NCBI RefSeq assembly: GCF_003569045.1
Contig: NZ_BFCB01000004.1
Span: 62,001 to 126,000, forward strand
Direction of reading: 5' to 3'
Origin: Aggregatilinea lenta
GTDB lineage: Bacteria > Chloroflexota > Anaerolineae > Aggregatilineales > Aggregatilineaceae
Length of the DNA stretch: 64,000 nucleotides
The notes under the pieces were generated by a model, which worked only from the letters and a program-made list of their open reading frames with translations, was not told the DNA's origin and ran no database searches. The position numbers and the translations under genes were made by a program. Below are positions 1 through 64,000 of this stretch, piece after piece; within the stretch, counting starts at the first letter, position 1, and each line of letters starts with the position of its first letter.

Positions 1-1480
1 GGACCGTGATCGTCGTGCCCTGGCCTTCGCCGGGGCTGGTCGCCTCGATGCTGGCCCCGTAAGCGGCGGCAATCGACTGCGCGAGGGCCAGCCCCAGGCC
101 CGTACCCGGAATCGAGCGCGAGCGCGAGCGGTCCGCCCGGTAGAAGCGCTCGAAGATGTGCGGCAGATGCTCCGGTGCGATGCCCTGCCCGGAATCCGTG
201 ACGCTGAGGACGGCACTGTTCCCTTCGCGGCAAATACGCCATGTCACCGTGCCGCCGGTCGGCGTGTACTTGATCGCGTTGTCCAGGATGTTACGGAACA
301 GCACTGTCAGATGGTTCAGGCTGGCATTTACCACCAGCGACTCGTCGCCGGGCACGTCGAGGGCCAGCTTGATCCGGCGGCTGCTGGCCAGCGCGGTCAT
401 CGGCTGGGCGAGGCTGTGGGCGAAGCGGGTGAGGTCGATTTCGTCCTGCCCGGTTTCGGCGCGCCGAGCGTCGAAGCGCGAGAGCAGCACCAGATCCTCG
501 ACCAGGGCGCTCAGCCGTACCAGCTCGTCGTCCAGTTCGCCGACGTACTGCTGCCGGGTCGCGGCGTCGAGGCTGCCGTCCGATCGCAGCGCCTCGGTGC
601 GCAGGCGCATGGTCGTCAATGGCGTGCGCAGCTCGTGTGACGTGTTGCTGGCGAAGGCGCGCTGCTCCTCGATCATGGCCTGGACCTGCGCCGCCATCTG
701 GTTGAACGCCTGCGCGACGGCCCCGATCTCGTCCTGGCGCTGTTCGGGCACGCGGTGCGACAGCTCGCCTTGCGACAGGCGAAGCGCCGAATCGCGCAGC
801 GTTTCGAGCGGGCGAATCAAGGATCGTGCCAGCCATACGCTTGCCAACAGGGCCAGCCCGGTAAGGATTGCCAATCCGATTCCCAATGACCGCCAGCGAT
901 CCTGCACGGTCTCGTAGATGGTGTGGACTGGCTCGCTGAGCTGGATGTACCCGAGGAACAACGAGTCCTGCTTGACAGCGGCGGCGGTGTACAGCGTGCT
1001 CTCCCCGCCGGCGTTGTCGCGCTGCACGACCGTGACCAGATTCTGGCTGGCACTGACCAGCTCCGGATAGACCTTCAGATCGTCGGGCAGCGGCCACTCC
1101 TGGTCTGCTTCCTCCGGTCGCGGACGGTCCCGGTGATCGTCGGATTCCTCGCGTTCCTCGTCGGGCACGGGCGGCGGCTGCGTCACGACCGTGAACAGCG
1201 TAATCGCCGTATCCTCGCGCGGGTTCAAGCTTTGCAGGATGCCGTCCAGATCGACATCTGCCGAGTCAGTGCCGGGGCCGGGCCGGGCCGCTTCTTCGAG
1301 GCCGCGCGCGACGAGCGTGACCTCGTTCGCCAGTCGCAGCTCGTAGTCTCGACGGGCGGCGCTGGCAAGCTGCTGCCCGGCCATCAGCGCCAGGATGCCA
1401 AAACCCAGCACGATCAAGGCGGTGTAGGCCACGAGCAGCCGGACGCGCAGGCTGTGAATTCTCACCGACGTTTTCCTCAT
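1..1480 (-). CDS. Sensor histidine kinase (two TM, HAMP, HisKA, HATPase), 3' end outside window
   Basis: Membrane sensor kinase that should phosphorylate the OmpR-type regulator encoded just upstream. Reading the minus strand from ATG at 1480 gives at least 493 residues, still open at the window edge. TM1 lies at about 14-34, then an extracytoplasmic loop with an acidic, Pro-rich stretch (about 100-130), TM2 at about 198-218 and a HAMP segment (RSLIRPLETL). The HisKA box is SHELRTPLTT with phospho-acceptor His near 282; the ATPase N-box is NILDNAIKYTP, followed by DSGQGIAPEH and GTGLGLALAQ. The start codon overlaps the regulator stop as ATGA, so the two are translationally coupled. The ligand is unknown. 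Only the last few residues should be missing. Confidence 0.9.
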   Translation of the reverse strand, partial: MRKTSVRIHSLRVRLLVAYTALIVLGFGILALMAGQQLASAARRDYELRLANEVTLVARGLEEAARPGPGTDSADVDLDGILQSLNPREDTAITLFTVVTQPPPVPDEEREESDDHRDRPRPEEADQEWPLPDDLKVYPELVSASQNLVTVVQRDNAGGESTLYTAAAVKQDSLFLGYIQLSEPVHTIYETVQDRWRSLGIGLAILTGLALLASVWLARSLIRPLETLRDSALRLSQGELSHRVPEQRQDEIGAVAQAFNQMAAQVQAMIEEQRAFASNTSHELRTPLTTMRLRTEALRSDGSLDAATRQQYVGELDDELVRLSALVEDLVLLSRFDARRAETGQDEIDLTRFAHSLAQPMTALASSRRIKLALDVPGDESLVVNASLNHLTVLFRNILDNAIKYTPTGGTVTWRICREGNSAVLSVTDSGQGIAPEHLPHIFERFYRADRSRSRSIPGTGLGLALAQSIAAAYGASIEATSPGEGQGTTITV

Positions 1481-2166
1481 GTGGCCGTAAAGCGGTAGCC
1501 CACGCCGCGCACGGTCTGGATCAGCTCCGGCGCACTCGGATCTTCTTCGAGCTTTTCACGTAGCCACCGGATGTGCACGTCCAGCGTGCGCATATCACCC
1601 AGCCAGTCCGTGCCCCACACCTGATCGAAGATCTCCGCGCGCGAGACGGCCTGCCCGGCATGGAACATCAGTAGCGACAGCAGCTCGAACTCCTTGTAGC
1701 GCAGCGACAGCTCGACGCCGTTTTTGGTCACCTGGCGCATGCCGAGGTCCAGCACGAGGTCGCGGACCTGCACGCGGTCCGTCTGCCGCCCCTGCTGGAG
1801 GTCCATCTCCACGCGGCGCAGCAGGGCCTTGATGCGGGCCAGCAGCTCGCGCATGCTGAAGGGCTTGGTCAGATAGTCGTCCGCGCCCAGTTCCAGCCCC
1901 AGGATGCGGTCGATCTCGTCGCTGAGCGCGGTCAGCATCAGGATCGGGACGGTGCTGCGCTGACGGATCGCCTTGCACACTTCCCAGCCGTCGAGGTTGG
2001 GCAGCAGGATGTCGAGGATGATCAAATCGGGCTTGTCGTCGATCGCGTGCTGCACGCCCGCCGCGCCATCCATCGCCTGCGAGACATGGAAGCCCTGCGC
2101 GGTCAGCGCGCGTACGGTAGGACCCAGGATCAGCGGGTCGTCCTCGATCATCAGGATATGCGTCAC
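1477..2166 (-). CDS. OmpR/PhoB-family response regulator
   Basis: A 229-residue DNA-binding response regulator. The receiver domain (1-118) has the acidic pair near 8-10, phospho-acceptor Asp52 in LDILLPNLDG, and the conserved Lys in LTKPF. The C-terminal winged helix (about 130-227) carries the family's RYKEFELL and DVHIRWLREKLE features. Its length is typical of the family. It is the first gene of a two-gene operon with the overlapping kinase and is divergent from the membrane protein gene starting at 2361. The intergenic space holds TTTAAG-type direct repeats of the kind this family binds, so autoregulation and control of the divergent pair are plausible. The signal sensed is unknown. Confidence 0.93.
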   Translation of the reverse strand: MTHILMIEDDPLILGPTVRALTAQGFHVSQAMDGAAGVQHAIDDKPDLIILDILLPNLDGWEVCKAIRQRSTVPILMLTALSDEIDRILGLELGADDYLTKPFSMRELLARIKALLRRVEMDLQQGRQTDRVQVRDLVLDLGMRQVTKNGVELSLRYKEFELLSLLMFHAGQAVSRAEIFDQVWGTDWLGDMRTLDVHIRWLREKLEEDPSAPELIQTVRGVGYRFTAT

Positions 2167-2232
2167 GGTTCCTCCGGGTCAATAGGGCGGCATGTTCCCA
2201 TTGTGTCATCTTGCCGTGACGGGAGCAACCCG

Positions 2233-2260
2233 ATTTAAGGTGAATTTAAGCATGTTTGAG
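2233..2260. promoter_or_regulatory. Tandem direct repeats, candidate OmpR-type regulator site
   Basis: ATTTAAG occurs at 2233-2239 and 2244-2250, exactly 11 bp apart. A degenerate third unit (TTTGAG) starts at 2255. Direct repeats at about one helical turn are the usual footprint of PhoB/OmpR-class dimers. The site lies between the divergent regulator gene (start 2166) and the membrane protein gene (start 2361). Binding by the neighbouring regulator is inferred. Confidence 0.45.
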
Positions 2261-2360
2261 GTGGCGATAACCCGCGAGCGTCGAAAGTCTCGTATAGTGT
2301 CCAACATCACGAACGAACCACGCCCGATTGGCCACATCCTTCATCGTACGGGAGACGACA

Positions 2361-2888
2361 ATGACGGTGACTCGCAGAATACGTTTCAACAAGACGAAGA
2401 CCAAGCTGCTGCTCGATATTTCGCTGGCGGTTGCGTTCCTCGCAGCGCTGGAACCCAGCCTCACCGGATTTTACTGGCACGAGTGGCTGGGGATCGGCCT
2501 GGGCGCTGCCTTTATCGTACACGTGTTGTTGAGCTGGAGCTGGGTTACCTCTGTGACGCGCCGCTTTTTCGGCAGGACGTCGGGGCAGGCGCGGCTCAAC
2601 TACGTGCTCAACCAGGTACTGCTGGCGGCGATGGGCGCGGTCATTGCCAGCGGGCTGGTCATTTCGAAGACGCTCGGTACGGCGGACGCACTCGGTATTT
2701 CGTTCCAGGCCAGCGACACGTGGGAGGAGATCCACAGATGGGTGCCGCAGGTGGCGCTGATCGTCGTCGGCATTCACCTGGGGCTGCACTGGAAGTGGAT
2801 CGTCTCGACCGTTCAGCGCACTGTATGGAAGCCGCGCCGCCGTCGCCAGACGCTGGCGCAGTTGCCCCGCGTCAGCGCGCGGAGCTAG
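2361..2888 (+). CDS. DUF4405-type four-helix membrane protein
   Basis: A 175-residue integral membrane protein resembling the DUF4405 / cytochrome b561-like group. About four hydrophobic helices are visible (about 20-35, 45-65, 87-107, 125-145). Histidines sit near helix ends (YWHEWLG, VHVLLSW, IHRW, HLGLHWKW), which in related proteins could ligate heme; this is not proven. I chose ATG 2361 because GGGAG precedes it at good spacing; an in-frame upstream ATG at 2328 lacks a clear ribosome site. It lies 9 bp before the next gene, so they are probably co-transcribed. It is divergent from a two-component system that may control it. Confidence 0.75.
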   Translation: MTVTRRIRFNKTKTKLLLDISLAVAFLAALEPSLTGFYWHEWLGIGLGAAFIVHVLLSWSWVTSVTRRFFGRTSGQARLNYVLNQVLLAAMGAVIASGLVISKTLGTADALGISFQASDTWEEIHRWVPQVALIVVGIHLGLHWKWIVSTVQRTVWKPRRRRQTLAQLPRVSARS

Positions 2889-2897
2889 GGGAAACTC

Positions 2898-3329
2898 ATG
2901 TCGAAAAAGTCACTGTTCACGTTTGCTGTCGTGGTCGCGGTGTTGGGCTTGAGCGGCTATTGGTTGAACACGACGGGAAATCTCGACGTGCCGCGCATCT
3001 TCGACGTGCCCAGCGCGCTGGGTGGTTCGGAAGCGGGCGGCGGGGAGAAGTTGGGCGAGCAGTCCGGCGATGAGCGTCCCGAAGGCGCGTTCTCGCAACG
3101 TGAAGCGGAGGGCGAGGCGGGTCACGGCGAAGAAGGCGCTCGCCCGGAGGGTGGCGGCGATCGCGATCGCGAGGGTGGCGGGTTCAGTGTGCGTACCGTG
3201 TTGGATGTGGCGTCGGATATGTGGTTCCTGGCCGTAACGATCGCGGTGGTGGTGTATCTCATGCGGGGACTGGCGCTGGTGAAGGCCCAGTTACGGCGCG
3301 CGCGCCGGTCCGCCGCATCTCCCTCCTGA
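2898..3329 (+). CDS. Small membrane protein with Gly/Glu-rich linker, unknown function
   Basis: A 143-residue protein of unrecognised family. An N-terminal hydrophobic helix (about 6-24) could be a signal anchor. A long hydrophilic segment rich in Gly, Glu and Arg (about 44-95) follows, then a second hydrophobic helix (about 107-125) and a basic tail. ATG 2898 follows a GGGGAAACTC ribosome site, 9 bp after the DUF4405 gene. The pair looks like one membrane unit, perhaps a redox partner and its anchor, but nothing in the sequence proves a role. The linker could be exposed outside the cell. Confidence 0.65.
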   Translation: MSKKSLFTFAVVVAVLGLSGYWLNTTGNLDVPRIFDVPSALGGSEAGGGEKLGEQSGDERPEGAFSQREAEGEAGHGEEGARPEGGGDRDREGGGFSVRTVLDVASDMWFLAVTIAVVVYLMRGLALVKAQLRRARRSAASPS

Positions 3330-3361
3330 CAAGGTGTGTCCCTAGCTCTGTTTGCTCCTCG

Positions 3362-3467
3362 GCGGCAGGGCCACGACGGCCCCACCTTTAAATCCTCGCG
3401 GGCTGCCTCCGTTTGAACGGATGTAGTCCGCGAGCTGCGTTAGCTGCCCGGTCTGCCGGGTTTCTTT
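3362..3467 (+). ncRNA. Candidate structured RNA or attenuator, family unknown
   Basis: Three nested pairings are visible: an outer GGCAG/CTGCC helix (3364-3368 with 3444-3448); a GGGCC/GGCCC hairpin (3368-3372, 3378-3382); and a longer hairpin CTCGCGG/CCGCGAG (3395-3401, 3428-3434) enclosing TCCGTT/AACGGA. A terminator-like hairpin CCCGG-TCTG-CCGGG followed by TTTCTTT (3447-3467) shares bases with the outer helix, so the two are mutually exclusive, as in an attenuator. It does not match any riboswitch I know. It may simply terminate the upstream operon. Confidence 0.35.
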
Positions 3468-3468
3468 A

Positions 3469-3486
3469 GTATTTACGTGTAAATAC
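3469..3486. promoter_or_regulatory. Perfect inverted repeat, candidate operator
   Basis: GTATTTAC-GT-GTAAATAC is a perfect 8-bp-arm palindrome with a 2-base centre at the start of the AT-rich island. It resembles a dimeric repressor site. No cognate regulator is identifiable. Confidence 0.35.
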
Positions 3487-3764
3487 CAGATTCAGCGGGA
3501 AATCATAGGGCAACCTGGATTGATGATTTTAAGAATTAAGGTTATAAATATTATTATAATTCCGCTTCTGCGATAAATCCTCGACGCTCCTGAATTATAT
3601 TAGTTTACCTTAAAAGTGTTGCCGTTTGAGACAGAGGCCGCCAAGTGACCTTTTAACCCGCAGATGGCTTGCGTGAAGCAGCAACTTCACTCTAATATAA
3701 GCAATTACGGCAATCGCACGCCTGGGAGACTTTACGGTCAGCAGCGAAACTTGAGGGGTTATCA

Positions 3765-5621
3765 ATGAAAGCCTCTATTACCCGCAGCTTGCGGTTCCGC
3801 CTCATGACCCTTATTTTGCTGGCTCTGCTGCCCGCGTTGGCCCTTAGCCTGTACTCCGTCACCCAACAACGGCAGGAGTTGATCGAGCAGACGCGCCAGG
3901 ACGCCTCGCTCCTGACGCGGCTGGCTGCCGACAATTACGAGAACCTCATTGCCGGTGCCCACCAACTACTCATCACCTTGTCGACTCATCCAGATGTCTT
4001 AAGCCAGGAGCAGGGCGTGTGCTCGCCAATGTTCGATGCGCTGGTCGAGCGCTACCCGACCTATTCGGGCCTGTTAGTGATCGGAACCGACGGCGACGTT
4101 ACCTGCCCGGTGTCCGCAACCGGTACACCGGTGAACGTCGCGGATCGGGAATATTTCCAGGACGTCATGGCAAGCGGTGAATTCACGATCGGTAAATATG
4201 TGCAGGGCCGTGTGTCCGGTAGGCCCATTGTGGTCCTGTCGCTGCCCGTGCTGGACGCGGACGGCGAGATCTCGCGTATCGTCGCGATCAGCCTGAGTGT
4301 GACGTGGCTGAGTGACGTCGCACGCAGCGCCGAGCTGCCGGAGGATTCCGTGCTGCTGATGGTGCAGCACGATGGCACCGTTCTGGCGCGCTATCCCGAC
4401 GTGGCAGAGCCTGACGCAGGGAAAAATGAGTCTGAAGCGCCTGTCGTGCAGACGCTCATTCGAGAGACGGCGGAAGCAAGCACGCTGGATACCACGGGCC
4501 TGGATGGAATCGAGCGGCTCTATGCGTACACGCAGCTCGCCAGCGCCGACGACACGCGCGACGCGTATCTGCTCGTCGGTTTTCGGAAGGATCGTGTCGT
4601 TGCGCCCGCCAATCAGCTGCTGCTTGGATACCTGCTGGCGTTGGGGATCGCCGCCCTGATCGGGGCGGGGGCGGTGTGGGTGGTGGGCAACCGGTTCATG
4701 ATGCGCCCGCTGGAGACGTTGTTGACCGCGGCCAACCGGCTGAGCACTGGCGATTTCAGCACACGGGTGGGCGAATTTCACGGGCCGGACGAGTTCACGC
4801 ACTTGGCCGCTGCCTTCGACACGATGGCCAGCCAGCTGGAGCGCCGCGATACGGAACGCCGCCAGGACGAAGCCGAAATTCGCAGGTTGAACGCTGAGCT
4901 TGAAAGTCGCGTGGCGGAGCGGACCGAGCAGCTGGAGGCGACCAATCGCGAGTTGGAAGCGTTCACCTATTCCGTCTCGCATGACCTGCGTGCACCACTG
5001 CGGGCGATTGACGGCTTTTCCCGCATTGTTGTGAACGAATATGGCGACCAACTGCCGGAGGAAAGTCACCGCTACCTGGGCCGCGTGCGCGATGCAGCGC
5101 AGCGTATGGGGCAGCTCATCGACGACCTGTTGGCGTTTTCGCGCCTGGGTCGCCAGCCGATGGCCACCCAGGAAGTTGAGCCTGCCTCCCTGGTGAAGCA
5201 GGTGTTGGACGAGCTGAACGGCGAGCTTCAGAATCGCGAGGTGGAGATCGTCGTCGGCGATTTGCCGGTAGCACACGGCGATCCGGCGCTGCTCCGGCAG
5301 GTGTTTTCGAACCTGCTGGGAAACTCGCTCAAGTTCACCAAGAACACGAGCAGCGCCCGCATTGAGGTGGGCGTGCAGGCGGTCAATGGCGAGCAGATCT
5401 ATTTCGTCAAAGATAATGGCGCGGGATTCGACATGCGTTACGCGGACAAGCTGTTCGGCGTATTCCAGCGGCTGCACCGGGTTGAAGACTACGAAGGCAC
5501 CGGCGTCGGACTGGCGACAGTCCAGCGGATCGTTCACCGGCACGACGGGCGCATCTGGGCCGATGCGGCGGTCGATCAGGGAGCCACGTTCTATTTCACG
5601 CTAGGAGGGCAATCGTCATGA
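3765..5621 (+). CDS. dCache-domain sensor histidine kinase
   Basis: A 618-residue membrane kinase. TM1 (about 13-32) is followed by a large extracytoplasmic region (about 35-275) with Cache-type features ([30 protein letters not shown]), then TM2 (about 286-308), HAMP (about 308-362) and a coiled coil (about 363-398). The HisKA box is [13 protein letters not shown] with His406. The ATPase domain has [21 protein letters not shown] and [10 protein letters not shown]. This HisKA type, with its [14 protein letters not shown] core, usually pairs with Rcp1-like single-domain receivers, and such a receiver overlaps its stop codon (ATGA at 5618). A small molecule is the likely signal. The promoter is probably in the AT-rich upstream region. 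Confidence 0.92.
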
Positions 5622-6067
5622 GTTCGCTGCCAATCAGAATTTTGCTCGTGGAGGACAACCCCGACGATGTCGAGCTGGCCCTTCACGCGCTGCGCATGCA
5701 CAACCTGGCGAATGATATCGAAGTAGCGCGTGACGGGGCGGAAGCGCTGGACTACATCTTTCGGAATGGGCCTTATGCGGATCGCAGCGACGAACCGCTG
5801 CCGCGCCTGATCCTGTTGGATCTCAAGCTGCCGAAGATCGGCGGGCTGGAAGTGCTCAAGCAGATTAAGGCCGACCCACATACCCGGTCGATCCCGGTCG
5901 TGATCCTGACGTCGTCGCGCCAGGAGCGTGACATCGTCGAGAGCTACGAACTGGGCGTCAATAGTTACATCACCAAACCCGTGGACTTCGAGCAGTTCAT
6001 CCAGGCGGTTTATACGCTTGGCCTGTACTGGCTTCTGCTGAACGAACCTCCCCGGCCCGACGCGTAG
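5618..6067 (+). CDS. Rcp1-like single-domain response regulator
   Basis: A 149-residue stand-alone receiver with no output domain. It has the [12 protein letters not shown] motif, phospho-acceptor Asp68 in [10 protein letters not shown], the Thr of LTSS and Lys120 in YITKPVDF. The Rcp1 family relays phosphate from kinases with the preceding gene's HisKA type. The start overlaps the kinase stop as ATGA. With no output domain, phosphate may pass to other partners, possibly in concert with the receiver-kinase encoded 33 bp downstream. The residues after 122 follow the family's elongated last helix. Confidence 0.93.
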
Positions 6068-6100
6068 GGTTTGAGTAGAGTAATCGGATGAGGCGAACCA

Positions 6101-8071
6101 ATGGGACTGCGAGTCTTGCTTGTAGAAGATAAGCCTGATGATGCAGAGTTGGTGCTATACGAACTGAAGCAGGCCGGGTTCGAGCCGGACTGGACGCGCG
6201 TCGAATCCGAGACGGCCTACGTCGAGGCGCTTGAAGAGCACCCGCCGGACATCATCCTGGCCGATTTCACGCTGCCTCAGTTCAACGGATTGGATGCGCT
6301 GCGGTTGCTGATCGAGCGCGAGCTGGACATTCCGTTTATCCTGGTGACCGGCAGCCTCGGTGAAGAGCTGGCCGTCGAGTCGATCAAGCGCGGTGCCGCC
6401 GACTATCTACTGAAAGACCGGTTGGTGCGGCTGGGGGAAGCGGTGCGCCGCGCATTGGTTGCGCACGATCTGCGCCGGCAGAAAATCGAGGCGGAGCACG
6501 CCCTGCGCGAAAGCGAAGAACGCTACCGCCGCCTGGCCGAGAACGCGCTGGACATCATTTACCGGGTCCGGCTGGCGCCTGAGTTCGACGTTGAATATGT
6601 GAACCAGGCCGTGCTGGCAATCACCGGGTACAGCGCCGGCGAGTTCTACGCCGACCCCGATCTGTTCTTTAACCTGCTGTCATCCGACAACGCCGCACGG
6701 CAGCTTTCGTTTGGCGAGCTGATCACGCGGGCGAAGCGGGAGCCGGAGCTGCGCGTCGAGCGCAAGGACGGCGAGCGAATCTGGCTGGAACAGCACCTCG
6801 TGCCGCTCTATACGAGCGACGCGCAGCTTATCGCCGTGGAGGGCATCGCGCGCGACGTGACGGCGCGCAAGCAGGCGGAAGAATCCGTCCGCGTGTACGC
6901 CGCAGAGCTTGAGACGCGCGTCGCGGATCGCACCGCCGAGCTGAACCGCGCCAAAGAGCGCGTCGAGGTCATCCTCAACAGCAGCAGCGACGTGATCGTC
7001 CTGACCCATGGCAATGGGGTCATCCAGCAGGTGAACCCGGTATTTGCAGATGTCTTCGGCTGGTCCGGCGACGAGGCGTTTGGGCAGTCCCTGACGCGCT
7101 TCGCCGCGCCAGAGTCGACGGATGCGCTGCGGGACGCGCTCACGCGGGTTGCCGCGAGCGGCCAGTGGAGCCGGACGGAGGCCGTCCTCACCAGCAAGAT
7201 CGGCGCGCCGTTTCACGCGGACATCGTCATGTCGCCGATCGACACGGCCCAGAGCGAAACAACCGGCATCGTGTGCAGCATCCGAGATATCAGCGACCGC
7301 AAACGTCTCGAAGCCTCGCTGCGCCAGACCCTGGCCCAGGAAATCCAGCTCAACGAAATGAAATCGCGCTTCGTGTCCATTGTCTCACATGAGTTCCGCA
7401 CGCCGCTGGCGGTCATTCAAACGGCCACGGATCTGGTCGAGCGCTATTCCGACCGGCTGTCGGACGCAGACAAAAAGGAAGAATTCAGCCGCATCCGTTC
7501 CAGCATCAGGACGATGGTGGAGCTGCTCGAAGACGTGCTGATGATCAGCCGGGCCGATGCGGGAGGGCTCCACTTTGCCCCGGAGCCGATCCATCTTGCC
7601 ACGTTCTGCGACTCGCTGCTGCGCGAGTTCCGGCGCACATTGGGCAGCAAGCACGAGCTGGTCGGCACGTATACGGGGCTGGCCGAACCGGTCAACGTCG
7701 ACACAAAGCTGCTGCGGCACGTACTGTCGAACCTGCTGTCCAACGCAATCAAGTACTCGCCGCAGGGTGGTCCGGTTCGCCTCAGCGCGGCACGCACAGG
7801 GAACCAGCTCGTGCTGCGCGTGGAAGACGAGGGCATCGGGATCCCGCAAGCGGATCAGGAGCGTCTGTTCGAGACGTTCCATCGCGCCAGCAATGTCGGG
7901 TCGATCTCCGGCACCGGGCTGGGCCTGACTATCGTCAAGCAGTTCGTCGATCTCCATCGCGGATCGATCACGTTCGAGAGCGACGAAAATCAGGGCACGA
8001 CCTTCGTCATCACGCTGCCCCTATACTACGAGCCTGACCCCGCGCCGCTGGACGCCGACTCGCTGCCGTAA
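6101..8071 (+). CDS. Hybrid histidine kinase: receiver-PAS-PAS-HisKA-HATPase
   Basis: A 656-residue soluble protein with no membrane helices. An N-terminal receiver (1-120) has Asp55 in ILADFTLPQ and Lys in YLLKDRL. PAS-1 with a PAC segment spans about 140-265 and PAS-2 about 285-410. A coiled coil links to HisKA (VSHEFRTPLA, His430). The ATPase has NLLSNAIKYSP, DEGIGIPQAD and GTGLGLTIVK. The receiver at the N terminus suggests that its kinase activity is controlled by phosphorylation from another kinase, plausibly the one at 3765. It is the last gene of a three-gene signalling operon; GAGGCG precedes the ATG. The output target is unknown. Confidence 0.92.
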   Translation: MGLRVLLVEDKPDDAELVLYELKQAGFEPDWTRVESETAYVEALEEHPPDIILADFTLPQFNGLDALRLLIERELDIPFILVTGSLGEELAVESIKRGAADYLLKDRLVRLGEAVRRALVAHDLRRQKIEAEHALRESEERYRRLAENALDIIYRVRLAPEFDVEYVNQAVLAITGYSAGEFYADPDLFFNLLSSDNAARQLSFGELITRAKREPELRVERKDGERIWLEQHLVPLYTSDAQLIAVEGIARDVTARKQAEESVRVYAAELETRVADRTAELNRAKERVEVILNSSSDVIVLTHGNGVIQQVNPVFADVFGWSGDEAFGQSLTRFAAPESTDALRDALTRVAASGQWSRTEAVLTSKIGAPFHADIVMSPIDTAQSETTGIVCSIRDISDRKRLEASLRQTLAQEIQLNEMKSRFVSIVSHEFRTPLAVIQTATDLVERYSDRLSDADKKEEFSRIRSSIRTMVELLEDVLMISRADAGGLHFAPEPIHLATFCDSLLREFRRTLGSKHELVGTYTGLAEPVNVDTKLLRHVLSNLLSNAIKYSPQGGPVRLSAARTGNQLVLRVEDEGIGIPQADQERLFETFHRASNVGSISGTGLGLTIVKQFVDLHRGSITFESDENQGTTFVITLPLYYEPDPAPLDADSLP

Positions 8072-8205
8072 CGCCGCCGCATGGCGGATCGTATTGTCAT
8101 TCAGGCACGGGGCCAGCCGGTAGTCGCAACCTCTGTCGTTCTGACGGCTCCGATCGACACCCGTATTTCCCGGTTCCCCCAACGCTCCAGGGGAACGCGC
8201 TGCTA

Positions 8206-8330
8206 AGAGCGTGGACGGAAACCCTCATCCCCCGGCCCCTTCTCCCTTAGGGAGAAGGGGAGCAGGACAGCGGCAGGTGCTTGTCGTGAGTCATGAGAAG
8301 GGGGGTAAAGCTGCTTTCCATACACGCTCT
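8206..8330. repeat. MITE-like element with 16-bp terminal inverted repeats
   Basis: The ends AGAGCGTGGACGGAAA (8206-8221) and TTTCCATACACGCTCT (8315-8330) are inverted repeats matching at 14 of 16 positions. The 125-bp interior has no gene but contains a strong palindrome (CCCCTTCTCCC / GGGAGAAGGGG, about 8236-8262). A related interior sequence recurs at about 63590-63633. No transposase is present, so it would move in trans. Target duplication is unclear. Confidence 0.5.
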
Positions 8331-8345
8331 AACCCTGGATGCCGA

Positions 8346-9062
8346 TCACGTCGCTTTGGCGTTGCCAGGGGCGCGGTGTTCCTGGTACCAGTTGCACAGC
8401 GCCGTGACGGGGCAGCGCTCGCAGCGCGGGGTGCTCCAGATGCAGATCTGCTGGCCGTGCTTGAGCAGTGCGATGTGAAAGTTGAACAGTACATGCGCGT
8501 CGTGGGGCAGCAGGGGCGGGAGCAGCTGGTGCGCCGGGGTTGGGCCGACATTTGGCCCGATGAGGCCGATCCGCTGGCTGACGCGATGCACGTGCGTGTC
8601 CACCGGCAGAACCGGCTTGGAGAAGCAGAACAGCAGCACCAGCGACGCGGTCTTGATGCCCACGCCAGGCAGCGCCATCAGCCACCGAAGCCCCTTATCG
8701 GCGGGCAGGTCGGCCAGGAAGTCGATCGACGGCTCGCCGCGCTGCTCGATGATGATCGAGAGCGTCTCCTGGATGCGCGGCGCTTTGGTTTCGGCGAAGT
8801 TGGACGGCTCGATGGCCTCGACCAGCTCGCCGAGCGGGGCGTCACGGATAGCTTCCCACGAGCCGAAGCGCTCCCACATGCGGTCGAAAGCGAGTGCTTC
8901 GTTGTGCTGCGTGGTGCGGTGCGAAAGCATGGTCGAGATCAACTCGTGCATCGGCTTGCGGCGCGGTATGAGCGGCTGCTCGCCATAGGTGGCGACCAGT
9001 TCGGTATAGACGGCCCAGGCTTTATCCTTCAGAGCCTGGTCAGGGACGGATGGGGCGCTCAA
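8346..9062 (-). CDS. nth: Endonuclease III-like DNA glycosylase/AP lyase (HhH-GPD, 4Fe-4S)
   Basis: A 238-residue base-excision repair glycosylase. The helix-hairpin-helix LPGVGIKTAS (131-140) carries the catalytic Lys137; Asp155 lies in PVDTHVHRV. A C-terminal iron-sulfur motif, Cys207-x6-Cys214-x2-Cys217-x5-Cys223, matches endonuclease III. It should remove oxidised pyrimidines and cleave at abasic sites. The region usually reading LLSAQ is MLSHRTTQ here, a variant seen in divergent family members, so substrate range may differ. It stands alone on the minus strand, divergent from the tRNA-tuf operon, with GAGGGTT before the ATG. Confidence 0.88.
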   Translation of the reverse strand: MSAPSVPDQALKDKAWAVYTELVATYGEQPLIPRRKPMHELISTMLSHRTTQHNEALAFDRMWERFGSWEAIRDAPLGELVEAIEPSNFAETKAPRIQETLSIIIEQRGEPSIDFLADLPADKGLRWLMALPGVGIKTASLVLLFCFSKPVLPVDTHVHRVSQRIGLIGPNVGPTPAHQLLPPLLPHDAHVLFNFHIALLKHGQQICIWSTPRCERCPVTALCNWYQEHRAPGNAKAT

Positions 9063-9171
9063 GTAACCCTCCTCAACAAGTACGTCGATGTCGCTATTAG
9101 CGATTGTAGCAGCGCGGACACAAGTCCGGTTTTTGAGGGAAAAATCTTTGGATATCTCGCCTGACCCACCA

Positions 9172-9200
9172 TTGACAAACCCTTGCCCGTCCGCTACAAT
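9172..9200 (+). promoter_or_regulatory. Sigma-70-type promoter P1 of the tRNA-tuf operon
   Basis: A perfect -35 TTGACA (9172-9177) and -10 TACAAT (9195-9200) are separated by exactly 17 bases, about 75 bases before the first tRNA. This is the expected strength for a tRNA and EF-Tu operon. Confidence 0.8.
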
Positions 9201-9233
9201 CCCGACCGTCTTGTGGGGGTGAAAGGCTCACCC

Positions 9234-9262
9234 TTGAGGCTGCGTTCGGGGCATGGTACAAT
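9234..9262 (+). promoter_or_regulatory. Second promoter P2 of the tRNA-tuf operon
   Basis: TTGAGG (9234-9239) and TACAAT (9257-9262), with a 17-base spacer, lie just before the tRNA-Thr gene. Transcription would start about 6 bases upstream of the mature 5' end. Confidence 0.6.
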
Positions 9263-9274
9263 GGCTCCCACTGC

Positions 9275-9348
9275 GCCGACGTAGCTCAATTCGGCAGAGC
9301 AACCGCCTTGTAAGCGGTAGGTTATGGGTTCAACTCCCATCGTCGGCT
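9275..9348 (+). tRNA. tRNA-Thr (anticodon TGT)
   Basis: A full cloverleaf: acceptor GCCGACG pairs with CGTCGGC, the anticodon stem CCGCC/GGCGG-type pairing encloses CTTGTAA, and the T-arm contains GGTTCAACTCC. The discriminator base is T and CCA is not encoded. It is first in the tRNA-tuf operon. Confidence 0.95.
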
Positions 9349-9385
9349 CTGCACCACAAGACCATTAACAAACAGTACAGCCCAT

Positions 9386-9468
9386 GGGTCGGTGTCCCGA
9401 GCGGCAAAGGGGGCGGACTGTAAATCCGCTGGCAGACGCCTTCGCAGGTTCGAGTCCTGCCCGGCCCA
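9386..9468 (+). tRNA. tRNA-Tyr (anticodon GTA)
   Basis: A class II tRNA with a long variable arm. Acceptor GGGTCGG pairs with CCGGCCC (one G-T pair), the anticodon loop is ACTGTAAAT, and the T-arm has GGTTCGAGTCC. The discriminator is A. CCA is not encoded. Confidence 0.95.
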
Positions 9469-9495
9469 CTGGCGATTTTTATCGCCTGGTATCGC

Positions 9496-9568
<73 letters not shown>

Positions 9569-9635
9569 CAGATAACCACCTTTCGAGATAGACTAAATCC
9601 CGTCGAAAGCGACTTTCTGGAGGAACGAACACAGC

Positions 9636-10832
9636 ATGGCGAAGGGGAAGTTTGCGCGGACGAAGCCCCATGTGAATGTGGGGACGATTGGACACATCGA
9701 CCACGGGAAGACGACGCTGACGGCGGCGATTACGAAGACGTTATCGCTGAAGGGGTGGGCGGATTTTCGGGCGTTCGATCAGATTGACAATGCGCCGGAA
9801 GAGAAAGCGCGCGGGATCACGATTGCGATTGCGCACGTGGAGTACGAGACGGAGAACCGCCACTACGCGCACGTGGACTGCCCGGGACACCGTGACTACA
9901 TCAAGAACATGATCACGGGGGCGGCGCAGATGGACGGGGCGATTCTGGTGGTGGCGGCGCCGGACGGGCCGATGCCGCAGACGCGGGAGCACGTGCTGCT
10001 GGCGCGGCAGGTGGAAGTGCCGGCGATCGTGGTGTTTCTGAACAAAGTGGACATGATGGATGACCCCGAGCTGCTGGAGCTGGTCGAGCTGGAACTGACC
10101 GAGCTGCTGGAGGGGTACAACTTCTTTGACTCACCGATTGTGCGGGGGTCGGCACTGCAGGCGCTGGAATGCACGAGCAAGGACGTGGAAGCGCCGGAGT
10201 ACGCGCCGATCTGGCAGTTGATGGACACGGTGGACAGCTTCATTCCGACGCCGGAGCGGGCGTATGACCGGCCGTTCCTGATGCCGGTGGAAGACGTGTT
10301 CAGCATCAAGGGGCGCGGCACGGTGGTGACGGGGCGTGTGGAACGCGGCACGCTGCAGAAGGGGCAGGAAATCGAGATCATCGGGCTGCGCGACGAGAGC
10401 ATGAAGACGGTCGTGACGGGGATCGAGATGTTCCACCAGGAGCTGGACCAGGCGCAGGCGGGCGACAACGCGGGCATTCTGCTGCGGGGCGTGACGCGTG
10501 AGCAGGTCGAGCGCGGCATGGTGCTGGCGAAGCCCGGCTCGATCACGCCGCACAAGAAGTTCATGACGGAAGTGTACGTGCTGCGCAAGGACGAAGGCGG
10601 ACGTCACAAGGCGTTCTTCAACGGCTACCGCCCGCAGTTCTACATCCGCACGATGGACGTCACGGGCACGATCACGCTGCCCGACGGCGTGGAAATGGTG
10701 ATGCCGGGCGACAGTGTCAACCTGCAGGTGGAACTCATCACCCCGGTCGCGCTGGAAAAAGGCTCCAAGTTCGCCATTCGCGAAGGCGGCCTGACCGTCG
10801 GCGCGGGTGTCATCACCGAAATCCTGGAATAA
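9636..10832 (+). CDS. tuf: Elongation factor Tu
   Basis: A 398-residue GTPase that delivers aminoacyl-tRNA to the ribosome. G1 is GHIDHGKTT (residues 18-26, Ile where Val is commoner), switch II has DCPGH, G4 is NKVD (Val in place of the usual Cys) and G5 lies in RGSALQAL. Domains 2 and 3 are complete ([29 protein letters not shown]). CTGGAGG precedes the ATG. It is co-transcribed with the upstream tRNAs and ends at a strong terminator. Codon choice changes along the gene: G-ending and GGG codons dominate early, C-ending codons dominate the last part. That suggests a mosaic origin, perhaps gene conversion with another tuf copy. Confidence 0.98.
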
Positions 10833-10848
10833 GTCAAGTGATGGTCAA

Positions 10849-10876
10849 GGGCCGGGCTTGAACCCGGCCCTTTTTC
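10849..10876 (+). terminator. Rho-independent terminator after tuf
   Basis: GGGCCGGG (10849-10856), a 6-base loop, CCCGGCCC (10863-10870) and a T-run. The perfect 8-bp GC stem lies directly after the tuf stop codon. Confidence 0.92.
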
Positions 10877-10900
10877 CCGGATCACCGGGGCTGGTGAGCA

Positions 10901-11068
10901 ATGGCAAAGAAAAAAGACATTCGTACGGTGATTCATCTCGCTTGCACTGAGTGCAAGGAGCGGAACTACACCACGATGAAGAATCGGCGTAACGATCCGC
11001 AGCGCCTTGAGCTTGAGAAGTACTGCTCGCGCTGCCATAAGCATACGTTGCACCGCGAGACGAAGTAA
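10901..11068 (+). CDS. rpmG: 50S ribosomal protein L33 (zinc-binding form)
   Basis: A 55-residue ribosomal protein beginning [19 protein letters not shown]. Two CxxC pairs (CTEC and CSRC) form the zinc ribbon of the C+ form, so this copy would need zinc. The sequence [22 protein letters not shown] is typical of L33 in its length and order. It lies between tuf and tRNA-Trp, a common position. GGTGAGCA precedes the ATG. Confidence 0.95.
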
Positions 11069-11116
11069 CGTACAGTAATAAGTGAGTTGCTTGGGGCGTT
11101 CTATGCCCCACGATCT

Positions 11117-11189
11117 AGGGGAGTAGCTCAATTGGCAGAGCGACGGTCTCCAAAACCGTAGGCTGCGGGTTCGATTCCTGCCTCCCCTG
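11117..11189 (+). tRNA. tRNA-Trp (anticodon CCA)
   Basis: Acceptor AGGGGAG pairs with CTCCCCT, the anticodon stem CGGTC/ACCG-type pairing encloses TCTCCAAAA, and the T-arm has GGTTCGATTCC. The discriminator is G. It sits between rpmG and secE, its usual place in many bacteria. Confidence 0.95.
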
Positions 11190-11216
11190 CCTTTAAGATG
11201 ACTCGCTCGTTAGTGT

Positions 11217-11241
11217 AGACACCGTCCTCGTGACGGTGTCT
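11217..11241 (+). other. Stem-loop between tRNA-Trp and secE
   Basis: AGACACCGTC (11217-11226), a 5-base loop and GACGGTGTCT (11232-11241) form a perfect 10-bp stem. No T-run follows, so it could be a tRNA processing signal, a weak terminator or an attenuator before secE. Confidence 0.5.
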
Positions 11242-11277
11242 TGGATATAAGCTAAAGCTATTTACGAGGAGCACAGA

Positions 11278-11766
11278 GTGGCACGCACACGTACTCGCAG
11301 CTTGGATCAGCCGGACGAAAACACGGAGCACGAGGTGGAGGTCATGTCCGACAGCCGCCGTCGTCGTCGCCGTGATGCTGCTGTTGAAAGCACAGAGCAG
11401 TCGGTGACGCGCCAGGATGGGCCTGCATCGAGTCCTAAGCAGGTGAAACCACGGGCCAACGCCACCAGCCCGAGCCTTGTCAGCCGTATTCCGGTGGTTC
11501 GCGGCATTGTGGCCTACTTCCGTGGTGTCGCAAACGAACTCAGTAAAGTGACTTGGCCCAACCGCGACGAAACGGTGCGCCTGACGAGCGTGGTCCTGGC
11601 CGTGACGATCGCGTTCGCAGTTGTGCTGGGCCTTCTCGATACGTTCCTGGCCTGGTGGTTCCAGCAGGCCTTCAGCGCCGACTCGGAAACGATATTCCTG
11701 GCGATTGCCGCTGTGGCACTGGTCATCAGTGGTGGCGCGTACGTATTCTTGCGCGACCGTATATGA
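11278..11766 (+). CDS. secE: Preprotein translocase subunit SecE
   Basis: A 162-residue SecYEG component. The conserved core FRGVANELSKVTWPNRDETVRLTSVVL precedes the main membrane helix (about 103-128), as in all SecE. The protein is longer than the usual 60-125 residues: about 75 basic and acidic residues precede the core, including RRRRRR near 26-31, and a second hydrophobic helix (about 140-157) sits at the C terminus. The start is GTG at 11278 with GAGGAGCAC before it. The order secE-nusG-rplK-rplA follows. Confidence 0.93.
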   Translation: MARTRTRSLDQPDENTEHEVEVMSDSRRRRRRDAAVESTEQSVTRQDGPASSPKQVKPRANATSPSLVSRIPVVRGIVAYFRGVANELSKVTWPNRDETVRLTSVVLAVTIAFAVVLGLLDTFLAWWFQQAFSADSETIFLAIAAVALVISGGAYVFLRDRI

Positions 11767-11864
11767 CCGGGCCAGCAGCGCGTATTGACGCTCTGCGTTT
11801 GTGCGACACTGCATGGCAAGCTGCCCGTTACTCCGTTTGTTGAGTGAGGCGAAAAGGTTGGATC

Positions 11865-12557
11865 ATGTTTGATGACAACTACAAGGATGAGGGCATAGAT
11901 TTCGATCCTGAACCGCTGTACCTGGACTCTGACGAGGACCAGGAACAGAACTCCGGTCGCTCGCGCGGCGGGGATCGGTCTGATGACCTCACCCTTGATC
12001 TCCAGGTCGGGGAAGTAGAAGAGGAGGCGGATGGCGACCGTAAATGGTACGTCGTTCACTGCTACTCTGGCCAGGAGAATAAGGTTCGCCACGCAATCGA
12101 GCAGCGCATCGAAACGATGGGCATGCAGGATAAGATCTTCGACGTCGTGGTGCCTACTGAAGAAGAGATTGAGGTCCGCGAGGGCAAGCGGCGCACGGTT
12201 GAGCGTCGCGTCTTCCCCGGCTACATTCTCGTTCAGATGAAGATGGATGAAGACTCCTGGTACGTCGTGCGCAACACGCCCGGCGTGACCGGCTTTGTGG
12301 GCATGGGCAACGAACCTACGCCGCTGCGCCCCGAAGAAGTCAACCAGATTATGCACCGGATGGAAGCGGAAGCGCCCAAGATCAAGGTCACGTTCCGCCC
12401 TGGCCAGAAGGTGCGCATTGTCGATGGCCCGTTCAATGATTTTATCGGGACGGTGGGCGACATCGACATGGAAAAGGCAAAAGTGCGCGTGCTGGTTTCG
12501 TTCTTCGGGCGCGAGACGCCCGTCGAGCTGGACTTTTTGCAGGTCGAAAAAGCCTAG
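11865..12557 (+). CDS. nusG: Transcription termination/antitermination protein NusG
   Basis: A 230-residue RNA polymerase-binding factor. The NGN domain (about 57-165) starts KWYVVHCYSGQENKV and contains RRVFPGYILVQM; the KOW domain (about 175-229) has FRPGQKVRIVDGPFNDFIGTV. About 55 acidic residues (Asp/Glu-rich) precede the NGN domain, a long extension for NusG and similar in charge to insertions in some Gram-positive and Chloroflexota proteins. I chose ATG 11865, with AAAAGG upstream; a GTG at 11844 is the alternative. Confidence 0.95.
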   Translation: MFDDNYKDEGIDFDPEPLYLDSDEDQEQNSGRSRGGDRSDDLTLDLQVGEVEEEADGDRKWYVVHCYSGQENKVRHAIEQRIETMGMQDKIFDVVVPTEEEIEVREGKRRTVERRVFPGYILVQMKMDEDSWYVVRNTPGVTGFVGMGNEPTPLRPEEVNQIMHRMEAEAPKIKVTFRPGQKVRIVDGPFNDFIGTVGDIDMEKAKVRVLVSFFGRETPVELDFLQVEKA

Positions 12558-12587
12558 CGCCGTTTGCCTGAACTCGTGATGGATCGA

Positions 12588-12611
12588 CGGGCGGCCAACC
12601 CAGGCCGCCCG
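12588..12611 (+). other. Strong hairpin between nusG and rplK
   Basis: CGGGCGGCC (12588-12596) and GGCCGCCCG (12603-12611) form a perfect 9-bp stem with a 6-base loop. There is no T-run, so it may separate or attenuate nusG and rplK transcripts rather than fully terminate. Confidence 0.55.
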
Positions 12612-12637
12612 CTGTATGCATAAGGATTGAGAAACTC

Positions 12638-13060
12638 ATGGCTAAGAAAATCAAGGCTATCGTTACGCTCCAGATCAATGCGGGTAAGGCGAATCCCGCA
12701 CCGCCGATCGGCCCGGCGCTGGCGCAGCACGGCATCAACCTGATGGCGTTCTGCAAGGAATACAACGCCCGGACCAGCACGCGTATCGGCGAGATTGTCC
12801 CGGCGGAGATCACAGTCTTCTCCGACGGCTCGTTCAAGTTCATCCTGAAAAGTCCGCCGACCGCCTTCCTTATCCGCCGCGCTGCGGGCCTGGATCGCGG
12901 CTCGTCGGAGCCGAACCGCACCAAAGTTGGCCGCCTGACGCGCCAGCAGGTGCGCGAGATCGCCGAGGCCAAGATGCAAGACCTCAACGCGATCGACCTT
13001 GAAGGCGCTATGCTGCAGATCGCAGGCACCGCGCGTAGCATGGGCGTCACCATCGAGTAA
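12638..13060 (+). CDS. rplK: 50S ribosomal protein L11
   Basis: A 140-residue ribosomal stalk-base protein. The N-terminal domain contains the proline-rich [27 protein letters not shown] core (split here: [10 protein letters not shown], then [10 protein letters not shown]). The C-terminal RNA-binding domain has the usual GT.RSMGVTI ending. AAGGATTGAG lies before the ATG. It is followed 77 bases later by rplA, as in the classical L11 operon. Confidence 0.97.
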
Positions 13061-13083
13061 TTGCACGACAGCTACTGCGCTTA

Positions 13084-13120
13084 ACGGTAACGTGGGAGGG
13101 CGCAGGCCCATTATAACCAC
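13084..13120 (+). promoter_or_regulatory. Possible L1-type mRNA hairpin before rplA
   Basis: GTGGG (13092-13096) can pair with CCCAT (13107-13111), flanked by an internal loop and outer GG/CC pairing. L1 represses its own operon in other bacteria by binding a similar stem with an asymmetric loop. Resemblance here is by eye only. Confidence 0.3.
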
Positions 13121-13137
13121 TGAGGAGAACGAACAAT

Positions 13138-13857
13138 ATGGCACAGCACGGAAAGCATTATGTTGAGGCGCTCGAGAAGTTTGATCGCCAGCGTCTCTAT
13201 GCCCCTGAGGAGGCCGTTGGCCTGGTCAAGGAAACTTCATACGTGAAGTTCGACGCGACGGTTGAGCTGCATATGCGCCTGGGTATTGACCCGCGTCACA
13301 GCGACCAGCAGATCCGCACGACCGTTATTCTGCCGCACGGCCTGGGCAAGACGGTGCGCGTCCTGGTCTTCGCCGAAGGCGAAGGCGCGCGTATTGCGCA
13401 GGAAGCGGGCGCCGACTACGTCGCCGACGACGAAATGATCGCGCGGATCGCTAACGAGGGTTGGACCGACTTCGACGTGGCGCTCGCCGTCCCCGACATG
13501 ATGCGCAAGATTGGTCGCCTGGGTAAGGTGCTGGGCCGCAAGGGCCTCATGCCGAACCCGAAGGCTGGTACGCTCATTCCGGCGGAAGACATCCCGCGCG
13601 CCATTGAAGAAGCCCGCGCCGGTCGCGTTGAATTCCGTAACGACAAGACGGCCAACCTGCATGTGCCGATTGGCAAGGTGAGCTTCAGCGAAGACCAGCT
13701 GCGCGACAACATGGCCGCCGTCATGGATGCCGTACGCCGCGCGCGCCCCGGTTCGGCGAAGGGTACGTATGTCCGCCGCGTGGTGCTCAGCTCCACGATG
13801 GCCCCTGGCATTCGGGTCGATCCGAACACTGCTTTGGCCATGACGGTTGGAGCCTAG
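13138..13857 (+). CDS. rplA: 50S ribosomal protein L1
   Basis: A 239-residue ribosomal protein of the mobile L1 stalk. Characteristic stretches are visible: [24 protein letters not shown] near the start, [20 protein letters not shown] in the middle, and [19 protein letters not shown] toward the end. Length matches the family. GAGGAG precedes the ATG. The rplJ and rplL genes that normally follow are absent here: a terminator comes next, then an unrelated gene. Confidence 0.97.
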
Positions 13858-13886
13858 CCGTCTCTTAGCCAACCCATTGAGTTTAG

Positions 13887-13927
13887 ACGAGGGCCGGAAG
13901 CGCGTGTTTCCGGCCCTCGTTGCGTTT
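13887..13927 (+). terminator. Terminator after rplA
   Basis: ACGAGGGCCGGAA and TTCCGGCCCTCGT form a perfect 13-bp stem around a short loop, followed by TGCGTTT. It ends the secE-nusG-rplK-rplA transcript. Confidence 0.85.
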
Positions 13928-13943
13928 ACTGAAAGCGCATACA

Positions 13944-14384
13944 GTGACCGTAACGTTTGAGCATGGACAGCTTTGGGACACTACGGCGCAGGCGGTCGGC
14001 ATAGGACTCGCCGCGAACGGACGCCTGGGCGTGTCGCCGCTGCACACGGCGCTGGCCGATCGCTGGCCCGCGTTCGTCAGCGTTTACCGCCAGCGCGGGC
14101 GGGGCGGGTTGCTCGCTCCCGGCGACGTGTGGATCTGGCGCGAGAGCACGCCCTGGCTCGTGGGCCTGATCGTGCGCGAAACGCCGCAGGGCGCAGCACG
14201 CCTGCGTTATGTCGAGCAGGCGCTGCTCAGTCTGGCGCAGGTGTGGGAGCAGGAAGGGTTGCACAGTCTGGCGCTGGCGGGACTGGCGGAGCCAGACGAT
14301 AGCGCGCGGGTGGATGAGCTGCTGCAGCGCATATTTAATCGGAACGGGTTGAGCCTCACTGTGTACGGCGACGCTTTCCGTTAG
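13944..14384 (+). CDS. Hypothetical protein, possibly a degenerate macro domain
   Basis: A 146-residue protein starting at GTG 13944; a TTG at 13920 would place the start inside the terminator. The second half (RLRYVEQALLSLAQVWEQEG, then LHSLALAGLAE) resembles the segment of macro-type ADP-ribose-binding proteins that reads like YIEQGL...GIRSIALP. The usual glycine loops are missing or altered. If it is a macro domain, catalytic ability is doubtful. It converges with, and overlaps by 4 bases, the gene on the other strand. Function unknown. Confidence 0.5.
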   Translation: MTVTFEHGQLWDTTAQAVGIGLAANGRLGVSPLHTALADRWPAFVSVYRQRGRGGLLAPGDVWIWRESTPWLVGLIVRETPQGAARLRYVEQALLSLAQVWEQEGLHSLALAGLAEPDDSARVDELLQRIFNRNGLSLTVYGDAFR

Positions 14385-14854
14385 TCAGTCGCGGGCAGGT
14401 TGCCCGACGCCTTCAGGGCGTCCAGGATCGAACGTGCCCAGGCGCGCACATTGTCTTCGTACTGGTCGACACCGCCCGCGACAACATCGCGCGCGACCAT
14501 CGTCCAGGCCGGGGAATGAGTATATGCGCCGTGTGCATCCGGCCTCGCCGTGACGCGCCATCCACGCTTGCCCGAATCCACGGTATCACGTTGGCGGCGG
14601 CGCATCTCGGCGGGCGACACACCCCGTTCCGCGAACTCGACCAGCAGTGTCATCGCCTGGCGCAGTCCCTCCGGCGAATACAGGCTGGTGTGCTGGAGAT
14701 GGTAGGACAGCACCAGCAGGTGATGTACCATCAGCGTCTGGTCGGGGTATTCGTTTTCCCAAAACAGCATCTGGTGAAAATGATCCTGGCAGGCCGCGCC
14801 ATCTGACCACGTTGCGCCGCACTCCGGGCAGCGCGCCAACTTATCCGCGTCCAT
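14381..14854 (-). CDS. DUF5946-like protein with N-terminal CxxC
   Basis: A 157-residue cytoplasmic protein. It opens with a zinc-ribbon-like CPECGATW (9-16) and Cys22. HHLLVLSYHLQHTSLYSPEGLR follows, a His/Tyr-rich stretch that resembles the DUF5946 family, whose role is unknown. A Trp-rich C-terminal half (VRAWARSILDAL) completes it. It lies 6 bases downstream of a lytic transglycosylase gene on the same strand, so they are probably co-transcribed. Assignment is from recall of the family pattern. Confidence 0.7.
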   Translation of the reverse strand: MDADKLARCPECGATWSDGAACQDHFHQMLFWENEYPDQTLMVHHLLVLSYHLQHTSLYSPEGLRQAMTLLVEFAERGVSPAEMRRRQRDTVDSGKRGWRVTARPDAHGAYTHSPAWTMVARDVVAGGVDQYEDNVRAWARSILDALKASGNLPATD

Positions 14855-14860
14855 GGTCTA

Positions 14861-15700
14861 CTAGCTCGCTTCTTCCGCGATGCGGCTCGCCGCGCGCGTG
14901 CACAGGCTCTGCCCGCCCGATTCAAGCCAGTTGTCCAGGGTGGGGCTTTCACCGTCGCCGCGCACCACGTCTTCCCACAGGCCGGTCGCCCAGCGGTAAT
15001 AGCGCTGCGTTTCGGCGGGCCAGGTGGACATGTCCCGGTACACGACGCCGGGGCCGCCGTTGTAGCAGGCCAGCGCCAGCCCGATGTCCCAGTCCGCGTA
15101 TTGGCGCAGGCACTCGTTGAAGAAATTCATGCCGCGCCGCACGTTGGTGTCGGGATTGAGCATGTTCTCGCCATCGTCGAAGTGCAGCGGCATGACCTGC
15201 ATCAGCCCCAACGCCCCGGCGAAGGAGATCGCCTCCGGGTCACCGCACGATTCGATCTGCATCACGATGGCGATCACGTTCGGATTCAGCTCGTATGCCC
15301 TGGCCCACGCCTCGATCTGCGGGGCCCAATGCAGCACCGCCGGCGCGTAAAACGTCGCCAGGGGGGCGTCCGGGTCCGCGATGGCTTGCGGCGCGGGCGC
15401 GTCGAAGGGCCAGATGGCGTCCAGGATCGACGGCTCGATGATGAGCACTGCCACCAGCGTGAACAGCACCACCGCGATCAGCGCGCGCAACCGGAGGTTC
15501 CGCTTGTGGCGCGGCGGCTCTGGGGGCGGCTGGGTGCGCTTGCCGCGTGGCCTCGAAGCCGCCTTGGTGGGCGCTGGCTCCTGCTTTTTCCGGCTGGATG
15601 AGGCCGGGCGCTCCGGCGGCTTCACGTCTTCACGCGGGCGCGACGGCTTCCGGGTAGAGGTGGGGCGCTTGCCGGTCTGCTCAGGTTCTTTTTTTGCCAT
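14861..15700 (-). CDS. Membrane-anchored lytic transglycosylase (SLT domain)
   Basis: A 279-residue peptidoglycan-cleaving enzyme. A basic, Pro-rich cytoplasmic tail (1-68) precedes one membrane helix (about 70-90). The exported SLT domain (about 120-240) has catalytic Glu150 in VMQIESCGDP, then GALGLMQVMP, NPDTNVRRGM and LACYNGGPGV, the signature order of the family. It should cut the MurNAc-GlcNAc bond with 1,6-anhydro formation. A small DUF5946-like gene follows directly, and a site-2 protease gene lies just upstream. Confidence 0.9.
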   Translation of the reverse strand: MAKKEPEQTGKRPTSTRKPSRPREDVKPPERPASSSRKKQEPAPTKAASRPRGKRTQPPPEPPRHKRNLRLRALIAVVLFTLVAVLIIEPSILDAIWPFDAPAPQAIADPDAPLATFYAPAVLHWAPQIEAWARAYELNPNVIAIVMQIESCGDPEAISFAGALGLMQVMPLHFDDGENMLNPDTNVRRGMNFFNECLRQYADWDIGLALACYNGGPGVVYRDMSTWPAETQRYYRWATGLWEDVVRGDGESPTLDNWLESGGQSLCTRAASRIAEEAS

Positions 15701-15717
15701 AACGGGTTAACGAGATC

Positions 15718-16878
15718 TCATGGCTGCACGATCTGGAGCGGATTCGGGACGAAGACCAGCACGAAGATCGCCATCGTGAGGTATGCCAGCCGCTTGCGCC
15801 GGGGATCGAGCGGCGTGACAGTGTCCATCGGCACGGCGAAAACCTGCCCCAGGAAAAATAGCAGCAAAGTCCACAGCAGCCACGCGGAATTGAACAAGGA
15901 CAATACCAGAAACAGCCCGATCAGCGGCATATACAGCCGCCGCGCGGTGCGCCCCAGCAGGGTCAGCACGATGTGCCCGCCGTCGAGCTGCCCCAGCGGG
16001 ATCAGGTTCAGGCCGGTGATGAACAGCCCGGTCCAGCCCGCTTTGGCAAGCTGGTTGATGAACACGTCCTGGTGATCGTCCGGCAGAATCTCGCCGAAGA
16101 CCGCGACCTTCGCGCCCGCATACAGCACGGAGTCGCCTTCCAGCATGTAGTCGGTGGTCGGCAGCGGCTGGACGTCGGAAGTGGCGAGGCCAATCAGCAG
16201 CACCGGGAGCGCGACGATGAAGCCCGCCAGCGGCCCGGCAGCGCCCACGTCGAACAGGACCTTGTTGTTTCGCATCGGCTCGCGGAGCTGGATGAACGCG
16301 CCCAACGTCCCGAAGCCAAACGGAGCCGGGATGAAGTAGGGCAGCGTCACGCTGGCGTGGTGATGCCGCGCCGCGAAGTAGTGCCCCAGCTCGTGCGTGC
16401 CCAGGATCAGGACCATGCTTAGCGCATAGGGCCAACCTTCCCACAGCGTGATCGACGTTTCGTTGCGCAGCCCAGCCTGGTGCACCGCACCGGTATAGAG
16501 CAGACTGAGCAGAGTTAGCGCGAGCAGAACCGCATTGGGCCACCACGGGCGCGGCTTCGGGTGCGCGCGGCCTTTGATCGCCATGACGACGTGCTGGCCC
16601 TTCTCGTTGGTGGTCAGCATCGGCTGGTAATCCAGCGGCGCAAAGTGCGCGTCGATCTGGTCGAAGGCTTCCTCGCTGCCGACCTTGAGCTGGCCGGTGA
16701 ACGTGGCCGAGATCGGTGCGGGCGGCGTGTAGTCGATGGTTTCGACGGCTAGCACGGCTTTCACCGCCGCTTCGAGCGACTGGACCGTTTCGTCCTGGGG
16801 CGAAGCGGTGCTCGGCTCCACGGATGCCGGACTATCCTGCACCTGGCGGTCGGCAAAAATGGATGGTTCATCTAGCAT
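15718..16878 (-). CDS. Site-2 protease family (M50) membrane metalloprotease
   Basis: A 386-residue intramembrane zinc protease. The HELGH motif is at 162-166 inside a membrane helix; the second motif, NLIPLGQLDGGH, lies near 280-292. Other features are FDVGAAGPLAGF and six or so hydrophobic helices. About 110 soluble residues, including an alpha/beta-like piece, precede the first helix. Family members cleave membrane-bound substrates such as anti-sigma factors, but no PDZ domain or anti-sigma gene is seen here. It starts at ATG 16878, nine bases after the lipoprotein gene on the same strand. Confidence 0.9.
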   Translation of the reverse strand: MLDEPSIFADRQVQDSPASVEPSTASPQDETVQSLEAAVKAVLAVETIDYTPPAPISATFTGQLKVGSEEAFDQIDAHFAPLDYQPMLTTNEKGQHVVMAIKGRAHPKPRPWWPNAVLLALTLLSLLYTGAVHQAGLRNETSITLWEGWPYALSMVLILGTHELGHYFAARHHHASVTLPYFIPAPFGFGTLGAFIQLREPMRNNKVLFDVGAAGPLAGFIVALPVLLIGLATSDVQPLPTTDYMLEGDSVLYAGAKVAVFGEILPDDHQDVFINQLAKAGWTGLFITGLNLIPLGQLDGGHIVLTLLGRTARRLYMPLIGLFLVLSLFNSAWLLWTLLLFFLGQVFAVPMDTVTPLDPRRKRLAYLTMAIFVLVFVPNPLQIVQP

Positions 16879-16887
16879 GTTGAGTCC

Positions 16888-17973
16888 TTAGGACGATTGG
16901 GATGCTGTGCTCTCGTCAGCCGGAGGGACAGGGAGGAGTTCCCAATCATTAGTGGTGGCGTCCAGCGCCAGAATCCCGCCGTCGCGCGTGCGCAGGTAGA
17001 GCGTCGCGCTGCCAGAATCGACGGAGTCGGCCTGGAGCATGCCCTCGAACGAGACTTCTGGCGAGGTAGCCCAGCCGAGCCGCTCCTGTACGCGCGGCGT
17101 GCTGCGCCACACCAGTCCAAAGCCCCGGACGGGCTGGCTGAGATCGTTTGGCGGGACGAGCGAGTCGTCGCGCTCTGGCATGCCGTCTTCGAAGTCATCC
17201 GGGTACTGCGCCCAGCCCGGCGATGCCCCGTCGTCGAAAATGACGAAAATCTGGTCGCGCCCGTCCACCCAAATCATGCGCCCGTGCTCGAAGCTCTGCT
17301 CCGCTTCGGTCGAGCTTTCTGGCGTTGCCACGGGGCAGCCTTCGGGCGCGGGGCTGAAGAACCAGGCGTCGGTGCAGCGCAGCGGGATGAGCAGCGGCTG
17401 CTCCACGCTGGCCCCGTTCGCGTCGGCGGTGATCAGGAAGCTGGCGGCTTCTCCGGCGGCGTTGCTGGTACCCACCGTCAACCGCCCCTCGCCCAAGACG
17501 TCCCAGCGCCAGATGCGCTCGTTGTTCTCGTCCAGGCGGAAGATCTGCGCCCGGTCCGCGCCGCGAACGCTCCAATACAGGGTGACGTTTTCGCCCGGCA
17601 TCACCGACTGCACGTCCGTCGTGAAGTACTCGACTTCCAGCCCGGCGATCGTCGGCAAGACTGTCGCGGTGTGCACGACCGGCGCGGGCGAGAAAGTCGG
17701 GGCGATGATGCCAGTAGGCACTGCGCCCGGATCGACGGGCGGGGGCGGCGTGGACGTGAAGGTGGGCGTCAAGGTCGGCGTGGCGACCAGCGCGACCGCC
17801 GTTTGCGTCAGGTCGGGCGTGTGGGTGGCGCTCGGCGCAATGGTGATGATGATCGGATCGGCTTCCGCGCCGCACGCTGCCGCGACAGTCGCCAACAGCA
17901 CCAGCCCGGCCAACCGGACGATGGCGGACCGTCGAAATAGGAACGCCCGGATCAAAGTGAGGTTATCCATCAT
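16888..17973 (-). CDS. Thr/Pro-rich lipoprotein, unknown function
   Basis: A 361-residue exported lipoprotein. A signal peptide ends in a lipobox with Cys34 (ATVAAAC). A Thr/Pro-rich linker (about 45-105), common in Chloroflexota surface proteins, leads to a beta-rich region including VTLYWSVRGADRAQIFRLD, an immunoglobulin-like pattern. The C-terminal half contains Trp/Gly motifs such as GFGLVWRSTP and LGWATSPE, which suggest a repeat fold for surface binding. No catalytic residues are evident. It is the first gene of a run with the protease and the transglycosylase, so a cell-envelope role is likely. Confidence 0.7.
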   Translation of the reverse strand: MMDNLTLIRAFLFRRSAIVRLAGLVLLATVAAACGAEADPIIITIAPSATHTPDLTQTAVALVATPTLTPTFTSTPPPPVDPGAVPTGIIAPTFSPAPVVHTATVLPTIAGLEVEYFTTDVQSVMPGENVTLYWSVRGADRAQIFRLDENNERIWRWDVLGEGRLTVGTSNAAGEAASFLITADANGASVEQPLLIPLRCTDAWFFSPAPEGCPVATPESSTEAEQSFEHGRMIWVDGRDQIFVIFDDGASPGWAQYPDDFEDGMPERDDSLVPPNDLSQPVRGFGLVWRSTPRVQERLGWATSPEVSFEGMLQADSVDSGSATLYLRTRDGGILALDATTNDWELLPVPPADESTASQSS

Positions 17974-18001
17974 CCTGCGACTCGGTGAGTCCGGTGCGCC
18001 A

Positions 18002-19624
18002 TCATGAGGGTGCTTTCGTATCGACCAGCGGAACTTCGTGGGCCGACGACGTCTCGATCGGCAGGGCGAAGGTAAAGGTCGAGCCTGCGTCCGGCTCGCT
18101 GTGGACCCAGATACGCCCGCCGTGTGCTTCGACCGCCAGCTTGCAGAAGGCCAGTCCCAGCCCCGCGCCGTAGGGCATGTTGCGCTGCTTCACCCGCGCG
18201 AACTTGTCGAAGATGACGGGCTGCGCGTCGACCGGAATGCCCGGCCCCGTATCCTTGATGCGCACGTAGACTTCGTCCGTCCCACTGGCCGTGCTCAGCG
18301 TCACCATGCCACCTTCGGGCGTGTACTTGATCGCGTTGTCCAGCAGGTTGATGATGACGCGCTCGATCATGTCCACGTCGATGTACAGCAGCGGCACGTT
18401 GTCGGCCAAGGCCATGCGCAGGCGGATATCCTTGTCGCTCGCCTGGGGCTGCATCTGGCTCACGGCGCGGTTGACCAGCAGGCTCAGGCCGGTGTTTTCG
18501 CGGTTGATCAGCTTGCTGCCCTGTTCCAGGCGTTGCACGTCGAGCAGTGCATCGACCATGCGCCGCACCTGCCGCTCGGCGCGCGATGCCAGTTCGAGCA
18601 GGCTCTTGACGCTCGGATCGATGTCGTCCCCCAACAGCGACTTGATCGCTTCCAGGCTGGTGTAGACGTTGCCCAGCGGCCCGCGCATGTCGTGGTAGAC
18701 CATCATGCTCAGGTCCTGGCGCAGCTGCTCCAGCGCGAACTGCGAAGTCATATCGTGCTCAATCCACTGAATACGGTCGTCGTCTTCGCCGCTGTTGATG
18801 CGGCGGGCATAGACCTGGACCGGTTTGCTGCTGCCGTCTTTGGTCCACACGATCGACTGGAAGCGCACTTCAAGGCCGCGTTCCAGGTGGGCGAAGCGAT
18901 CCGTGCCAATGGGACCGGTGCCCATGCGGTGCACGGCGGCGATATTGCGCGAGATCAGTTCGTCGCGGGCGTATTCCAGGAACTCGCAGGCCCGGCGGTT
19001 CACCTGCTGGATCGCGCCGTGCAGGTCGGTGATGATGATCGGCACGATCGCGTCGTCGAACAGCGAGGCGAAGCGGTTTTCGGCCAGGCGCGAGCTTTCG
19101 AGCATCTGCGTGTAGGTCAGCGCCGCCGCGCCCATCTCGGCAATGGTGTCGGCCAGACTGGCTGCGTCTTCGTTGAAGTAGCCCGGCGCGGGGTGGGCTA
19201 GCGTCATCACACCGATCACTTTGCCTGCGTGAATCAGGGGCGTGCACAACGCCGAGCCGGTCTGCGGCGACAGCGGCTCGTTGGGCAGGGGCAGCCACAA
19301 GGGGCTGTTCTCGATGTCGTCAATGACCACGGTGCGCAGGTTGTGAGCCACGTAACCGGCCAGCCCGCGCCCGAAGATGTACTGCATCAGGAAGGGCGTG
19401 GTTTCAGGATCGCCGCCCAATGCGAAAGCGGAGTCAAACTCTTTGTCCTTGAGCGAGATGATGCTGGCGAAGGGCACACCCAGCGCCTCGGCGGAGGTGC
19501 TCAAGACGCGCTGCAGCACGTCGGCAGGACGCATCTCAGTATTCAGCTCACGTGCCAGCCGCGATACCAGCGCGACCTGCAACGCGTCGCTCAGTTTCGC
19601 CTGAGGTCCCTGTGCCATCCCCAT
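18002..19624 (-). CDS. Soluble GAF-PAS histidine kinase
   Basis: A 540-residue kinase without membrane helices. A GAF domain (about 25-175) is followed by PAS with PAC (about 180-300). The HisKA box is MMVYHDMRGPLG (His near 311), and the ATPase has NLLDNAIKYTP, DTGPGIP and GAGLGLAFCKLAVEAHGGR. I prefer ATG 19624, with GAGGAG seven bases upstream; GTG 19639, also with AGGAG, is possible. No response regulator is adjacent. The HisKA and ATPase sequences are close to the two kinases at 46881 and 48115, suggesting a paralogous set sharing a partner. Confidence 0.88.
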   Translation of the reverse strand: MGMAQGPQAKLSDALQVALVSRLARELNTEMRPADVLQRVLSTSAEALGVPFASIISLKDKEFDSAFALGGDPETTPFLMQYIFGRGLAGYVAHNLRTVVIDDIENSPLWLPLPNEPLSPQTGSALCTPLIHAGKVIGVMTLAHPAPGYFNEDAASLADTIAEMGAAALTYTQMLESSRLAENRFASLFDDAIVPIIITDLHGAIQQVNRRACEFLEYARDELISRNIAAVHRMGTGPIGTDRFAHLERGLEVRFQSIVWTKDGSSKPVQVYARRINSGEDDDRIQWIEHDMTSQFALEQLRQDLSMMVYHDMRGPLGNVYTSLEAIKSLLGDDIDPSVKSLLELASRAERQVRRMVDALLDVQRLEQGSKLINRENTGLSLLVNRAVSQMQPQASDKDIRLRMALADNVPLLYIDVDMIERVIINLLDNAIKYTPEGGMVTLSTASGTDEVYVRIKDTGPGIPVDAQPVIFDKFARVKQRNMPYGAGLGLAFCKLAVEAHGGRIWVHSEPDAGSTFTFALPIETSSAHEVPLVDTKAPS

Positions 19625-19706
19625 CACCGCGCTCCTCACACAACTCCTGTCTATTCTAGCACAATTCGGTTTCGCCCGTGCTACCCGGCTTCGCCTTGTC
19701 CGGCAC

Positions 19707-20360
19707 TTACAGCCGACGGATCAACGGGGGCCGCAGGCATTCGCGCACACCCTCCACGATCCGGCGGCGCGCGTCCGGGTCGTGCTGGAAATCCATCTCG
19801 TCGCACGGCACGATCAGCACCTGGCAGCTAGCCCACCGCCCGATCCAGTCATCGTACAGTACGTTGAGGCGCTCCAGGTAATCGGGTGAGATCTCACGCT
19901 CGAAGTCGCGCCCGCGCAGGTGAATGCGCGCGACCAGCGTGTCTACGCTGGCCTTCAGATAGACGAGCAGATCGGGCGGCGGCAGGAAGGCGCGCACGCC
20001 CTCGTAGAGGTCCTGGTAGGCGCGGTAGTCGCGTTCCGAGAGCTGCCCCTGCTGGTACAGGTTGCAGGCGAAGATCTCGGCGTCCTCGTAGACGCTGCGG
20101 TCCTGCACCACGGAACCGGGATGATCGACCAACTGGCGGTGGTGCTGAAGGCGGCGCGAGAGGAAAAAGACCTGCGAGTGGAAGCTCCAGCGCGGCATGT
20201 CGGCGTAAAAATCGGCCAGATAGGGGTTTTCGTCCACGGCCTCGTAGAATGGCTTCCAGTCGAACGCCTCGGCCAGAATGCCGGTCAGCGTGGACTTGCC
20301 CACGCCGATGTTCCCAGCGATAGCGACGAACACCTTGTTGCGGTTTTCGGGCATGATCAT
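19707..20360 (-). CDS. Deoxynucleoside kinase (dNK family)
   Basis: A 217-residue nucleoside salvage kinase. The P-loop GNIGVGKST (16-24) is at the N terminus; the DRSVYED motif (about 88-94) and the LID-like RIHLRGRDFE (about 144-153) follow, as in Bacillus-type dGK/dAK and other dNK members. It would phosphorylate a deoxyribonucleoside at the 5' position; which base cannot be read from the sequence. Its start overlaps the stop of the upstream dNK gene (ATGA), so the two form a coupled pair like Firmicute dck/dgk. In-frame ATGs at 20360 and 20354 are both possible starts. Confidence 0.88.
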   Translation of the reverse strand: MIMPENRNKVFVAIAGNIGVGKSTLTGILAEAFDWKPFYEAVDENPYLADFYADMPRWSFHSQVFFLSRRLQHHRQLVDHPGSVVQDRSVYEDAEIFACNLYQQGQLSERDYRAYQDLYEGVRAFLPPPDLLVYLKASVDTLVARIHLRGRDFEREISPDYLERLNVLYDDWIGRWASCQVLIVPCDEMDFQHDPDARRRIVEGVRECLRPPLIRRL

Positions 20361-21367
20361 GCGTCGCTGCCCTCCGCGTTGGACTGTGGATGCGGCTGCG
20401 TGCGCTGCAAGTGCTCGACGTAAGCGTCTTCAAGGTCGATGCCCGCGTCGTTGGCCAGCCGGATCACGTGGGCGAGCACGCTTGCCAGCGCGTCGCGCAG
20501 CGGGGCGGGAGATCTGTCGCCTGTGCCCGTGCTGGTCGCTACCATCCGGCGGGCGAAGGCGCGCGCCAGATAGCCGATCTCCTCCTGGAACAGGATGAAG
20601 CTGAGCGCCGGATCGCTGCTTGGCAGCAGATCGCGCTGCGTGTCATGCAGGCGTTGGAGGTCGCTCAAGCGGCGGGGCGGCTCGGCAGGGTGCGCGTCGC
20701 CAACGGGCGCTGCCGCCGCGACGCCGCGCGTTTCCAGGCCGGGCAGCGCGGGCTGGCTTGGCCCTTCGCCCAGCCCGCCGCGAATGCGCGCAAAGATCGT
20801 TTCGCGGTCGTCCGGGTTGCGCACGAAGTCGAGCTGGTTGGTGTCGATGGTCAACACCCGCGCGCCGCCGAAGCTGCCGAAAAACTGCTCGTACGCGATG
20901 CGCAGGCTGTTGATGTAGGCCGGGTCCATGTTGCGTTCGTACGGACGGTCGCGCGCGGTGATCCGGTTCATCAGCGTGGGCGTATCGGCGGTCAGGAACA
21001 CGATCAGGTCTGGCTGGACGACGTTCTCCGCCAGAGCTTCGTGCACGCTGAGATAGGTCTTGTACTCGTCCCCGGCGAGATTCACCTCGGCAAAGAGGCG
21101 ATCCTTCTGAAAGATATAGTCGCTGATGATGGGCCGGGGCAGGGCCGTGAGCTGGCGCTGCTGGTGATAGCGGCTGAGCAGGAAAAAAATCTGTGTCTGG
21201 AACGCATAACGGCTGCGGTCGCCATAAAAGTCGCTGAGGAAGGGGTTCTCCTCGAACACTTCGAGCATCAGCCGCGCGCCCGCTTCTTTCTGGTAGGCAC
21301 GGGCAAGGGTGGTTTTGCCGACCCCGATCACTCCCTCAACCGCAATGTAAGCTGATGTGGCATTCAT
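20357..21367 (-). CDS. Deoxynucleoside kinase fused to a degenerate MazG-like domain
   Basis: A 336-residue protein. The N-terminal dNK domain (1-205) has a P-loop GVIGVGKTT (12-20), the DYIFQKDR segment and the ITARDRPYERN lid. A linker (about 206-250) leads to a helical segment (about 257-320) resembling MazG-type nucleotide pyrophosphohydrolases: EEIGYLARAF, then LASVLAHVIRLANDAGIDLEDAYVEHL. The metal-binding ExxD is replaced by DALAS here, so catalysis is doubtful. I chose ATG 21367 because the P-loop follows at the normal distance; an upstream in-frame start at 21451 would add 28 unrelated residues. It is first in the two-gene operon. Confidence 0.85.
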   Translation of the reverse strand: MNATSAYIAVEGVIGVGKTTLARAYQKEAGARLMLEVFEENPFLSDFYGDRSRYAFQTQIFFLLSRYHQQRQLTALPRPIISDYIFQKDRLFAEVNLAGDEYKTYLSVHEALAENVVQPDLIVFLTADTPTLMNRITARDRPYERNMDPAYINSLRIAYEQFFGSFGGARVLTIDTNQLDFVRNPDDRETIFARIRGGLGEGPSQPALPGLETRGVAAAAPVGDAHPAEPPRRLSDLQRLHDTQRDLLPSSDPALSFILFQEEIGYLARAFARRMVATSTGTGDRSPAPLRDALASVLAHVIRLANDAGIDLEDAYVEHLQRTQPHPQSNAEGSDA

Positions 21368-21573
21368 GTGATGATCCCGCGATTCAAGCGTGGAAGGTGG
21401 CCTGTGGCAGTGCTGCATCGCGCGGCGCGCCGGTCCCCAAACCCGGAACATGCCGCATGCTCCCGCGACGCCTGGCCTGCCGCCAAAAAGTATACGCGTC
21501 TGCCGCCGGAAATACCAGTCCGCATCACCGGACGTTCGCGGCCAGCGCTCGATTTTGCGCTACAATCGGCAGT

Positions 21574-22167
21574 ATGATCGGACGTCTCATTTCCCAGGTG
21601 GCGCGCGACCGGAGCGCTCCGGCGACGATCGCGGGCCTGACCCTCGCGATCCTGCTCGCGGCGTGCACGGCAGTTGGCGGGCGCGTGGTGCTGACGGCGA
21701 CGCCTCTGCCCGGCGCGGCTGTCTCGCCTGCGGCGTCCATCGATGGGCCGACGCCGGTCGAAAGCGACACCGGCGCTTACTCTAACGTCACGGCGCTGCT
21801 CGACGGCGTATGTTACGACTTCCTCAGTGGGCTGGCGGGTACGACCTGGGCCTGGGCCTCGCCGGACGAGGTGGCCGCCTTCTATGACGCGGTGGCTGAA
21901 TCGGAGCAATGCGTAGGCGCGGTTGCGCGCGGCACAGCGGACTTCGACGGGCAGGTGCTGGTCGGAACGGTCGGCGCGGCGACAGGCTGTGACGCGGCAT
22001 TCCGGCTGCTCGACGTCAAGGACGACTCGGCGGCGCAGGTGCAGCGCTACGTGGTGGAGCTGATCGTCACGCCGGGCTGCGATTACGAGCTGTTGGAGCC
22101 GCTGATCCTGGCCGTTCCCGCGCCGCCGGCGGGCGATACCGCCGAGTTGGGCGTCATCACGCCGTGA
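21574..22167 (+). CDS. Small lipoprotein, unknown function
   Basis: A 197-residue exported protein. The signal peptide has a lipobox ending at Cys31 (LAILLAAC). A short Thr/Pro-rich linker precedes a compact domain with four or five cysteines (VCYDFL, EQCVGAV, TGCDAAF, TPGCDYE), which may form disulfides. No family is recognised. A TACAAT -10-like box (21561-21566) lies only 7 bases before the ATG and no ribosome site is visible, so the mRNA could be leaderless. It is divergent from the kinase gene. Confidence 0.65.
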   Translation: MIGRLISQVARDRSAPATIAGLTLAILLAACTAVGGRVVLTATPLPGAAVSPAASIDGPTPVESDTGAYSNVTALLDGVCYDFLSGLAGTTWAWASPDEVAAFYDAVAESEQCVGAVARGTADFDGQVLVGTVGAATGCDAAFRLLDVKDDSAAQVQRYVVELIVTPGCDYELLEPLILAVPAPPAGDTAELGVITP

Positions 22168-22240
22168 ACCGGCTGGTATCGCGCCGCAAGCCAGCCTATA
22201 ATGATGCGCGAGACAATGCACCGACCGGGAGAAATCAGGG

Positions 22241-23074
22241 ATGTTGATCGCGTGTCATGCCTGGGCCTATAACAACTTGCCTCTGGAAGCAGCCCTCGGA
22301 ACTATCGCCCGGCTTGGCTTTCGTCACGTGGATCTGGGCACCGGCCCGCACCTCAACATCAACCGCGCCATCGCACAGCCCCAGGCCGAAGCCCGCGCCA
22401 TCCGCGCGCTGCTCGACCGGTTCGGCCTTTCCCTGACCGACTTCTACATGATGCTGCCGCACATCAACGCGCCCGATCCCATCGAGCGCGAGACTGAGCT
22501 GGACCTGTTTGAGCAGTTGATCCCGTTTGCGACGGCGCTCGGCACGCCGGGCATTACGCTGTCGCCGGGGCTGGTGCAGAGCGACGGACCCGATCACAGC
22601 GTGGCGCGCTCGGTGGTGGCGCTGCTGCGCATCCTGCAGGCGGTGGAGTCGACCGATCTGCGTGTATCGTTCGAGCCGCACATGGATTCGGTCGCACATA
22701 CGCCGGAGGCCGCACTGCTGCTGCTCGACGCAGTACCCGGCCTCAGCCTGACGCTGGATGATGCGCATTTCGCCTGCCAGGGTATCGGTCAGGAGGCGCT
22801 GGAACCGCTGTTGGAGCACATCGCGCACGTCCAGGTGCGGCAAGCCGCGCGCGGACGCCTGCAAACAGCGCACGCCGACGGCACGATCGATCTGGCGCGG
22901 CTGGTGCAGGATCTGCACATGGTCGGCTACCGGGGGGCGCTGTCGGTGGAATATATGACGACGTTTGGGTGGCATGCCATGCAGAAGGTGAATATTACGC
23001 GGGAAACGGTGCTCACGCGGGATGCGCTGCGCGCCGCACGGGCCAGCCTGGAGATCATGCCCGCTCGTCGCTGA
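22241..23074 (+). CDS. Sugar phosphate isomerase/epimerase-like TIM-barrel protein
   Basis: A 277-residue protein of the xylose isomerase-like / AP endonuclease 2 fold. Strand-end motifs are visible: GFRHVDLGTG (about 26-35), the substrate loop FEPHMDSVAH (about 145-155), LTLDDAHFACQG (about 171-182, with metal-binding Asp and His), and LSVEYMTTFG (near 235). Metal ligands typical of the family (Glu, Asp, His, Glu) seem present. Substrate unknown. GGGAGAAATCAGGG precedes the ATG, and a TATAAT box lies at 22197-22202. A terminator follows. Confidence 0.8.
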   Translation: MLIACHAWAYNNLPLEAALGTIARLGFRHVDLGTGPHLNINRAIAQPQAEARAIRALLDRFGLSLTDFYMMLPHINAPDPIERETELDLFEQLIPFATALGTPGITLSPGLVQSDGPDHSVARSVVALLRILQAVESTDLRVSFEPHMDSVAHTPEAALLLLDAVPGLSLTLDDAHFACQGIGQEALEPLLEHIAHVQVRQAARGRLQTAHADGTIDLARLVQDLHMVGYRGALSVEYMTTFGWHAMQKVNITRETVLTRDALRAARASLEIMPARR

Positions 23075-23110
23075 GCGCCGCTGTGCTTCCTAACCGCCGG
23101 TAATAACGCG

Positions 23111-23135
23111 ACCGCGCCGCCCGGCGCGGTTTTTG
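23111..23135 (+). terminator. Rho-independent terminator after the isomerase-like gene
   Basis: ACCGCGCC, a short loop and GGCGCGGT followed by TTTTTG form a compact GC-rich hairpin with a T-run. Confidence 0.85.
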
Positions 23136-23316
23136 TTTGCCAATCCTCCACAGCAAATTGTCCGCTTTTTGTCCGCTAAATGGTCCTTCAGACGCTGCGG
23201 AGCGCCGGGTCGCTGGCGCATACTGAAAAACGTGGTGCGCACCGCATTTCGCTCGCCACGCCGCCGGTGGTCCAGCTAACCCGATGGTGGCGTTGACGTC
23301 ATGAAGGAACCCAACG

Positions 23317-23520
23317 ATGAAAAAGCGTTATGTGGTGGTTTTGGCTCTGGCTTTGATCCTGGCGGTGACGTCTGTCGCGTTTGCCGTCGCTCCCTCCGCG
23401 CCTGATGCCTCGGCAGACAGCACGGGCGTCGGCGTCGCCATGCTCCGGCAGCACGTTGGTACGCATGTGGCCGACCCCGTTTGTCCTCCGCCCGGCTTTG
23501 GCAGCTGCGGCGGCGGATAG
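23317..23520 (+). CDS. Tiny secreted peptide, unknown function
   Basis: A 67-residue peptide with a strong signal sequence (MKKRYVVVLALALILAVTSVAFA, cleaved after about residue 23). The mature part is about 44 residues, contains two cysteines (DPVCPPPGFGSCGGG) and ends in glycines. AAGGAACCC precedes the ATG at good spacing. No family is recognised. A signalling peptide, bacteriocin-like factor or cell-wall-bound peptide are all possible; none is proven. No export or processing gene is adjacent. Confidence 0.6.
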   Translation: MKKRYVVVLALALILAVTSVAFAVAPSAPDASADSTGVGVAMLRQHVGTHVADPVCPPPGFGSCGGG

Positions 23521-23582
23521 TCCACTCGACAAGAAGACCTGCGGCGAGGAGCGCTTGAACGGCGCCCCTCGCCGGGGTTGCC

Positions 23583-24833
23583 TCAGCCGGTTGGCGCGCG
23601 CAGCGCCTGCACGATTTTCTCGCGGTCTTCCACCAGCAAGTCCCGCAGCGTTCCCTGTGACGCCTGCTCCTGAAGCGAGTCAACGAGCGCCAGCGCTTCG
23701 TCGATCAGCGTGAGGGCGGTCGCGGGGTCGCCGTGCGTATAGGGTACCCACGCCCGCGCATGCTGGACATGAATCTGCCGCACCGTCTCCCCCTTGTCCT
23801 CGAAGTAGGCGCGCGCGGCATCCAGGTGGCGGGTAGCGCGGGCCGGGCGGTCCTTCGTTTCGATCATGCCGAGCATGTGCTGCATGTCGTGACAGCTCAA
23901 ATCGTCGCCGAGGTGGCGGTAGTTGCACCATGCTTCCAGCGCATGACACCGGGCGTCGGCGTAGCGGCCCTGATAGTGGGCTTCGCTCGCCTGGAGGTGC
24001 GCCACGGCGGCCCGGAACTGGGGATTGATGTCGTGCTGGGCCAGAGTGGTCAGGTAGCCGAGCAGCTTCTGGCGATAGGTGCGAGAGTGCGTGTTATTGA
24101 ACTGGATGTTACCCAGCATCAGCGTCACCGCGTAGGCCTGCATGCCGGTGATGTCCGGGGTGGTGAAGCACACCAGGGCCTGCTGCGCGGCGCTGAACGC
24201 CTGCTGGGGCACCGACAGCATCTGGTAACGCAGCGCCAGGGTCAGATAGGCGCGGCCCTTCACGTACGGGAAGCGAATGCGCTCCGCCTCGGCGATCAGA
24301 GCCTGCGCTTCGACTTGCGCGTTCTTCAGCGGCATCTCGCGGATGCCCAGATTGAAGCTTTCCGCGCGGGCCAGCAGCCGCTGCGATTCGTGCTGGGACT
24401 CCTCGGCATACTCGATGGCTTTTTCCATCGCGACGCGCGCTGGCCCCTTCTGGCGCGTCACGAAGTGATACGTGCTCCATGCGCGATAAATCTCGCTCTT
24501 GAGCGCCGCGTCGTTCACCTCGGTGGCAGCACGCATCATCTCCATCATGAATTTATGCCAATCTTCGAGGCGGTTGTCGTAGACCCAGTAGCGCATTTCC
24601 AGCTCCAGGCCGAGCTTGATCGCCTTCGGAACATGCGGCCCCGTGACGTTCAGCGCGGCCCAGGTGCCGTCGACAATCACGTCTAGCTTTTCAGCGATGA
24701 CCTTTGGTGAGCTTTTATTGGTCATGATGAACGACGTCCACTGCTCCAGCGTGCGCTCGGAGGCCGCTTGAAGGCGGGACGGCGAGGGGATGAATCTGGG
24801 ATTGTAATCGGGAGGTAAGCCAAGATCGCCCAT
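23583..24833 (-). CDS. TPR-like helical repeat protein
   Basis: A 416-residue cytoplasmic protein made largely of paired helices, with TPR-like segments such as YVKGRAYLTLALRYQM, PQQAFSAAQQALVCF, GRYADARCHALEAWCN and DPATALTLIDEALAL. TPR proteins act as scaffolds; a partner cannot be named. I chose ATG 24833, with TTTGGAG nine bases before it; an upstream in-frame start at 24980 would add 49 residues with no ribosome site. No catalytic motif is seen. It lies on the same strand as, and 156 bases after, the penicillin-binding protein gene. Confidence 0.65.
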   Translation of the reverse strand: MGDLGLPPDYNPRFIPSPSRLQAASERTLEQWTSFIMTNKSSPKVIAEKLDVIVDGTWAALNVTGPHVPKAIKLGLELEMRYWVYDNRLEDWHKFMMEMMRAATEVNDAALKSEIYRAWSTYHFVTRQKGPARVAMEKAIEYAEESQHESQRLLARAESFNLGIREMPLKNAQVEAQALIAEAERIRFPYVKGRAYLTLALRYQMLSVPQQAFSAAQQALVCFTTPDITGMQAYAVTLMLGNIQFNNTHSRTYRQKLLGYLTTLAQHDINPQFRAAVAHLQASEAHYQGRYADARCHALEAWCNYRHLGDDLSCHDMQHMLGMIETKDRPARATRHLDAARAYFEDKGETVRQIHVQHARAWVPYTHGDPATALTLIDEALALVDSLQEQASQGTLRDLLVEDREKIVQALRAPTG

Positions 24834-24989
24834 TGTACGTGGCTCCAAAGATTTTTGATCGGGCTTTTTCGTCGGACGGCGAGTCACAGGGAATGAACGA
24901 ACAGGCGTAAGAATCCTGTCGCGAATGCATCTCAGTATAGCGGCTCCTATGTTCAAAATGAAATGCTGAATGTAATACAATACGGTGCC

Positions 24990-27515
24990 TTATTCCGCTA
25001 TGCCAGACGTGGGACGTTCGTCCGGCGGCACCCATGCGCCGACCTGGAAATGCACGGGATCGGTCGTCACGGTAGAGCCATCGCTCAGAACGACCTCGGC
25101 CACCAGATCGTGCTCGCCGGGCTGCAGCGTCCACCACAGGCTGAAGGGCCGCTCATCGACCGTGTCGAGCGGATCGCCGTCGAGCAGGTAGATCACCGAC
25201 TGCGCGTTGGTCGGCACGGCGACCGTGAAACGGATGCGCTGCTCGTCCGGTGGAAGCTGTGGTGACAGCCGGAACACGGTGTACGGATCGGGGGAAAGCA
25301 GCCGCGCGGGGACCTGTTCGCCACCGACGATCTGCGCGCCAACCGGCGGCTGAGGGATGCCCTGCCGGATCGCCCAGTCGTGCGCTTCGGGGGGCAGCAC
25401 CAGATAGACGCGCTCCTCGCGGGCTTCGGGCGGGGTGGTGTCGTCCGCCAGCAGGCCGGTGCGCTGGTCGAGCACGAAGGTCTGGTAGAGGTTGTCCTCT
25501 TCGGTGGGTACGGTACCCTCGATGAACCAGTCGCGGCGCGTCGTGGGGCAAGCCGGGGTCGGTAGCAGGCCGGACGTGGCGCAGACTTCCGCCTGGGTCA
25601 CACCCTCCGGCACGCTGAACTCGATTTCCGGCTGGCCGAGCAGCACACGCCGCATGAACTCGTGCCAGATCGGACCCGCGCCGCTGATGCCGCTCACGTC
25701 GACCATCGGCGTGTTATCCGCGTTGCCGACCCACACGCCCGTGACGAGGTTCGGCGTGTAGCCGACCGTCCAGTTGTCGCGGAAGTCGGTCGTGGTGCCG
25801 GTTTTGGCCGCGGCGGGCCGCCCGATGTTCAGCACGCTGCCTGCGCCAAATGACGGGATACGCGCGGCGTTGTCGCTGAGGATGTCGGTGATCAGAAACG
25901 TCACGCGCGGGTCGATGACCGGATTGGTCTGGACGGTGGGCTGCCACTCGTAGAGCACATCCCCGTCGCGGTCGCGCACTTCGAGAATCATCGCCGGATT
26001 GACGCGGTAGCCGCCGTTCGCCAGCGCGGCGTAGGCGGCGGTGAGTTCCAGCAGGCGTACCTCGCCCCCGCCGAGCGTCAGCGCCAGGTCGAAGCGGCTG
26101 GTGTCGGTCAGCGTCGTGATGCCCAGCCGGGTCGTCAGGCTCACCAGCGAGTCCAGCCCGATGTGATCGAGCGCGATTACGGCGGGGATGTTGTACGACG
26201 AGGCCAGCGCCTCGCGGACCAGCACCGGGCCGTGCTCGACCATGCCATAATTCGAGGGTGTGTAACTTTCGAGCCGCCGGGTGACGAACGGCGTGCCGAT
26301 GTCGAGCACCATTGTCGCGGGCGTCCACGGATCGGGCTGCGCCGGGTCGAACGCGGCGGCATAGGTGAACGGCTTGAGCGCCGATCCCGGCTGGCGCGGA
26401 GCCAACGCCGCATTGACCGCGCCGTCGATGCGCACGTTGAAGTAATCCGGGCTGCCGAGCATCGCCAGCACCTGTCCTGTGGCGGGGTCTATGCTGACCA
26501 GTGCCGCGTTCTGCGCGTTGTGCGCCGGTTCCCCCGCAGGCGGATCGTTCAGGCGGTCCAGGTGGCGGCGGGTGGCTTCTTCGGCAGTGCGCTGCCAGTC
26601 GAGATCGAGTGTGGTGGTGACGGTCAGTCCGCCTGCGTACAACTGGTCGGGATAGTCGCGTTCGAGTTGGGTCCACACCGCTGCCACGAAATGGGGCGCT
26701 TCGATGGGGAAGGACGTGGACGCGAATTGCAGCTCCTCGTCGAATGCCTGATTCGCCTGCGCCTGCGCGATCACGTCGTGGCGCACCATCAGGTCGAGCA
26801 CGACGCGCTGCCGGTCTTTGGCGGCGTCGGGATTGCTGAGCGGATCGTACTGCGACGGGGCCTGGGGCAGCCCGGCCAGCAGCGCACATTCTGCCAGCGA
26901 CAGCTCACCCGCGCTCTTGCCGAAGTAGGCGCGCGCGGCGGCTTCGATGCCGTAGGCCAGATTGCCGTAATAGGTCTGGTTGAGGTAGAGCGCCAGGATC
27001 TCGTCGCGCGAGTAATGCTGCGTCAGCTCGATCGCCAGAATTCCCTCGCGCAGCTTGCGCTGCAGTGAGCGCTCGGCGCGTTGTTCGGGGTCGAGCAGCA
27101 GATTGCGCGCGACCTGCTGGGTGATCGTGCTGCCGCCCGCGACGACTTCGCCACCCTTGAGGTTGATCCACAGCGCGCGCGCAATGCCTTCCACATCCAC
27201 GCCGGGGTGCCGGTAGAAGTTGACGTCCTCGGTCGCCAGCGTCGCCTGAACGACGCACGCGGACATCTGGTCCAGCGGAATCACTTCGTTCACGCCGGTA
27301 TCGGGGTCCGCGATCTGGTACAGTAGGCGGCCCTGACGGTCGTAAATGCGCGTGCTGGGCAGGGCGAGACCGTCTTCGAGCGCATCCACCGGCGGCAGGC
27401 CAACCAGCAGCCACGCGTAGAGCGCGCCGCCGACGACGAGCGCCAGCGCGGTGAGCACCAGCGCGACCTTTTGCCAGCGCCGCCGCGCCTTCCAAAACTG
27501 CCACGCGCGTTTCAT
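24990..27515 (-). CDS. Class A penicillin-binding protein (transglycosylase-transpeptidase, PBP1C-like tail)
   Basis: An 841-residue bifunctional murein synthase. One TM helix (about 18-36) precedes the GT51 domain (about 50-225), with EDVNFYRHPG, GGSTITQQVARN and RKLREGILAIELTQHYSRDEIL (split motifs here). The transpeptidase domain (about 330-640) has the SxxK serine in PGSALKPF, SxN in SSYNIP and KTGTT. The last 150 residues resemble the C-terminal domain of PbpC-type proteins (VPTNAQSVIYLLDGDPLDTV). It builds and cross-links peptidoglycan outside the membrane. Confidence 0.93.
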   Translation of the reverse strand: MKRAWQFWKARRRWQKVALVLTALALVVGGALYAWLLVGLPPVDALEDGLALPSTRIYDRQGRLLYQIADPDTGVNEVIPLDQMSACVVQATLATEDVNFYRHPGVDVEGIARALWINLKGGEVVAGGSTITQQVARNLLLDPEQRAERSLQRKLREGILAIELTQHYSRDEILALYLNQTYYGNLAYGIEAAARAYFGKSAGELSLAECALLAGLPQAPSQYDPLSNPDAAKDRQRVVLDLMVRHDVIAQAQANQAFDEELQFASTSFPIEAPHFVAAVWTQLERDYPDQLYAGGLTVTTTLDLDWQRTAEEATRRHLDRLNDPPAGEPAHNAQNAALVSIDPATGQVLAMLGSPDYFNVRIDGAVNAALAPRQPGSALKPFTYAAAFDPAQPDPWTPATMVLDIGTPFVTRRLESYTPSNYGMVEHGPVLVREALASSYNIPAVIALDHIGLDSLVSLTTRLGITTLTDTSRFDLALTLGGGEVRLLELTAAYAALANGGYRVNPAMILEVRDRDGDVLYEWQPTVQTNPVIDPRVTFLITDILSDNAARIPSFGAGSVLNIGRPAAAKTGTTTDFRDNWTVGYTPNLVTGVWVGNADNTPMVDVSGISGAGPIWHEFMRRVLLGQPEIEFSVPEGVTQAEVCATSGLLPTPACPTTRRDWFIEGTVPTEEDNLYQTFVLDQRTGLLADDTTPPEAREERVYLVLPPEAHDWAIRQGIPQPPVGAQIVGGEQVPARLLSPDPYTVFRLSPQLPPDEQRIRFTVAVPTNAQSVIYLLDGDPLDTVDERPFSLWWTLQPGEHDLVAEVVLSDGSTVTTDPVHFQVGAWVPPDERPTSGIAE

Positions 27516-27634
27516 CTCGATCCCATCACTCCGCTGCCATGCCCGAACCGTAGCTCCATTCTACGGCGAACGCATGGCGTGCCGAGCGCTTGCTCGCCCA
27601 CGCTTGGCCCACGGTCCGCCTGTGACGTCCCGTT

Positions 27635-27883
27635 TCAAGGCGCGACGGTGTCGGGCTCGTCGTCGCTTTCCTCGCCGATCAGTTCCAGGTCGCCCTGCGC
27701 GGGATCGTATTCGACGCGCCAACCGGACAGATCGACATCGTTCTTCAGCTCGAAGTCCGCGATAATCGCGGTCCATAGGTCGGGATCCAGCTCGACGCCG
27801 CGCATGCCAATCGGCGTGCTGATGATCAGCGTCACGCCGTCGCGGTTGTGGTCGGTGCGCATGATGGTGCCTCGGTATCGCAT
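27635..27883 (-). CDS. Small conserved-looking hypothetical protein
   Basis: An 82-residue acidic protein: MRYRGTIMRTDHNRDGVTLI, then beta-rich sequence and an acidic tail (EESDDEPD). AGAAGGA lies seven bases before the ATG, which supports it being real. No cysteine, signal peptide or membrane helix is seen. Function unknown. Confidence 0.55.
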   Translation of the reverse strand: MRYRGTIMRTDHNRDGVTLIISTPIGMRGVELDPDLWTAIIADFELKNDVDLSGWRVEYDPAQGDLELIGEESDDEPDTVAP

Positions 27884-28049
27884 GGCGCTATCCTTCTGCG
27901 CGGGCGCTCTTGCCCGACGCGGTTTCCTGTTATAATGGCTGCTCGAAAGATTTTGACTCCCGGTTGGCCGCGATTGGTCGTTCGCCGGTCACCTCCTTAT
28001 GCTTGGGGTGCTGCGTGCACCGGCAAGACTGGCAAGGCGACAGACTCCC

Positions 28050-28766
28050 ATGAATGTTGACCAACTGGTGCGGTCCAGCCGCGACCTGCTCGACCTCGAC
28101 CTCGGCCCCGATCTTCAGCGCGCGTTCAGCATTTACGCCGACGAACTGCTGGCCTGGAACGAGAACGTCAACCTGACCGCCATCACCGCGCCCGAAGCGG
28201 TCGAGATGCGCCACTTCCTCGATTCGCTGGCAGTACTGCGGGCGGTATCGTTGAGTTCGGGTATGCGTGTGATCGATGTGGGAACCGGCGCGGGGTTCCC
28301 TGGGCTGCCGCTGCGGTTGATCTGCCCGGCGATTGAGTTGACCTTGCTGGAAGCCACCGCTAAAAAGACTGCTTTCTTAGAGCATATCGTGAAACGGCTG
28401 AAACTGAACAATGTTCGTGTGCTCAACGCGCGGGCCGAGGACGCGGGTCAAATGCCCGATCAGCGCGAGCGGTACGACCTGGTGCTGGCGCGGGCGGTGG
28501 CTCAGATGCCGGTCCTGATGGAGTATCTGCTGCCGTTCTGCCGGGTTGGTGGGCTGTGCGTGGCGCTTAAGGGCGAGTCGGCGCACGCCGAGACGCGTCA
28601 GGCCGAAACCGCGCTGCAACTGCTCGGCGGCCACCTGGAAAAGATCATCCCGGTCGAGCTGCCGCAGGTCCCGGAAACGCATTACCTCGTGCTGGTCAAG
28701 AAGGTCGCGGCGACTCCGCCCGCCTATCCGCGCCGCGCGGGTATGCCCACGAAACGACCGTTGTAG
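28050..28766 (+). CDS. rsmG: 16S rRNA (guanine527-N7)-methyltransferase RsmG
   Basis: A 238-residue SAM-dependent methyltransferase (GidB family) that methylates G527 of 16S rRNA. The order is ENVNLTAI, MRHFLDSLA, the SAM loop DVGTGAGFPGLPL, LLEATAKKTAFL, and the acid-base ARAVAQM. I chose ATG 28050, which gives the family length; an upstream in-frame ATG at 27999 adds 17 residues. TATAAT lies at 27931-27936. It is convergent with recF. Confidence 0.94.
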   Translation: MNVDQLVRSSRDLLDLDLGPDLQRAFSIYADELLAWNENVNLTAITAPEAVEMRHFLDSLAVLRAVSLSSGMRVIDVGTGAGFPGLPLRLICPAIELTLLEATAKKTAFLEHIVKRLKLNNVRVLNARAEDAGQMPDQRERYDLVLARAVAQMPVLMEYLLPFCRVGGLCVALKGESAHAETRQAETALQLLGGHLEKIIPVELPQVPETHYLVLVKKVAATPPAYPRRAGMPTKRPL

Positions 28767-28784
28767 ACGGAACCGCGATTTTTA

Positions 28785-28810
28785 TAGGAACCATTCATGA
28801 ATGGTCCCTA
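28785..28810. repeat. Near-perfect 26-bp palindrome between convergent rsmG and recF
   Basis: The core ACCATTCATGAATGGT is perfectly self-complementary and is flanked by TAGGA/CCCTA pairs with one mismatch. It is similar in style to the TAGGGG...CCCCTA palindrome at 45554 and may belong to a dispersed palindromic repeat family. It could serve both genes as a weak terminator. Confidence 0.5.
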
Positions 28811-28842
28811 CCGGTGCATCCCAATTTGAGAAAAACAAGCAT

Positions 28843-30063
28843 CTACCCGATAGGGTCCGTGGCGGAGATGATCTGGCCCTGGCTGACCTGCCAGCGCGTG
28901 GTGTTGTTGAGGAAGCCCGGCGTGAAGATGTCCGGCTCGGTGGTGGTCAGCAGCACCTGCGACGCCTCGCTGACCCGATCCAACAGGTAGGCCCGCCGCC
29001 GTGCGTCCAGTTCCGCGACGACCTCGTCCAGCAGCAGCACCGGCCATTCCCCGATGGCGTCGTGCATCCATTCCAGCTCGGCCAGCTTGAGCGACATCAC
29101 GCCCGTGCGCGCCTGCCCACGCGAGCCGTACAGCCCCAGGTCGTGCCCATTGACCATCAGGCGCAGCTCGTCGCGCTGCGGGCCGATGAGCGTCATGCCG
29201 CGCGCGATCTCCTCGCCCTGAATCTCCTCCAGGCGGCTCTGGAACTGTGCCGCGATCTCCTGCGCGCCCAGTTGACGGTGGAGATCCAGGCCCAGCACGT
29301 CGAACGACATCTGGCCGTTCGTTTCCGCGGTCGGACTGAAGCCCGGCAGATACTTCAATTCCAGGTCCTCGTCGCCGCCGGACAGCTCGTCGTGGATGCG
29401 GCGCGCCTTGACTTCGAGCTGGCGCAGTAACTGCTGCCGCCCGGCGACCAGCGTCGCGCCGGACTCGGTGATCTGGTCGTTCCAGTAGCCCAACTCGCCG
29501 GGACTGGCTTCGCGGTCGGAGATACGCTTGAGCAGCGCATTGCGCTGGACGAGCACCTTGTCGAAGGTCGCCAGCGCGCGGCAGTATTCGTTATCCGTCT
29601 GGCAGAGCGTGATGTTCATGTAGCGCCGCCGCTCGGCGGGTGCGCCCTCGACCAGGGCCAGATCCTGCGGGAGGAACATCACCACGTTAATCTGCCCGAT
29701 GAGGTCCATCACGCGGCGTGGAACGCCGTTGATCTTCACTTGCTTGCGGAAGCGGTCGCCGTCGTTCCCCACGGAATCCAGCGAGATGATGACTTCGACA
29801 CGGTTAAGTGTTTCACGCGCGCCGCTGATCTCGGCGGCAATGCGCGCAAATGGCAAAATGTCGCGCTCCGCGTGCCAGTTAATCAACTGCCGGTCCGACC
29901 CGGTATAGGGCGAGCGGGACGTCGCCAGATAATAGATCGCTTCGAGCAGGCTGGTTTTACCCTGCGCGTTGGCCCCATGCAGCAGAATCGGGCCAGGTGG
30001 CAGCGTGACTTCCAGGCGTGCATAGTTGCGGAAATTCTGAAGGGAGAGGTGTTCGATTCGCAT
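28843..30063 (-). CDS. recF: DNA replication and repair protein RecF
   Basis: A 406-residue SMC-like ATPase of recombination repair that helps load RecA at gaps. Walker A is GANAQGKTS (30-38); the signature-like SRGQART and Walker B VLLLDEVVAELD lie in the C-terminal half. LQNFRNYARLEV and LVEGAPAERRRYMN are typical. No dnaA, dnaN or gyrB neighbour is present, so recF is outside its common cluster here. It starts at ATG 30063. Confidence 0.95.
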   Translation of the reverse strand: MRIEHLSLQNFRNYARLEVTLPPGPILLHGANAQGKTSLLEAIYYLATSRSPYTGSDRQLINWHAERDILPFARIAAEISGARETLNRVEVIISLDSVGNDGDRFRKQVKINGVPRRVMDLIGQINVVMFLPQDLALVEGAPAERRRYMNITLCQTDNEYCRALATFDKVLVQRNALLKRISDREASPGELGYWNDQITESGATLVAGRQQLLRQLEVKARRIHDELSGGDEDLELKYLPGFSPTAETNGQMSFDVLGLDLHRQLGAQEIAAQFQSRLEEIQGEEIARGMTLIGPQRDELRLMVNGHDLGLYGSRGQARTGVMSLKLAELEWMHDAIGEWPVLLLDEVVAELDARRRAYLLDRVSEASQVLLTTTEPDIFTPGFLNNTTRWQVSQGQIISATDPIG

Positions 30064-30236
30064 GAATAACTGGGAAATCCTGCCCGTTGAGCATACCCGC
30101 TAAGTATACCTCGCGGCGCGGCGTAATCCCACTCGAATCCTGCCCCACATGCCCGAAATACACGCCGGGTTTTCCCTTATCTGAGCACGCTGTCATGCGC
30201 ACTGTAGGCCGCGTGTCAGCCGCCGTCTTGAACCTG

Positions 30237-31040
30237 CTACAGGTCGAGCAGCACGGGTACACCCAGCCGGAAGGCGAGGTATACCGCGTACAGAAACTCC
30301 TTGAGGGCGGTGGTGCTCACGTCGTCGCCCGGCGCGTGCGTGTGCTGGAACGGGACGTGCTCGTCGAGCCAGTCCTGTGAGGGCGGCACGGCGAGCTGCA
30401 TCATCACGTCCGCGTCGAGATCGGCAGGGACGCCGCCGAAAAACTGGAGCAGCAGCGACCCGTGCGCAGGGTAGATCGGCCCGGAGAGGAATAGCATCTC
30501 GAAGACCTGATCGCCCGTGATCGTCACGCCGCCAAACTCGCGGTCCGGCGGGGTATCGCTCTCGAAGAACACGCCAGGGTCGGCGCGTAGATGGGCCGTG
30601 TGCTCGCCCGTGTAGTTCATCTCGCGCAGCGCGCGCTGGAGCAGCATATAGGGCAGGGGATGCTCGTTGTCCGGCAGTTGGGCGATCAGCCAGCGCTCCG
30701 CCTCGTAGGAAATCGGGTAGTTGATCGTGCCGATGCAGCCGAACGGCACGCCGATGCGGTTGGCCGGGCAGCCCGCGCAGTAGGGCTGGTAAGGGATCAG
30801 CTCCTCGGCGGCGTCGAGCAGGTCCTGCACGACGATGACTTCCGTTTCCTCACCGCCCTCTGGTGAGCGACGCACCATTTCGAAGCCCATCTCTTTGGGC
30901 GAGCGCTGGTCACCGCTGTCGCGGTAGAGCTTGATGATCGCGGCGGCCCGGTCGCGGCCCTTGAGGCGGCCCATCAGGCCCTCAAGCGTCAGCGTGCGCT
31001 TCGGTTCGCAGTCGTAGTGAATTACGTAGTCAATCGCCAT
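30237..31040 (-). CDS. Conserved hypothetical protein with Cys motif
   Basis: A 267-residue soluble protein that I do not recognise. A CAGCPANRIGVPFGCIG stretch near the middle (three cysteines) could bind metal or a cluster. YVIHYDCEPKRTLTLEGLMGRLKGRDRAAAI opens it. The rest is rich in acidic and aromatic residues and includes MLLQRALREMNYTGEHTAHLR. I chose ATG 31040, with GAAGGAG upstream; an in-frame start at 31238 lies within the next gene's territory. It lies downstream of the PA14-SH3 gene, past a hairpin. Confidence 0.6.
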   Translation of the reverse strand: MAIDYVIHYDCEPKRTLTLEGLMGRLKGRDRAAAIIKLYRDSGDQRSPKEMGFEMVRRSPEGGEETEVIVVQDLLDAAEELIPYQPYCAGCPANRIGVPFGCIGTINYPISYEAERWLIAQLPDNEHPLPYMLLQRALREMNYTGEHTAHLRADPGVFFESDTPPDREFGGVTITGDQVFEMLFLSGPIYPAHGSLLLQFFGGVPADLDADVMMQLAVPPSQDWLDEHVPFQHTHAPGDDVSTTALKEFLYAVYLAFRLGVPVLLDL

Positions 31041-31080
31041 GTGCCGGACCGGCTCCTTCGGGTGCGTGGCGGTTAATAAC

Positions 31081-31112
31081 AGCGCCCCACAGCCGTCTGG
31101 GGGTGGGGCGCT
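31081..31112 (-). terminator. Hairpin downstream of the PA14-SH3 gene
   Basis: AGCGCCCCAC (31081-31090) pairs perfectly with GTGGGGCGCT (31103-31112). The minus-strand sequence after the stem is GTTATTAACC, with few T's, so termination may be partial. Confidence 0.5.
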
Positions 31113-31141
31113 TGTCTCAATGCGTGGTGTTGCGCGGCGCG

Positions 31142-32941
31142 CTAGCGGATTTGCAGGTCCTCGTAGCGGCCTTCGATGATCTGGGTATACGGCGAGCTGA
31201 CCCAGCCGCTTTGCCCATCGTAGCTGATCAGGTACCACGCGCCGTTGGTGTTGCGGCCCTCGATGACGAATTCCGCGTTACCCGGCACGCTGCCGATGTC
31301 CTGGCCGCGCACGCTGGCTGCGTCGCGCAGCACAATGTTGCTGTAGGCGCGTCCGCGCACCGTGATCGGCTCGCCGCTTTCGGTCTGCGGCACGTAGATC
31401 TGTCCGGCGGGCGGCGCAGGCATGATCTCGTTACTGACGACGAGGTCGGTGATCCAGCCCTCGACGAACGTCACGTACGGCGAGTAAACCCAGCCGCGAA
31501 TGCCTTCCCAGTTCATCAGGTACCAGCCACCGTTACGGCTGATGGCCTCGATGTTGATGATTGAGTTCTGCGGCACGTTGGCGATAACCTTGCCCCGGTT
31601 GGTGGCCGCGTCGCGCACGGTCAGCGCGTTGAACGCGCGTCCGCGCACGGTCACCTGGGCCGGTTCCGGCGCGGTGACGACGGACGGAGCCGCTTCAGGC
31701 TCGACCTTCGGGATCTTCGAGACGAAGTCCGGCTCGTCGCTGAACAGGTAGACCCAATCGTTGCTGACCCAGGCGGTGGTGCCGTTGTCCAGCTCGATCA
31801 GAATCCAGCGCATGGTGCCCAACGCGCCGACGACCTTGTAGTTATCAGGGTAGTTGATCTTCGTGACGACCGGGTAGCCGGTGGACGGACCGGTGCGCAC
31901 GTTGACGTTGTAACCTGTTGCCGCGGCCCAGATCGGCTTGATCGGGACGGCGGTCGGAGCGGCAGCCGCTGCGCCTGTGCTGCTGCTGCCTGGCTCCGTG
32001 CCTGCGTACCATTCCGCCAGTACGCCCGCGTTGCCCGTGGCGTCATAATACTCCACGCGCAGGACGTGATCCCCGGCGGTGAGCTGGTTCAGGGTGACGG
32101 AGTAGTTGGTGAAGCCGTTCGGCGCGCCATGCCACTCGTCGATGATCTGTGTCACGTCGACCCACATGCGGATGCCGTCATCCGCGCCGACGCGGAAGGT
32201 CCACACGCCCGTGGTTGGGAAGTTGACCGTGGCGGTCCAGCGCGCGCTGAAGTTGTCCGCCTGCACGGCGGCGTCAGGCGAGCCGGTCGCCCAGTTGAAG
32301 TCGATCTTGCCGTCGGTGCGGCTGAGCGCCGGGCTGCCGGACAGATCGGTGTTGTTGAAGTACTGCGCGCTCCAGCTGGCCGCGCTGTTAGTGGCCGTCG
32401 TGGAGGACGTGGACGACGCGGCAGCGGGGGCAGCCGGTGCGCCCGACGTGCCCTGGTACCACTGCACCTGGACGCCCGCGTTACCGGTTGCCTCGTAATA
32501 CTCCACCTTGAGGTCGTGCGGCCCGGCGGTGAGTGCGTCGAGAGTGACGGTGTAGGTGGTGTAGCCATTCGGCGCGCCGTGCCACTCGTTGATGATCTGC
32601 GTCACGTCGATCCACAGACGGATGCCGTCATCCGCACCGACGCGGAAGGTCCATTGGCCGGAGGCCGGGATATTCACGGTCTGCGTCCACCGCACGCTGA
32701 AGTTGTCGGCGGGCACGGCGGCGTCGGGGGAGCCGGTCGCCCAGTTGAAGTCGATCTGGCTGTCTACGCGGGTGAGGACGGGGTTACCCGTCAAATCGGT
32801 ATTGTTGTAATAAGAAGCGTTCCAGTTGGTTCCCGGGTTCGCCTCGGCAGTGCGCGCCGAGCCGGTCGGCAAAAAGTTCATGCCCAGGAGCAGCGCCAGC
32901 GCGGTCATGGCAACCAGCAGGGACATAAGGTGTCTACGCAT
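31142..32941 (-). CDS. Secreted surface protein: two PA14-like domains and three SH3-like domains
   Basis: A 599-residue exported protein. A signal peptide (about 1-33) precedes two PA14-like modules (about 38-165 and 188-315) repeated with an exact 150-residue period; both read IDFNWATGSPDAAV, ADDGIR and HGAPNG. Three SH3b-like modules follow (about 335-405, 430-490, 530-590), each with R-(T/D)-(G/A) and GW(Y/V) patterns such as NVRTGPSTGYPV. PA14 domains bind carbohydrates and SH3b domains bind cell wall, so a wall-anchored glycan-binding role is inferred. A good promoter lies upstream (see 32989-33017). Confidence 0.82.
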   Translation of the reverse strand: MRRHLMSLLVAMTALALLLGMNFLPTGSARTAEANPGTNWNASYYNNTDLTGNPVLTRVDSQIDFNWATGSPDAAVPADNFSVRWTQTVNIPASGQWTFRVGADDGIRLWIDVTQIINEWHGAPNGYTTYTVTLDALTAGPHDLKVEYYEATGNAGVQVQWYQGTSGAPAAPAAASSTSSTTATNSAASWSAQYFNNTDLSGSPALSRTDGKIDFNWATGSPDAAVQADNFSARWTATVNFPTTGVWTFRVGADDGIRMWVDVTQIIDEWHGAPNGFTNYSVTLNQLTAGDHVLRVEYYDATGNAGVLAEWYAGTEPGSSSTGAAAAAPTAVPIKPIWAAATGYNVNVRTGPSTGYPVVTKINYPDNYKVVGALGTMRWILIELDNGTTAWVSNDWVYLFSDEPDFVSKIPKVEPEAAPSVVTAPEPAQVTVRGRAFNALTVRDAATNRGKVIANVPQNSIINIEAISRNGGWYLMNWEGIRGWVYSPYVTFVEGWITDLVVSNEIMPAPPAGQIYVPQTESGEPITVRGRAYSNIVLRDAASVRGQDIGSVPGNAEFVIEGRNTNGAWYLISYDGQSGWVSSPYTQIIEGRYEDLQIR

Positions 32942-32988
32942 TATGTTTTCCCAGTCTCTTGTTAAAGCCGGAACAGTGGTTCCCTGGG

Positions 32989-33017
32989 ATTATAAAAACT
33001 GGGTTACCATCTCGCAA
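32989..33017 (-). promoter_or_regulatory. Promoter of the PA14-SH3 gene
   Basis: On the minus strand, TTGCGA (33012-33017) and a perfect TATAAT (32989-32994) are separated by 17 bases. The start codon is about 48 bases downstream. Confidence 0.7.
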
Positions 33018-33023
33018 CACTTG

Positions 33024-34142
33024 TTAACGGGAGTCAGTCCGTGTCGCCTGTTCGAGGGCGTGCAGCGCGGCACCGGCGGCGCTCTGCCACGTGAAGCGCC
33101 GCGACTGCTCGAAGCCGCGCGCGACGAGCGTCTGGCGCAGGCCGTCGTCGGACACGATTTGCCCGATGGCGGCGGCGATGGCGTCCGTGTCGCGGGGGTT
33201 GACCAGCAGCGCGGCGTCCCCCGCGACTTCCGGCAGGGACGAGGCCGTGCTCGTGATGACGGGCGTGCCGCAGCGCATCGCCTCCAGGACGGGGAAGCCG
33301 AAGCCTTCGTACAGGCTGGGGAAAACCAACGCCAACGCCCCGCTGTACAGCGCCGCGACGTCTTCGTCGCGCACGAAGCCCGTCTCGATCACGCCGTCGA
33401 TGTCGCGCGTCCAGGCCGGATCGTAGAGCCAGCCCGCCGCTCCGGCCAGCGCCAGCGCTACGTCTTCCGTGCGCGACGCCGCGCGCCACTGTGCGTAGCT
33501 CTGCACCAGCCGCGCGATATTCTTGCGAGGCTGTAATGTACCCAGGAACAGCAGGTAGCGTTCCGGCAGGTTGTAGCGCGCCCGCACCGCCGCGATCTGT
33601 GCCGGATCGTCCACCGGAGCGAGCGCCTCGTCCACGCCGGGATACACCAGGCTGATGCGGTTTTCGGGGATGTCGGTGTGTGCGGCCAGATCGCGGGCTG
33701 TCGCCAGCGAATCGACCAGCACGCGTGCCGCGCGCCGTGCGCTGTAACGCGTGGACCATTCCAGATAGCGCCGCGCGCGGGCGGGATGCGCGGCGGGGAA
33801 ATAGATGTAGCCGAGGTCGTGCACGGTGACCACGCCCGGCCCCGGAAATGCCAGCGGCAGTGTGTGTGCGGGCACAAAGGTCACATCGGGGCGACTGCGC
33901 CACAGCGCCGCCGCGAAGCGCGTGTGTGTCCAGGCGCGCGGCCAGGGGATAACGTGCTGCGTGACGTTGAGCCGGGCCGGGAACAGGCCGTCCGGCGGCG
34001 CGTCGCGAAAGTAGAGGCGGAAGTGGTGCGGCGAATCGAGCGCGAGCAGGGCGCGGATCAGTTGCAGCGCGTAGTTCTCCGTGCCGGTGCGTCGCGCCGT
34101 AGTCGCGCGGCTGGCGTCGACGGCGATGGTCAGCGGGCGCAT
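33024..34142 (-). CDS. Glycosyltransferase family 4
   Basis: A 372-residue GT-B enzyme. The N-terminal half starts TIAVDASRATTARRTGTENYALQ; the donor-binding C-terminal half has YLLFLGTLQPRKNI, GFVRDEDVAALYSGA, and the EX7E-type YEGFGFPVLEAM. It would transfer a sugar from a nucleotide donor to a growing surface glycan, acting on the cytoplasmic side. It is similar in layout to the enzyme at 49722. Its start at 34142 lies 10 bases after the acidic membrane protein gene, so the two may be co-transcribed. Confidence 0.9.
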   Translation of the reverse strand: MRPLTIAVDASRATTARRTGTENYALQLIRALLALDSPHHFRLYFRDAPPDGLFPARLNVTQHVIPWPRAWTHTRFAAALWRSRPDVTFVPAHTLPLAFPGPGVVTVHDLGYIYFPAAHPARARRYLEWSTRYSARRAARVLVDSLATARDLAAHTDIPENRISLVYPGVDEALAPVDDPAQIAAVRARYNLPERYLLFLGTLQPRKNIARLVQSYAQWRAASRTEDVALALAGAAGWLYDPAWTRDIDGVIETGFVRDEDVAALYSGALALVFPSLYEGFGFPVLEAMRCGTPVITSTASSLPEVAGDAALLVNPRDTDAIAAAIGQIVSDDGLRQTLVARGFEQSRRFTWQSAAGAALHALEQATRTDSR

Positions 34143-34152
34143 CGTCGGGGCG

Positions 34153-35121
34153 CTAACCGGTACGGCGGCGAAAGGCCAGCGGCAGCATCCCTACGGCCAG
34201 CACCGCCAAGAGCAGAGGCCAATAGTCGGCGGCGTTATCCAGCCGGTTCAGGTCGGCGTTGCCGAGCGTGGTCCAAAACGCGATGCCGCTCGCGGTGAAG
34301 GTGAACACACTCAACAGCACCAGCCGCGCATCGTGCGTGCGCTCGACCAGATACGTCAGCAGCAGCGAGATCCCCAACGCCACCAGCAAAATCGGCCACC
34401 ACTCGCGTGCATCCGGCGACTCTTCCAGGCTGACCAGCGTTCCCGCCGCGCCCGCCATGACCCAGACCGTCAGCCCGACGAACAGCAGCCCGCGCTCGCG
34501 CCGCCCATACACGACACTGTGCAGCATCATGCTGGCGGCGACGGCCAGCACCAGCCCGCCGATCAGCGCCGGGGAAGTGAGGTCCGGCAGGTCGTCCATC
34601 TTTTGTTTGTCCGCGATGAGGTATGCGCCCATTGCCAGCAGGTACAGTGCCAACGGCACCATGCTGACCTGATTCGCCAACCGACGCCGGAAGCTCTGCG
34701 CGCGGGGTTGGCGCAGGCGTTCGCCTTCACCCAGTTCGGACGGCTCGCCCGCGACTTCCTCGTCGCCCGTGTATGACGCGCTGGGCAGCAAGTCCGGCGC
34801 AAACGGGATCGCGCCTGCCACGACCAGCGCGTCGATCTCGTCGTCCGCATCCGCCTCGACTTCAGCCTCTACCTCGGCTTCCGTTTCGGCTTCGGCGTCG
34901 ATCTCGGCAACCGCTTCCGCGTCCAACTCGGCCTCGACAGCATATTCTGCGTTCCAGGCGGCCAGCGGCGCGTCTGGGGCCAGATCCGGCGCAGCGACGC
35001 GGTCTTCGTACGTCTCTTCGAGGTACTCTTCCTCGTCGTCATAGACGCCATCCCCGGCCAGTTCGTCGCCGGCTGCAGGGAACTGCTCGTCTTCGGGTGG
35101 CCAATCACGATTTTCGCTCAT
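34153..35121 (-). CDS. Six-helix membrane protein with acidic Ala/Glu-repeat N terminus
   Basis: A 322-residue protein of unknown function. The first 155 residues are acidic and low-complexity, with alternating Ala and Glu around 75-105 (AEAETEAEVEAEVEADADDE). Six or so hydrophobic helices follow (about 155-315). Start ATG 35121 has GGAGG at good spacing and a TTGCTA-16-TACAAT promoter-like pair upstream (35143-35170, minus). The 5' part is skewed in base use. Function unknown. Confidence 0.65.
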   Translation of the reverse strand: MSENRDWPPEDEQFPAAGDELAGDGVYDDEEEYLEETYEDRVAAPDLAPDAPLAAWNAEYAVEAELDAEAVAEIDAEAETEAEVEAEVEADADDEIDALVVAGAIPFAPDLLPSASYTGDEEVAGEPSELGEGERLRQPRAQSFRRRLANQVSMVPLALYLLAMGAYLIADKQKMDDLPDLTSPALIGGLVLAVAASMMLHSVVYGRRERGLLFVGLTVWVMAGAAGTLVSLEESPDAREWWPILLVALGISLLLTYLVERTHDARLVLLSVFTFTASGIAFWTTLGNADLNRLDNAADYWPLLLAVLAVGMLPLAFRRRTG

Positions 35122-35219
35122 GGGCGTGTTCCTCCATGCACTATTGTAGCCGGGCCAGACCTGATAGCAAGCTGCTACTGCCCGGCCTGCGCGCCGGGGT
35201 AGTCTACCGCCGGGCACAC

Positions 35220-35228
35220 TGGTATAAT
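35220..35228 (+). promoter_or_regulatory. Extended -10 promoter, candidate leaderless start
   Basis: TGGTATAAT (35220-35228) is an extended -10 element. Transcription would start at about 35235, next to ATG 35236, with no ribosome site visible; this implies a leaderless mRNA. Confidence 0.5.
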
Positions 35229-35235
35229 GCGCCAC

Positions 35236-35904
35236 ATGAACCGACTACTCACCCAACAACGCATTCGCGTGACCTTCACCAAAGAAGGCAGCTACCGTTT
35301 CATCGGCCACCTGGATCTCGCCAAAACCTGGGAGCGCATCCTGCGGCGGGCGCAAATCCCGCTGGAGTATACGCAGGGCTTCAACCCGCGCCCGCGCATG
35401 CAGTTCGCCGCCGCTCTGCCGGTCGGCGTGACCAGCGAAGACGAGCGCGTGGACGTGTGGTTGACCGAGCGGCTGGAGGACGGCTTTCCGGAGGCGTGGA
35501 TCGAGCGCCTGAATGGGGCCAGCCCGACCGGGCTGCGCACGCGCCAGATCGAGGACGTGCCGGTCAAGGACGACGCGCTGCCCACGCTGGTGACCAGCGC
35601 CGATTACGTGATCACGCCGCGCGACCCGGCCCTGACGCCGGATATGCTGCGCGAGCGGGCGAACGAGCTGCTGGCGGCGGAAACGTTGGAACGCGTGCGC
35701 GGCAGCAAGCAAGACAAGACCTACGACCTGCGCCCGCTGATCCTCGATCTGCGCGCGTCGGATGACGGCCAGTTGACTGCGCGGCTGGTCACAGGCGAGC
35801 GCGGTACGGGGCGCGCCGATGAGCTGCTCGATGCACTGGGCATCGCGCCAGAGCAGGCGCTGGTGCATCGCCGCCGCCTGTACCTGGGTGACGAACCGGC
35901 CTGA
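35236..35904 (+). CDS. DUF2344 (TIGR03936) radical-SAM-linked protein
   Basis: A 222-residue protein of the family usually fused or adjacent to a radical SAM enzyme. RIRVTFTKEGSYRFIGHLDLAKTWERILRRA is the hallmark start; YTQGFNPRPRMQFAAALPVGV follows. The proposed role is in tRNA or cofactor chemistry with that partner, but no radical SAM gene is in this window, so it is an orphan here. Start ATG 35236 fits the promoter; ATG 35227 overlaps the -10 box. It converges with korB. Confidence 0.85.
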   Translation: MNRLLTQQRIRVTFTKEGSYRFIGHLDLAKTWERILRRAQIPLEYTQGFNPRPRMQFAAALPVGVTSEDERVDVWLTERLEDGFPEAWIERLNGASPTGLRTRQIEDVPVKDDALPTLVTSADYVITPRDPALTPDMLRERANELLAAETLERVRGSKQDKTYDLRPLILDLRASDDGQLTARLVTGERGTGRADELLDALGIAPEQALVHRRRLYLGDEPA

Positions 35905-35946
35905 ACCAGCACGGCACGACATAAGCATAGACACGGCACACAACAA

Positions 35947-35980
35947 AACAGCGGCGATCCATAATCGGATCGCCGCTGTT
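35947..35980 (-). terminator. Terminator between convergent DUF2344 gene and korB
   Basis: A perfect 14-bp stem (AACAGCGGCGATCC / GGATCGCCGCTGTT) with a 6-base loop. The T-rich tail (TTTTGTTG) is on the minus strand, so it mainly ends the korAB transcript. Confidence 0.85.
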
Positions 35981-36006
35981 GGTCTAGCAGTGGCTGCTGC
36001 TGGCCC

Positions 36007-37047
36007 TTACTGGCAGCACAACAGGTGCGACATCAGGCCGTCCAGCGCTTCGCGCGGGGGACGCAGCGTTTCTTCGGGCAAGAGCGCCAGCGGCGTCTCA
36101 ACCAGATGGCTCGATTCGGCCAGGGTCGCCCGGTTCTCGTCCAGGTAGATCAGGCCGGTGATGAACTGCTGCTCCTGGCGCGCTTCTTCCAGCAGGCGGA
36201 AGGCGGCCAGCTTGTTGGTCGGATCGTGCTTGTCGGGGTCGAGCTGCTTGAGCATCAGGTGCGACCCGTCGTGCAGCTCCACGGCCATCTGCTCGCCGGG
36301 GTTCATCGCGTCAATCTGGATCGGCTCCAGCTCCGGCACGAAGGTGATGTCTTGCAGCGGCTCCTCGTGCACCTTGCCGTACGGGTAGCTCTTGGTCGAG
36401 CTTTCGTGATTGTTGAAGGTGACGCACGGGCTGATGATGTCCAGCACGGCGGTGCCCCGGTGGCTGAGCGCCGCCTTGAGCAGCTCGCGCACCTGCTTGG
36501 AATCGCCCGCGAAGGAGCGCGCGACGAAGGTCGCGTCAGCGGCCAGCGCCTCGATGCAGATATCAATGGGCGGCAGCTCATTCACACCCGCATACTTAAG
36601 CTCCTGGCCGACGTCCGCTGTGGCGGAAAATTGGCCCTTGGTCAGGCCATAGACGCCGTTATTCTCGACGATGTAAACCACCGGTACGTTGCGGCGGACC
36701 ATGTGCTTGAACTGGCCCAGGCCGATGCTGCCCGTGTCGCCGTCGCCGCTTACGCCGATGGCGACGAGATCGCGGTTGGCCGTGGTGGCGCCGGTGGCGA
36801 TGGCAGGCATACGCCCATGCAGGGCGTTGAAGCCGTGCGAACGGCCCAGGAAGTAGGCCGGGGACTTGCTGGAGCAGCCGATTCCGCTCAGTTTGATGAT
36901 TTCGTGCGGGTGAATCGACAACTCATAGCATACGGCGATGATCTGGTTGGAGATCGAGTTGTGGCCGCAGCCCTGGCACAGCGTCGAAGGCCTGCCCTTG
37001 TAGTCGTTACGTTCCAGACCGATCAAATTAACGCGTGTTGCGCCCAT
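36007..37047 (-). CDS. korB: 2-oxoacid:ferredoxin oxidoreductase, beta subunit
   Basis: A 346-residue subunit that binds thiamine diphosphate and catalyses decarboxylation of a 2-oxoacid to acyl-CoA, passing electrons to ferredoxin. LCQGCGHNSI and SGIGCSSK carry the usual cysteines. The TPP motif is GDGDTGSIGLGQFKHMVRRNV, continuing to ENNGVYGLTKGQ (key residues G-D-G-D and N-N-G). ATG 37047 lies 5 bases after the alpha-subunit stop; AGGAG overlaps that stop, so translation is coupled. Substrate (2-oxoglutarate or pyruvate) cannot be settled from sequence alone. The tail (about 300-346) is longer than average. Confidence 0.93.
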   Translation of the reverse strand: MGATRVNLIGLERNDYKGRPSTLCQGCGHNSISNQIIAVCYELSIHPHEIIKLSGIGCSSKSPAYFLGRSHGFNALHGRMPAIATGATTANRDLVAIGVSGDGDTGSIGLGQFKHMVRRNVPVVYIVENNGVYGLTKGQFSATADVGQELKYAGVNELPPIDICIEALAADATFVARSFAGDSKQVRELLKAALSHRGTAVLDIISPCVTFNNHESSTKSYPYGKVHEEPLQDITFVPELEPIQIDAMNPGEQMAVELHDGSHLMLKQLDPDKHDPTNKLAAFRLLEEARQEQQFITGLIYLDENRATLAESSHLVETPLALLPEETLRPPREALDGLMSHLLCCQ

Positions 37048-37052
37048 GTTCC

Positions 37053-38882
<1,830 letters not shown>

Positions 38883-38958
38883 CGATCCTTACTCCTAAAC
38901 CTTATCTGTTTGCTTCTGCCCGGTGCAAAAACCGCGCGGTGCTTCCCGCGCGGGCTGG

Positions 38959-39672
38959 TTACTCGAAGATGCGGTGACCAATCGATGGCCTATCAGGAAT
39001 CGGCATTTGCTCCTTGTCGGGTGTGTAACGCAGCAGGCCCATATGTTCTTCCAATGCGCGTCGGCCCCCTTCAAAATCGCCCCGCGCCACACAGTCCGCC
39101 ATCAACTGGTGGTAATCCCACACCTGCCGGTGATAGGCCAGCTCCGCGTAGAGCGACACGCCAAACGCTTGGTACACGGCCCAGTAGGCTTCGAGCAGCC
39201 CCTGGACAAACGGGTTTTCCAAATGCTTAAAGAACATCAAGTGAAAACTGCGGTGTTCCTCGAACGGCACAACAGCCGGGTGCAGGTTGAGCTTATCACA
39301 GGCGCGCGCCACCAGTCCCCGCAGCGCGGCGATGTCGTCGGGCGTCAATTGGGGGACCGCCTGGTGCCAGAAGCCAAGCTCGATGCTCTTGCGGAGCAGG
39401 GTGAAGTCGTGGAAGTAGCTGCGATCGAGGGCGACGGCATAGAGCACGCTGAGCGTGGCCGCCGGACCAAAGGAGAATTCCTGGACCTGGGTGCCGGTGC
39501 GCGGCTTGACCTGGACCAGTCCCAGCGTGCGGGCAACTTCGAGGTCTTCGCGGAGCTTGCTGACGCTCACGCCCAGTTCGCGGCTCAGTTCGGTGATCGT
39601 CGGCAGCCGGTCACCGGGCTGGGCCTGATGCTCCACAATGTAGCGCAAAATATCGGAGTTTAGGGCCGTCAC
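38959..39672 (-). CDS. FadR/GntR-family transcriptional regulator
   Basis: A 237-residue regulator. A winged helix (about 1-72) contains DRLPTITELSRELGVSVSKLREDL. An all-helical ligand-binding domain (about 85-225) of FCD type follows, with histidines (HRSFHLMFF, EEHMGLL) that may hold a metal. Start is GTG 39672. It precedes korAB on the same strand, with 76 bases between, and a paired inverted repeat lies upstream, so it probably controls itself and the oxidoreductase in response to an organic acid. The ligand is unknown. Confidence 0.85.
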   Translation of the reverse strand: MTALNSDILRYIVEHQAQPGDRLPTITELSRELGVSVSKLREDLEVARTLGLVQVKPRTGTQVQEFSFGPAATLSVLYAVALDRSYFHDFTLLRKSIELGFWHQAVPQLTPDDIAALRGLVARACDKLNLHPAVVPFEEHRSFHLMFFKHLENPFVQGLLEAYWAVYQAFGVSLYAELAYHRQVWDYHQLMADCVARGDFEGGRRALEEHMGLLRYTPDKEQMPIPDRPSIGHRIFE

Positions 39673-39704
39673 AGAGCGCCTACTTCCTTATATGCTACAA
39701 ATGA

Positions 39705-39736
39705 TCTGATCAATCAGATTAATGTGATTAATCAGA
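39705..39736. promoter_or_regulatory. Inverted-repeat operator upstream of the FadR-type gene
   Basis: TCTGATCAATCA (39705-39716) and TGATTAATCAGA (39725-39736) are 12-bp arms matching at 11 positions. The shorter palindromes TCTGATCAATCAGA and TGATTAATCA lie inside. It sits just upstream of the regulator's start, as expected for an autoregulatory site. Confidence 0.6.
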
Positions 39737-39823
39737 GGTTACATAATGACATTATAGCGCAATGCGCTCCCGGCGCAAGCGCTTTTTTGTGCATAGGTGT
39801 GGAGTTAATGCAGGGGCTTTGTG

Positions 39824-40261
39824 CTAATCGCCTTTGGGGGTCTGCCACGCGCGATATTTGGTGTCGTCCGAGGAACCGCTCGTGCCGGAATCTGTGCCAT
39901 TCGACGACGGCTCGGCGGCCTTCGGCTCGGTCGCGGCCTGGGCCGGCGTCTTGGACGAGCCGGCAGGCGGCGTGTCCAGCATACGCGCGGTTTCGGACAT
40001 CAAACGGGTCGGGGAAGACACCGAGCGCAGCTCACGGGCACTGCGGCCCAGCTCGCGCGTGACGTCCATCAGTTCTTTGCCATCTGGGCCAAGCTCGTTT
40101 TCAACCTCGGCCATCATGTCGTCCCAGGCCTTACGCACCTTGCGCAGAATGCGGCCCGCTTCGCGCGCCCACTTGGCCGTGTTCTCAGGACCGCCGATCA
40201 CAAACATGACCAGCGCAATAATAACCATTTCAGGCAACCCAACACCGAAGATACCGTCCAT
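39824..40261 (-). CDS. TatA/TatB-family twin-arginine translocase component
   Basis: A 145-residue protein with the classic layout: a short N-terminal membrane helix (about 4-22, FGVGLPEMVIIALVMFVIGG), a glycine-proline hinge (GGPENTAKWAREAGRILRKVR), an amphipathic helix, and a Ser/Thr/Pro-rich tail. The Glu in the helix (residue 11) is typical of TatB. It would insert folded Tat substrates across the membrane. No tatC gene is nearby, so partner genes lie elsewhere. Confidence 0.85.
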   Translation of the reverse strand: MDGIFGVGLPEMVIIALVMFVIGGPENTAKWAREAGRILRKVRKAWDDMMAEVENELGPDGKELMDVTRELGRSARELRSVSSPTRLMSETARMLDTPPAGSSKTPAQAATEPKAAEPSSNGTDSGTSGSSDDTKYRAWQTPKGD

Positions 40262-40295
40262 CGTCGCCTCTCACCTTGCAAACTGTATGCGCAGT

Positions 40296-41240
40296 CTAGC
40301 CCTCTGGCCCGTTTTTTTCAAGATCTCGGTCGCGGGTAGCCAGGATGATCCCGCCCAGGATCAGTCCCGACCCGGCAATCTGCAGCGCGGCAGGCACTTC
40401 GCCCAATAGGGTGAAGGCCAGAACCCCGCTGCCGATCGGCTCGCCGAGCACGATCAGGCTGACGTAAGCGGCGGGCAGAAAGCCGAGCGCGTAATTGAGC
40501 AGCGAATGCCCGATGAGCTGCGGGATCAGGCCCATTAGCAGCATCCACAGGTACGCCTTGCCGGGCAGCCCGCCGACCTGAACGCCGCCAAGCGCGATTA
40601 CCCCGATCAGGAATCCTGCGCCCGCCGTGTAGACCAGCCAGGTATATACCATCACGTTCAGGCGGGTGCGCACGCGCCGTCCGATGGTGAAGTAGGCCGC
40701 GATCATCCACGCGCCGAACAGCGCCAACCCGTTACCCCACATCGCGTGCGGATGTGCCGCCGCGTCGCCGGGATCGCCGGCCAGCCCGACGAGCGTACCG
40801 CCGGCCAGTGCCAGCAACAATCCCGCGATGGTCCAGCGGTGCAGCGGCTCCTTGAGGAAGACGGGCGACAGCAGCGCCACCCACAGCGGCGACGTGGTGA
40901 CCAGCACTACGCTGTTGACCACCGACGTGTACTCGAGCGACTGAATCCACGAGGCGAAGTGCAGCCCCAGCATCAGTCCGGCCAGCGCCGTCCAGAACAG
41001 ATCACGTCGTGAGACGGCACGCAGGGCGGGGCGGTGGCGGACGAACACGGCGGGGGCCAGCGCCAGCGACGCGATCACCAGCCGGGCGGCGGCCAGCAGC
41101 AGCGAGGGCGCGCCTTCGTCCTGACCGAGCCGGACCAACAGCGCCGCCGTCGAGATGGCGGACACGCCCACGATCAGCAGCGCGTACGGCTGCCAGCGGG
41201 GCAGGGCAATTGTCCGGGTCGGTTGTGCCTGTTCGGCCAT
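40296..41240 (-). CDS. EamA/DMT-family transporter
   Basis: A 314-residue membrane protein with about ten hydrophobic helices in two EamA repeats. The first includes AARLVIASLALAPAVF and SWIQSLEYTSVVNSVVLVTTSPLWVALLS; the second includes SLIVLGEPIGSGVLAFTLLGEVP. It is probably an exporter of a small metabolite. I chose ATG 41240; upstream in-frame starts at 41369 or 41294 would add unrelated residues. It lies 34 bases upstream of the Tat gene on the same strand. Confidence 0.87.
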   Translation of the reverse strand: MAEQAQPTRTIALPRWQPYALLIVGVSAISTAALLVRLGQDEGAPSLLLAAARLVIASLALAPAVFVRHRPALRAVSRRDLFWTALAGLMLGLHFASWIQSLEYTSVVNSVVLVTTSPLWVALLSPVFLKEPLHRWTIAGLLLALAGGTLVGLAGDPGDAAAHPHAMWGNGLALFGAWMIAAYFTIGRRVRTRLNVMVYTWLVYTAGAGFLIGVIALGGVQVGGLPGKAYLWMLLMGLIPQLIGHSLLNYALGFLPAAYVSLIVLGEPIGSGVLAFTLLGEVPAALQIAGSGLILGGIILATRDRDLEKNGPEG

Positions 41241-41334
41241 CAGCCAGCCTGCTTTCGGAACGGAACCGGGCCGCACGACGTGCGGCGCGTCCATTGTAGC
41301 AGGCGCACGCGCGCTTGTCGCGGGTGTGACGCGC

Positions 41335-42783
41335 TTAAGGTGCGGCGAGGGCGTAGACGACGAAGCCATGCGGCGGATCGGCGTAGACGGTTTGCACGTC
41401 TATCCCAGCCCGATCGAGTGCGGCGAGCCAGGGACCCGCCTCGACGGCGGACGATGCGGCGAAGTAGCGCGAGGCGGATTGCCCGCGCATGTCGTCGGCC
41501 AGATCGTCTGGCAGCGGCATGTAGACGACGACCACGCCCGGATCGTCGCCCAGGTAGTAGGCCAGCTCCCAGCCGAGCCAGTGATCGTAGACGACCTCGC
41601 CGCGCAGATCCATTTTCAGATACTGCGCCAGATGATCGATCCCGGCATACTCGCTCTGGCTGTCGATGAGCGGTGTGTCACCGTCGAGCGTGCGCAGTGT
41701 GGACGGCAGCAGTCCGGCAGCCACGATTGCAGCGCCAGCCGCCAGCATCACCGGACGCGCGCCCACGCGACGCCACAACCCGATCGCGGCGTGGGCGGCG
41801 AGCAGCAGCAGGAACGGGATCAGCGGGTGCAGGTAGCGGTCATAGGTGTTGAACGCGACCAGCCAGTACCAGCCGAGAAACGCCAGCGCGAACCCGATGA
41901 TGCTCCAGTCCAGCGCTGCCGTACGCAAGCGACCCCGGCGCAGACCGCAGATCAGCCAGAGCAGGACGAGCAATGATAGCGTCGCCGCCAGCGCCTGCGA
42001 CCCGACCGCCGTGCTGAGCCGGTCGGCCCATGCCTCCAGGCGCGGCCACAGCTCGTCCGCGCGGATCAGGCGGCCCGGATCGTTGCGCGCGACGGCCAGC
42101 GTGTAGAAGCTGCGCGGCGCGCGGGCCAGATCCCACAGCGCCAGTAGCCCGACCCCGATCGCCAGCGGCAGGACGAAATTCCCCAGGCGGCGCAGGGTGG
42201 AGCGCGCGGCGACGCTTCGCGTAGTCACGCTGACAAGCCCCAAGACCAACACCAGCGGCAGCGCGAGCGCCGCCGTTGGCTTGCAGGCCAGCACCAACCC
42301 GGCTGCGATCCCGGCCCATGTCCAGCGATCACGTGCGGCCAGCGCGGCCCCGGCCACCAGCCAGAACGTCGCCTGTACGTCGGTGAACACCGTCGCCGCA
42401 AACGCGAGATCGTAAGGCGACAGTGCCAGCAGCAGAACCGCAAGTAGAGTCACCACGCGGTCGCAGTAGAGTGCGCTGGCCAACGCGGCCAGCGCGATCA
42501 GCGTGAGGCCGCTGAACAATACGTTGGGCAGTCGCGCGGCGGTTTCGCCGTCGCCAAGCAGAGAAAAAGAGAGTGACGTGAAGTAGAAGGGCAGCGGAGG
42601 CTTGTCGAGGTCAGTGGTACGCAGCAGCACGTCGCCGGTGACCATCCGTGCCTGTGCCGCGAACAGCGCCTCGTCGGGGTGGAAGCGGGTATCCAGGCGC
42701 AGCAGTCCCACGCGCAGCAGCAGCCCGGCCAGAATCACAAGCGCCAGGAACAGCCCCGGCGCTCGTCGTTGATTCTGGTTCAC
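41335..42783 (-). CDS. GT39-type membrane glycosyltransferase (PMT_2/ArnT-like)
   Basis: A 482-residue polytopic enzyme with about eleven membrane helices. The first luminal loop has the acidic catalytic pattern DTRFHPDEALFAAQARMV (Asp-Glu). Family members transfer a sugar from a polyprenyl-phosphate donor to protein or lipid outside the membrane. The GT2 enzyme encoded just upstream would make that donor. Start GTG 42783 follows the GT2 stop by 20 bases; GTG 42837 would overlap it. The acceptor is unknown. Confidence 0.85.
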   Translation of the reverse strand: MNQNQRRAPGLFLALVILAGLLLRVGLLRLDTRFHPDEALFAAQARMVTGDVLLRTTDLDKPPLPFYFTSLSFSLLGDGETAARLPNVLFSGLTLIALAALASALYCDRVVTLLAVLLLALSPYDLAFAATVFTDVQATFWLVAGAALAARDRWTWAGIAAGLVLACKPTAALALPLVLVLGLVSVTTRSVAARSTLRRLGNFVLPLAIGVGLLALWDLARAPRSFYTLAVARNDPGRLIRADELWPRLEAWADRLSTAVGSQALAATLSLLVLLWLICGLRRGRLRTAALDWSIIGFALAFLGWYWLVAFNTYDRYLHPLIPFLLLLAAHAAIGLWRRVGARPVMLAAGAAIVAAGLLPSTLRTLDGDTPLIDSQSEYAGIDHLAQYLKMDLRGEVVYDHWLGWELAYYLGDDPGVVVVYMPLPDDLADDMRGQSASRYFAASSAVEAGPWLAALDRAGIDVQTVYADPPHGFVVYALAAP

Positions 42784-42803
42784 ATGCAGGAATCCGCGCG
42801 CCG

Positions 42804-43493
42804 CTATTCGGTAAAGCGGTAGCGAATCAAGGTCCACAGGGCGATCACGCCGTCACGCCAGGAGATCTTCTTGCCTTCGTTCCACTCGCGCCCGTTATAT
42901 GAGATCGGCACCTCGTAGATGCGGTGGCCGCGCTTGAGGACCTTGGCCGTGACTTCCGGCTCAAAGTCGAAGCGGTGCGAGCGCAGCGGGATCTCACGCA
43001 CGACCTCGGCGCGGAAGACCTTGTAGCACGTTTCCATGTCGCTGAGGATCGCGTTATAGAGCATATTGGTTACCAACGTCAGCGAGCGGTTGGCGACCAT
43101 ATTCCAGAAGAACATCGCCTTACGCGGGCCGCCCAGGAAGCGCGAGCCGTAGACCACCTTGCTGATGCCTTCTTCGATGGGCCGCAGCAGCACGGGGTAG
43201 TCGCGCGGGTCATATTCAAGGTCGGCGTCCTGAATCAAGAAGACGTCGCCCGTCGCCGTGCGGAAGCCGGTGCGCACTGCCGCGCCTTTGCCCAGGTTGC
43301 GCTCGTGTAGGACGACCTTCAAGTCGTCGCCAGGCTCGACCCCTGCCAGGATGTCGCGCGTGCCATCCGTCGAGCCGTCGTCGACCACGATGATCTCGCT
43401 GGCCAGCTCAACCGCACGCACACGTCGAACAATCTCGGCGATGGTGCTGGCTTCGTTGTAGCAGGGAATAATCACCGACAGCTTTAGCGCCAA
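42804..43493 (-). CDS. GT2 polyprenyl-phosphate sugar transferase (DPM1-like)
   Basis: A 229-residue GT-A enzyme. It begins KLSVIIPCYNEASTIAEI, then VVDDGSTDGTRDIL and the metal-binding QDADLEYDP (DAD). KGAAVRTG and DMETCYKVFRAEV are typical of dolichol/undecaprenyl-phosphate mannose or glucose synthases. Without C-terminal membrane helices, it would act at the membrane surface. The start is TTG at 43493, justified by AAGGAG six bases upstream. Promoter TTGCCG-18-TATAAT lies at 43532-43561 on the minus strand. Confidence 0.92.
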   Translation of the reverse strand: MALKLSVIIPCYNEASTIAEIVRRVRAVELASEIIVVDDGSTDGTRDILAGVEPGDDLKVVLHERNLGKGAAVRTGFRTATGDVFLIQDADLEYDPRDYPVLLRPIEEGISKVVYGSRFLGGPRKAMFFWNMVANRSLTLVTNMLYNAILSDMETCYKVFRAEVVREIPLRSHRFDFEPEVTAKVLKRGHRIYEVPISYNGREWNEGKKISWRDGVIALWTLIRYRFTE

Positions 43494-43531
43494 AGTGCTC
43501 TCCTTGCGGCTGGGTACGGGTTAACGGCGAA

Positions 43532-43561
43532 ATTATAGCCGAGTCCTGCGCCGCACGGCAA
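43532..43561 (-). promoter_or_regulatory. Promoter of the GT2-GT39 pair
   Basis: On the minus strand, TTGCCG (43556-43561) and TATAAT (43532-43537) are separated by 18 bases, about 40 bases before the TTG start at 43493. Confidence 0.6.
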
Positions 43562-43682
43562 ACCGTGTGAGGGAGGCGCAGGGTAGGCGGCGACTGGCGC
43601 GCGCTGGCTTGGCGGATTACCGCGAGCAGGGTAATCTATCGTCCGCGCGGAGCAGTACCGTGAACGCGAGTTGAGGACATCG

Positions 43683-44249
43683 GTGAGTACAGGCCCAACA
43701 ACCATTATCCGGGGTATTCAAAGCGACGACTGGGAAGCTTTCCTGCCGCTGTGGCGGAACGAGGCCGCGCTGCTAAACACGCTTGAGAGTCCGCATCTGT
43801 CCGAAGAGGCCATCCGCGAGCGCTTCAACAACGCCCCCGCGACCACACATACGCTCATCGCGGAAGTCGGGCTGGCCAGCGGTCGGCGGCAGCCGGTCGG
43901 CGTGGCCTGGATCGAGAGGCTGCATACGCGGCGGCGGCACGGGGCGAAGCTGCGGCTGCTGATGCTGCCTACCTACCGCGATTCCATGCTGGAAAACGCG
44001 CTGCTCGAAGGTGTGCTGCATCACGTCGACCAGTGGACGACCCTCAGCCGCCTGGAAGCATTCGTCTTCGTGGACGACGCGGCGGAGTTGGCGCTGTTCG
44101 AGCGGCACGGCTTTGCCATCGAGGCGCACATGCGGCAGTTCGCGCTGCGCGGCGGCGTCATGGCCGATGCGTACCTGTTGGCCCGCCTGCGCCCTGCGAC
44201 GGACGCGCCTGCGGCTGATGCAGCACCGGATGAAGAGGGACACTCGTGA
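43683..44249 (+). CDS. GNAT-like acetyltransferase with degenerate acetyl-CoA motif
   Basis: A 188-residue protein of the GNAT fold. TTIIRGIQSDDWEAFLPLW opens it, and the C terminus (FVFVDDAAELALFERHGFAIEAHMRQFALR) is typical. The pyrophosphate-binding Q/R-x-x-G-x-G/A loop is replaced by YRDSMLENALL, so acetyl-CoA binding may be lost. It overlaps the next GNAT gene (GTGA), which keeps the loop; the two are probably ancient tandem duplicates. Start GTG 43683 has GAGGAC upstream; TTG 43671 is alternative. Confidence 0.75.
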   Translation: MSTGPTTIIRGIQSDDWEAFLPLWRNEAALLNTLESPHLSEEAIRERFNNAPATTHTLIAEVGLASGRRQPVGVAWIERLHTRRRHGAKLRLLMLPTYRDSMLENALLEGVLHHVDQWTTLSRLEAFVFVDDAAELALFERHGFAIEAHMRQFALRGGVMADAYLLARLRPATDAPAADAAPDEEGHS

Positions 44250-44764
44250 GCAGAGACAACCGCATGGAGATCGTGGTGCGCGGCGCTGAAGCCGAGGACT
44301 GGGAAGACGCGGCGATGATTTTTGAGCATCGCGCCGTGATCCGCAATCTGCTCCAAATCCCGTATATGTCGCGCGACACGGTCCGCGACCGCTACGAAAA
44401 CCCCTTGCCGGACCGCCATGCGCTGGTGGCCGTCGTGCACGATCGCGTGGTAGGCATCCTGGGTTTGCACTTCAACACGGGACGCCAGTCGCACGTGGCC
44501 AGCCTGGGCCTGATGGTCCATTCCGACTACCAGGGGCGCGGCGTCGGCACGGCGCTGATGGCCGCCGCCATCGATCTGGCCGAAAACTGGCTGGGCTGCA
44601 CGCGTATGGAGTTGGACGTCTTCACTGACAACGACGTGGCGATCCGGCTGTACCAGAAATTTGGTTTCGAGACGGAGGGCACGCTGCGCCAGTTCGCGAT
44701 GCGCGACGGCGTGCTGGATGACGTCTACCTCATGGCGCGGGTTCGTACCGACGCCGGATCGTGA
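44246..44764 (+). CDS. GNAT-family N-acetyltransferase
   Basis: A 172-residue acetyltransferase. The acetyl-CoA loop YQGRGVGTALM lies at about 92-102, followed by AIDLAENWLGCTRMELDVFTDNDVAIRLYQKFGFE, the classic motif order. The start GTG overlaps the upstream GNAT stop. The substrate is unknown: an amine on a small molecule, a protein or an antibiotic are all possible. The methyltransferase gene starts 14 bases after its stop. Confidence 0.9.
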   Translation: MSRDNRMEIVVRGAEAEDWEDAAMIFEHRAVIRNLLQIPYMSRDTVRDRYENPLPDRHALVAVVHDRVVGILGLHFNTGRQSHVASLGLMVHSDYQGRGVGTALMAAAIDLAENWLGCTRMELDVFTDNDVAIRLYQKFGFETEGTLRQFAMRDGVLDDVYLMARVRTDAGS

Positions 44765-44777
44765 GTCTAAGCTCTTG

Positions 44778-45518
44778 ATGACCGATCACCATCCTTCCGA
44801 CCAGGCGGCGCTGCGCGGCGAGCCGAGCTACGTCTGGCGCAGCGGACAGGAGCGCCGCCTGCAAATGATCGCGCGCTGGGCGGCGCTGAAGGACGCGCGG
44901 ATTTTGGAAGCGGGTTGTGGCCTGGGCGCGTACAGCAGCCAGTTCCGCCGCCGCTATTCGCCGTCCGTCGAGGCGTTCGACGTGGAGTTGGAGCGCGTGA
45001 AGGCTGCCAGCGCGGAAACGCCGCACGCACTGGTCGCGGCGGCAGAGGCGCTGCCTTACCGGAACGGCCTGTTCGATACGATTCTGTCAAACGAGGTGAT
45101 CGAGCACGTCGTGGACGACCGCGCCGCGGCCCGCGAGATGGTCCGCACACTCAAGCCGGGCGGGCGCATTGTGCTGTTCTGCCCGAACCGCTGGTATCCG
45201 GTCGAGCAGCACGGGCACTACTGGAAGGGCACGTATCATTTCGGCAATACACCGTTGATCAACTACCTGCCGGATCGCTGGCGCAACAAGTTGGCTCCTC
45301 ACGTCCGTACCTATTCGGCGCGCGCGGTGCGCGGCCTGTTCGACGGGCTGCCGGTGCGGATCGTTTATCACACGCGCATCTTCGGCGGCTACGACAACAT
45401 CGTCTACCGCCACCCGCGTCTGGGACGGGCGCTGCGCGCCGCGCTGTACGTCGCGGAGCATACGCCGCTGCGCGTGCTCGGCCTGTCACACCTGCTGATC
45501 ATCGAGAAAATGGGGTAG
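44778..45518 (+). CDS. Class I SAM-dependent methyltransferase
   Basis: A 246-residue enzyme. Motif I is ILEAGCGLGAYSSQF, the acidic end of strand 2 is FDVELERVKAA, and post-motif regions include AAAEALPYRNGLFDTILSNEVIEHV and LKPGGRIVLFCPNRWYP. This is the ubiE/methyltransf_11 type. The substrate is not evident. It is third in the operon after two GNAT genes. Confidence 0.9.
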   Translation: MTDHHPSDQAALRGEPSYVWRSGQERRLQMIARWAALKDARILEAGCGLGAYSSQFRRRYSPSVEAFDVELERVKAASAETPHALVAAAEALPYRNGLFDTILSNEVIEHVVDDRAAAREMVRTLKPGGRIVLFCPNRWYPVEQHGHYWKGTYHFGNTPLINYLPDRWRNKLAPHVRTYSARAVRGLFDGLPVRIVYHTRIFGGYDNIVYRHPRLGRALRAALYVAEHTPLRVLGLSHLLIIEKMG

Positions 45519-45553
45519 GGCGGCGGTTCGGGGAAAGTTTGCCGTAAATAATT

Positions 45554-45580
45554 GTGGGGGCATATCGCATACGCCCCTAC
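45554..45580. repeat. Palindromic repeat of the GTAGGGGC/GCCCCTAC type
   Basis: GTGGGGGCATAT and ATACGCCCCTAC form arms around a 3-base centre with a few wobble mismatches. It lies between convergent genes and resembles dispersed palindromic repeats common in many bacterial intergenic regions. Confidence 0.45.
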
Positions 45581-45606
45581 ATGGTTCTGTGATGCGCGCG
45601 CGCTGT

Positions 45607-46533
45607 CTAGTCCAACGGATCGGTCGAGCGCACCAGCTTCAGGCCGTGCTGCGCGTAGTCTTCGAGCGTGCGGTTCGCCATCGCGTCGAAATCGATCTCC
45701 GGGTGGCTGACCGACGACATGCAGTCTACCAGCACGTACCACTTGGCGATCTGCTGCGGCTGGTCACGGTAATAAAGCAGCACGGAACGCAGCGTTTCCA
45801 GCACGCAGTGACTCTTGGCCTGCCCGGCAACGTAGACGCGATCGTAATCGTCGAGCATGTCCAGCAGCGCCACGTTCAACTCACCTTGCGGACTATCGGG
45901 CACGGTCACTTCCGGCTCCAAGATCGAGTAATGCTCGGTCTTGGGCAGTGAGCCTTTGGTCACCAGTGTGGGCTGCGAGCGCCGCGCCGCGCTATGGTAG
46001 GCGACGGCCTCATACAACGCGGGCGTGATGGCGTGGCCCGGCGTGCCGAGCATGGTATGGAACGGCCAGATCATGAGTTGCTTGCGCGAGTCCGTTTCCA
46101 ACTCGTGCACGTAGCGCCGCGACCAGTTTGGTTCGTACAGCGGAATCCAGTTCCCCGCATCCACCGCGTTGCAGGCGATCGGCGTGTACGGGTCCGGGTG
46201 CCTGCCGTCGCGGTCTACCCACCACGTCGGGAAGAAGATTTGCAACGGGATGTGGCTGTCCAGCGACGCGGCAATCGCGGAGACGCGATCCGTATAACGC
46301 AGCAGCCAGTCGATCGTACGTCGCGTATCGTCCACCGCGCCGGGCACGCTCAGCGCGCCGTCCGCGTGCACGAAGTCGACCTGCGCGTCGACCAGCAGCA
46401 GCGCGATCTGCGGATCGTCCGTATCGGCGGACGGCAGCCCCGCAGCCTGGCCTTCAGCCGTCGCGCCCATAACGTCCGGTACGTACAACTGGCCGACCCG
46501 GTCAGCGTGGTAAAAAGCAGGACGTGTATTCAT
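45607..46533 (-). CDS. Isochorismatase/nicotinamidase-like cysteine hydrolase
   Basis: A 308-residue enzyme. The catalytic triad is visible: Asp in LLVDAQVDFV (about 47-56), Lys in LVTKGS and Cys in GQAKSHCVLETL. Nicotinamidases are shorter (about 200), so this longer form, with inserts such as the FPTWWVDRDGRHPDPYTP segment, may act on another amide or bind a partner. It stands alone; it converges with the methyltransferase gene and diverges from the kinase at 46881. Confidence 0.85.
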   Translation of the reverse strand: MNTRPAFYHADRVGQLYVPDVMGATAEGQAAGLPSADTDDPQIALLLVDAQVDFVHADGALSVPGAVDDTRRTIDWLLRYTDRVSAIAASLDSHIPLQIFFPTWWVDRDGRHPDPYTPIACNAVDAGNWIPLYEPNWSRRYVHELETDSRKQLMIWPFHTMLGTPGHAITPALYEAVAYHSAARRSQPTLVTKGSLPKTEHYSILEPEVTVPDSPQGELNVALLDMLDDYDRVYVAGQAKSHCVLETLRSVLLYYRDQPQQIAKWYVLVDCMSSVSHPEIDFDAMANRTLEDYAQHGLKLVRSTDPLD

Positions 46534-46880
46534 GCCCAGATTATACGTTGGACGGCGGGTACGGCCAACATGATGGTATCAAAGTTGTGAAAACGTTAAT
46601 TTTGTCCTCGGAACTATTGTTGTTCACCCATCTTTGTGATAAAGTCAGATCAGTTCGTCGTGAGGCTGCCGGTCTATCACGGGAGAACCTCCGATTTTAC
46701 CAACCCGCTGTCGGGATCAGCGCGATGCTGGACCGGCAGGGCTTCTGGATGGGGCGGGGGCCCCGCCTTTCGCTGCGCCATTCGAGTACATGCTCTCACC
46801 GCCGGGCCGGCTGTCCAGGGTCGGGTGCATGCGCTGAACCGGATTCGCACCTTCACGAGAACAGGTGGATCGACCAAGCC
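46534..46880. other. Intergenic region upstream of a PAS kinase
   Basis: These 347 bases hold no convincing gene. The first half is AT-rich and includes a possible promoter (TTGTTG at 46617-46622, 17 bases, TAAAGT at 46640-46645). The second half is GC-rich. An in-frame extension of the kinase to 46524 exists, but its residues look like non-coding sequence. Confidence 0.6.
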
Positions 46881-48089
46881 ATGACTTTCGATACCGATAC
46901 ACTGGTCATCACACCGGCTCCCAGTACCGGAAGCCACCCGTCCGCCAACAACGCCTCTTCATCGCAGCCGTCCGTCGGATCTGACCCGCAGACCCGTGTG
47001 GCCCTCGCCATGCTGGACGCCTGCCAGGACGGGCTGCTGATGGTGGGTACGTCCGGCCAACTGCTGCATACGAATACGGCGGCGGACCGGCTGCTAGGCG
47101 AATCGATGCGCGCCTACGTCGGACGCAGCATCCTGGCCTGGATTCACGACCGGGGCTGGACGCATGTGACCGAAATCACCGGCCTGACGCCGCCGCTGCT
47201 GCGCGATTTGCTGTCGCGCGCGGTGTGCGACCAGGGCCAAAGCTCGCGCAGGGTCTTCGAGCAGCAAACGGGCGACAGTCCGCGCATCGTCGAGGAGCGG
47301 GGCACGCCGGTGCAGGCGTCGGACGGCAGTGCGCTCGGCTGGATGCTGACGTGGCGTGACATTACTGAGGAGCGCCAGCAGGCGCGCGCGCGCGAAGAGG
47401 TGAGTCATATGATGATTCACGATCTGCGCAGCCCCCTGACGGCCATCATCGGCAGTCTGACGATGCTGCACGACCTGATGATCGAAGAAGCGGTCGATAT
47501 CGCGCCCTACGATGGCGTGCTGCGCATCGCGCATAACAGCAGCGCCGGCATGCTCAACCTCATCGAATCGCTGCTCGACATCGCGCGCATCGATCAAGAT
47601 GGCATGGCGCTGTCCCGCACGACACAGGCGCTGCCGCCCGTCATCGACGATGCCTGCACGTCGATTCTCAGCCTCGCCTACCGCGCCCACATCCAGATGG
47701 CGATCGAGGTCCCCGAAGATCTGCCACCCGTGTCGATCGATGCCGATAAGATCCGGCGGGTGCTGGTGAATTTGCTTGACAACGGTCTGCGCCACACCCC
47801 GGTAGACGGCCTCGTCACGGTGCGCGCCAGCGCGTCGCCGGGCAGCAGCGAGATCGTCGTGTGCGTCGCCGATACCGGTCCCGGCGTCCCGGTGGCGCAG
47901 CGCGAGCGTATTTTCGACAAGTTCGTCCAGCTCCAGTCACGGGCCGCTGGCGGCGGCAAAGGCTTTGGGCTGGGATTGACGTTTTGTAAGCTGGCCGTAG
48001 AGACCCACGGCGGGCGGATCTGGATTGACGAAGCGCCCGGCGGCGGCGCGGCGTTTTGTTTCTCGCTGCCTGCCGTCACGGAGCCTTAA
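46881..48089 (+). CDS. Soluble PAS histidine kinase
   Basis: A 402-residue kinase without membrane helices. PAS with PAC spans about 38-165; HisKA is MMIHDLRSPLTA with His180; the ATPase has NLLDNGLRHTP, DTGPGVP and GFGLGLTFCKLAVETHGGR. I chose ATG 46881 because the PAS domain begins shortly after it. It is followed 25 bases later by a second, similar kinase, and both resemble the GAF-PAS kinase at 18002. No regulator gene is adjacent, so they share a distant partner or form mixed complexes. Confidence 0.87.
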   Translation: MTFDTDTLVITPAPSTGSHPSANNASSSQPSVGSDPQTRVALAMLDACQDGLLMVGTSGQLLHTNTAADRLLGESMRAYVGRSILAWIHDRGWTHVTEITGLTPPLLRDLLSRAVCDQGQSSRRVFEQQTGDSPRIVEERGTPVQASDGSALGWMLTWRDITEERQQARAREEVSHMMIHDLRSPLTAIIGSLTMLHDLMIEEAVDIAPYDGVLRIAHNSSAGMLNLIESLLDIARIDQDGMALSRTTQALPPVIDDACTSILSLAYRAHIQMAIEVPEDLPPVSIDADKIRRVLVNLLDNGLRHTPVDGLVTVRASASPGSSEIVVCVADTGPGVPVAQRERIFDKFVQLQSRAAGGGKGFGLGLTFCKLAVETHGGRIWIDEAPGGGAAFCFSLPAVTEP

Positions 48090-48114
48090 CTTGTAGAGTA
48101 GATTTGCATCAGGA

Positions 48115-49293
48115 GTGCTGGCCGATTTGAGCGTTGTAGGGTTATCCGAACACGTTTCTCAAGCAGCGCCGTCTGTTGATCCCTCCATGCCACCGTACCC
48201 CTTCCTACAGGCGATTTTTAATAACACGGACGGCGCGCTGATCCTGCTCGATTGCGGCGGGCGCGTGGCGGCTGCGAATCCCGGCGTGGAACGCCTCATG
48301 GGGATTCACCCGGTGCAGGTGGTGGGGCGCACGGTCGAGGCTTTGCTGGACGAGCCTGCACTGCGCTTCGGCGAGCAGTTGGGCTTTTCGCCGGAGGCTC
48401 TGCGCGCGCTGACGACGCACATCTGCTTCGGAAAAGTGAGCGAGGACTATCTCGACACGCTGCGTGGGCTGATCGAAATCGAGACGCCGCAGCCGCGCTG
48501 TCTTTGCCGGACCCTGACGCCGGTGCCCGATGACTGGGGGGGCTTGGGCGGCCTACTGATGACCTTTAGAGACGCCACCCCGGAACGCAGCATCATGCTG
48601 GGGCGCGAGCGATTCTACGGCATGGTTGTGCACGACCTGCGCGGCCCGTTGACCGCCATCAACACCGGCTTCAAGCTGCTCAGCGAGATCGCGTCCGGCG
48701 ACGACCCGGTGAGTCAGGCGGTCAGCAACACGACGGCGGCGTCGCAAGGCGCGGTGACCAAGCTGCTGTCGCTGGTGGATTCGCTGCTGGACGTGGCGAA
48801 GTTCCAGGGCGAGGGTGTCGAGCTGTGCCGCGCACCGGTCCGGCTGCCGGAGGTGGTGAACGCGGTCATCGCTGAAACGCGGCTCCTGTCCGATGACGTG
48901 GAGATCGATGTCGTCTCGACCGTGCCCTGCACGCTGCCACCGCTCGACATCGACGGCGAGTTGGTCGCGCGGCTCCTGCTTAATCTGGTGGACAACGCGC
49001 TGAAGTTCGCGCCTGCACAGACCACGGTGTCCGTCGGAGCGCATGTCATCAACGGCATGGTCTACATCGACGTGCGCGACGGTGGGCAGGGCATTCCTGA
49101 CGAGGACAAGGCGCGCGTGTTCGACCTGTTCAGCCAGACGCACACGGTCACTGCACGGCGGCGCGGGTCAGGGATCGGGCTGGCGTTTTGCAAGCTGGTG
49201 GTGGAAGCGCACGGCGGACGGATCTGGGTCGAGGATAATGTGCCCTGCGGCACGGTGTTCGTCTTGACGCTGCCGCTCTACACGCCGCGCTAA
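48115..49293 (+). CDS. Soluble PAS histidine kinase (tandem paralogue)
   Basis: A 392-residue kinase similar to its upstream neighbour. PAS (about 27-155), HisKA (MVVHDLRGPLTA, His173) and ATPase (NLVDNALKFAP, DGGQGIPDED, GSGIGLAFCKLVVEAHGGR) are present. The start is GTG 48115; its ribosome site is too close to be certain, and ATG 48187 is an alternative. It converges with the CBS gene, overlapping its end by 4 bases. Confidence 0.85.
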   Translation: MLADLSVVGLSEHVSQAAPSVDPSMPPYPFLQAIFNNTDGALILLDCGGRVAAANPGVERLMGIHPVQVVGRTVEALLDEPALRFGEQLGFSPEALRALTTHICFGKVSEDYLDTLRGLIEIETPQPRCLCRTLTPVPDDWGGLGGLLMTFRDATPERSIMLGRERFYGMVVHDLRGPLTAINTGFKLLSEIASGDDPVSQAVSNTTAASQGAVTKLLSLVDSLLDVAKFQGEGVELCRAPVRLPEVVNAVIAETRLLSDDVEIDVVSTVPCTLPPLDIDGELVARLLLNLVDNALKFAPAQTTVSVGAHVINGMVYIDVRDGGQGIPDEDKARVFDLFSQTHTVTARRRGSGIGLAFCKLVVEAHGGRIWVEDNVPCGTVFVLTLPLYTPR

Positions 49294-49706
49294 CGCGCGC
49301 GCAGCAGCGTCGCCAGCGCACGGATCAGGTCCGTGACGGTGACCACCCCGACCAGCTCGCCGTTCTCCACGACGGGCAGGCCGCTGATACGGTGCAGCAC
49401 CAGCAGGTCGATTGCCTGCTCGACCGGCAGATCTGGCGCGACGCACACAGGATCGGGCGACATGCACGCGCCTACCGCCGTATGATCGAGCAGCATATCG
49501 TCCTGCCAGCGCTCGCGCAGGACCAGCGGCGAGTTTGCGACCAGCCGCAGGTCGCGGTCGGTGATAATCCCGCACACGTGTCCCGTCTCGTCGACGACGG
49601 GCAGACGGCGGCAGTTGGCGGCTTGCATGCGAGCGGTGGCCGCCCGCAGCGTATCTTCAGGGCGAACCGTGACCGGCTCGCGCGTCATGACCTCGCCAAC
49701 TAACAT
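49290..49706 (-). CDS. CBS-domain pair protein
   Basis: A 138-residue protein made of two CBS domains (about 1-58 and 76-138), starting MLVGEVMTREPVTVRPEDTL and with ISGLPVVENGELVGVVT in the second. CBS pairs bind adenine nucleotides and act as energy or signal sensors. No catalytic domain is attached. It lies 15 bases downstream of the GT4 gene on the same strand, so it may be co-transcribed. Confidence 0.92.
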   Translation of the reverse strand: MLVGEVMTREPVTVRPEDTLRAATARMQAANCRRLPVVDETGHVCGIITDRDLRLVANSPLVLRERWQDDMLLDHTAVGACMSPDPVCVAPDLPVEQAIDLLVLHRISGLPVVENGELVGVVTVTDLIRALATLLRAR

Positions 49707-49721
49707 CTTCGCCCTCTTTGC

Positions 49722-50843
49722 TTATTGGACCAGCTTGCGGTAGACGCGCAGCGTTTCGGCGGCGGCGCGCTTCCACGAGAAACGGGCCGCGCGCTCCGGC
49801 CCGGCAGCGGCCATCTCGGTCCGCAGCCGGACGTCGCCGAGCACGATGCCCAGCACCTCGGTCATGTTGTCCACGTCATGTGGATTGAAATAGTGCGGTA
49901 CGTCCGCACCCAACTCTGGCAGGCTCGATTCGCGGCTGCTGACGACCGGCACGCCGCACGCCATCGCCTCCAGCACGGGCAGCCCCGCGCCCTCGTAGAC
50001 GGACGCCATGACGTATACCGTCGCCGCGCGGAAGACACCCGGCAGGTCCTCGTCGGGCACGAAGCCGAGCAGCCGCACGGCGTCCGTCAGACCCAGTTCC
50101 TCGACGCGCTTGAAGAAGTCGTCGTACAGCCAGCCCTTCGCGCCGACCACCATCAACTGCAAATCGCGGTGCTCGCGGCGCAGGCGTGCCAGCGCTTCGA
50201 CCAACCGTGCCAGGTTTTTGCGCGGCTCGATGGTGCCCACTACCAGCAGGAACTGATCCGGCAGGTCGTACTTGGCGCGCACGCGGGCAACTTCACTGCG
50301 CGACACGACGCGGAAGTTGGGCGAGGCCGCTTCATGCACGACCGTGATTTTCTGGTCGGGCGTGCCATAGTAGCGCATCAGGTCATTTTTGGTGGCCTGC
50401 GAGACGGTGATGATCGCGTCTGCGCGTTTGACGAACAGCGGCATGGCGGCGTTGAGGAAATAGTAGTTCAGGCGCTTGTGGTGCTGCGGAAACAACTTGA
50501 AGATCAGGTCGTGCACGGTCATTACCGTGGGCACGTCGCCAAGCGGCATCAAGAGATGCTCCGTAGCGTGGAACACCTGCACGTCCGGCACAAGCCGCTC
50601 GAACGAGGCATGCGCGAGCTGCCCCTGCCAGACCATCATGCGCCACGGCTTATAGCCCAGCCGGATCGAGCGCTGCGGGACGCGCACCCATTCGGCAGGC
50701 ACGTTGGCCTGGGGCGTGCGGTTATAGAAGAGGGTGGGCGGCGCGGCCATTTCTTGCAGCAGCGCATCGGTCAGCGAGCGCGCATAGCGCCCCAGCCCGG
50801 CCCGGCTGTTGACCGCTGCCGATACGTCGAGGTAAACCGTCAA
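49722..50843 (-). CDS. Glycosyltransferase family 4
   Basis: A 373-residue GT-B enzyme. VYLDVSAAVNSRAGLGRYARSL begins it; FLLVVGTIEPRKNLARLVEAL and VYEGAGLPVLEAMACGVPVVSS mark the donor domain. It is similar in layout to the enzyme at 33024. With the WecG/TagA-type gene upstream, it would help build a lipid-linked surface polysaccharide in the cytoplasm. The sugar is unknown. Confidence 0.92.
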   Translation of the reverse strand: MTVYLDVSAAVNSRAGLGRYARSLTDALLQEMAAPPTLFYNRTPQANVPAEWVRVPQRSIRLGYKPWRMMVWQGQLAHASFERLVPDVQVFHATEHLLMPLGDVPTVMTVHDLIFKLFPQHHKRLNYYFLNAAMPLFVKRADAIITVSQATKNDLMRYYGTPDQKITVVHEAASPNFRVVSRSEVARVRAKYDLPDQFLLVVGTIEPRKNLARLVEALARLRREHRDLQLMVVGAKGWLYDDFFKRVEELGLTDAVRLLGFVPDEDLPGVFRAATVYVMASVYEGAGLPVLEAMACGVPVVSSRESSLPELGADVPHYFNPHDVDNMTEVLGIVLGDVRLRTEMAAAGPERAARFSWKRAAAETLRVYRKLVQ

Positions 50844-50855
50844 GCTGGCGTCTCC

Positions 50856-51620
50856 TTACTTTGCCGCGTCCTCACCGTGACGCAGCACCCCCCACACGAA
50901 ACGCGGCAGACGTAGCATACGCCGCCAGCGCCACGGCTGAATGATCAGCCGGAACAGCCATTCCAGGGCCAGACGCTGCATCCAGCGCGGCGCGCGGGGC
51001 ACCGTCCCGGCGATGAAGTCGAATGTGCCACCCACGCCCAGCGCGACGTGCGTCTCCAGGTGGGCGCGGTTATGCGCGATCCAGACGTCCTGACGCGGCG
51101 CGCCGTAGGCCACCAACAGGATGTCTGCACTGCTGGCATTCACGCGCGCCACGATGTCCGCTTCCTCGTCCGGCGCGGGACTGCCCGCGTAGGTGCCCGC
51201 GATGCGTAGCCCCGGATAGCGCTCGGTCAGGATCTGCGCGGCGCGTTCGGCGACGCCCGGCGCGGCCCCCAGCAAATACAGCGACCAGCCTTCACGCGCG
51301 GCTCGCTCGGCGATGAGCGGCACGCCGTCGGACCCGGTCACACGCTGCGGCAGCGGCTTGCCCAGGTAGCGCGCCGCGAATAACAGGCCGATGCCGTCCG
51401 CAACACACAGGTCAGCCTCGCGTAATACCTGCATGAATGCAGGATCATCCTGGGCGATCATCACGAATTCCGGGCTGACGGTGCAGACCTGATGCAGGCC
51501 ATCGTCAGCGACAATCCAGGCGTCGATCTGCGCCAGCAAGCCGTCAAACGTGATTGCATCAAGCGGCACGCCCAAGACAGTCACGTGCCCGGCTGGCGCT
51601 GGAGGAGGTTGCGCCGTCAC
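50856..51620 (-). CDS. WecG/TagA/CpsF-family glycosyltransferase
   Basis: A 254-residue GT26 enzyme. TVLGVPLDAITFDGLLAQI, SPEFVMIAQDDPAF, ADGIGLLFAARYLGKPLPQRVTGSD and VAYGAPRQDVWIAHNR are the family's landmarks. Members add the second sugar (such as ManNAc) to undecaprenyl-diphosphate-linked GlcNAc in capsule or teichoic-acid-like synthesis. GTG 51620 has GGGAG upstream. It precedes the GT4 gene by 12 bases on the same strand. Confidence 0.93.
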   Translation of the reverse strand: MTAQPPPAPAGHVTVLGVPLDAITFDGLLAQIDAWIVADDGLHQVCTVSPEFVMIAQDDPAFMQVLREADLCVADGIGLLFAARYLGKPLPQRVTGSDGVPLIAERAAREGWSLYLLGAAPGVAERAAQILTERYPGLRIAGTYAGSPAPDEEADIVARVNASSADILLVAYGAPRQDVWIAHNRAHLETHVALGVGGTFDFIAGTVPRAPRWMQRLALEWLFRLIIQPWRWRRMLRLPRFVWGVLRHGEDAAK

Positions 51621-51681
51621 TCTTGCGCTCCCGCGTGTGCAACATTCCAGTCTGCGTGGATTGTACCGCTACAAGCCGGAT

Positions 51682-52842
51682 TTAGGCCAGCGCCAGGGCG
51701 ATTGCATCAAATTTGATCGAGTAACTTTTCAAGGAAGGTGATATCAAGCCCGGCCTGAAGCGTTTGGTGCGGATACTGCCCTTGGACGAGTCCCTTTTGA
51801 TAATATTGAGCGCCAGTTGTCGCAAGATCGCCATATTGTGGGCGGCGTGCCCAACGCGCACACGAGTATCGTCCTCTCTAAAAATCACGTCTAAGACCCA
51901 GTGGAGACTGTTTTCAACCGCCCAGTGAAAGCGCGTGGCATCCGGGAGAGGTTCAGCCTCAGCGGGCAAGCTGCTGATGTAATAGGCCGTGTCGATTGCG
52001 GACTTGTTTGGCAGTCGTCGCTCGCGTTGGACGCGCACCATCGTCTGCAAATCAGTCCAGCCCTCATCATTACGGATGTACTCAAAAGCGAGCGGGTCGC
52101 TGATGGCCCAGCACCGCCGAATTTCGATGCGTCCGTGTCCTTTGTTGACGGTTTCGGCAGAGCTGTGCTGCAGGTCAGCAAACTGCACGTGGTCCGCATG
52201 GGCGAACCAGTCCTGAATGTCCTGGTGCAAGTGACCCTGATTGTCTTTGACCCGCAGCCGGTAGTCGGCCTTTTCATCGCGGATCGCCTGGGCGAACCTG
52301 GTTTGAGCGCCCATCGCATCGACCGTGACAATACATCCCGCCACATTCAACTGGCGCAGCAGCGGCGGAATCGCCGTGATTTCATTCGATTTTGCGTCAG
52401 TCTTCCCCTGCCCCAAGGCAATTCCGCTGCGCGTGGTCCACGCATTGACCATATGAATGGCATCTTTGCCGATGGTCCGGTTATGGCTGCGCCGCACCGT
52501 CTTGCCGTCGATAGCCATGACCTGACCTCGACGCACCCGAAAGACCCCTTCGACCCAGGGCATGAACGCTGTCTGGAATGCCTCGGCATCCAGCACCGCG
52601 AAAAATCGTCCAAATGTATCGTGGGACGGTATCCCGTGGGGCAGCTTGAGAAATGTCTTCAGCCACTCGTGCTTGGCTTGACCAAAGCGTTCGACATCGA
52701 CCCAACGCGCTGCCCCTGCTAGCACCGCGCACACCGTGATTACGAGTATATCGATCAGCTTGCGATCGCATCGTCCTGCCACTCGCGGATCGGGCAGGTC
52801 TTGAAAACTGATGACTAAGCTGATAGGGTTTTCTTCTGACAT
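51682..52842 (-). CDS. ISAs1-family transposase
   Basis: A 386-residue DDE transposase. SFQDLPDPRVAGRCDRKL starts the family pattern; the acidic residues lie in MAIDGKTVRRS, VTVDAMGAQ and HWAVENSLHWVLDV. All parts seem intact, so it may be active. The reading frame runs through the left inverted repeat and ends 12 bases outside the element, so its stop codon is supplied by flanking DNA. ATG 52842 follows GAGGCGG. Confidence 0.93.
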   Translation of the reverse strand: MSEENPISLVISFQDLPDPRVAGRCDRKLIDILVITVCAVLAGAARWVDVERFGQAKHEWLKTFLKLPHGIPSHDTFGRFFAVLDAEAFQTAFMPWVEGVFRVRRGQVMAIDGKTVRRSHNRTIGKDAIHMVNAWTTRSGIALGQGKTDAKSNEITAIPPLLRQLNVAGCIVTVDAMGAQTRFAQAIRDEKADYRLRVKDNQGHLHQDIQDWFAHADHVQFADLQHSSAETVNKGHGRIEIRRCWAISDPLAFEYIRNDEGWTDLQTMVRVQRERRLPNKSAIDTAYYISSLPAEAEPLPDATRFHWAVENSLHWVLDVIFREDDTRVRVGHAAHNMAILRQLALNIIKRDSSKGSIRTKRFRPGLISPSLKSYSIKFDAIALALA

Positions 52843-52905
52843 GGATACCGCCTCGCTTGAGGCACTCTATTCTTCCCTATCCGTACTTTTGATGCGATTG
52901 CCCTG
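51694..52905 (-). mobile_element. ISAs1-like insertion sequence
   Basis: About 1.2 kb. Terminal inverted repeats CAGGGCGATTGCATCAAA (51694-51711) and, on the other strand, CAGGGCAATCGCATCAAA (52905-52888) match at 16 of 18 positions. A single transposase gene fills it. No clear target duplication is visible at the flanks. It separates the WecG-type gene from gyrA. Confidence 0.8.
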
Positions 52906-52999
52906 CCAACCTGCCGCCAGCAGCTAGCATTTTTCGCTGAAGTTGAGTATAATTCGGGAACATCTGTTCTGTTTTATCCTTCAAGATCCGCAAGCGGAA

Positions 53000-53028
53000 T
53001 TGACAGCGCCGCCGCTATTCTCTACACT
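53000..53028 (+). promoter_or_regulatory. Promoter of the gyrA-like gene
   Basis: TTGACA (53000-53005) and TACACT (53023-53028) with a 17-base spacer, about 48 bases before the start. A second TATAAT lies at 52948-52953. The IS end is about 95 bases upstream. Confidence 0.7.
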
Positions 53029-53075
53029 ACACGGCGTTTTGAGCTTGGGTAACAGCAAGAAAAGGCAAATACGCG

Positions 53076-55550
<2,475 letters not shown>

Positions 55551-55572
55551 CGCCGGGTGCGACTTCCCGAGC

Positions 55573-55601
55573 TTGACACCTACCGTCGTTTTTCGTATGC
55601 T
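55573..55601 (+). promoter_or_regulatory. Promoter of the fluoride-response operon
   Basis: TTGACA (55573-55578) and TATGCT (55596-55601) with a 17-base spacer, beginning 22 bases after the gyrA-like stop. Transcription should start just before the riboswitch. Confidence 0.8.
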
Positions 55602-55610
55602 TGCGCTTGA

Positions 55611-55662
55611 TGTCCGGCGATGGAGTTCGCCGTAACCGCCTACCGGGCTGATGACTCCTACC
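55611..55662 (+). ncRNA. Fluoride riboswitch (crcB motif)
   Basis: The conserved aptamer is present: GGCGATGGAGTTCGCC (55616-55631), then TAACCGCC (55633-55640), and GGCTGATGACTCCTACC (55646-55662), which carries the pseudoknot-forming bases. It lies between a sigma-70 promoter and a terminator, upstream of crcB. Fluoride binding should favour crcB expression. Confidence 0.93.
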
Positions 55663-55701
55663 CTTTTTGGCCAGGGTGGGAGTGGAGTAAAGCGCCATGA
55701 T

Positions 55702-55724
55702 AACCCGCCCAGGCGGGTTTTTTT
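55702..55724 (+). terminator. Regulated terminator of the fluoride riboswitch
   Basis: AACCCGCC and GGCGGGTT separated by 2 bases, followed by a T-run. It is the expression platform between the aptamer and crcB. An intermediate hairpin (CCTACCCT / AGGGTGGG, about 55657-55680) lies between them. Confidence 0.85.
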
Positions 55725-55787
55725 GTTGGACTGAATTGTTCCGCCGGGCGATGCACGGCGAGGTTATACTAGGGGTATAGACGGGCG

Positions 55788-56171
55788 ATGAAACAGTTGG
55801 AAACGATTCTCCTGATCGGCGCTGGCGGTTTCATCGGCGCGAACCTGCGGTATTGGATGTCCGGCTGGGTGGCACGGTGGGCGGGGCAGGGCTTTCCGTG
55901 GGGCACGCTGCTGATCAACTTTTCCGGCTCGTGCCTGCTGGCCGTCTTCCTGGCCTGGGCCGCTAACCAACTGGCCGTCGATCCCCGCGTCCGGCTGTTG
56001 ATCGCGGTCGGGTTTTTTGGCGCGTATACGACGTTTTCAACCTTTGCGAACGAGAGTCTGGCGCTGTACCAGGCGGGCGACTGGCTGGGCGCGGCGGCGA
56101 ACGTGCTGGGGACGAACATCCTGTGCCTTGCCGGGGCGTGGATCGGACTGACCGTCGGCGGGCGGCTGTAG
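55788..56171 (+). CDS. crcB: Fluoride ion channel Fluc/CrcB
   Basis: A 127-residue protein with four membrane helices that exports fluoride as a dual-topology dimer. GAGGFIGANLRYW, the conserved Asn in LLINFSGS, and GFFGAYTTFSTF with the Phe box (about 76-86) are all present. It is controlled by the upstream fluoride riboswitch. The DUF190-CBS gene follows 19 bases after its stop, in the usual fluoride-operon pairing. Confidence 0.95.
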   Translation: MKQLETILLIGAGGFIGANLRYWMSGWVARWAGQGFPWGTLLINFSGSCLLAVFLAWAANQLAVDPRVRLLIAVGFFGAYTTFSTFANESLALYQAGDWLGAAANVLGTNILCLAGAWIGLTVGGRL

Positions 56172-56190
56172 CGGCGGAAGGAAGGGAACG

Positions 56191-57438
56191 ATGACGGGGC
56201 ACGGGCAGCGTCTGGTGATTTACGTGGGTGAAAGTGATTCCTGGCGTGGGCGCTCGCTTTATATGAGCATCCTCGAAACGCTGCGTAAGAGCGGCATCGC
56301 GGGGGCGACCGTCACGCGCGGGCTGGCCGGGTTCGGGGCGCACAGCCTGATCCACACGCAGACAATCGAGCGCCTCTCGACCGATCTGCCGGTCATGATC
56401 ACGGTGGTCGATGCGGAGGAGAACATTCAGCGTGCGCTGGCGCTGGTCAAGCCGATGGTCCGCGAGGGTCTGATGACGTTGGAAGACGTGGAGATCGTGA
56501 CCTATACGCACCGCTACCTGCACCCGCTGCCCGCCGACGAGCCGGTGCAAAGCATTATGACGCGCGACGTGGTCACCGTGACGCCGGACGTGCGTGCGGT
56601 GGAGGTCGTCGAGCTGCTGCTGGGCAAGCTGTTCAAGGCGGTCCCGGTGGTGGACGAGGGGCGCCGCGTGGTGGGCATCATCACCGACGACGATCTGCTC
56701 AAGGCGGGCATGCCGGTCCGGCTGGCGGTGGGCCAGCGGCTGGAAACGGCGGACGTACAGGCGCTGCTGGCGAACGTCAGCCGTGACCGGACGGCGGGCG
56801 AGATCATGTCTGGCCCGGCGGTCACCGTGCCGCAGGAGGCGGCGCTGGGGCACGTGGTGCAGGAAATGCTGAAACGCGGCCTGAAGCGTCTGCCAGTGGT
56901 GGACGGCAAAGGCCGGTTGGTGGGTATGGTCAGCCGCCTGGACGTGCTGCGCGCGGCGGCGGGGTATGGGGCGGGCCAGCAGGAAACCGCGCCGCTGCCG
57001 CGGCCAGGGCATACGCTTGCGGATCTGGCGTCGGCACAGGTTCCCAGCGTGAACCTGAATGACGATCTGGTCGATATCCTCCGGCAGATGCTGGCGACGG
57101 ACGTGACCTACGTGGTGGTGCTTGACGAGCAGCAGCAGCCGGTCGGCGTCATCACCGAAGGTGATCTGGTCGCGCGAGTCACTTCCGCCATGCGCGGCAG
57201 CGTGCTTCAGGCGCTGGCGGCGCGCGTGCTGGGCAAAGATCTGCGGCGCGGCGACGCGCTGGCACGGGATATTATGTCCGAACGCGTGCTGACTGCTGCC
57301 CCCGACACGACCCTGCCCGACGCGATTGCGCTCATGCTGAACGAGGGGCGCAAGCGCATCGTCGTCGTGGACGGCGAGGGGCACGCGGTAGGCATCGTCA
57401 GCCGCCAGACCCTGCTGGCCGCCACGCTGGAAGACTGA
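56191..57438 (+). CDS. DUF190 domain fused to four CBS domains
   Basis: A 415-residue cytoplasmic protein. The N-terminal DUF190 (PII-like, about 5-105) starts QRLVIYVGESDSWRGRSLY and has HSLIHTQTIERLSTDLPVMI. Four CBS domains follow (about 115-175, 200-250, 275-330, 350-412), with repeated PVVD or VVVLDE and VGII/VGVIT motifs. DUF190 genes often accompany crcB. CBS pairs bind adenine nucleotides, so it may tune fluoride export to energy status; this is inference. Confidence 0.9.
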   Translation: MTGHGQRLVIYVGESDSWRGRSLYMSILETLRKSGIAGATVTRGLAGFGAHSLIHTQTIERLSTDLPVMITVVDAEENIQRALALVKPMVREGLMTLEDVEIVTYTHRYLHPLPADEPVQSIMTRDVVTVTPDVRAVEVVELLLGKLFKAVPVVDEGRRVVGIITDDDLLKAGMPVRLAVGQRLETADVQALLANVSRDRTAGEIMSGPAVTVPQEAALGHVVQEMLKRGLKRLPVVDGKGRLVGMVSRLDVLRAAAGYGAGQQETAPLPRPGHTLADLASAQVPSVNLNDDLVDILRQMLATDVTYVVVLDEQQQPVGVITEGDLVARVTSAMRGSVLQALAARVLGKDLRRGDALARDIMSERVLTAAPDTTLPDAIALMLNEGRKRIVVVDGEGHAVGIVSRQTLLAATLED

Positions 57439-57536
57439 GAAACCGGGCCGGATCGGGCGTTTGCCGCCTGCCAGTGAACACGGCACAATCGATACCATGA
57501 CTGCGCCTGCACCTCATCGGACCTGAGATCGCATCG

Positions 57537-59048
57537 TTGGCCGTATCACCCGAATTCCCCTCTCCCGATCTACCTGCGGGTAGCGCGCTATCCGATCTGA
57601 CCGGCTTGCTGGGCCGGTCGGGCACGTACGCCCTGAGTGATATCTTCAAGCAGGCGATCAACTTTCTGCTGCTGCCACTGTACACGGCGTACCTGTCCAA
57701 AGCGGACTACGGCGCGCTGTCGATTGCGCTGGCCGCGTCGGCGGTGCTGGAAGTGATCTACGGGCTGGGGCTGCGCGGCGCGATCGGGCGGCTGTACTTC
57801 GACCAGAAGGGCGAGGGACAGGTCCGCGCGTTTCTGGGCACGCTGACCACGTTCCTCACGAGCTATGGCGTGCTGTTGAGCGCGCTGCTGATGCTCGTGG
57901 GTCCGGCGCTGTGGCCGCTGCTGGGGCTGGACGAGTCCGTCCGGTTTTCGCCGTACATCGTGCTGGTGCTGCTGGCCGTGCCGCTGAATAACCTGGGGCT
58001 GGCGCTGGTGCTGCCGTTGTATTACACGCGCGGGCAGGCGCTGCGCTACGCCGCGTACAGCCTGTTCAGCTTCGCGGCGGTGACGGGCGCGACGGTGCTG
58101 CTGGTCGTAGGGCTGGGGCAGGGGGCGGTGGGCGCACTGTGGGGGCGGCTGGTCGCGGCGGTCGTCGTGCTGGCCCCGACGATCTACATCCTGGCGCGCA
58201 ACGTGCGGTTCACGTTCCGCTGGTCGCTGTTCAGCCCCGCGCTGATGTTCAGCCTGCCGCTGGTCCCGCACCTGATCTCGACCTGGGCGCTCAATTTCTC
58301 CGACCGGATCGTGCTGGGCAATTTCGTCTCGCTGGATGACGTAGGCGTGTACACGGTCGGCTACCAGTTCGGGCTGCTGGTCAGCATCGTGATCGCGGGC
58401 ATCAACAACGCCTGGACGCCGTGGTACTTCCGCGCGAACACCGAGGGGCGGCGCGAGCACATCCCCGCGTTTGTGACCTACTTCGTGATCGTCGCGGCGG
58501 CGCTGGCGCTGGGCGCGGCGCTGCTGGCCCGTGACGCCGTGCGCATCATGACCGCGCCCGCCTATCACGACGCGTGGGTGATCGTGCCGCTGGTGGCACT
58601 GGGCTACTTTCTCAACGCGATTGCGCTGCGTTTCATGGACGTGCTGATGCTGCACAAGCGCACCAGCGTGGTGCCGCTGACGACTATCGCCGCCGGGTTG
58701 GCGAACATTGGCTTCAATATCGCCGTGATTCCGCACGTCGGGCTGATCGGCGCGGCGTACGGGACCGTGTTCGGGTATGCGGTGCGGCTGGCGCTAACAG
58801 CGTATTATGCGGCGCGGACCGGCCCGCTGCCGTTCGAATGGGGGCGCGTGCTGCGTGTTTCGGTGCTGGCGCTGGTCGTCGCGCCGGGTCTGCTGCTGCG
58901 CGTGGACCCGGTGTGGCTGGACATGCTGCTCAAACTTGGATTATTCGCGCTGTACCCTGCGCTGCTGCTGGGGACAGGCACATTGAATGCACGGGAGCGG
59001 GTGGCGCTGTGGCGCGGCCTGCGTACGCTAGGGAACAGGGTTCGATGA
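57537..59048 (+). CDS. MOP-family polysaccharide flippase (Wzx-like)
   Basis: A 503-residue membrane protein with about 12-14 helices. TYALSDIFKQAINFLLLPLYTAYLSKADYGALSI is typical of the MATE/Wzx group. It would flip lipid-linked glycan precursors across the membrane. The start is uncertain: TTG 57537 lacks a strong ribosome site. Its stop overlaps the next gene (ATGA), the first of three such overlaps. The operon context ties it to nonulosonate-containing glycans. Confidence 0.88.
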   Translation: MAVSPEFPSPDLPAGSALSDLTGLLGRSGTYALSDIFKQAINFLLLPLYTAYLSKADYGALSIALAASAVLEVIYGLGLRGAIGRLYFDQKGEGQVRAFLGTLTTFLTSYGVLLSALLMLVGPALWPLLGLDESVRFSPYIVLVLLAVPLNNLGLALVLPLYYTRGQALRYAAYSLFSFAAVTGATVLLVVGLGQGAVGALWGRLVAAVVVLAPTIYILARNVRFTFRWSLFSPALMFSLPLVPHLISTWALNFSDRIVLGNFVSLDDVGVYTVGYQFGLLVSIVIAGINNAWTPWYFRANTEGRREHIPAFVTYFVIVAAALALGAALLARDAVRIMTAPAYHDAWVIVPLVALGYFLNAIALRFMDVLMLHKRTSVVPLTTIAAGLANIGFNIAVIPHVGLIGAAYGTVFGYAVRLALTAYYAARTGPLPFEWGRVLRVSVLALVVAPGLLLRVDPVWLDMLLKLGLFALYPALLLGTGTLNARERVALWRGLRTLGNRVR

Positions 59049-60787
59049 CGCGGTTCGTCTTATTTTCGGACGTGGCGCAGCTTGAGGAATTCTCTGCTGC
59101 GCGGGATGACGTGTTTGTGCCGTTGAGCGACAGCGCGGCGCATGCTCTGGCAGTGCGGGGGTGGGCGGAGCGTGTGCTGCCGCTGCCGGATTGGGGCGCG
59201 ATCCAGGCGGCATCGCTGGCGGAGGGGTTCGAGGCGGCGGGAGCGATCCTCGCCGCGTTGGAGGCCGATCCCGCGTGGCGCGCGCTGCTGACTTACCGGG
59301 ACTATGATCTGCGCGCGATGGCACTCAAGAACGTGTTCTTTGCGCTGGAGGATCTGGCCTGCGTGCGGCACGTCGCGGCGCTGGCAGCGGCACAGCCGCA
59401 CGATGCCGTGACCCTGCTGGATGGCGATCCGGCGGTGCGGCGCGCGGTGGCCTCGGCGCTGCCGGAGGTCGGCACCGGGCTGCACGCGGGGGATCTGGCG
59501 CGTGAGTGGGGACTGCCTGTCGCGCGCTTCGGGCGCGATCGCTGGCGCAGTCTGCGCGCGGCCCGTCCCAGGCCGGACACGGCGCTGCGGCCCATCGTCG
59601 CGTTTTTGGACGCCCCGCACCGCGCGCGGATCATGGCGCGCACGCTGGCGCTGCTGGCCCCGGATCACCCGATCCACGCGGCGCAGATTGAGCCGTTCGC
59701 CTGGCCCGCCGATCTCGAACAACGCCCCGACGAGAGCTATCCCTGGTATGCGTATACCTCGCTGGGCGTGGCGTGGCGCATTGCGCGGCACGTGCTCGTC
59801 TCGCGGGCGCGCACTGCCCTGGAGGCGTTCGATCTGCCCGGTGCGGACTGGCTGCCTCGCCAACTGCTGTGGTCGCTGCGCTATAATGACGTGCAGCGCT
59901 ACGCAAACTTCATCGAAGGGCTGGAAGGGCTGGCGGGCGCGCTCCATCCAGCGCTGTGGTTCACGCTGGAGGACCTGTTCGCGTTTGGGAAGTGCGCGGC
60001 GGCGGTCGGCGAGCGGCACGGCATCCCCACCATCAACGTGCAGCACGGCATCGTCGGCGCGTACCCTTACCGCACCGGGATCGACGTGGTGGGCACGTTC
60101 GCGGCGTTTGGCGAAGCCAGCCGCGAGACGCTGATCGCGCGCGGCGCTGACCCGGCGCGTATTGTCGTCACGGGGCCGGTGCGCTACGACGACCTGCTGC
60201 ACCTGCCGCCGGGCCGGGACGGCCTGCTGCGCGGCGCAGGTCTGGACCCAGCGCGTCCGGTGGTGCTGTTCGCGTCACAGCCCGCGCGCCGCCTGATCAC
60301 ACCTGCCATGAAGCGCATCGCGATCCGTGCGCTGGTGGACGCGGCAGCGCAGGCAAACGCGCAGGTGGTGATCAAAGCGCATCCGCTGGAAGACGCCAGC
60401 CTCGGCGCGATTTTGAGCGAAATAAGTGTACCTGTGCCGGTGGTGCAGGAGGACCTGTACGAGTGGCTGTGCGCGTGCGACGTGATGGCGACTATTTCTT
60501 CGACGGTGGTCTACGAGGCGGCCCTGGCGGAGCGGCCCGCGTTGCTGCTGGACTGGTCTGGCAATTCGGACGTGGCCGGGTACGTCGCAGACGGGATCGG
60601 CGTGCGGCCCGCGTCGCCGGGGCAGGTGAGCGAGGCGCTAAATGCTCTGCTCCATGATGAGAGCGCGCGGTCCGCGTTGTTCGCCCGGCAGCGCGCGTTC
60701 GTGACGCACCACCTGAACGGGAACGATGGCCGCGCGTCGGAGCGGTTGGCGCTGTTGGCGCGGCGCTTGATGGGAGAGAGCCTGTGA
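59045..60787 (+). CDS. Predicted GT-B-fold glycan transferase, unknown family
   Basis: A 580-residue soluble protein that I cannot place exactly. The C-terminal half resembles surface-carbohydrate or CDP-glycerol/polysialyl-type transferases: INVQHGIVGAYPYRTG, then VTGPVRYDDLL, VVLFASQPARR, VVIKAHPLED and SSTVVYEAALAERPALLLDWSGN. The N-terminal half is Ala-rich with no known motif. Position between a flippase and a CMP-sugar synthetase suggests it transfers a nonulosonic acid to the glycan. It overlaps both neighbours by 4 bases. Confidence 0.65.
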   Translation: MTRFVLFSDVAQLEEFSAARDDVFVPLSDSAAHALAVRGWAERVLPLPDWGAIQAASLAEGFEAAGAILAALEADPAWRALLTYRDYDLRAMALKNVFFALEDLACVRHVAALAAAQPHDAVTLLDGDPAVRRAVASALPEVGTGLHAGDLAREWGLPVARFGRDRWRSLRAARPRPDTALRPIVAFLDAPHRARIMARTLALLAPDHPIHAAQIEPFAWPADLEQRPDESYPWYAYTSLGVAWRIARHVLVSRARTALEAFDLPGADWLPRQLLWSLRYNDVQRYANFIEGLEGLAGALHPALWFTLEDLFAFGKCAAAVGERHGIPTINVQHGIVGAYPYRTGIDVVGTFAAFGEASRETLIARGADPARIVVTGPVRYDDLLHLPPGRDGLLRGAGLDPARPVVLFASQPARRLITPAMKRIAIRALVDAAAQANAQVVIKAHPLEDASLGAILSEISVPVPVVQEDLYEWLCACDVMATISSTVVYEAALAERPALLLDWSGNSDVAGYVADGIGVRPASPGQVSEALNALLHDESARSALFARQRAFVTHHLNGNDGRASERLALLARRLMGESL

Positions 60788-62469
60788 CGGACGAGCGGCC
60801 CAGGGTGCTGGCGGTGGTGCCCGCACGCGGCGGGTCGAAGGGCATCCCGCGCAAAAATGTGCGGCTGATGGCGGGTCAGCCGCTGATCAGCTACGCGCTG
60901 CGCGCGCTAGCCGCCGCGCAGATGGTCGATTGCGTGGTGGTCTCGACCGACGACGACGAGATCAAGGCCGTGGCGCGGCGCTGTGGCGCGGAGGTGATCG
61001 ACCGCCCGGCTGAACTGGCCGGGGACGCCGTCACGCTCGACCCGGTGGTTTACCACGCCGTGGAGCAGGTCGAGGCGGCGGGATTTTTGCCCGACGTGGT
61101 GCTGACCGTGCAGCCGACCGCGCCGCTGCTGCGCCCCGCAACAATCGATCGTGCCGTGCGGCTGCTGGTCGAGTCCGGCGCGGAGACGGTGATCTCGGTG
61201 GTCAACGAGACACACCTCGCCTGGACCACGGGCGCGGAGGGGCGCGGCGTGCCGCTCTACGAGAAGCGCGTGAATCGCCAGCAGCTCCCCCAGCGTCTGC
61301 GTGAGACGGGCGGCGTGTTCGCCAGCCGTCGCGACATTGTGACGCCGCACAACCGCATTGGGCAGGACGTACGGCTGCTGGAATTGGACCGGCTCGAAGG
61401 GCTGGACATCGACGCGGTGGAAGATTGGTGGATCGCGGAGAAGGCGCTCAATCGGCGGAAGATCGTGTTCCGCGTGGACGGCAGCCCGTGGATGGGGTTG
61501 GGACACGTTTACCGCGCGCTGTCGCTGGCCGGGCGGCTGCTCGACCACGAGCTGCTGTTCGTGATGGATGCCGATTTGCCGCTGGGCGTGGACCTCGTGC
61601 GAGGCGCGTTTTACCCGGTGCAGGCCTTCACCGGCGATCCGCTGCCCGCGATCCGCGAAGCTGGGGCGCAGATCGTCGTGAATGATATTCTGGATACCGA
61701 GGTCGCGTACATCCGCGCGCTGCGAGATATGGGGTTGTTCGTGGTCAATTTCGAGGACCTGGGGCCGGGTAACCACGCGGCACATCTGGTGATCAACGCG
61801 CTGTACGATCCACGCTTCCCGGAAGCCCACATGGTTTGGGGGCCGCCCTACGCCGACCTGCGCGACGAGTTCGCCACCGCGCCGGTCAAGGTCGTGGAGC
61901 CGGACGTGCGGCGCGTGCTGGTCACGTTCGGCGGGGCGGATCCGGCGGACCTGACCGCCAAGACACTGCGCGTGCTGGGCACGATGCCGGGCGACTTCGA
62001 GATCGAGGTGGTGCTGGGGCTGGCGTATGGCCCTCGCGAGGATCTGCGCGTGCAGGCGGCAGCGCTCGGCCCGCGCGTGACGGTCGCGGAGCAGGTGCGC
62101 GACATGAGCCGCCGCATGCACGCCGCCGACCTGGTGATTACGTCCGCTGGGCGCACGGTGTACGAGGTGGCGGCCATCGGCACACCGTGCATCGTCATGA
62201 GCCAGAACGCGCGCGAGCAGCGCCACCTGTTCGCGCTGGCCGAGAACGGCTTCGTGAACCTGGGTCTGGGCGCGGACGTGCCCGACGAGACGCTGCGCGA
62301 TGCGGTCGCGCGGCTGGTGGGCGATTACACGCAGCGCCAGCAGATGAGCGCGCGCATGTTGGCGGCGGACATTCGCGGCGGCACGGGGCGCATCGTGCGG
62401 CTGATGTTGGAGCGTTACCGGGCGTTTGAAGCGGCGATCCTTGACACTGTCACGCGGAGGGACGTATGA
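60784..62469 (+). CDS. Fused CMP-nonulosonate synthetase and PseG-like hydrolase
   Basis: A 561-residue two-domain protein. The N-terminal domain (1-222) is an acylneuraminate cytidylyltransferase: VVPARGGSKGIPRKN, STDDDEI, QPTAPLLRP and GLDIDAVEDW. The C-terminal domain (about 225-550) resembles PseG, the UDP-sugar hydrolase of pseudaminic acid synthesis: IVFRVDGSPWMGLGHVYR (with the Gly-His motif), LVTFGGADPADLTAKTL and ITSAGRTVYEVAAIGTPCI. One polypeptide would thus release the hexose precursor and later activate the nonulosonate with CTP. It starts at GTG, overlapping the upstream stop, and overlaps the NeuB-type gene by 4 bases. Confidence 0.88.
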   Translation: MTDERPRVLAVVPARGGSKGIPRKNVRLMAGQPLISYALRALAAAQMVDCVVVSTDDDEIKAVARRCGAEVIDRPAELAGDAVTLDPVVYHAVEQVEAAGFLPDVVLTVQPTAPLLRPATIDRAVRLLVESGAETVISVVNETHLAWTTGAEGRGVPLYEKRVNRQQLPQRLRETGGVFASRRDIVTPHNRIGQDVRLLELDRLEGLDIDAVEDWWIAEKALNRRKIVFRVDGSPWMGLGHVYRALSLAGRLLDHELLFVMDADLPLGVDLVRGAFYPVQAFTGDPLPAIREAGAQIVVNDILDTEVAYIRALRDMGLFVVNFEDLGPGNHAAHLVINALYDPRFPEAHMVWGPPYADLRDEFATAPVKVVEPDVRRVLVTFGGADPADLTAKTLRVLGTMPGDFEIEVVLGLAYGPREDLRVQAAALGPRVTVAEQVRDMSRRMHAADLVITSAGRTVYEVAAIGTPCIVMSQNAREQRHLFALAENGFVNLGLGADVPDETLRDAVARLVGDYTQRQQMSARMLAADIRGGTGRIVRLMLERYRAFEAAILDTVTRRDV

Positions 62470-63530
62470 AATCCGTTCTGATTGGCGAGCGCCGGATCGG
62501 ACCTGGCGAACCGGCGTACGTCATCGCGGAAGCCGGGGTGAACCACAAGGGCAGCCTGGACGCGGCGCGACGCATGATCGACGAGGCGAAACGCGCCGGG
62601 GCGGACGCGATCAAGTTCCAGACGTATAAGGCCGACAAGCTGGTGACGCGCGCCGCGCCGCGCTATTGGGACGACGCCGAGGCGAGCGGCACGCAGTACG
62701 CGATCTTCAAGCAGTCGGATACGTTTGGTGAGGCGGAGTATCGTGCGTTGTTCGAGCACGCGGGGGCGGCGGGTATCACGTGGCTGTCCACGCCGTTCGA
62801 CCTGGACGCGGTGGCGTTTCTGGATGCGCTGGGCATGCCCGCGTTCAAGATCGCGTCCGCAGACCTGACCAACGTGCCGCTGCTGGAAGCGTGCGCGCGC
62901 ACGGGCAAGCCGGTGATCCTTTCGACCGGGGCCTCGACGCTGGACGAGGTGCGCGCCTCCGTGGACGTGCTGCGGCGGGCGGGCTGTGCCGATCTCGTGC
63001 TGCTGTACTGCGTGTTGAGCTATCCCACGCGCGACGAGGACGCGAACCTGCGGCGCATGGTGACGCTGCAGGCGGCGTTCCCGGACGTGCCGGTTGGATT
63101 CTCGGATCACACGATCCCCGACGACTGCGTGATCGTGCCCTCGGCGGCGGCGGCGCTCGGCGCGGCGGTGATCGAAAAGCACTTCACGCTGGACCGGACG
63201 CTGCCCGGCGACGACCATTATTTGTCGGTCGATCCGGGACAACTGGCGACGCTGGTGCGCAACTGCCGCGTCATCGCGGAGGTGGTGGGCGACGATCAAT
63301 TTTCCGTGCAGGCGAGCGAGGAAGCGGCGCGGGCCTACGCGCGGCGCAGTATCGTCGCGGCGGTGCATATCCCGGCAGGCACGGTCATCAGACCCGACAT
63401 GCTGATTATGAAACGTCCCGGCACAGGCATTTCGCCCGTCGAAGTGGACCGGTTGGCGGGTCGCGCGGCAGCGGTGGACATCCCCGAAGACACGACGATC
63501 ACGTGGGAGATGGTCGCGCCAAGTTCATAG
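62466..63530 (+). CDS. NeuB/PseI-family nonulosonate synthase with SAF domain
   Basis: A 354-residue enzyme that condenses a 6-carbon sugar with phosphoenolpyruvate. The TIM barrel (1-275) has YVIAEAGVNHKGSLDAARRM, AIKFQTYKADKLVT, STPFDLDAVAFLDALGMPAFKIASADLTN and GFSDHTIPDD, plus EKHFTLDRTLPGDDHYLS. The antifreeze-like SAF domain (about 290-350) has RRSIVAAVHIPAGTVI. Whether the substrate is ManNAc or an altrose derivative cannot be told; the PseG-like neighbour favours pseudaminic-type chemistry. It starts at ATG 62466, overlapping the fusion gene. Confidence 0.93.
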   Translation: MKSVLIGERRIGPGEPAYVIAEAGVNHKGSLDAARRMIDEAKRAGADAIKFQTYKADKLVTRAAPRYWDDAEASGTQYAIFKQSDTFGEAEYRALFEHAGAAGITWLSTPFDLDAVAFLDALGMPAFKIASADLTNVPLLEACARTGKPVILSTGASTLDEVRASVDVLRRAGCADLVLLYCVLSYPTRDEDANLRRMVTLQAAFPDVPVGFSDHTIPDDCVIVPSAAAALGAAVIEKHFTLDRTLPGDDHYLSVDPGQLATLVRNCRVIAEVVGDDQFSVQASEEAARAYARRSIVAAVHIPAGTVIRPDMLIMKRPGTGISPVEVDRLAGRAAAVDIPEDTTITWEMVAPSS

Positions 63531-63589
63531 CCGTTAGTTTTTAGTTGTTAGTCCAGAACGGTGGCGTGGGCGGAGTGGTTTGCCGGGCA

Positions 63590-63633
63590 GACCTCACCCC
63601 CGGCCCCTCTCCAATCAAGCTGGAGAGGGGAGA
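63590..63633. repeat. Palindromic repeat resembling the 8236 element
   Basis: CTCACCCCCGGCCCCTCTCC followed after 9 bases by GGAGAGGGG. The same kind of sequence lies inside the MITE-like element at 8222-8265. Sequences of this kind are dispersed in many bacterial genomes. Confidence 0.5.
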
Positions 63634-63705
63634 CAAGCAGAAATCGGCGGGTTTTGTAGGGCGGATTTCCAAACCCGTCCGGTTCTTACGCAAAATTCTC
63701 AATGC

Positions 63706-64000
63706 CTACAGCCAATCGAGCTTCTTGAACAGCAGCAGCAGCCCGGTGACGAGGCCGATCATCAGCGCCAGCACGAACGGCACGCCCCACACCGTGCCGA
63801 ACGGCGGCCACGTGTCGTTGAAGTTCATGCCGTAAAAGCCGCTGATGACGGTCAGCAGGCCGATCAGCACGGTGACGATGGTCAGGCGGTTCACGACGAC
63901 GTTCAGCCGGTTGGACACGGCGGACATGTACAGGTCCAGCGTGCCGGTGAGCGTGTCGCGGAACGTGTTCACCATCTCTGCAATCCACATCAGGTGATCG
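63706..64000 (-). CDS. corA: CorA-family magnesium channel, C-terminal part
   Basis: At least 97 residues at the 3' end of a gene that begins beyond the window. Two membrane helices with the channel motif YGMNF (GMN) at the end of TM1 identify the CorA family. The sequence reads NRLNVVVNRLTIVTVLIGLLTVISGFYGMNF, then TWPPFGTVWGVPF and a second helix ending in FKKLDWL. It forms pentameric Mg2+ or Co2+ channels. Confidence 0.93.
   Translation of the reverse strand, partial: DHLMWIAEMVNTFRDTLTGTLDLYMSAVSNRLNVVVNRLTIVTVLIGLLTVISGFYGMNFNDTWPPFGTVWGVPFVLALMIGLVTGLLLLFKKLDWL

What the first reader, a model, noticed from the sequence alone, without database searches (positions are those of the whole stretch)
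57537..63530. Compact operon linking a flippase, an unknown transferase, a CMP-synthetase/PseG fusion and a NeuB-type synthase
Four genes overlap by 4 bases each, implying strict co-translation. The fused gene joins the hydrolase step of pseudaminic-type synthesis with the CMP-activation step, two reactions not consecutive in the pathway: the NeuB-type step lies between them. With the flippase and an unplaced GT-B-like protein, this looks like a nonulosonate-glycan export cassette, perhaps with a new kind of transferase. The early steps (PseB/PseC/PseH-like) are not here.
Basis: partly seen in the sequence, partly recalled or inferred. Interest (0 to 1): 0.72.

Follow-up and report, generated by a model that had tools for sequence, protein, structure and literature searches.

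The report
Sialic-acid-like sugar operon with fused enzyme
Four tightly packed genes in a bacterium, probably of the phylum Chloroflexota, look set to make, activate, attach and export a sialic-acid-like sugar; the unusual part is one protein that joins a CMP-sugar synthetase to a hydrolase that resembles the pseudaminic acid enzyme PseG but lacks one of its tyrosines.

Summary
In detail: four conserved genes (57537-63530) with three 4-base overlaps: flippase, GT-B protein, a fusion of CMP-nonulosonate synthetase with a PseG-superfamily domain, and a NeuB-type synthase. A nonulosonate cassette is supported; "pseudaminic-type" and "new kind of transferase" are not. The NeuB fits NeuB/NnaB better than PseI, though below both cut-offs. 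The hydrolase domain aligns with most of C. jejuni PseG and keeps its His17, but Tyr78 is replaced in 7 of 7 aligned members of its own clade (5 fusions, 2 phage-contig proteins). In 3 of 4 annotated Pse operons viewed, pseF and pseG are neighbours or one gene apart, upstream of pseI, so the fusion probably joins gene neighbours rather than consecutive reactions. The GT-B protein passes the TagB/TagF-like PF04464 cut-off; its relatives co-occur with CMP-nonulosonate synthetases. The fusion loci seen carry no early-step genes; the genome has unlinked candidates (PglF, LegC-like, NeuD). Product most likely legionaminic- or neuraminic-type, unsettled. Bold reading: the PseG-like domain does NeuC's job, so no early genes are needed. 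New variant of a known kind.

The parts
57537..59048 (+). Wzx-type polysaccharide flippase (503 aa)
   Evidence: Pfam Polysacc_synt 70.2 bits, cut-off 28.2; present in L026 and, cut at the contig end, in L027
59045..60787 (+). GT-B protein (580 aa), candidate CMP-nonulosonate transferase; C-terminal part TagB/TagF-like, with HP at 446-447 and SST at 485-487; the N-terminal part matches no family
   Evidence: PF04464 26.6 bits (cut-off 22.1), PF02350 35.0 (cut-off 30.6); NF046086 BFO_1060 1.8e-5 and TIGR04396 9.4e-7, both below cut-off; profile A6 finds TarL 3e-8 and TagF 5e-5 in PDB; motifs
60784..62469 (+). Fusion: CMP-nonulosonate synthetase + PseG-superfamily domain (561 aa)
   Evidence: AlphaFold model pLDDT 83.8 with NeuA-like (6ifd Z 28.1) and MurG/PseG-like (1nlm Z 28.4, 3hbm Z 23.1) halves
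60784..61458 (+). CMP-nonulosonate synthetase domain (residues 1-225), RGGSKGIPRKN from residue 15
   Evidence: PDB hits are CMP-Neu5Ac synthetases first, best 1.5e-27; motif
61459..62466 (+). PseG-like domain (residues 226-561); GLGHVYR 238-244 holds the His17 equivalent; NDILDT 300-305 stands at the Tyr78 motif; NFEDLG 322-327
62466..63530 (+). NeuB-type nonulosonate synthase with SAF domain (354 aa); SDHT 213, EKHFT 237, KRPG 316
   Evidence: PF03102 277.1 bits and SAF 43.9 bits; aligned to NmNeuB 1xuu and SpsE 1vli; motifs

Best explanation
An operon for a nonulosonic acid of the neuraminic/legionaminic kind. The C-terminal domain of the fusion cuts the nucleotide off a UDP-2-acetamido sugar, the NeuB-type synthase condenses the free sugar with PEP, the N-terminal domain of the fusion activates the nine-carbon acid with CTP, the GT-B protein transfers it to a lipid-linked glycan and the flippase exports that glycan. 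Favoured substrate here: UDP-2,4-diacetamido-2,4,6-trideoxyglucose made by unlinked PglF, LegC-like and NeuD genes, giving legionaminic acid as proposed for SpsM-C-D-G-E-F of Bacillus subtilis; a plain neuraminic acid product is the main alternative. Shown: gene order, domains, conservation, clades and motifs. Inferred: every catalytic step, the product, the acceptor and export.
For: Domain and fold assignments. It is the only nonulosonate route found in the genome: one strong NeuB (a second, 45.9-bit match passes the Pfam cut-off but sits, by eye, among aromatic-pathway genes), one long PseG match, one hit to the fusion at 1e-20, no NeuC over cut-off. Fusion-linked NeuBs (4 of the 4 put in the tree, plus one phage-contig NeuB) form one clade at 100/100, apart from five PseI; fusion PseG-like domains (5 of 5 put in, plus two phage-contig ones) form one clade at 100/99. 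GT-B relatives: 7 of 399 other phylum genomes; 6 of these 7 also have a CMP-synthetase hit (background 55 of 399; P 3e-5, post hoc), and in 4 the two lie 6.5-12.2 kb apart on one contig. PglF, LegC-like and NeuD genes exist in the genome; the syntenic relative G400 has a PglF-LegC pair 59% and 68% identical to them. Precedents: spsG, spsE, spsC, spsD and spsM are needed for legionaminic acid in B. subtilis (PMC7439481, passages and one section; that SpsG is PseG-like is recalled, and the PseG model rings in B. subtilis without naming the gene); T. forsythia GtfS transfers a pseudaminic acid derivative (PMC6120980, passages).
Against: The precursor genes are unlinked and of families with many other uses; PseB, PseC and LegC models stay below cut-off. 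Two carriers of the fusion fit the legionaminic route badly: G021 has no PseB/PglF/FnlA-family dehydratase beyond a 24.9-bit hit, and the only strong sugar aminotransferase of Marinilactibacillus lies in an FdtA/RmlA/RmlB operon, though by score it is as near PseC (225.1 bits) as its best model (227.2). SpsB, a TagB-like protein, was not needed for Leg transfer in B. subtilis. The GT-B model was too poor to use (pLDDT 40.8). SpsG could not be compared.
Confidence: 0.62

Rival explanations
1. NeuC-less sialic acid route: the PseG-like domain hydrolyses UDP-GlcNAc with inversion at C2 (or UDP-ManNAc made by WecB) to ManNAc, so that fusion and NeuB (plus WecB in the second case) make CMP-Neu5Ac and no early-step genes are needed.
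For: In the stretches at hand 0 of 6 cellular fusion loci hold PglF/FnlA-PseB/PseC-LegC/NeuD relatives, while 5 of 5 comparison loci hold at least one (L135 and L138 were fetched because of such genes, L091, L144 and L145 were not; L027 shows 4.2 kb in all and L029 only 0.9 kb downstream). NeuB model beats PseI by 59-95 bits in the four full-length fusion-linked NeuBs. Tyr78 is replaced in 7 of 7. The 22-kb Marinilactibacillus locus holds WecB (494.9 bits) and a gene over the PF07388 polysialyltransferase cut-off (42.7 bits, cut-off 23.3); the G021 locus holds WecB (371.8 bits). The window genome has a gene over the WecB cut-off (263.3 bits, cut-off 210.15).
Against: The syntenic relative G400 has a separate NeuC (361.6 bits) - CMP synthetase - NeuB cluster and no WecB-like match (its completeness is not told), so the cassette there is redundant or makes something else. 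The window genome's WecB-like gene sits beside FnlA- and RmlD-like genes and may serve another sugar. M. thaueri has no WecB or NeuC match over cut-off. The polysialyltransferase-like gene finds no solved relative by phmmer.
Confidence: 0.27
2. A true pseudaminic acid pathway with PseB/PseC/PseH supplied from elsewhere.
For: PseF and PseG models are the best NCBIfam matches of the two fusion halves; gene order resembles pseF-pseG-(pseH)-pseI; M. thaueri, which carries a fusion, has a separate cluster with PseB, PseG and PseI over cut-off.
Against: No PseB or PseC over cut-off in the genome; best PseH 60.7 bits, cut-off 93.1; the five PseI form their own clade at 100/98 without this NeuB; the PseG-like domain lacks Tyr78.
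Confidence: 0.06
3. The C-terminal domain has lost hydrolase activity or acts as a GT-B transferase or regulatory module, and the operon only activates and transfers a nonulosonate made from salvaged or supplied sugar.
For: GT-B fold at least as close to MurG as to PseG by structure (1nlm Z 28.4, 3hbm Z 23.1); Tyr78 replaced; the M. thaueri copy departs further.
Against: His17 equivalent kept in 17 of 17 aligned proteins; sequence prefers PseG to MurG; dN/dS 0.26 in the PseG part.
Confidence: 0.1

Closest known systems
Bacillus subtilis sps legionaminic acid pathway (SpsG, SpsE, SpsF, SpsM, SpsC, SpsD; SpsB)
   Same: PseG-like protein (recalled) + NeuB-type synthase + CMP synthetase, a TagB-like protein in the operon, and an unlinked first-step dehydratase (PMC7439481)
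   Different: spsF and spsG are separate genes and spsC, spsD are in the operon; here F and G are fused and no aminotransferase or acetyltransferase is linked; SpsG sequence not compared
Pseudaminic acid operon pseB-C-F-G-H-I
   Same: Both halves of the fusion have their best NCBIfam match in PseF and PseG; pseF and pseG lie close together upstream of pseI in 3 of 4 operons viewed
   Different: pseB, pseC, pseH not linked; NeuB not PseI-like; Tyr78 of PseG replaced
NeuA-NeuB-NeuC sialic acid pathway
   Same: CMP synthetase and a synthase nearest NeuB/NnaB
   Different: no NeuC over cut-off in the genome; a PseG-superfamily domain stands where NeuC would be
TagB/TagF/TarL superfamily (PF04464)
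   Same: PF04464 match, TarL/TagF as best solved relatives; PMC7439481 names two TagB-domain proteins of T. forsythia as plausible Pse and Leg transferases (passage)
   Different: N-terminal half without a family; BFO_1060 and TIGR04396 only below cut-off; whether T. forsythia GtfS is one of the TagB proteins was not checked

Membership tests
PseG (UDP-sugar hydrolase of the Pse pathway) | score above the NCBI equivalog cut-off (153.55 bits) | tested here: not met
   123.6 bits; other fusions 146.4, 104.7, 110.9; M. thaueri PseG 178.7
PseG (UDP-sugar hydrolase of the Pse pathway) | GxGHxxR with the His17 equivalent | tested here: met
   GLGHVYR 238-244; His kept 17 of 17, Arg 16 of 17
PseG (UDP-sugar hydrolase of the Pse pathway) | Tyr78 of C. 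jejuni PseG (its active-site role is recalled; the paper is not held) | tested here: not met
   Leu/Ala in 7 of 7 of this clade; Tyr in 9 of the other 10, His in the Solidesulfovibrio protein
NeuB/NnaB N-acetylneuraminate synthase | score above the equivalog cut-off (399.65 bits) | tested here: not met
   357.7 bits; PseI 279.7 against cut-off 340.25
NeuB superfamily synthase | NeuB domain plus SAF domain | tested here: met
   277.1 and 43.9 bits
CMP-nonulosonate synthetase | CTP_transf_3 domain and fold of CMP-Neu5Ac synthetases | tested here: met
   79.9 bits; 1qwj 1.5e-27; 6ifd Z 28.1, rmsd 2.3, 196 aligned
PF04464 TagB/TagF-like GT-B proteins | gathering score | tested here: met
   26.6 bits, cut-off 22.1; the L026 and L027 orthologues score 16.4 and 16.5, below it
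CMP-nonulosonate transferase | transfer from a CMP-nonulosonate | not testable with these tools
   inferred from operon, HP motif and co-occurrence only
Pseudaminic acid pathway | PseB, PseC, PseH over cut-off in the genome | tested here: not met
   best 299.4 of 407.75, 374.3 of 423.5, 60.7 of 93.1 bits
Legionaminic acid pathway, sps type | UDP-GlcNAc 4,6-dehydratase, C4 aminotransferase, acetyltransferase in the genome | tested here: inconclusive
   PglF-type 188.9, 184.3 and 173.1 bits on the PseB model, LegC-like 299.3 bits below cut-off 420, NeuD 189.8 over cut-off 160.8; all unlinked

The most novel reading that the evidence does not exclude
A NeuC-free sialic acid route: a hydrolase clade split from PseG (Tyr78 replaced, 'ND.LDT' and 'NFEDLG' motifs), fused to the CMP synthetase and paired with its own NeuB clade in Chloroflexota and Firmicutes (and, with a shortened NeuB, in a methanogen) and unfused on a phage contig, turns UDP-GlcNAc, or UDP-ManNAc from WecB, into ManNAc, so that two or three genes suffice for CMP-Neu5Ac.
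Probability: 0.25. Interest if true: 0.7.

Novelty: new variant of a known kind. Interest (0 to 1): 0.5.

Why it matters
PseG-like genes are read as signs of pseudaminic acid. Here is a separate clade of the PseG superfamily, fused to the CMP synthetase and tied to a NeuB clade nearer NeuB/NnaB, in loci that show no early-step genes; calling such organisms Pse producers would probably be wrong. If the domain replaces NeuC, bacterial sialic acid synthesis would have a second way to free ManNAc. In the eight literature searches made I saw no description of this fusion in the listings or passages; the library lacks most subscription journals.

Tried and rejected
GT28 reading of the C-terminal half: disfavoured by sequence, though by structure MurG scores at least as well as PseG. 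'New transferase': structure prediction of the GT-B protein failed (pLDDT 40.8), so no fold search was made with it. A first GT-B profile (A5) gave MGDG synthase as best hit because it held L095 (G322), which passes the MGDG synthase cut-off; I dropped it and rebuilt. GT-B relatives: 7 non-own genomes before, 6 after dropping G322; of the 6, G217 and G065 have the two genes on different contigs, so linkage is unknown. WecB route as the main reading for the window: not chosen, because G400 shows no WecB-like match and the window genome's copy, though over the WecB cut-off, sits beside FnlA. The second NeuB hit of the genome (C1:713579, 45.9 bits) looks like a DAHP synthase by eye, not tested. 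The DegT gene beside the C1 NeuD fits dTDP-4-dehydro-6-deoxyglucose aminotransferase best (537.6 bits, cut-off 650) and was not used as precursor evidence. Left out of the trees: the M. thaueri NeuB (L029; ends before the SAF domain, EKLFT for EKHFT), the cut L027 fusion (its motifs NDILDT and NFEDLG are visible) and the phage locus L112, which repeats L111. A control that does not fit the pseF-pseG order: L142 has pseG-pseH-pseI with no pseF in its 9 kb. No promoter-like site was found in 57380-63760. Absent rows in the VIA-align list are not used as evidence.
Full report
What is there. The four genes are confirmed on the + strand at 57537-59048, 59045-60787, 60784-62469 and 62466-63530, with three 4-base overlaps. 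The window is C4:62001-126000 of a 6.2-Mb genome, 98.38% complete and 4.66% contaminated. The same four genes stand downstream of gyrA and upstream of a CorA-like gene (by eye) in L026, from a MAG titled Chloroflexi, and the flippase (cut), GT-B and fusion (cut) follow each other in L027, titled Anaerolineae; that the window is Chloroflexota is inferred from these. Against L026, dN/dS is 0.35 (flippase), 0.36 (GT-B), 0.24 (fusion) and 0.25 (NeuB), with gyrA at 0.23. So the operon is real and under purifying selection. Overlaps of 4 bases are ordinary here: two other same-strand pairs in the window have them, and in L026 one junction is a 310-base gap.

The fusion. Residues 1-225 are a CMP-nonulosonate synthetase: CTP_transf_3 79.9 bits, best PDB relative murine CMP-Neu5Ac synthetase 1.5e-27. 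Residues 226-561 belong to the PseG superfamily: TIGR03590 123.6 bits, MurG 23.2 bits; Pfam names only the GT28 C-terminal domain, 28.2 bits. A six-sequence profile finds C. jejuni PseG (3hbm) at 3.4e-21 over residues 1-242 of 282, a processive diacylglycerol glucosyltransferase at 4.4e-8 and MurG at 5.9e-6. The predicted model is good (pLDDT 83.8, pTM 0.72); its halves match CMP-Neu5Ac synthetases and MurG/PseG. By structure MurG (Z 28.4, 308 aligned) is at least as close as PseG (Z 23.1, 264 aligned), so the PseG assignment rests on sequence.

Why these two domains. Of four annotated Pse operons viewed, three run pseC-pseF-pseG-pseH-pseI (L144), pseB-pseC-GT2-pseF-pseG::GNAT-pseI (L145) and pseB-pseC-pseF-x-pseG-pseH-pseI (L141); the fourth shows pseG-pseH-pseI without pseF in its 9 kb (L142). 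The fusion joins what were probably neighbouring genes, and pseH is missing between it and the synthase. That is inference from gene order.

Not a standard PseG. On an alignment of 17 proteins the His17 equivalent of 3hbm is kept in 17; Tyr78 is kept in 3hbm, in all 5 PseG taken from Pse clusters and in 3 of 4 looser plasmid relatives (the fourth has His), but is Leu or Ala in 7 of 7 of the clade that holds five fusions and two phage-contig proteins. That clade has support 100/99 (13 rows; the tool warns of long branches that meet there, so the fork may be less sure than it looks). That Tyr78 matters in catalysis is recalled; the structural paper is not held.

The synthase. P0004 scores 357.7 bits as NeuB/NnaB and 279.7 as PseI, below both cut-offs; the fusion-linked NeuBs of L026, L028 and L079 behave alike (gaps of 80, 59 and 95 bits), while the PseI of the M. 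thaueri Pse cluster scores 508.3 as PseI and 320.9 as NeuB. In a 20-row tree the four fusion-linked NeuBs and one phage-contig NeuB form one clade at 100/100; the five PseI form another at 100/98; the deeper forks are weak. So the product is probably not pseudaminic acid, but the tree does not say which other acid it is.

Spread. The one scan of genome contigs gave 4 loci: two Chloroflexota MAGs, Marinilactibacillus kalidii and Methanobrevibacter thaueri. Among 400 phylum genomes (own included) 56 have a match at E <= 1e-20; only the own genome and G021 match over the full length, one (G267) matches in the hydrolase half, and the other rows shown lie in the CMP half. The M. thaueri fusion is followed by a short NeuB that ends before the SAF domain, and that genome has a separate cluster with PseB, PseG and PseI over cut-off.

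Precursors. Within the stretches at hand, 0 of 6 cellular fusion loci carry a relative of PglF, FnlA/PseB, PseC/LegC or NeuD, while each of 5 comparison loci carries at least one. Of these five, L135 and L138 were fetched because of such genes and are circular; L091, L144 and L145 were not. L027 and L029 are short on one side. In the own genome: FnlA-like C3:1488764 (299.4 bits as PseB), PglF-types at C2:263510, C3:1454577, C3:1247319; PseC/ArnB-like C2:265908; NeuD (189.8 bits, over cut-off) and a LegC/PseC-like gene at C3:1492821-1494573; best PseH 60.7 bits; no NeuC over cut-off; one gene over the WecB cut-off, beside FnlA. G400 holds a PglF-LegC pair and also a separate NeuC/CMP-synthetase/NeuB cluster. 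G021 lacks the dehydratase family beyond 24.9 bits, and its one strong aminotransferase, nearest PseC at 221.3 bits, is close to Gmd. In M. kalidii the only strong aminotransferase lies in an FdtA/RmlA/RmlB operon, while WecB and a polysialyltransferase-family gene lie in the fusion locus. No single precursor route fits all carriers. In B. subtilis the sps genes, spsG among them, are needed for legionaminic acid from UDP-sugars, with the first gene unlinked (PMC7439481, passages and section 9). I favour that kind of route for this organism, at modest odds over a neuraminic acid route in which the domain acts like NeuC.

The GT-B protein. It passes PF04464 and PF02350 (its L026 and L027 orthologues pass neither), its profile's best solved relatives are TarL and TagF, and it has weak, below-cut-off matches to TIGR04396 and the BFO_1060 glycosyltransferase domain. 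PMC7439481 says that two TagB-domain proteins of T. forsythia are plausible Pse and Leg transferases and that SpsB itself was not needed for Leg transfer; PMC6120980 reports GtfS as a Pse5Am7Gra transferase; that GtfS is one of the two was not checked. Of 7 other phylum genomes with a match, 6 also have a CMP-synthetase match (55 of 399 background, P 3e-5; post hoc), and in 4 both lie 6.5-12.2 kb apart; glycan genes cluster anyway, so this is support, not proof. G322, the seventh, is an MGDG synthase by Pfam. The acceptor and the glycan remain open.

Verdict. A real nonulosonate operon with one unusual feature: a fused CMP synthetase and a PseG-superfamily domain of a distinct clade. New variant of a known kind.

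Noticed in passing
L111:7998-10951 (IMGVR_UViG_3300014613_000020): A contig catalogued as viral carries an unfused PseG-like gene of the same clade, a cytidylyltransferase-family gene and a NeuB of the same clade, with two DegT-like genes nearby.
   Followed up: partly
L029:9986-12495: Methanobrevibacter thaueri carries the fusion with an altered hydrolase motif and a 279-aa NeuB that ends before the SAF domain, while a Pse cluster lies elsewhere (L135).
   Followed up: partly
L149:3951-6717 (Solidesulfovibrio carbinolicus plasmid): A 285-aa NeuB with no SAF match, a PseF and an overlapping PseG-like gene with His at the Tyr78 place, beside PfkB, SIS and transketolase genes: perhaps another nonulosonate route.
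   Followed up: no
loci, e.g. L041, L043, L045: In many genomes of the window's class the CMP-synthetase match covers only about the first 220 residues of the query in open frames of roughly 400-460 aa, so another C-terminal domain may be fused there.
   Followed up: no
L028:17320-18390: Marinilactibacillus gene over the Pfam cut-off for alpha-2,8-polysialyltransferase in the fusion locus; no solved relative by phmmer.
   Followed up: partly
L153:5920-9949: The syntenic relative G400 has a second, NeuC-type nonulosonate cluster next to Wzt/Wzm-like transporter genes.
   Followed up: partly
L091:14609-17788: In G282 the GT-B relative is part of a 1059-aa open frame near CMP-synthetase, NeuB, NeuC-like and LegC-like genes.
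   Followed up: no
window 51682-52842 (-): Transposase-like ORF (by eye, no family search) just upstream of gyrA.
   Followed up: no
window 44414-44734 (+): Best PseH-model match of the genome (60.7 bits, below cut-off 93.1), 13 kb from the operon; probably a general GNAT acetyltransferase.
   Followed up: no
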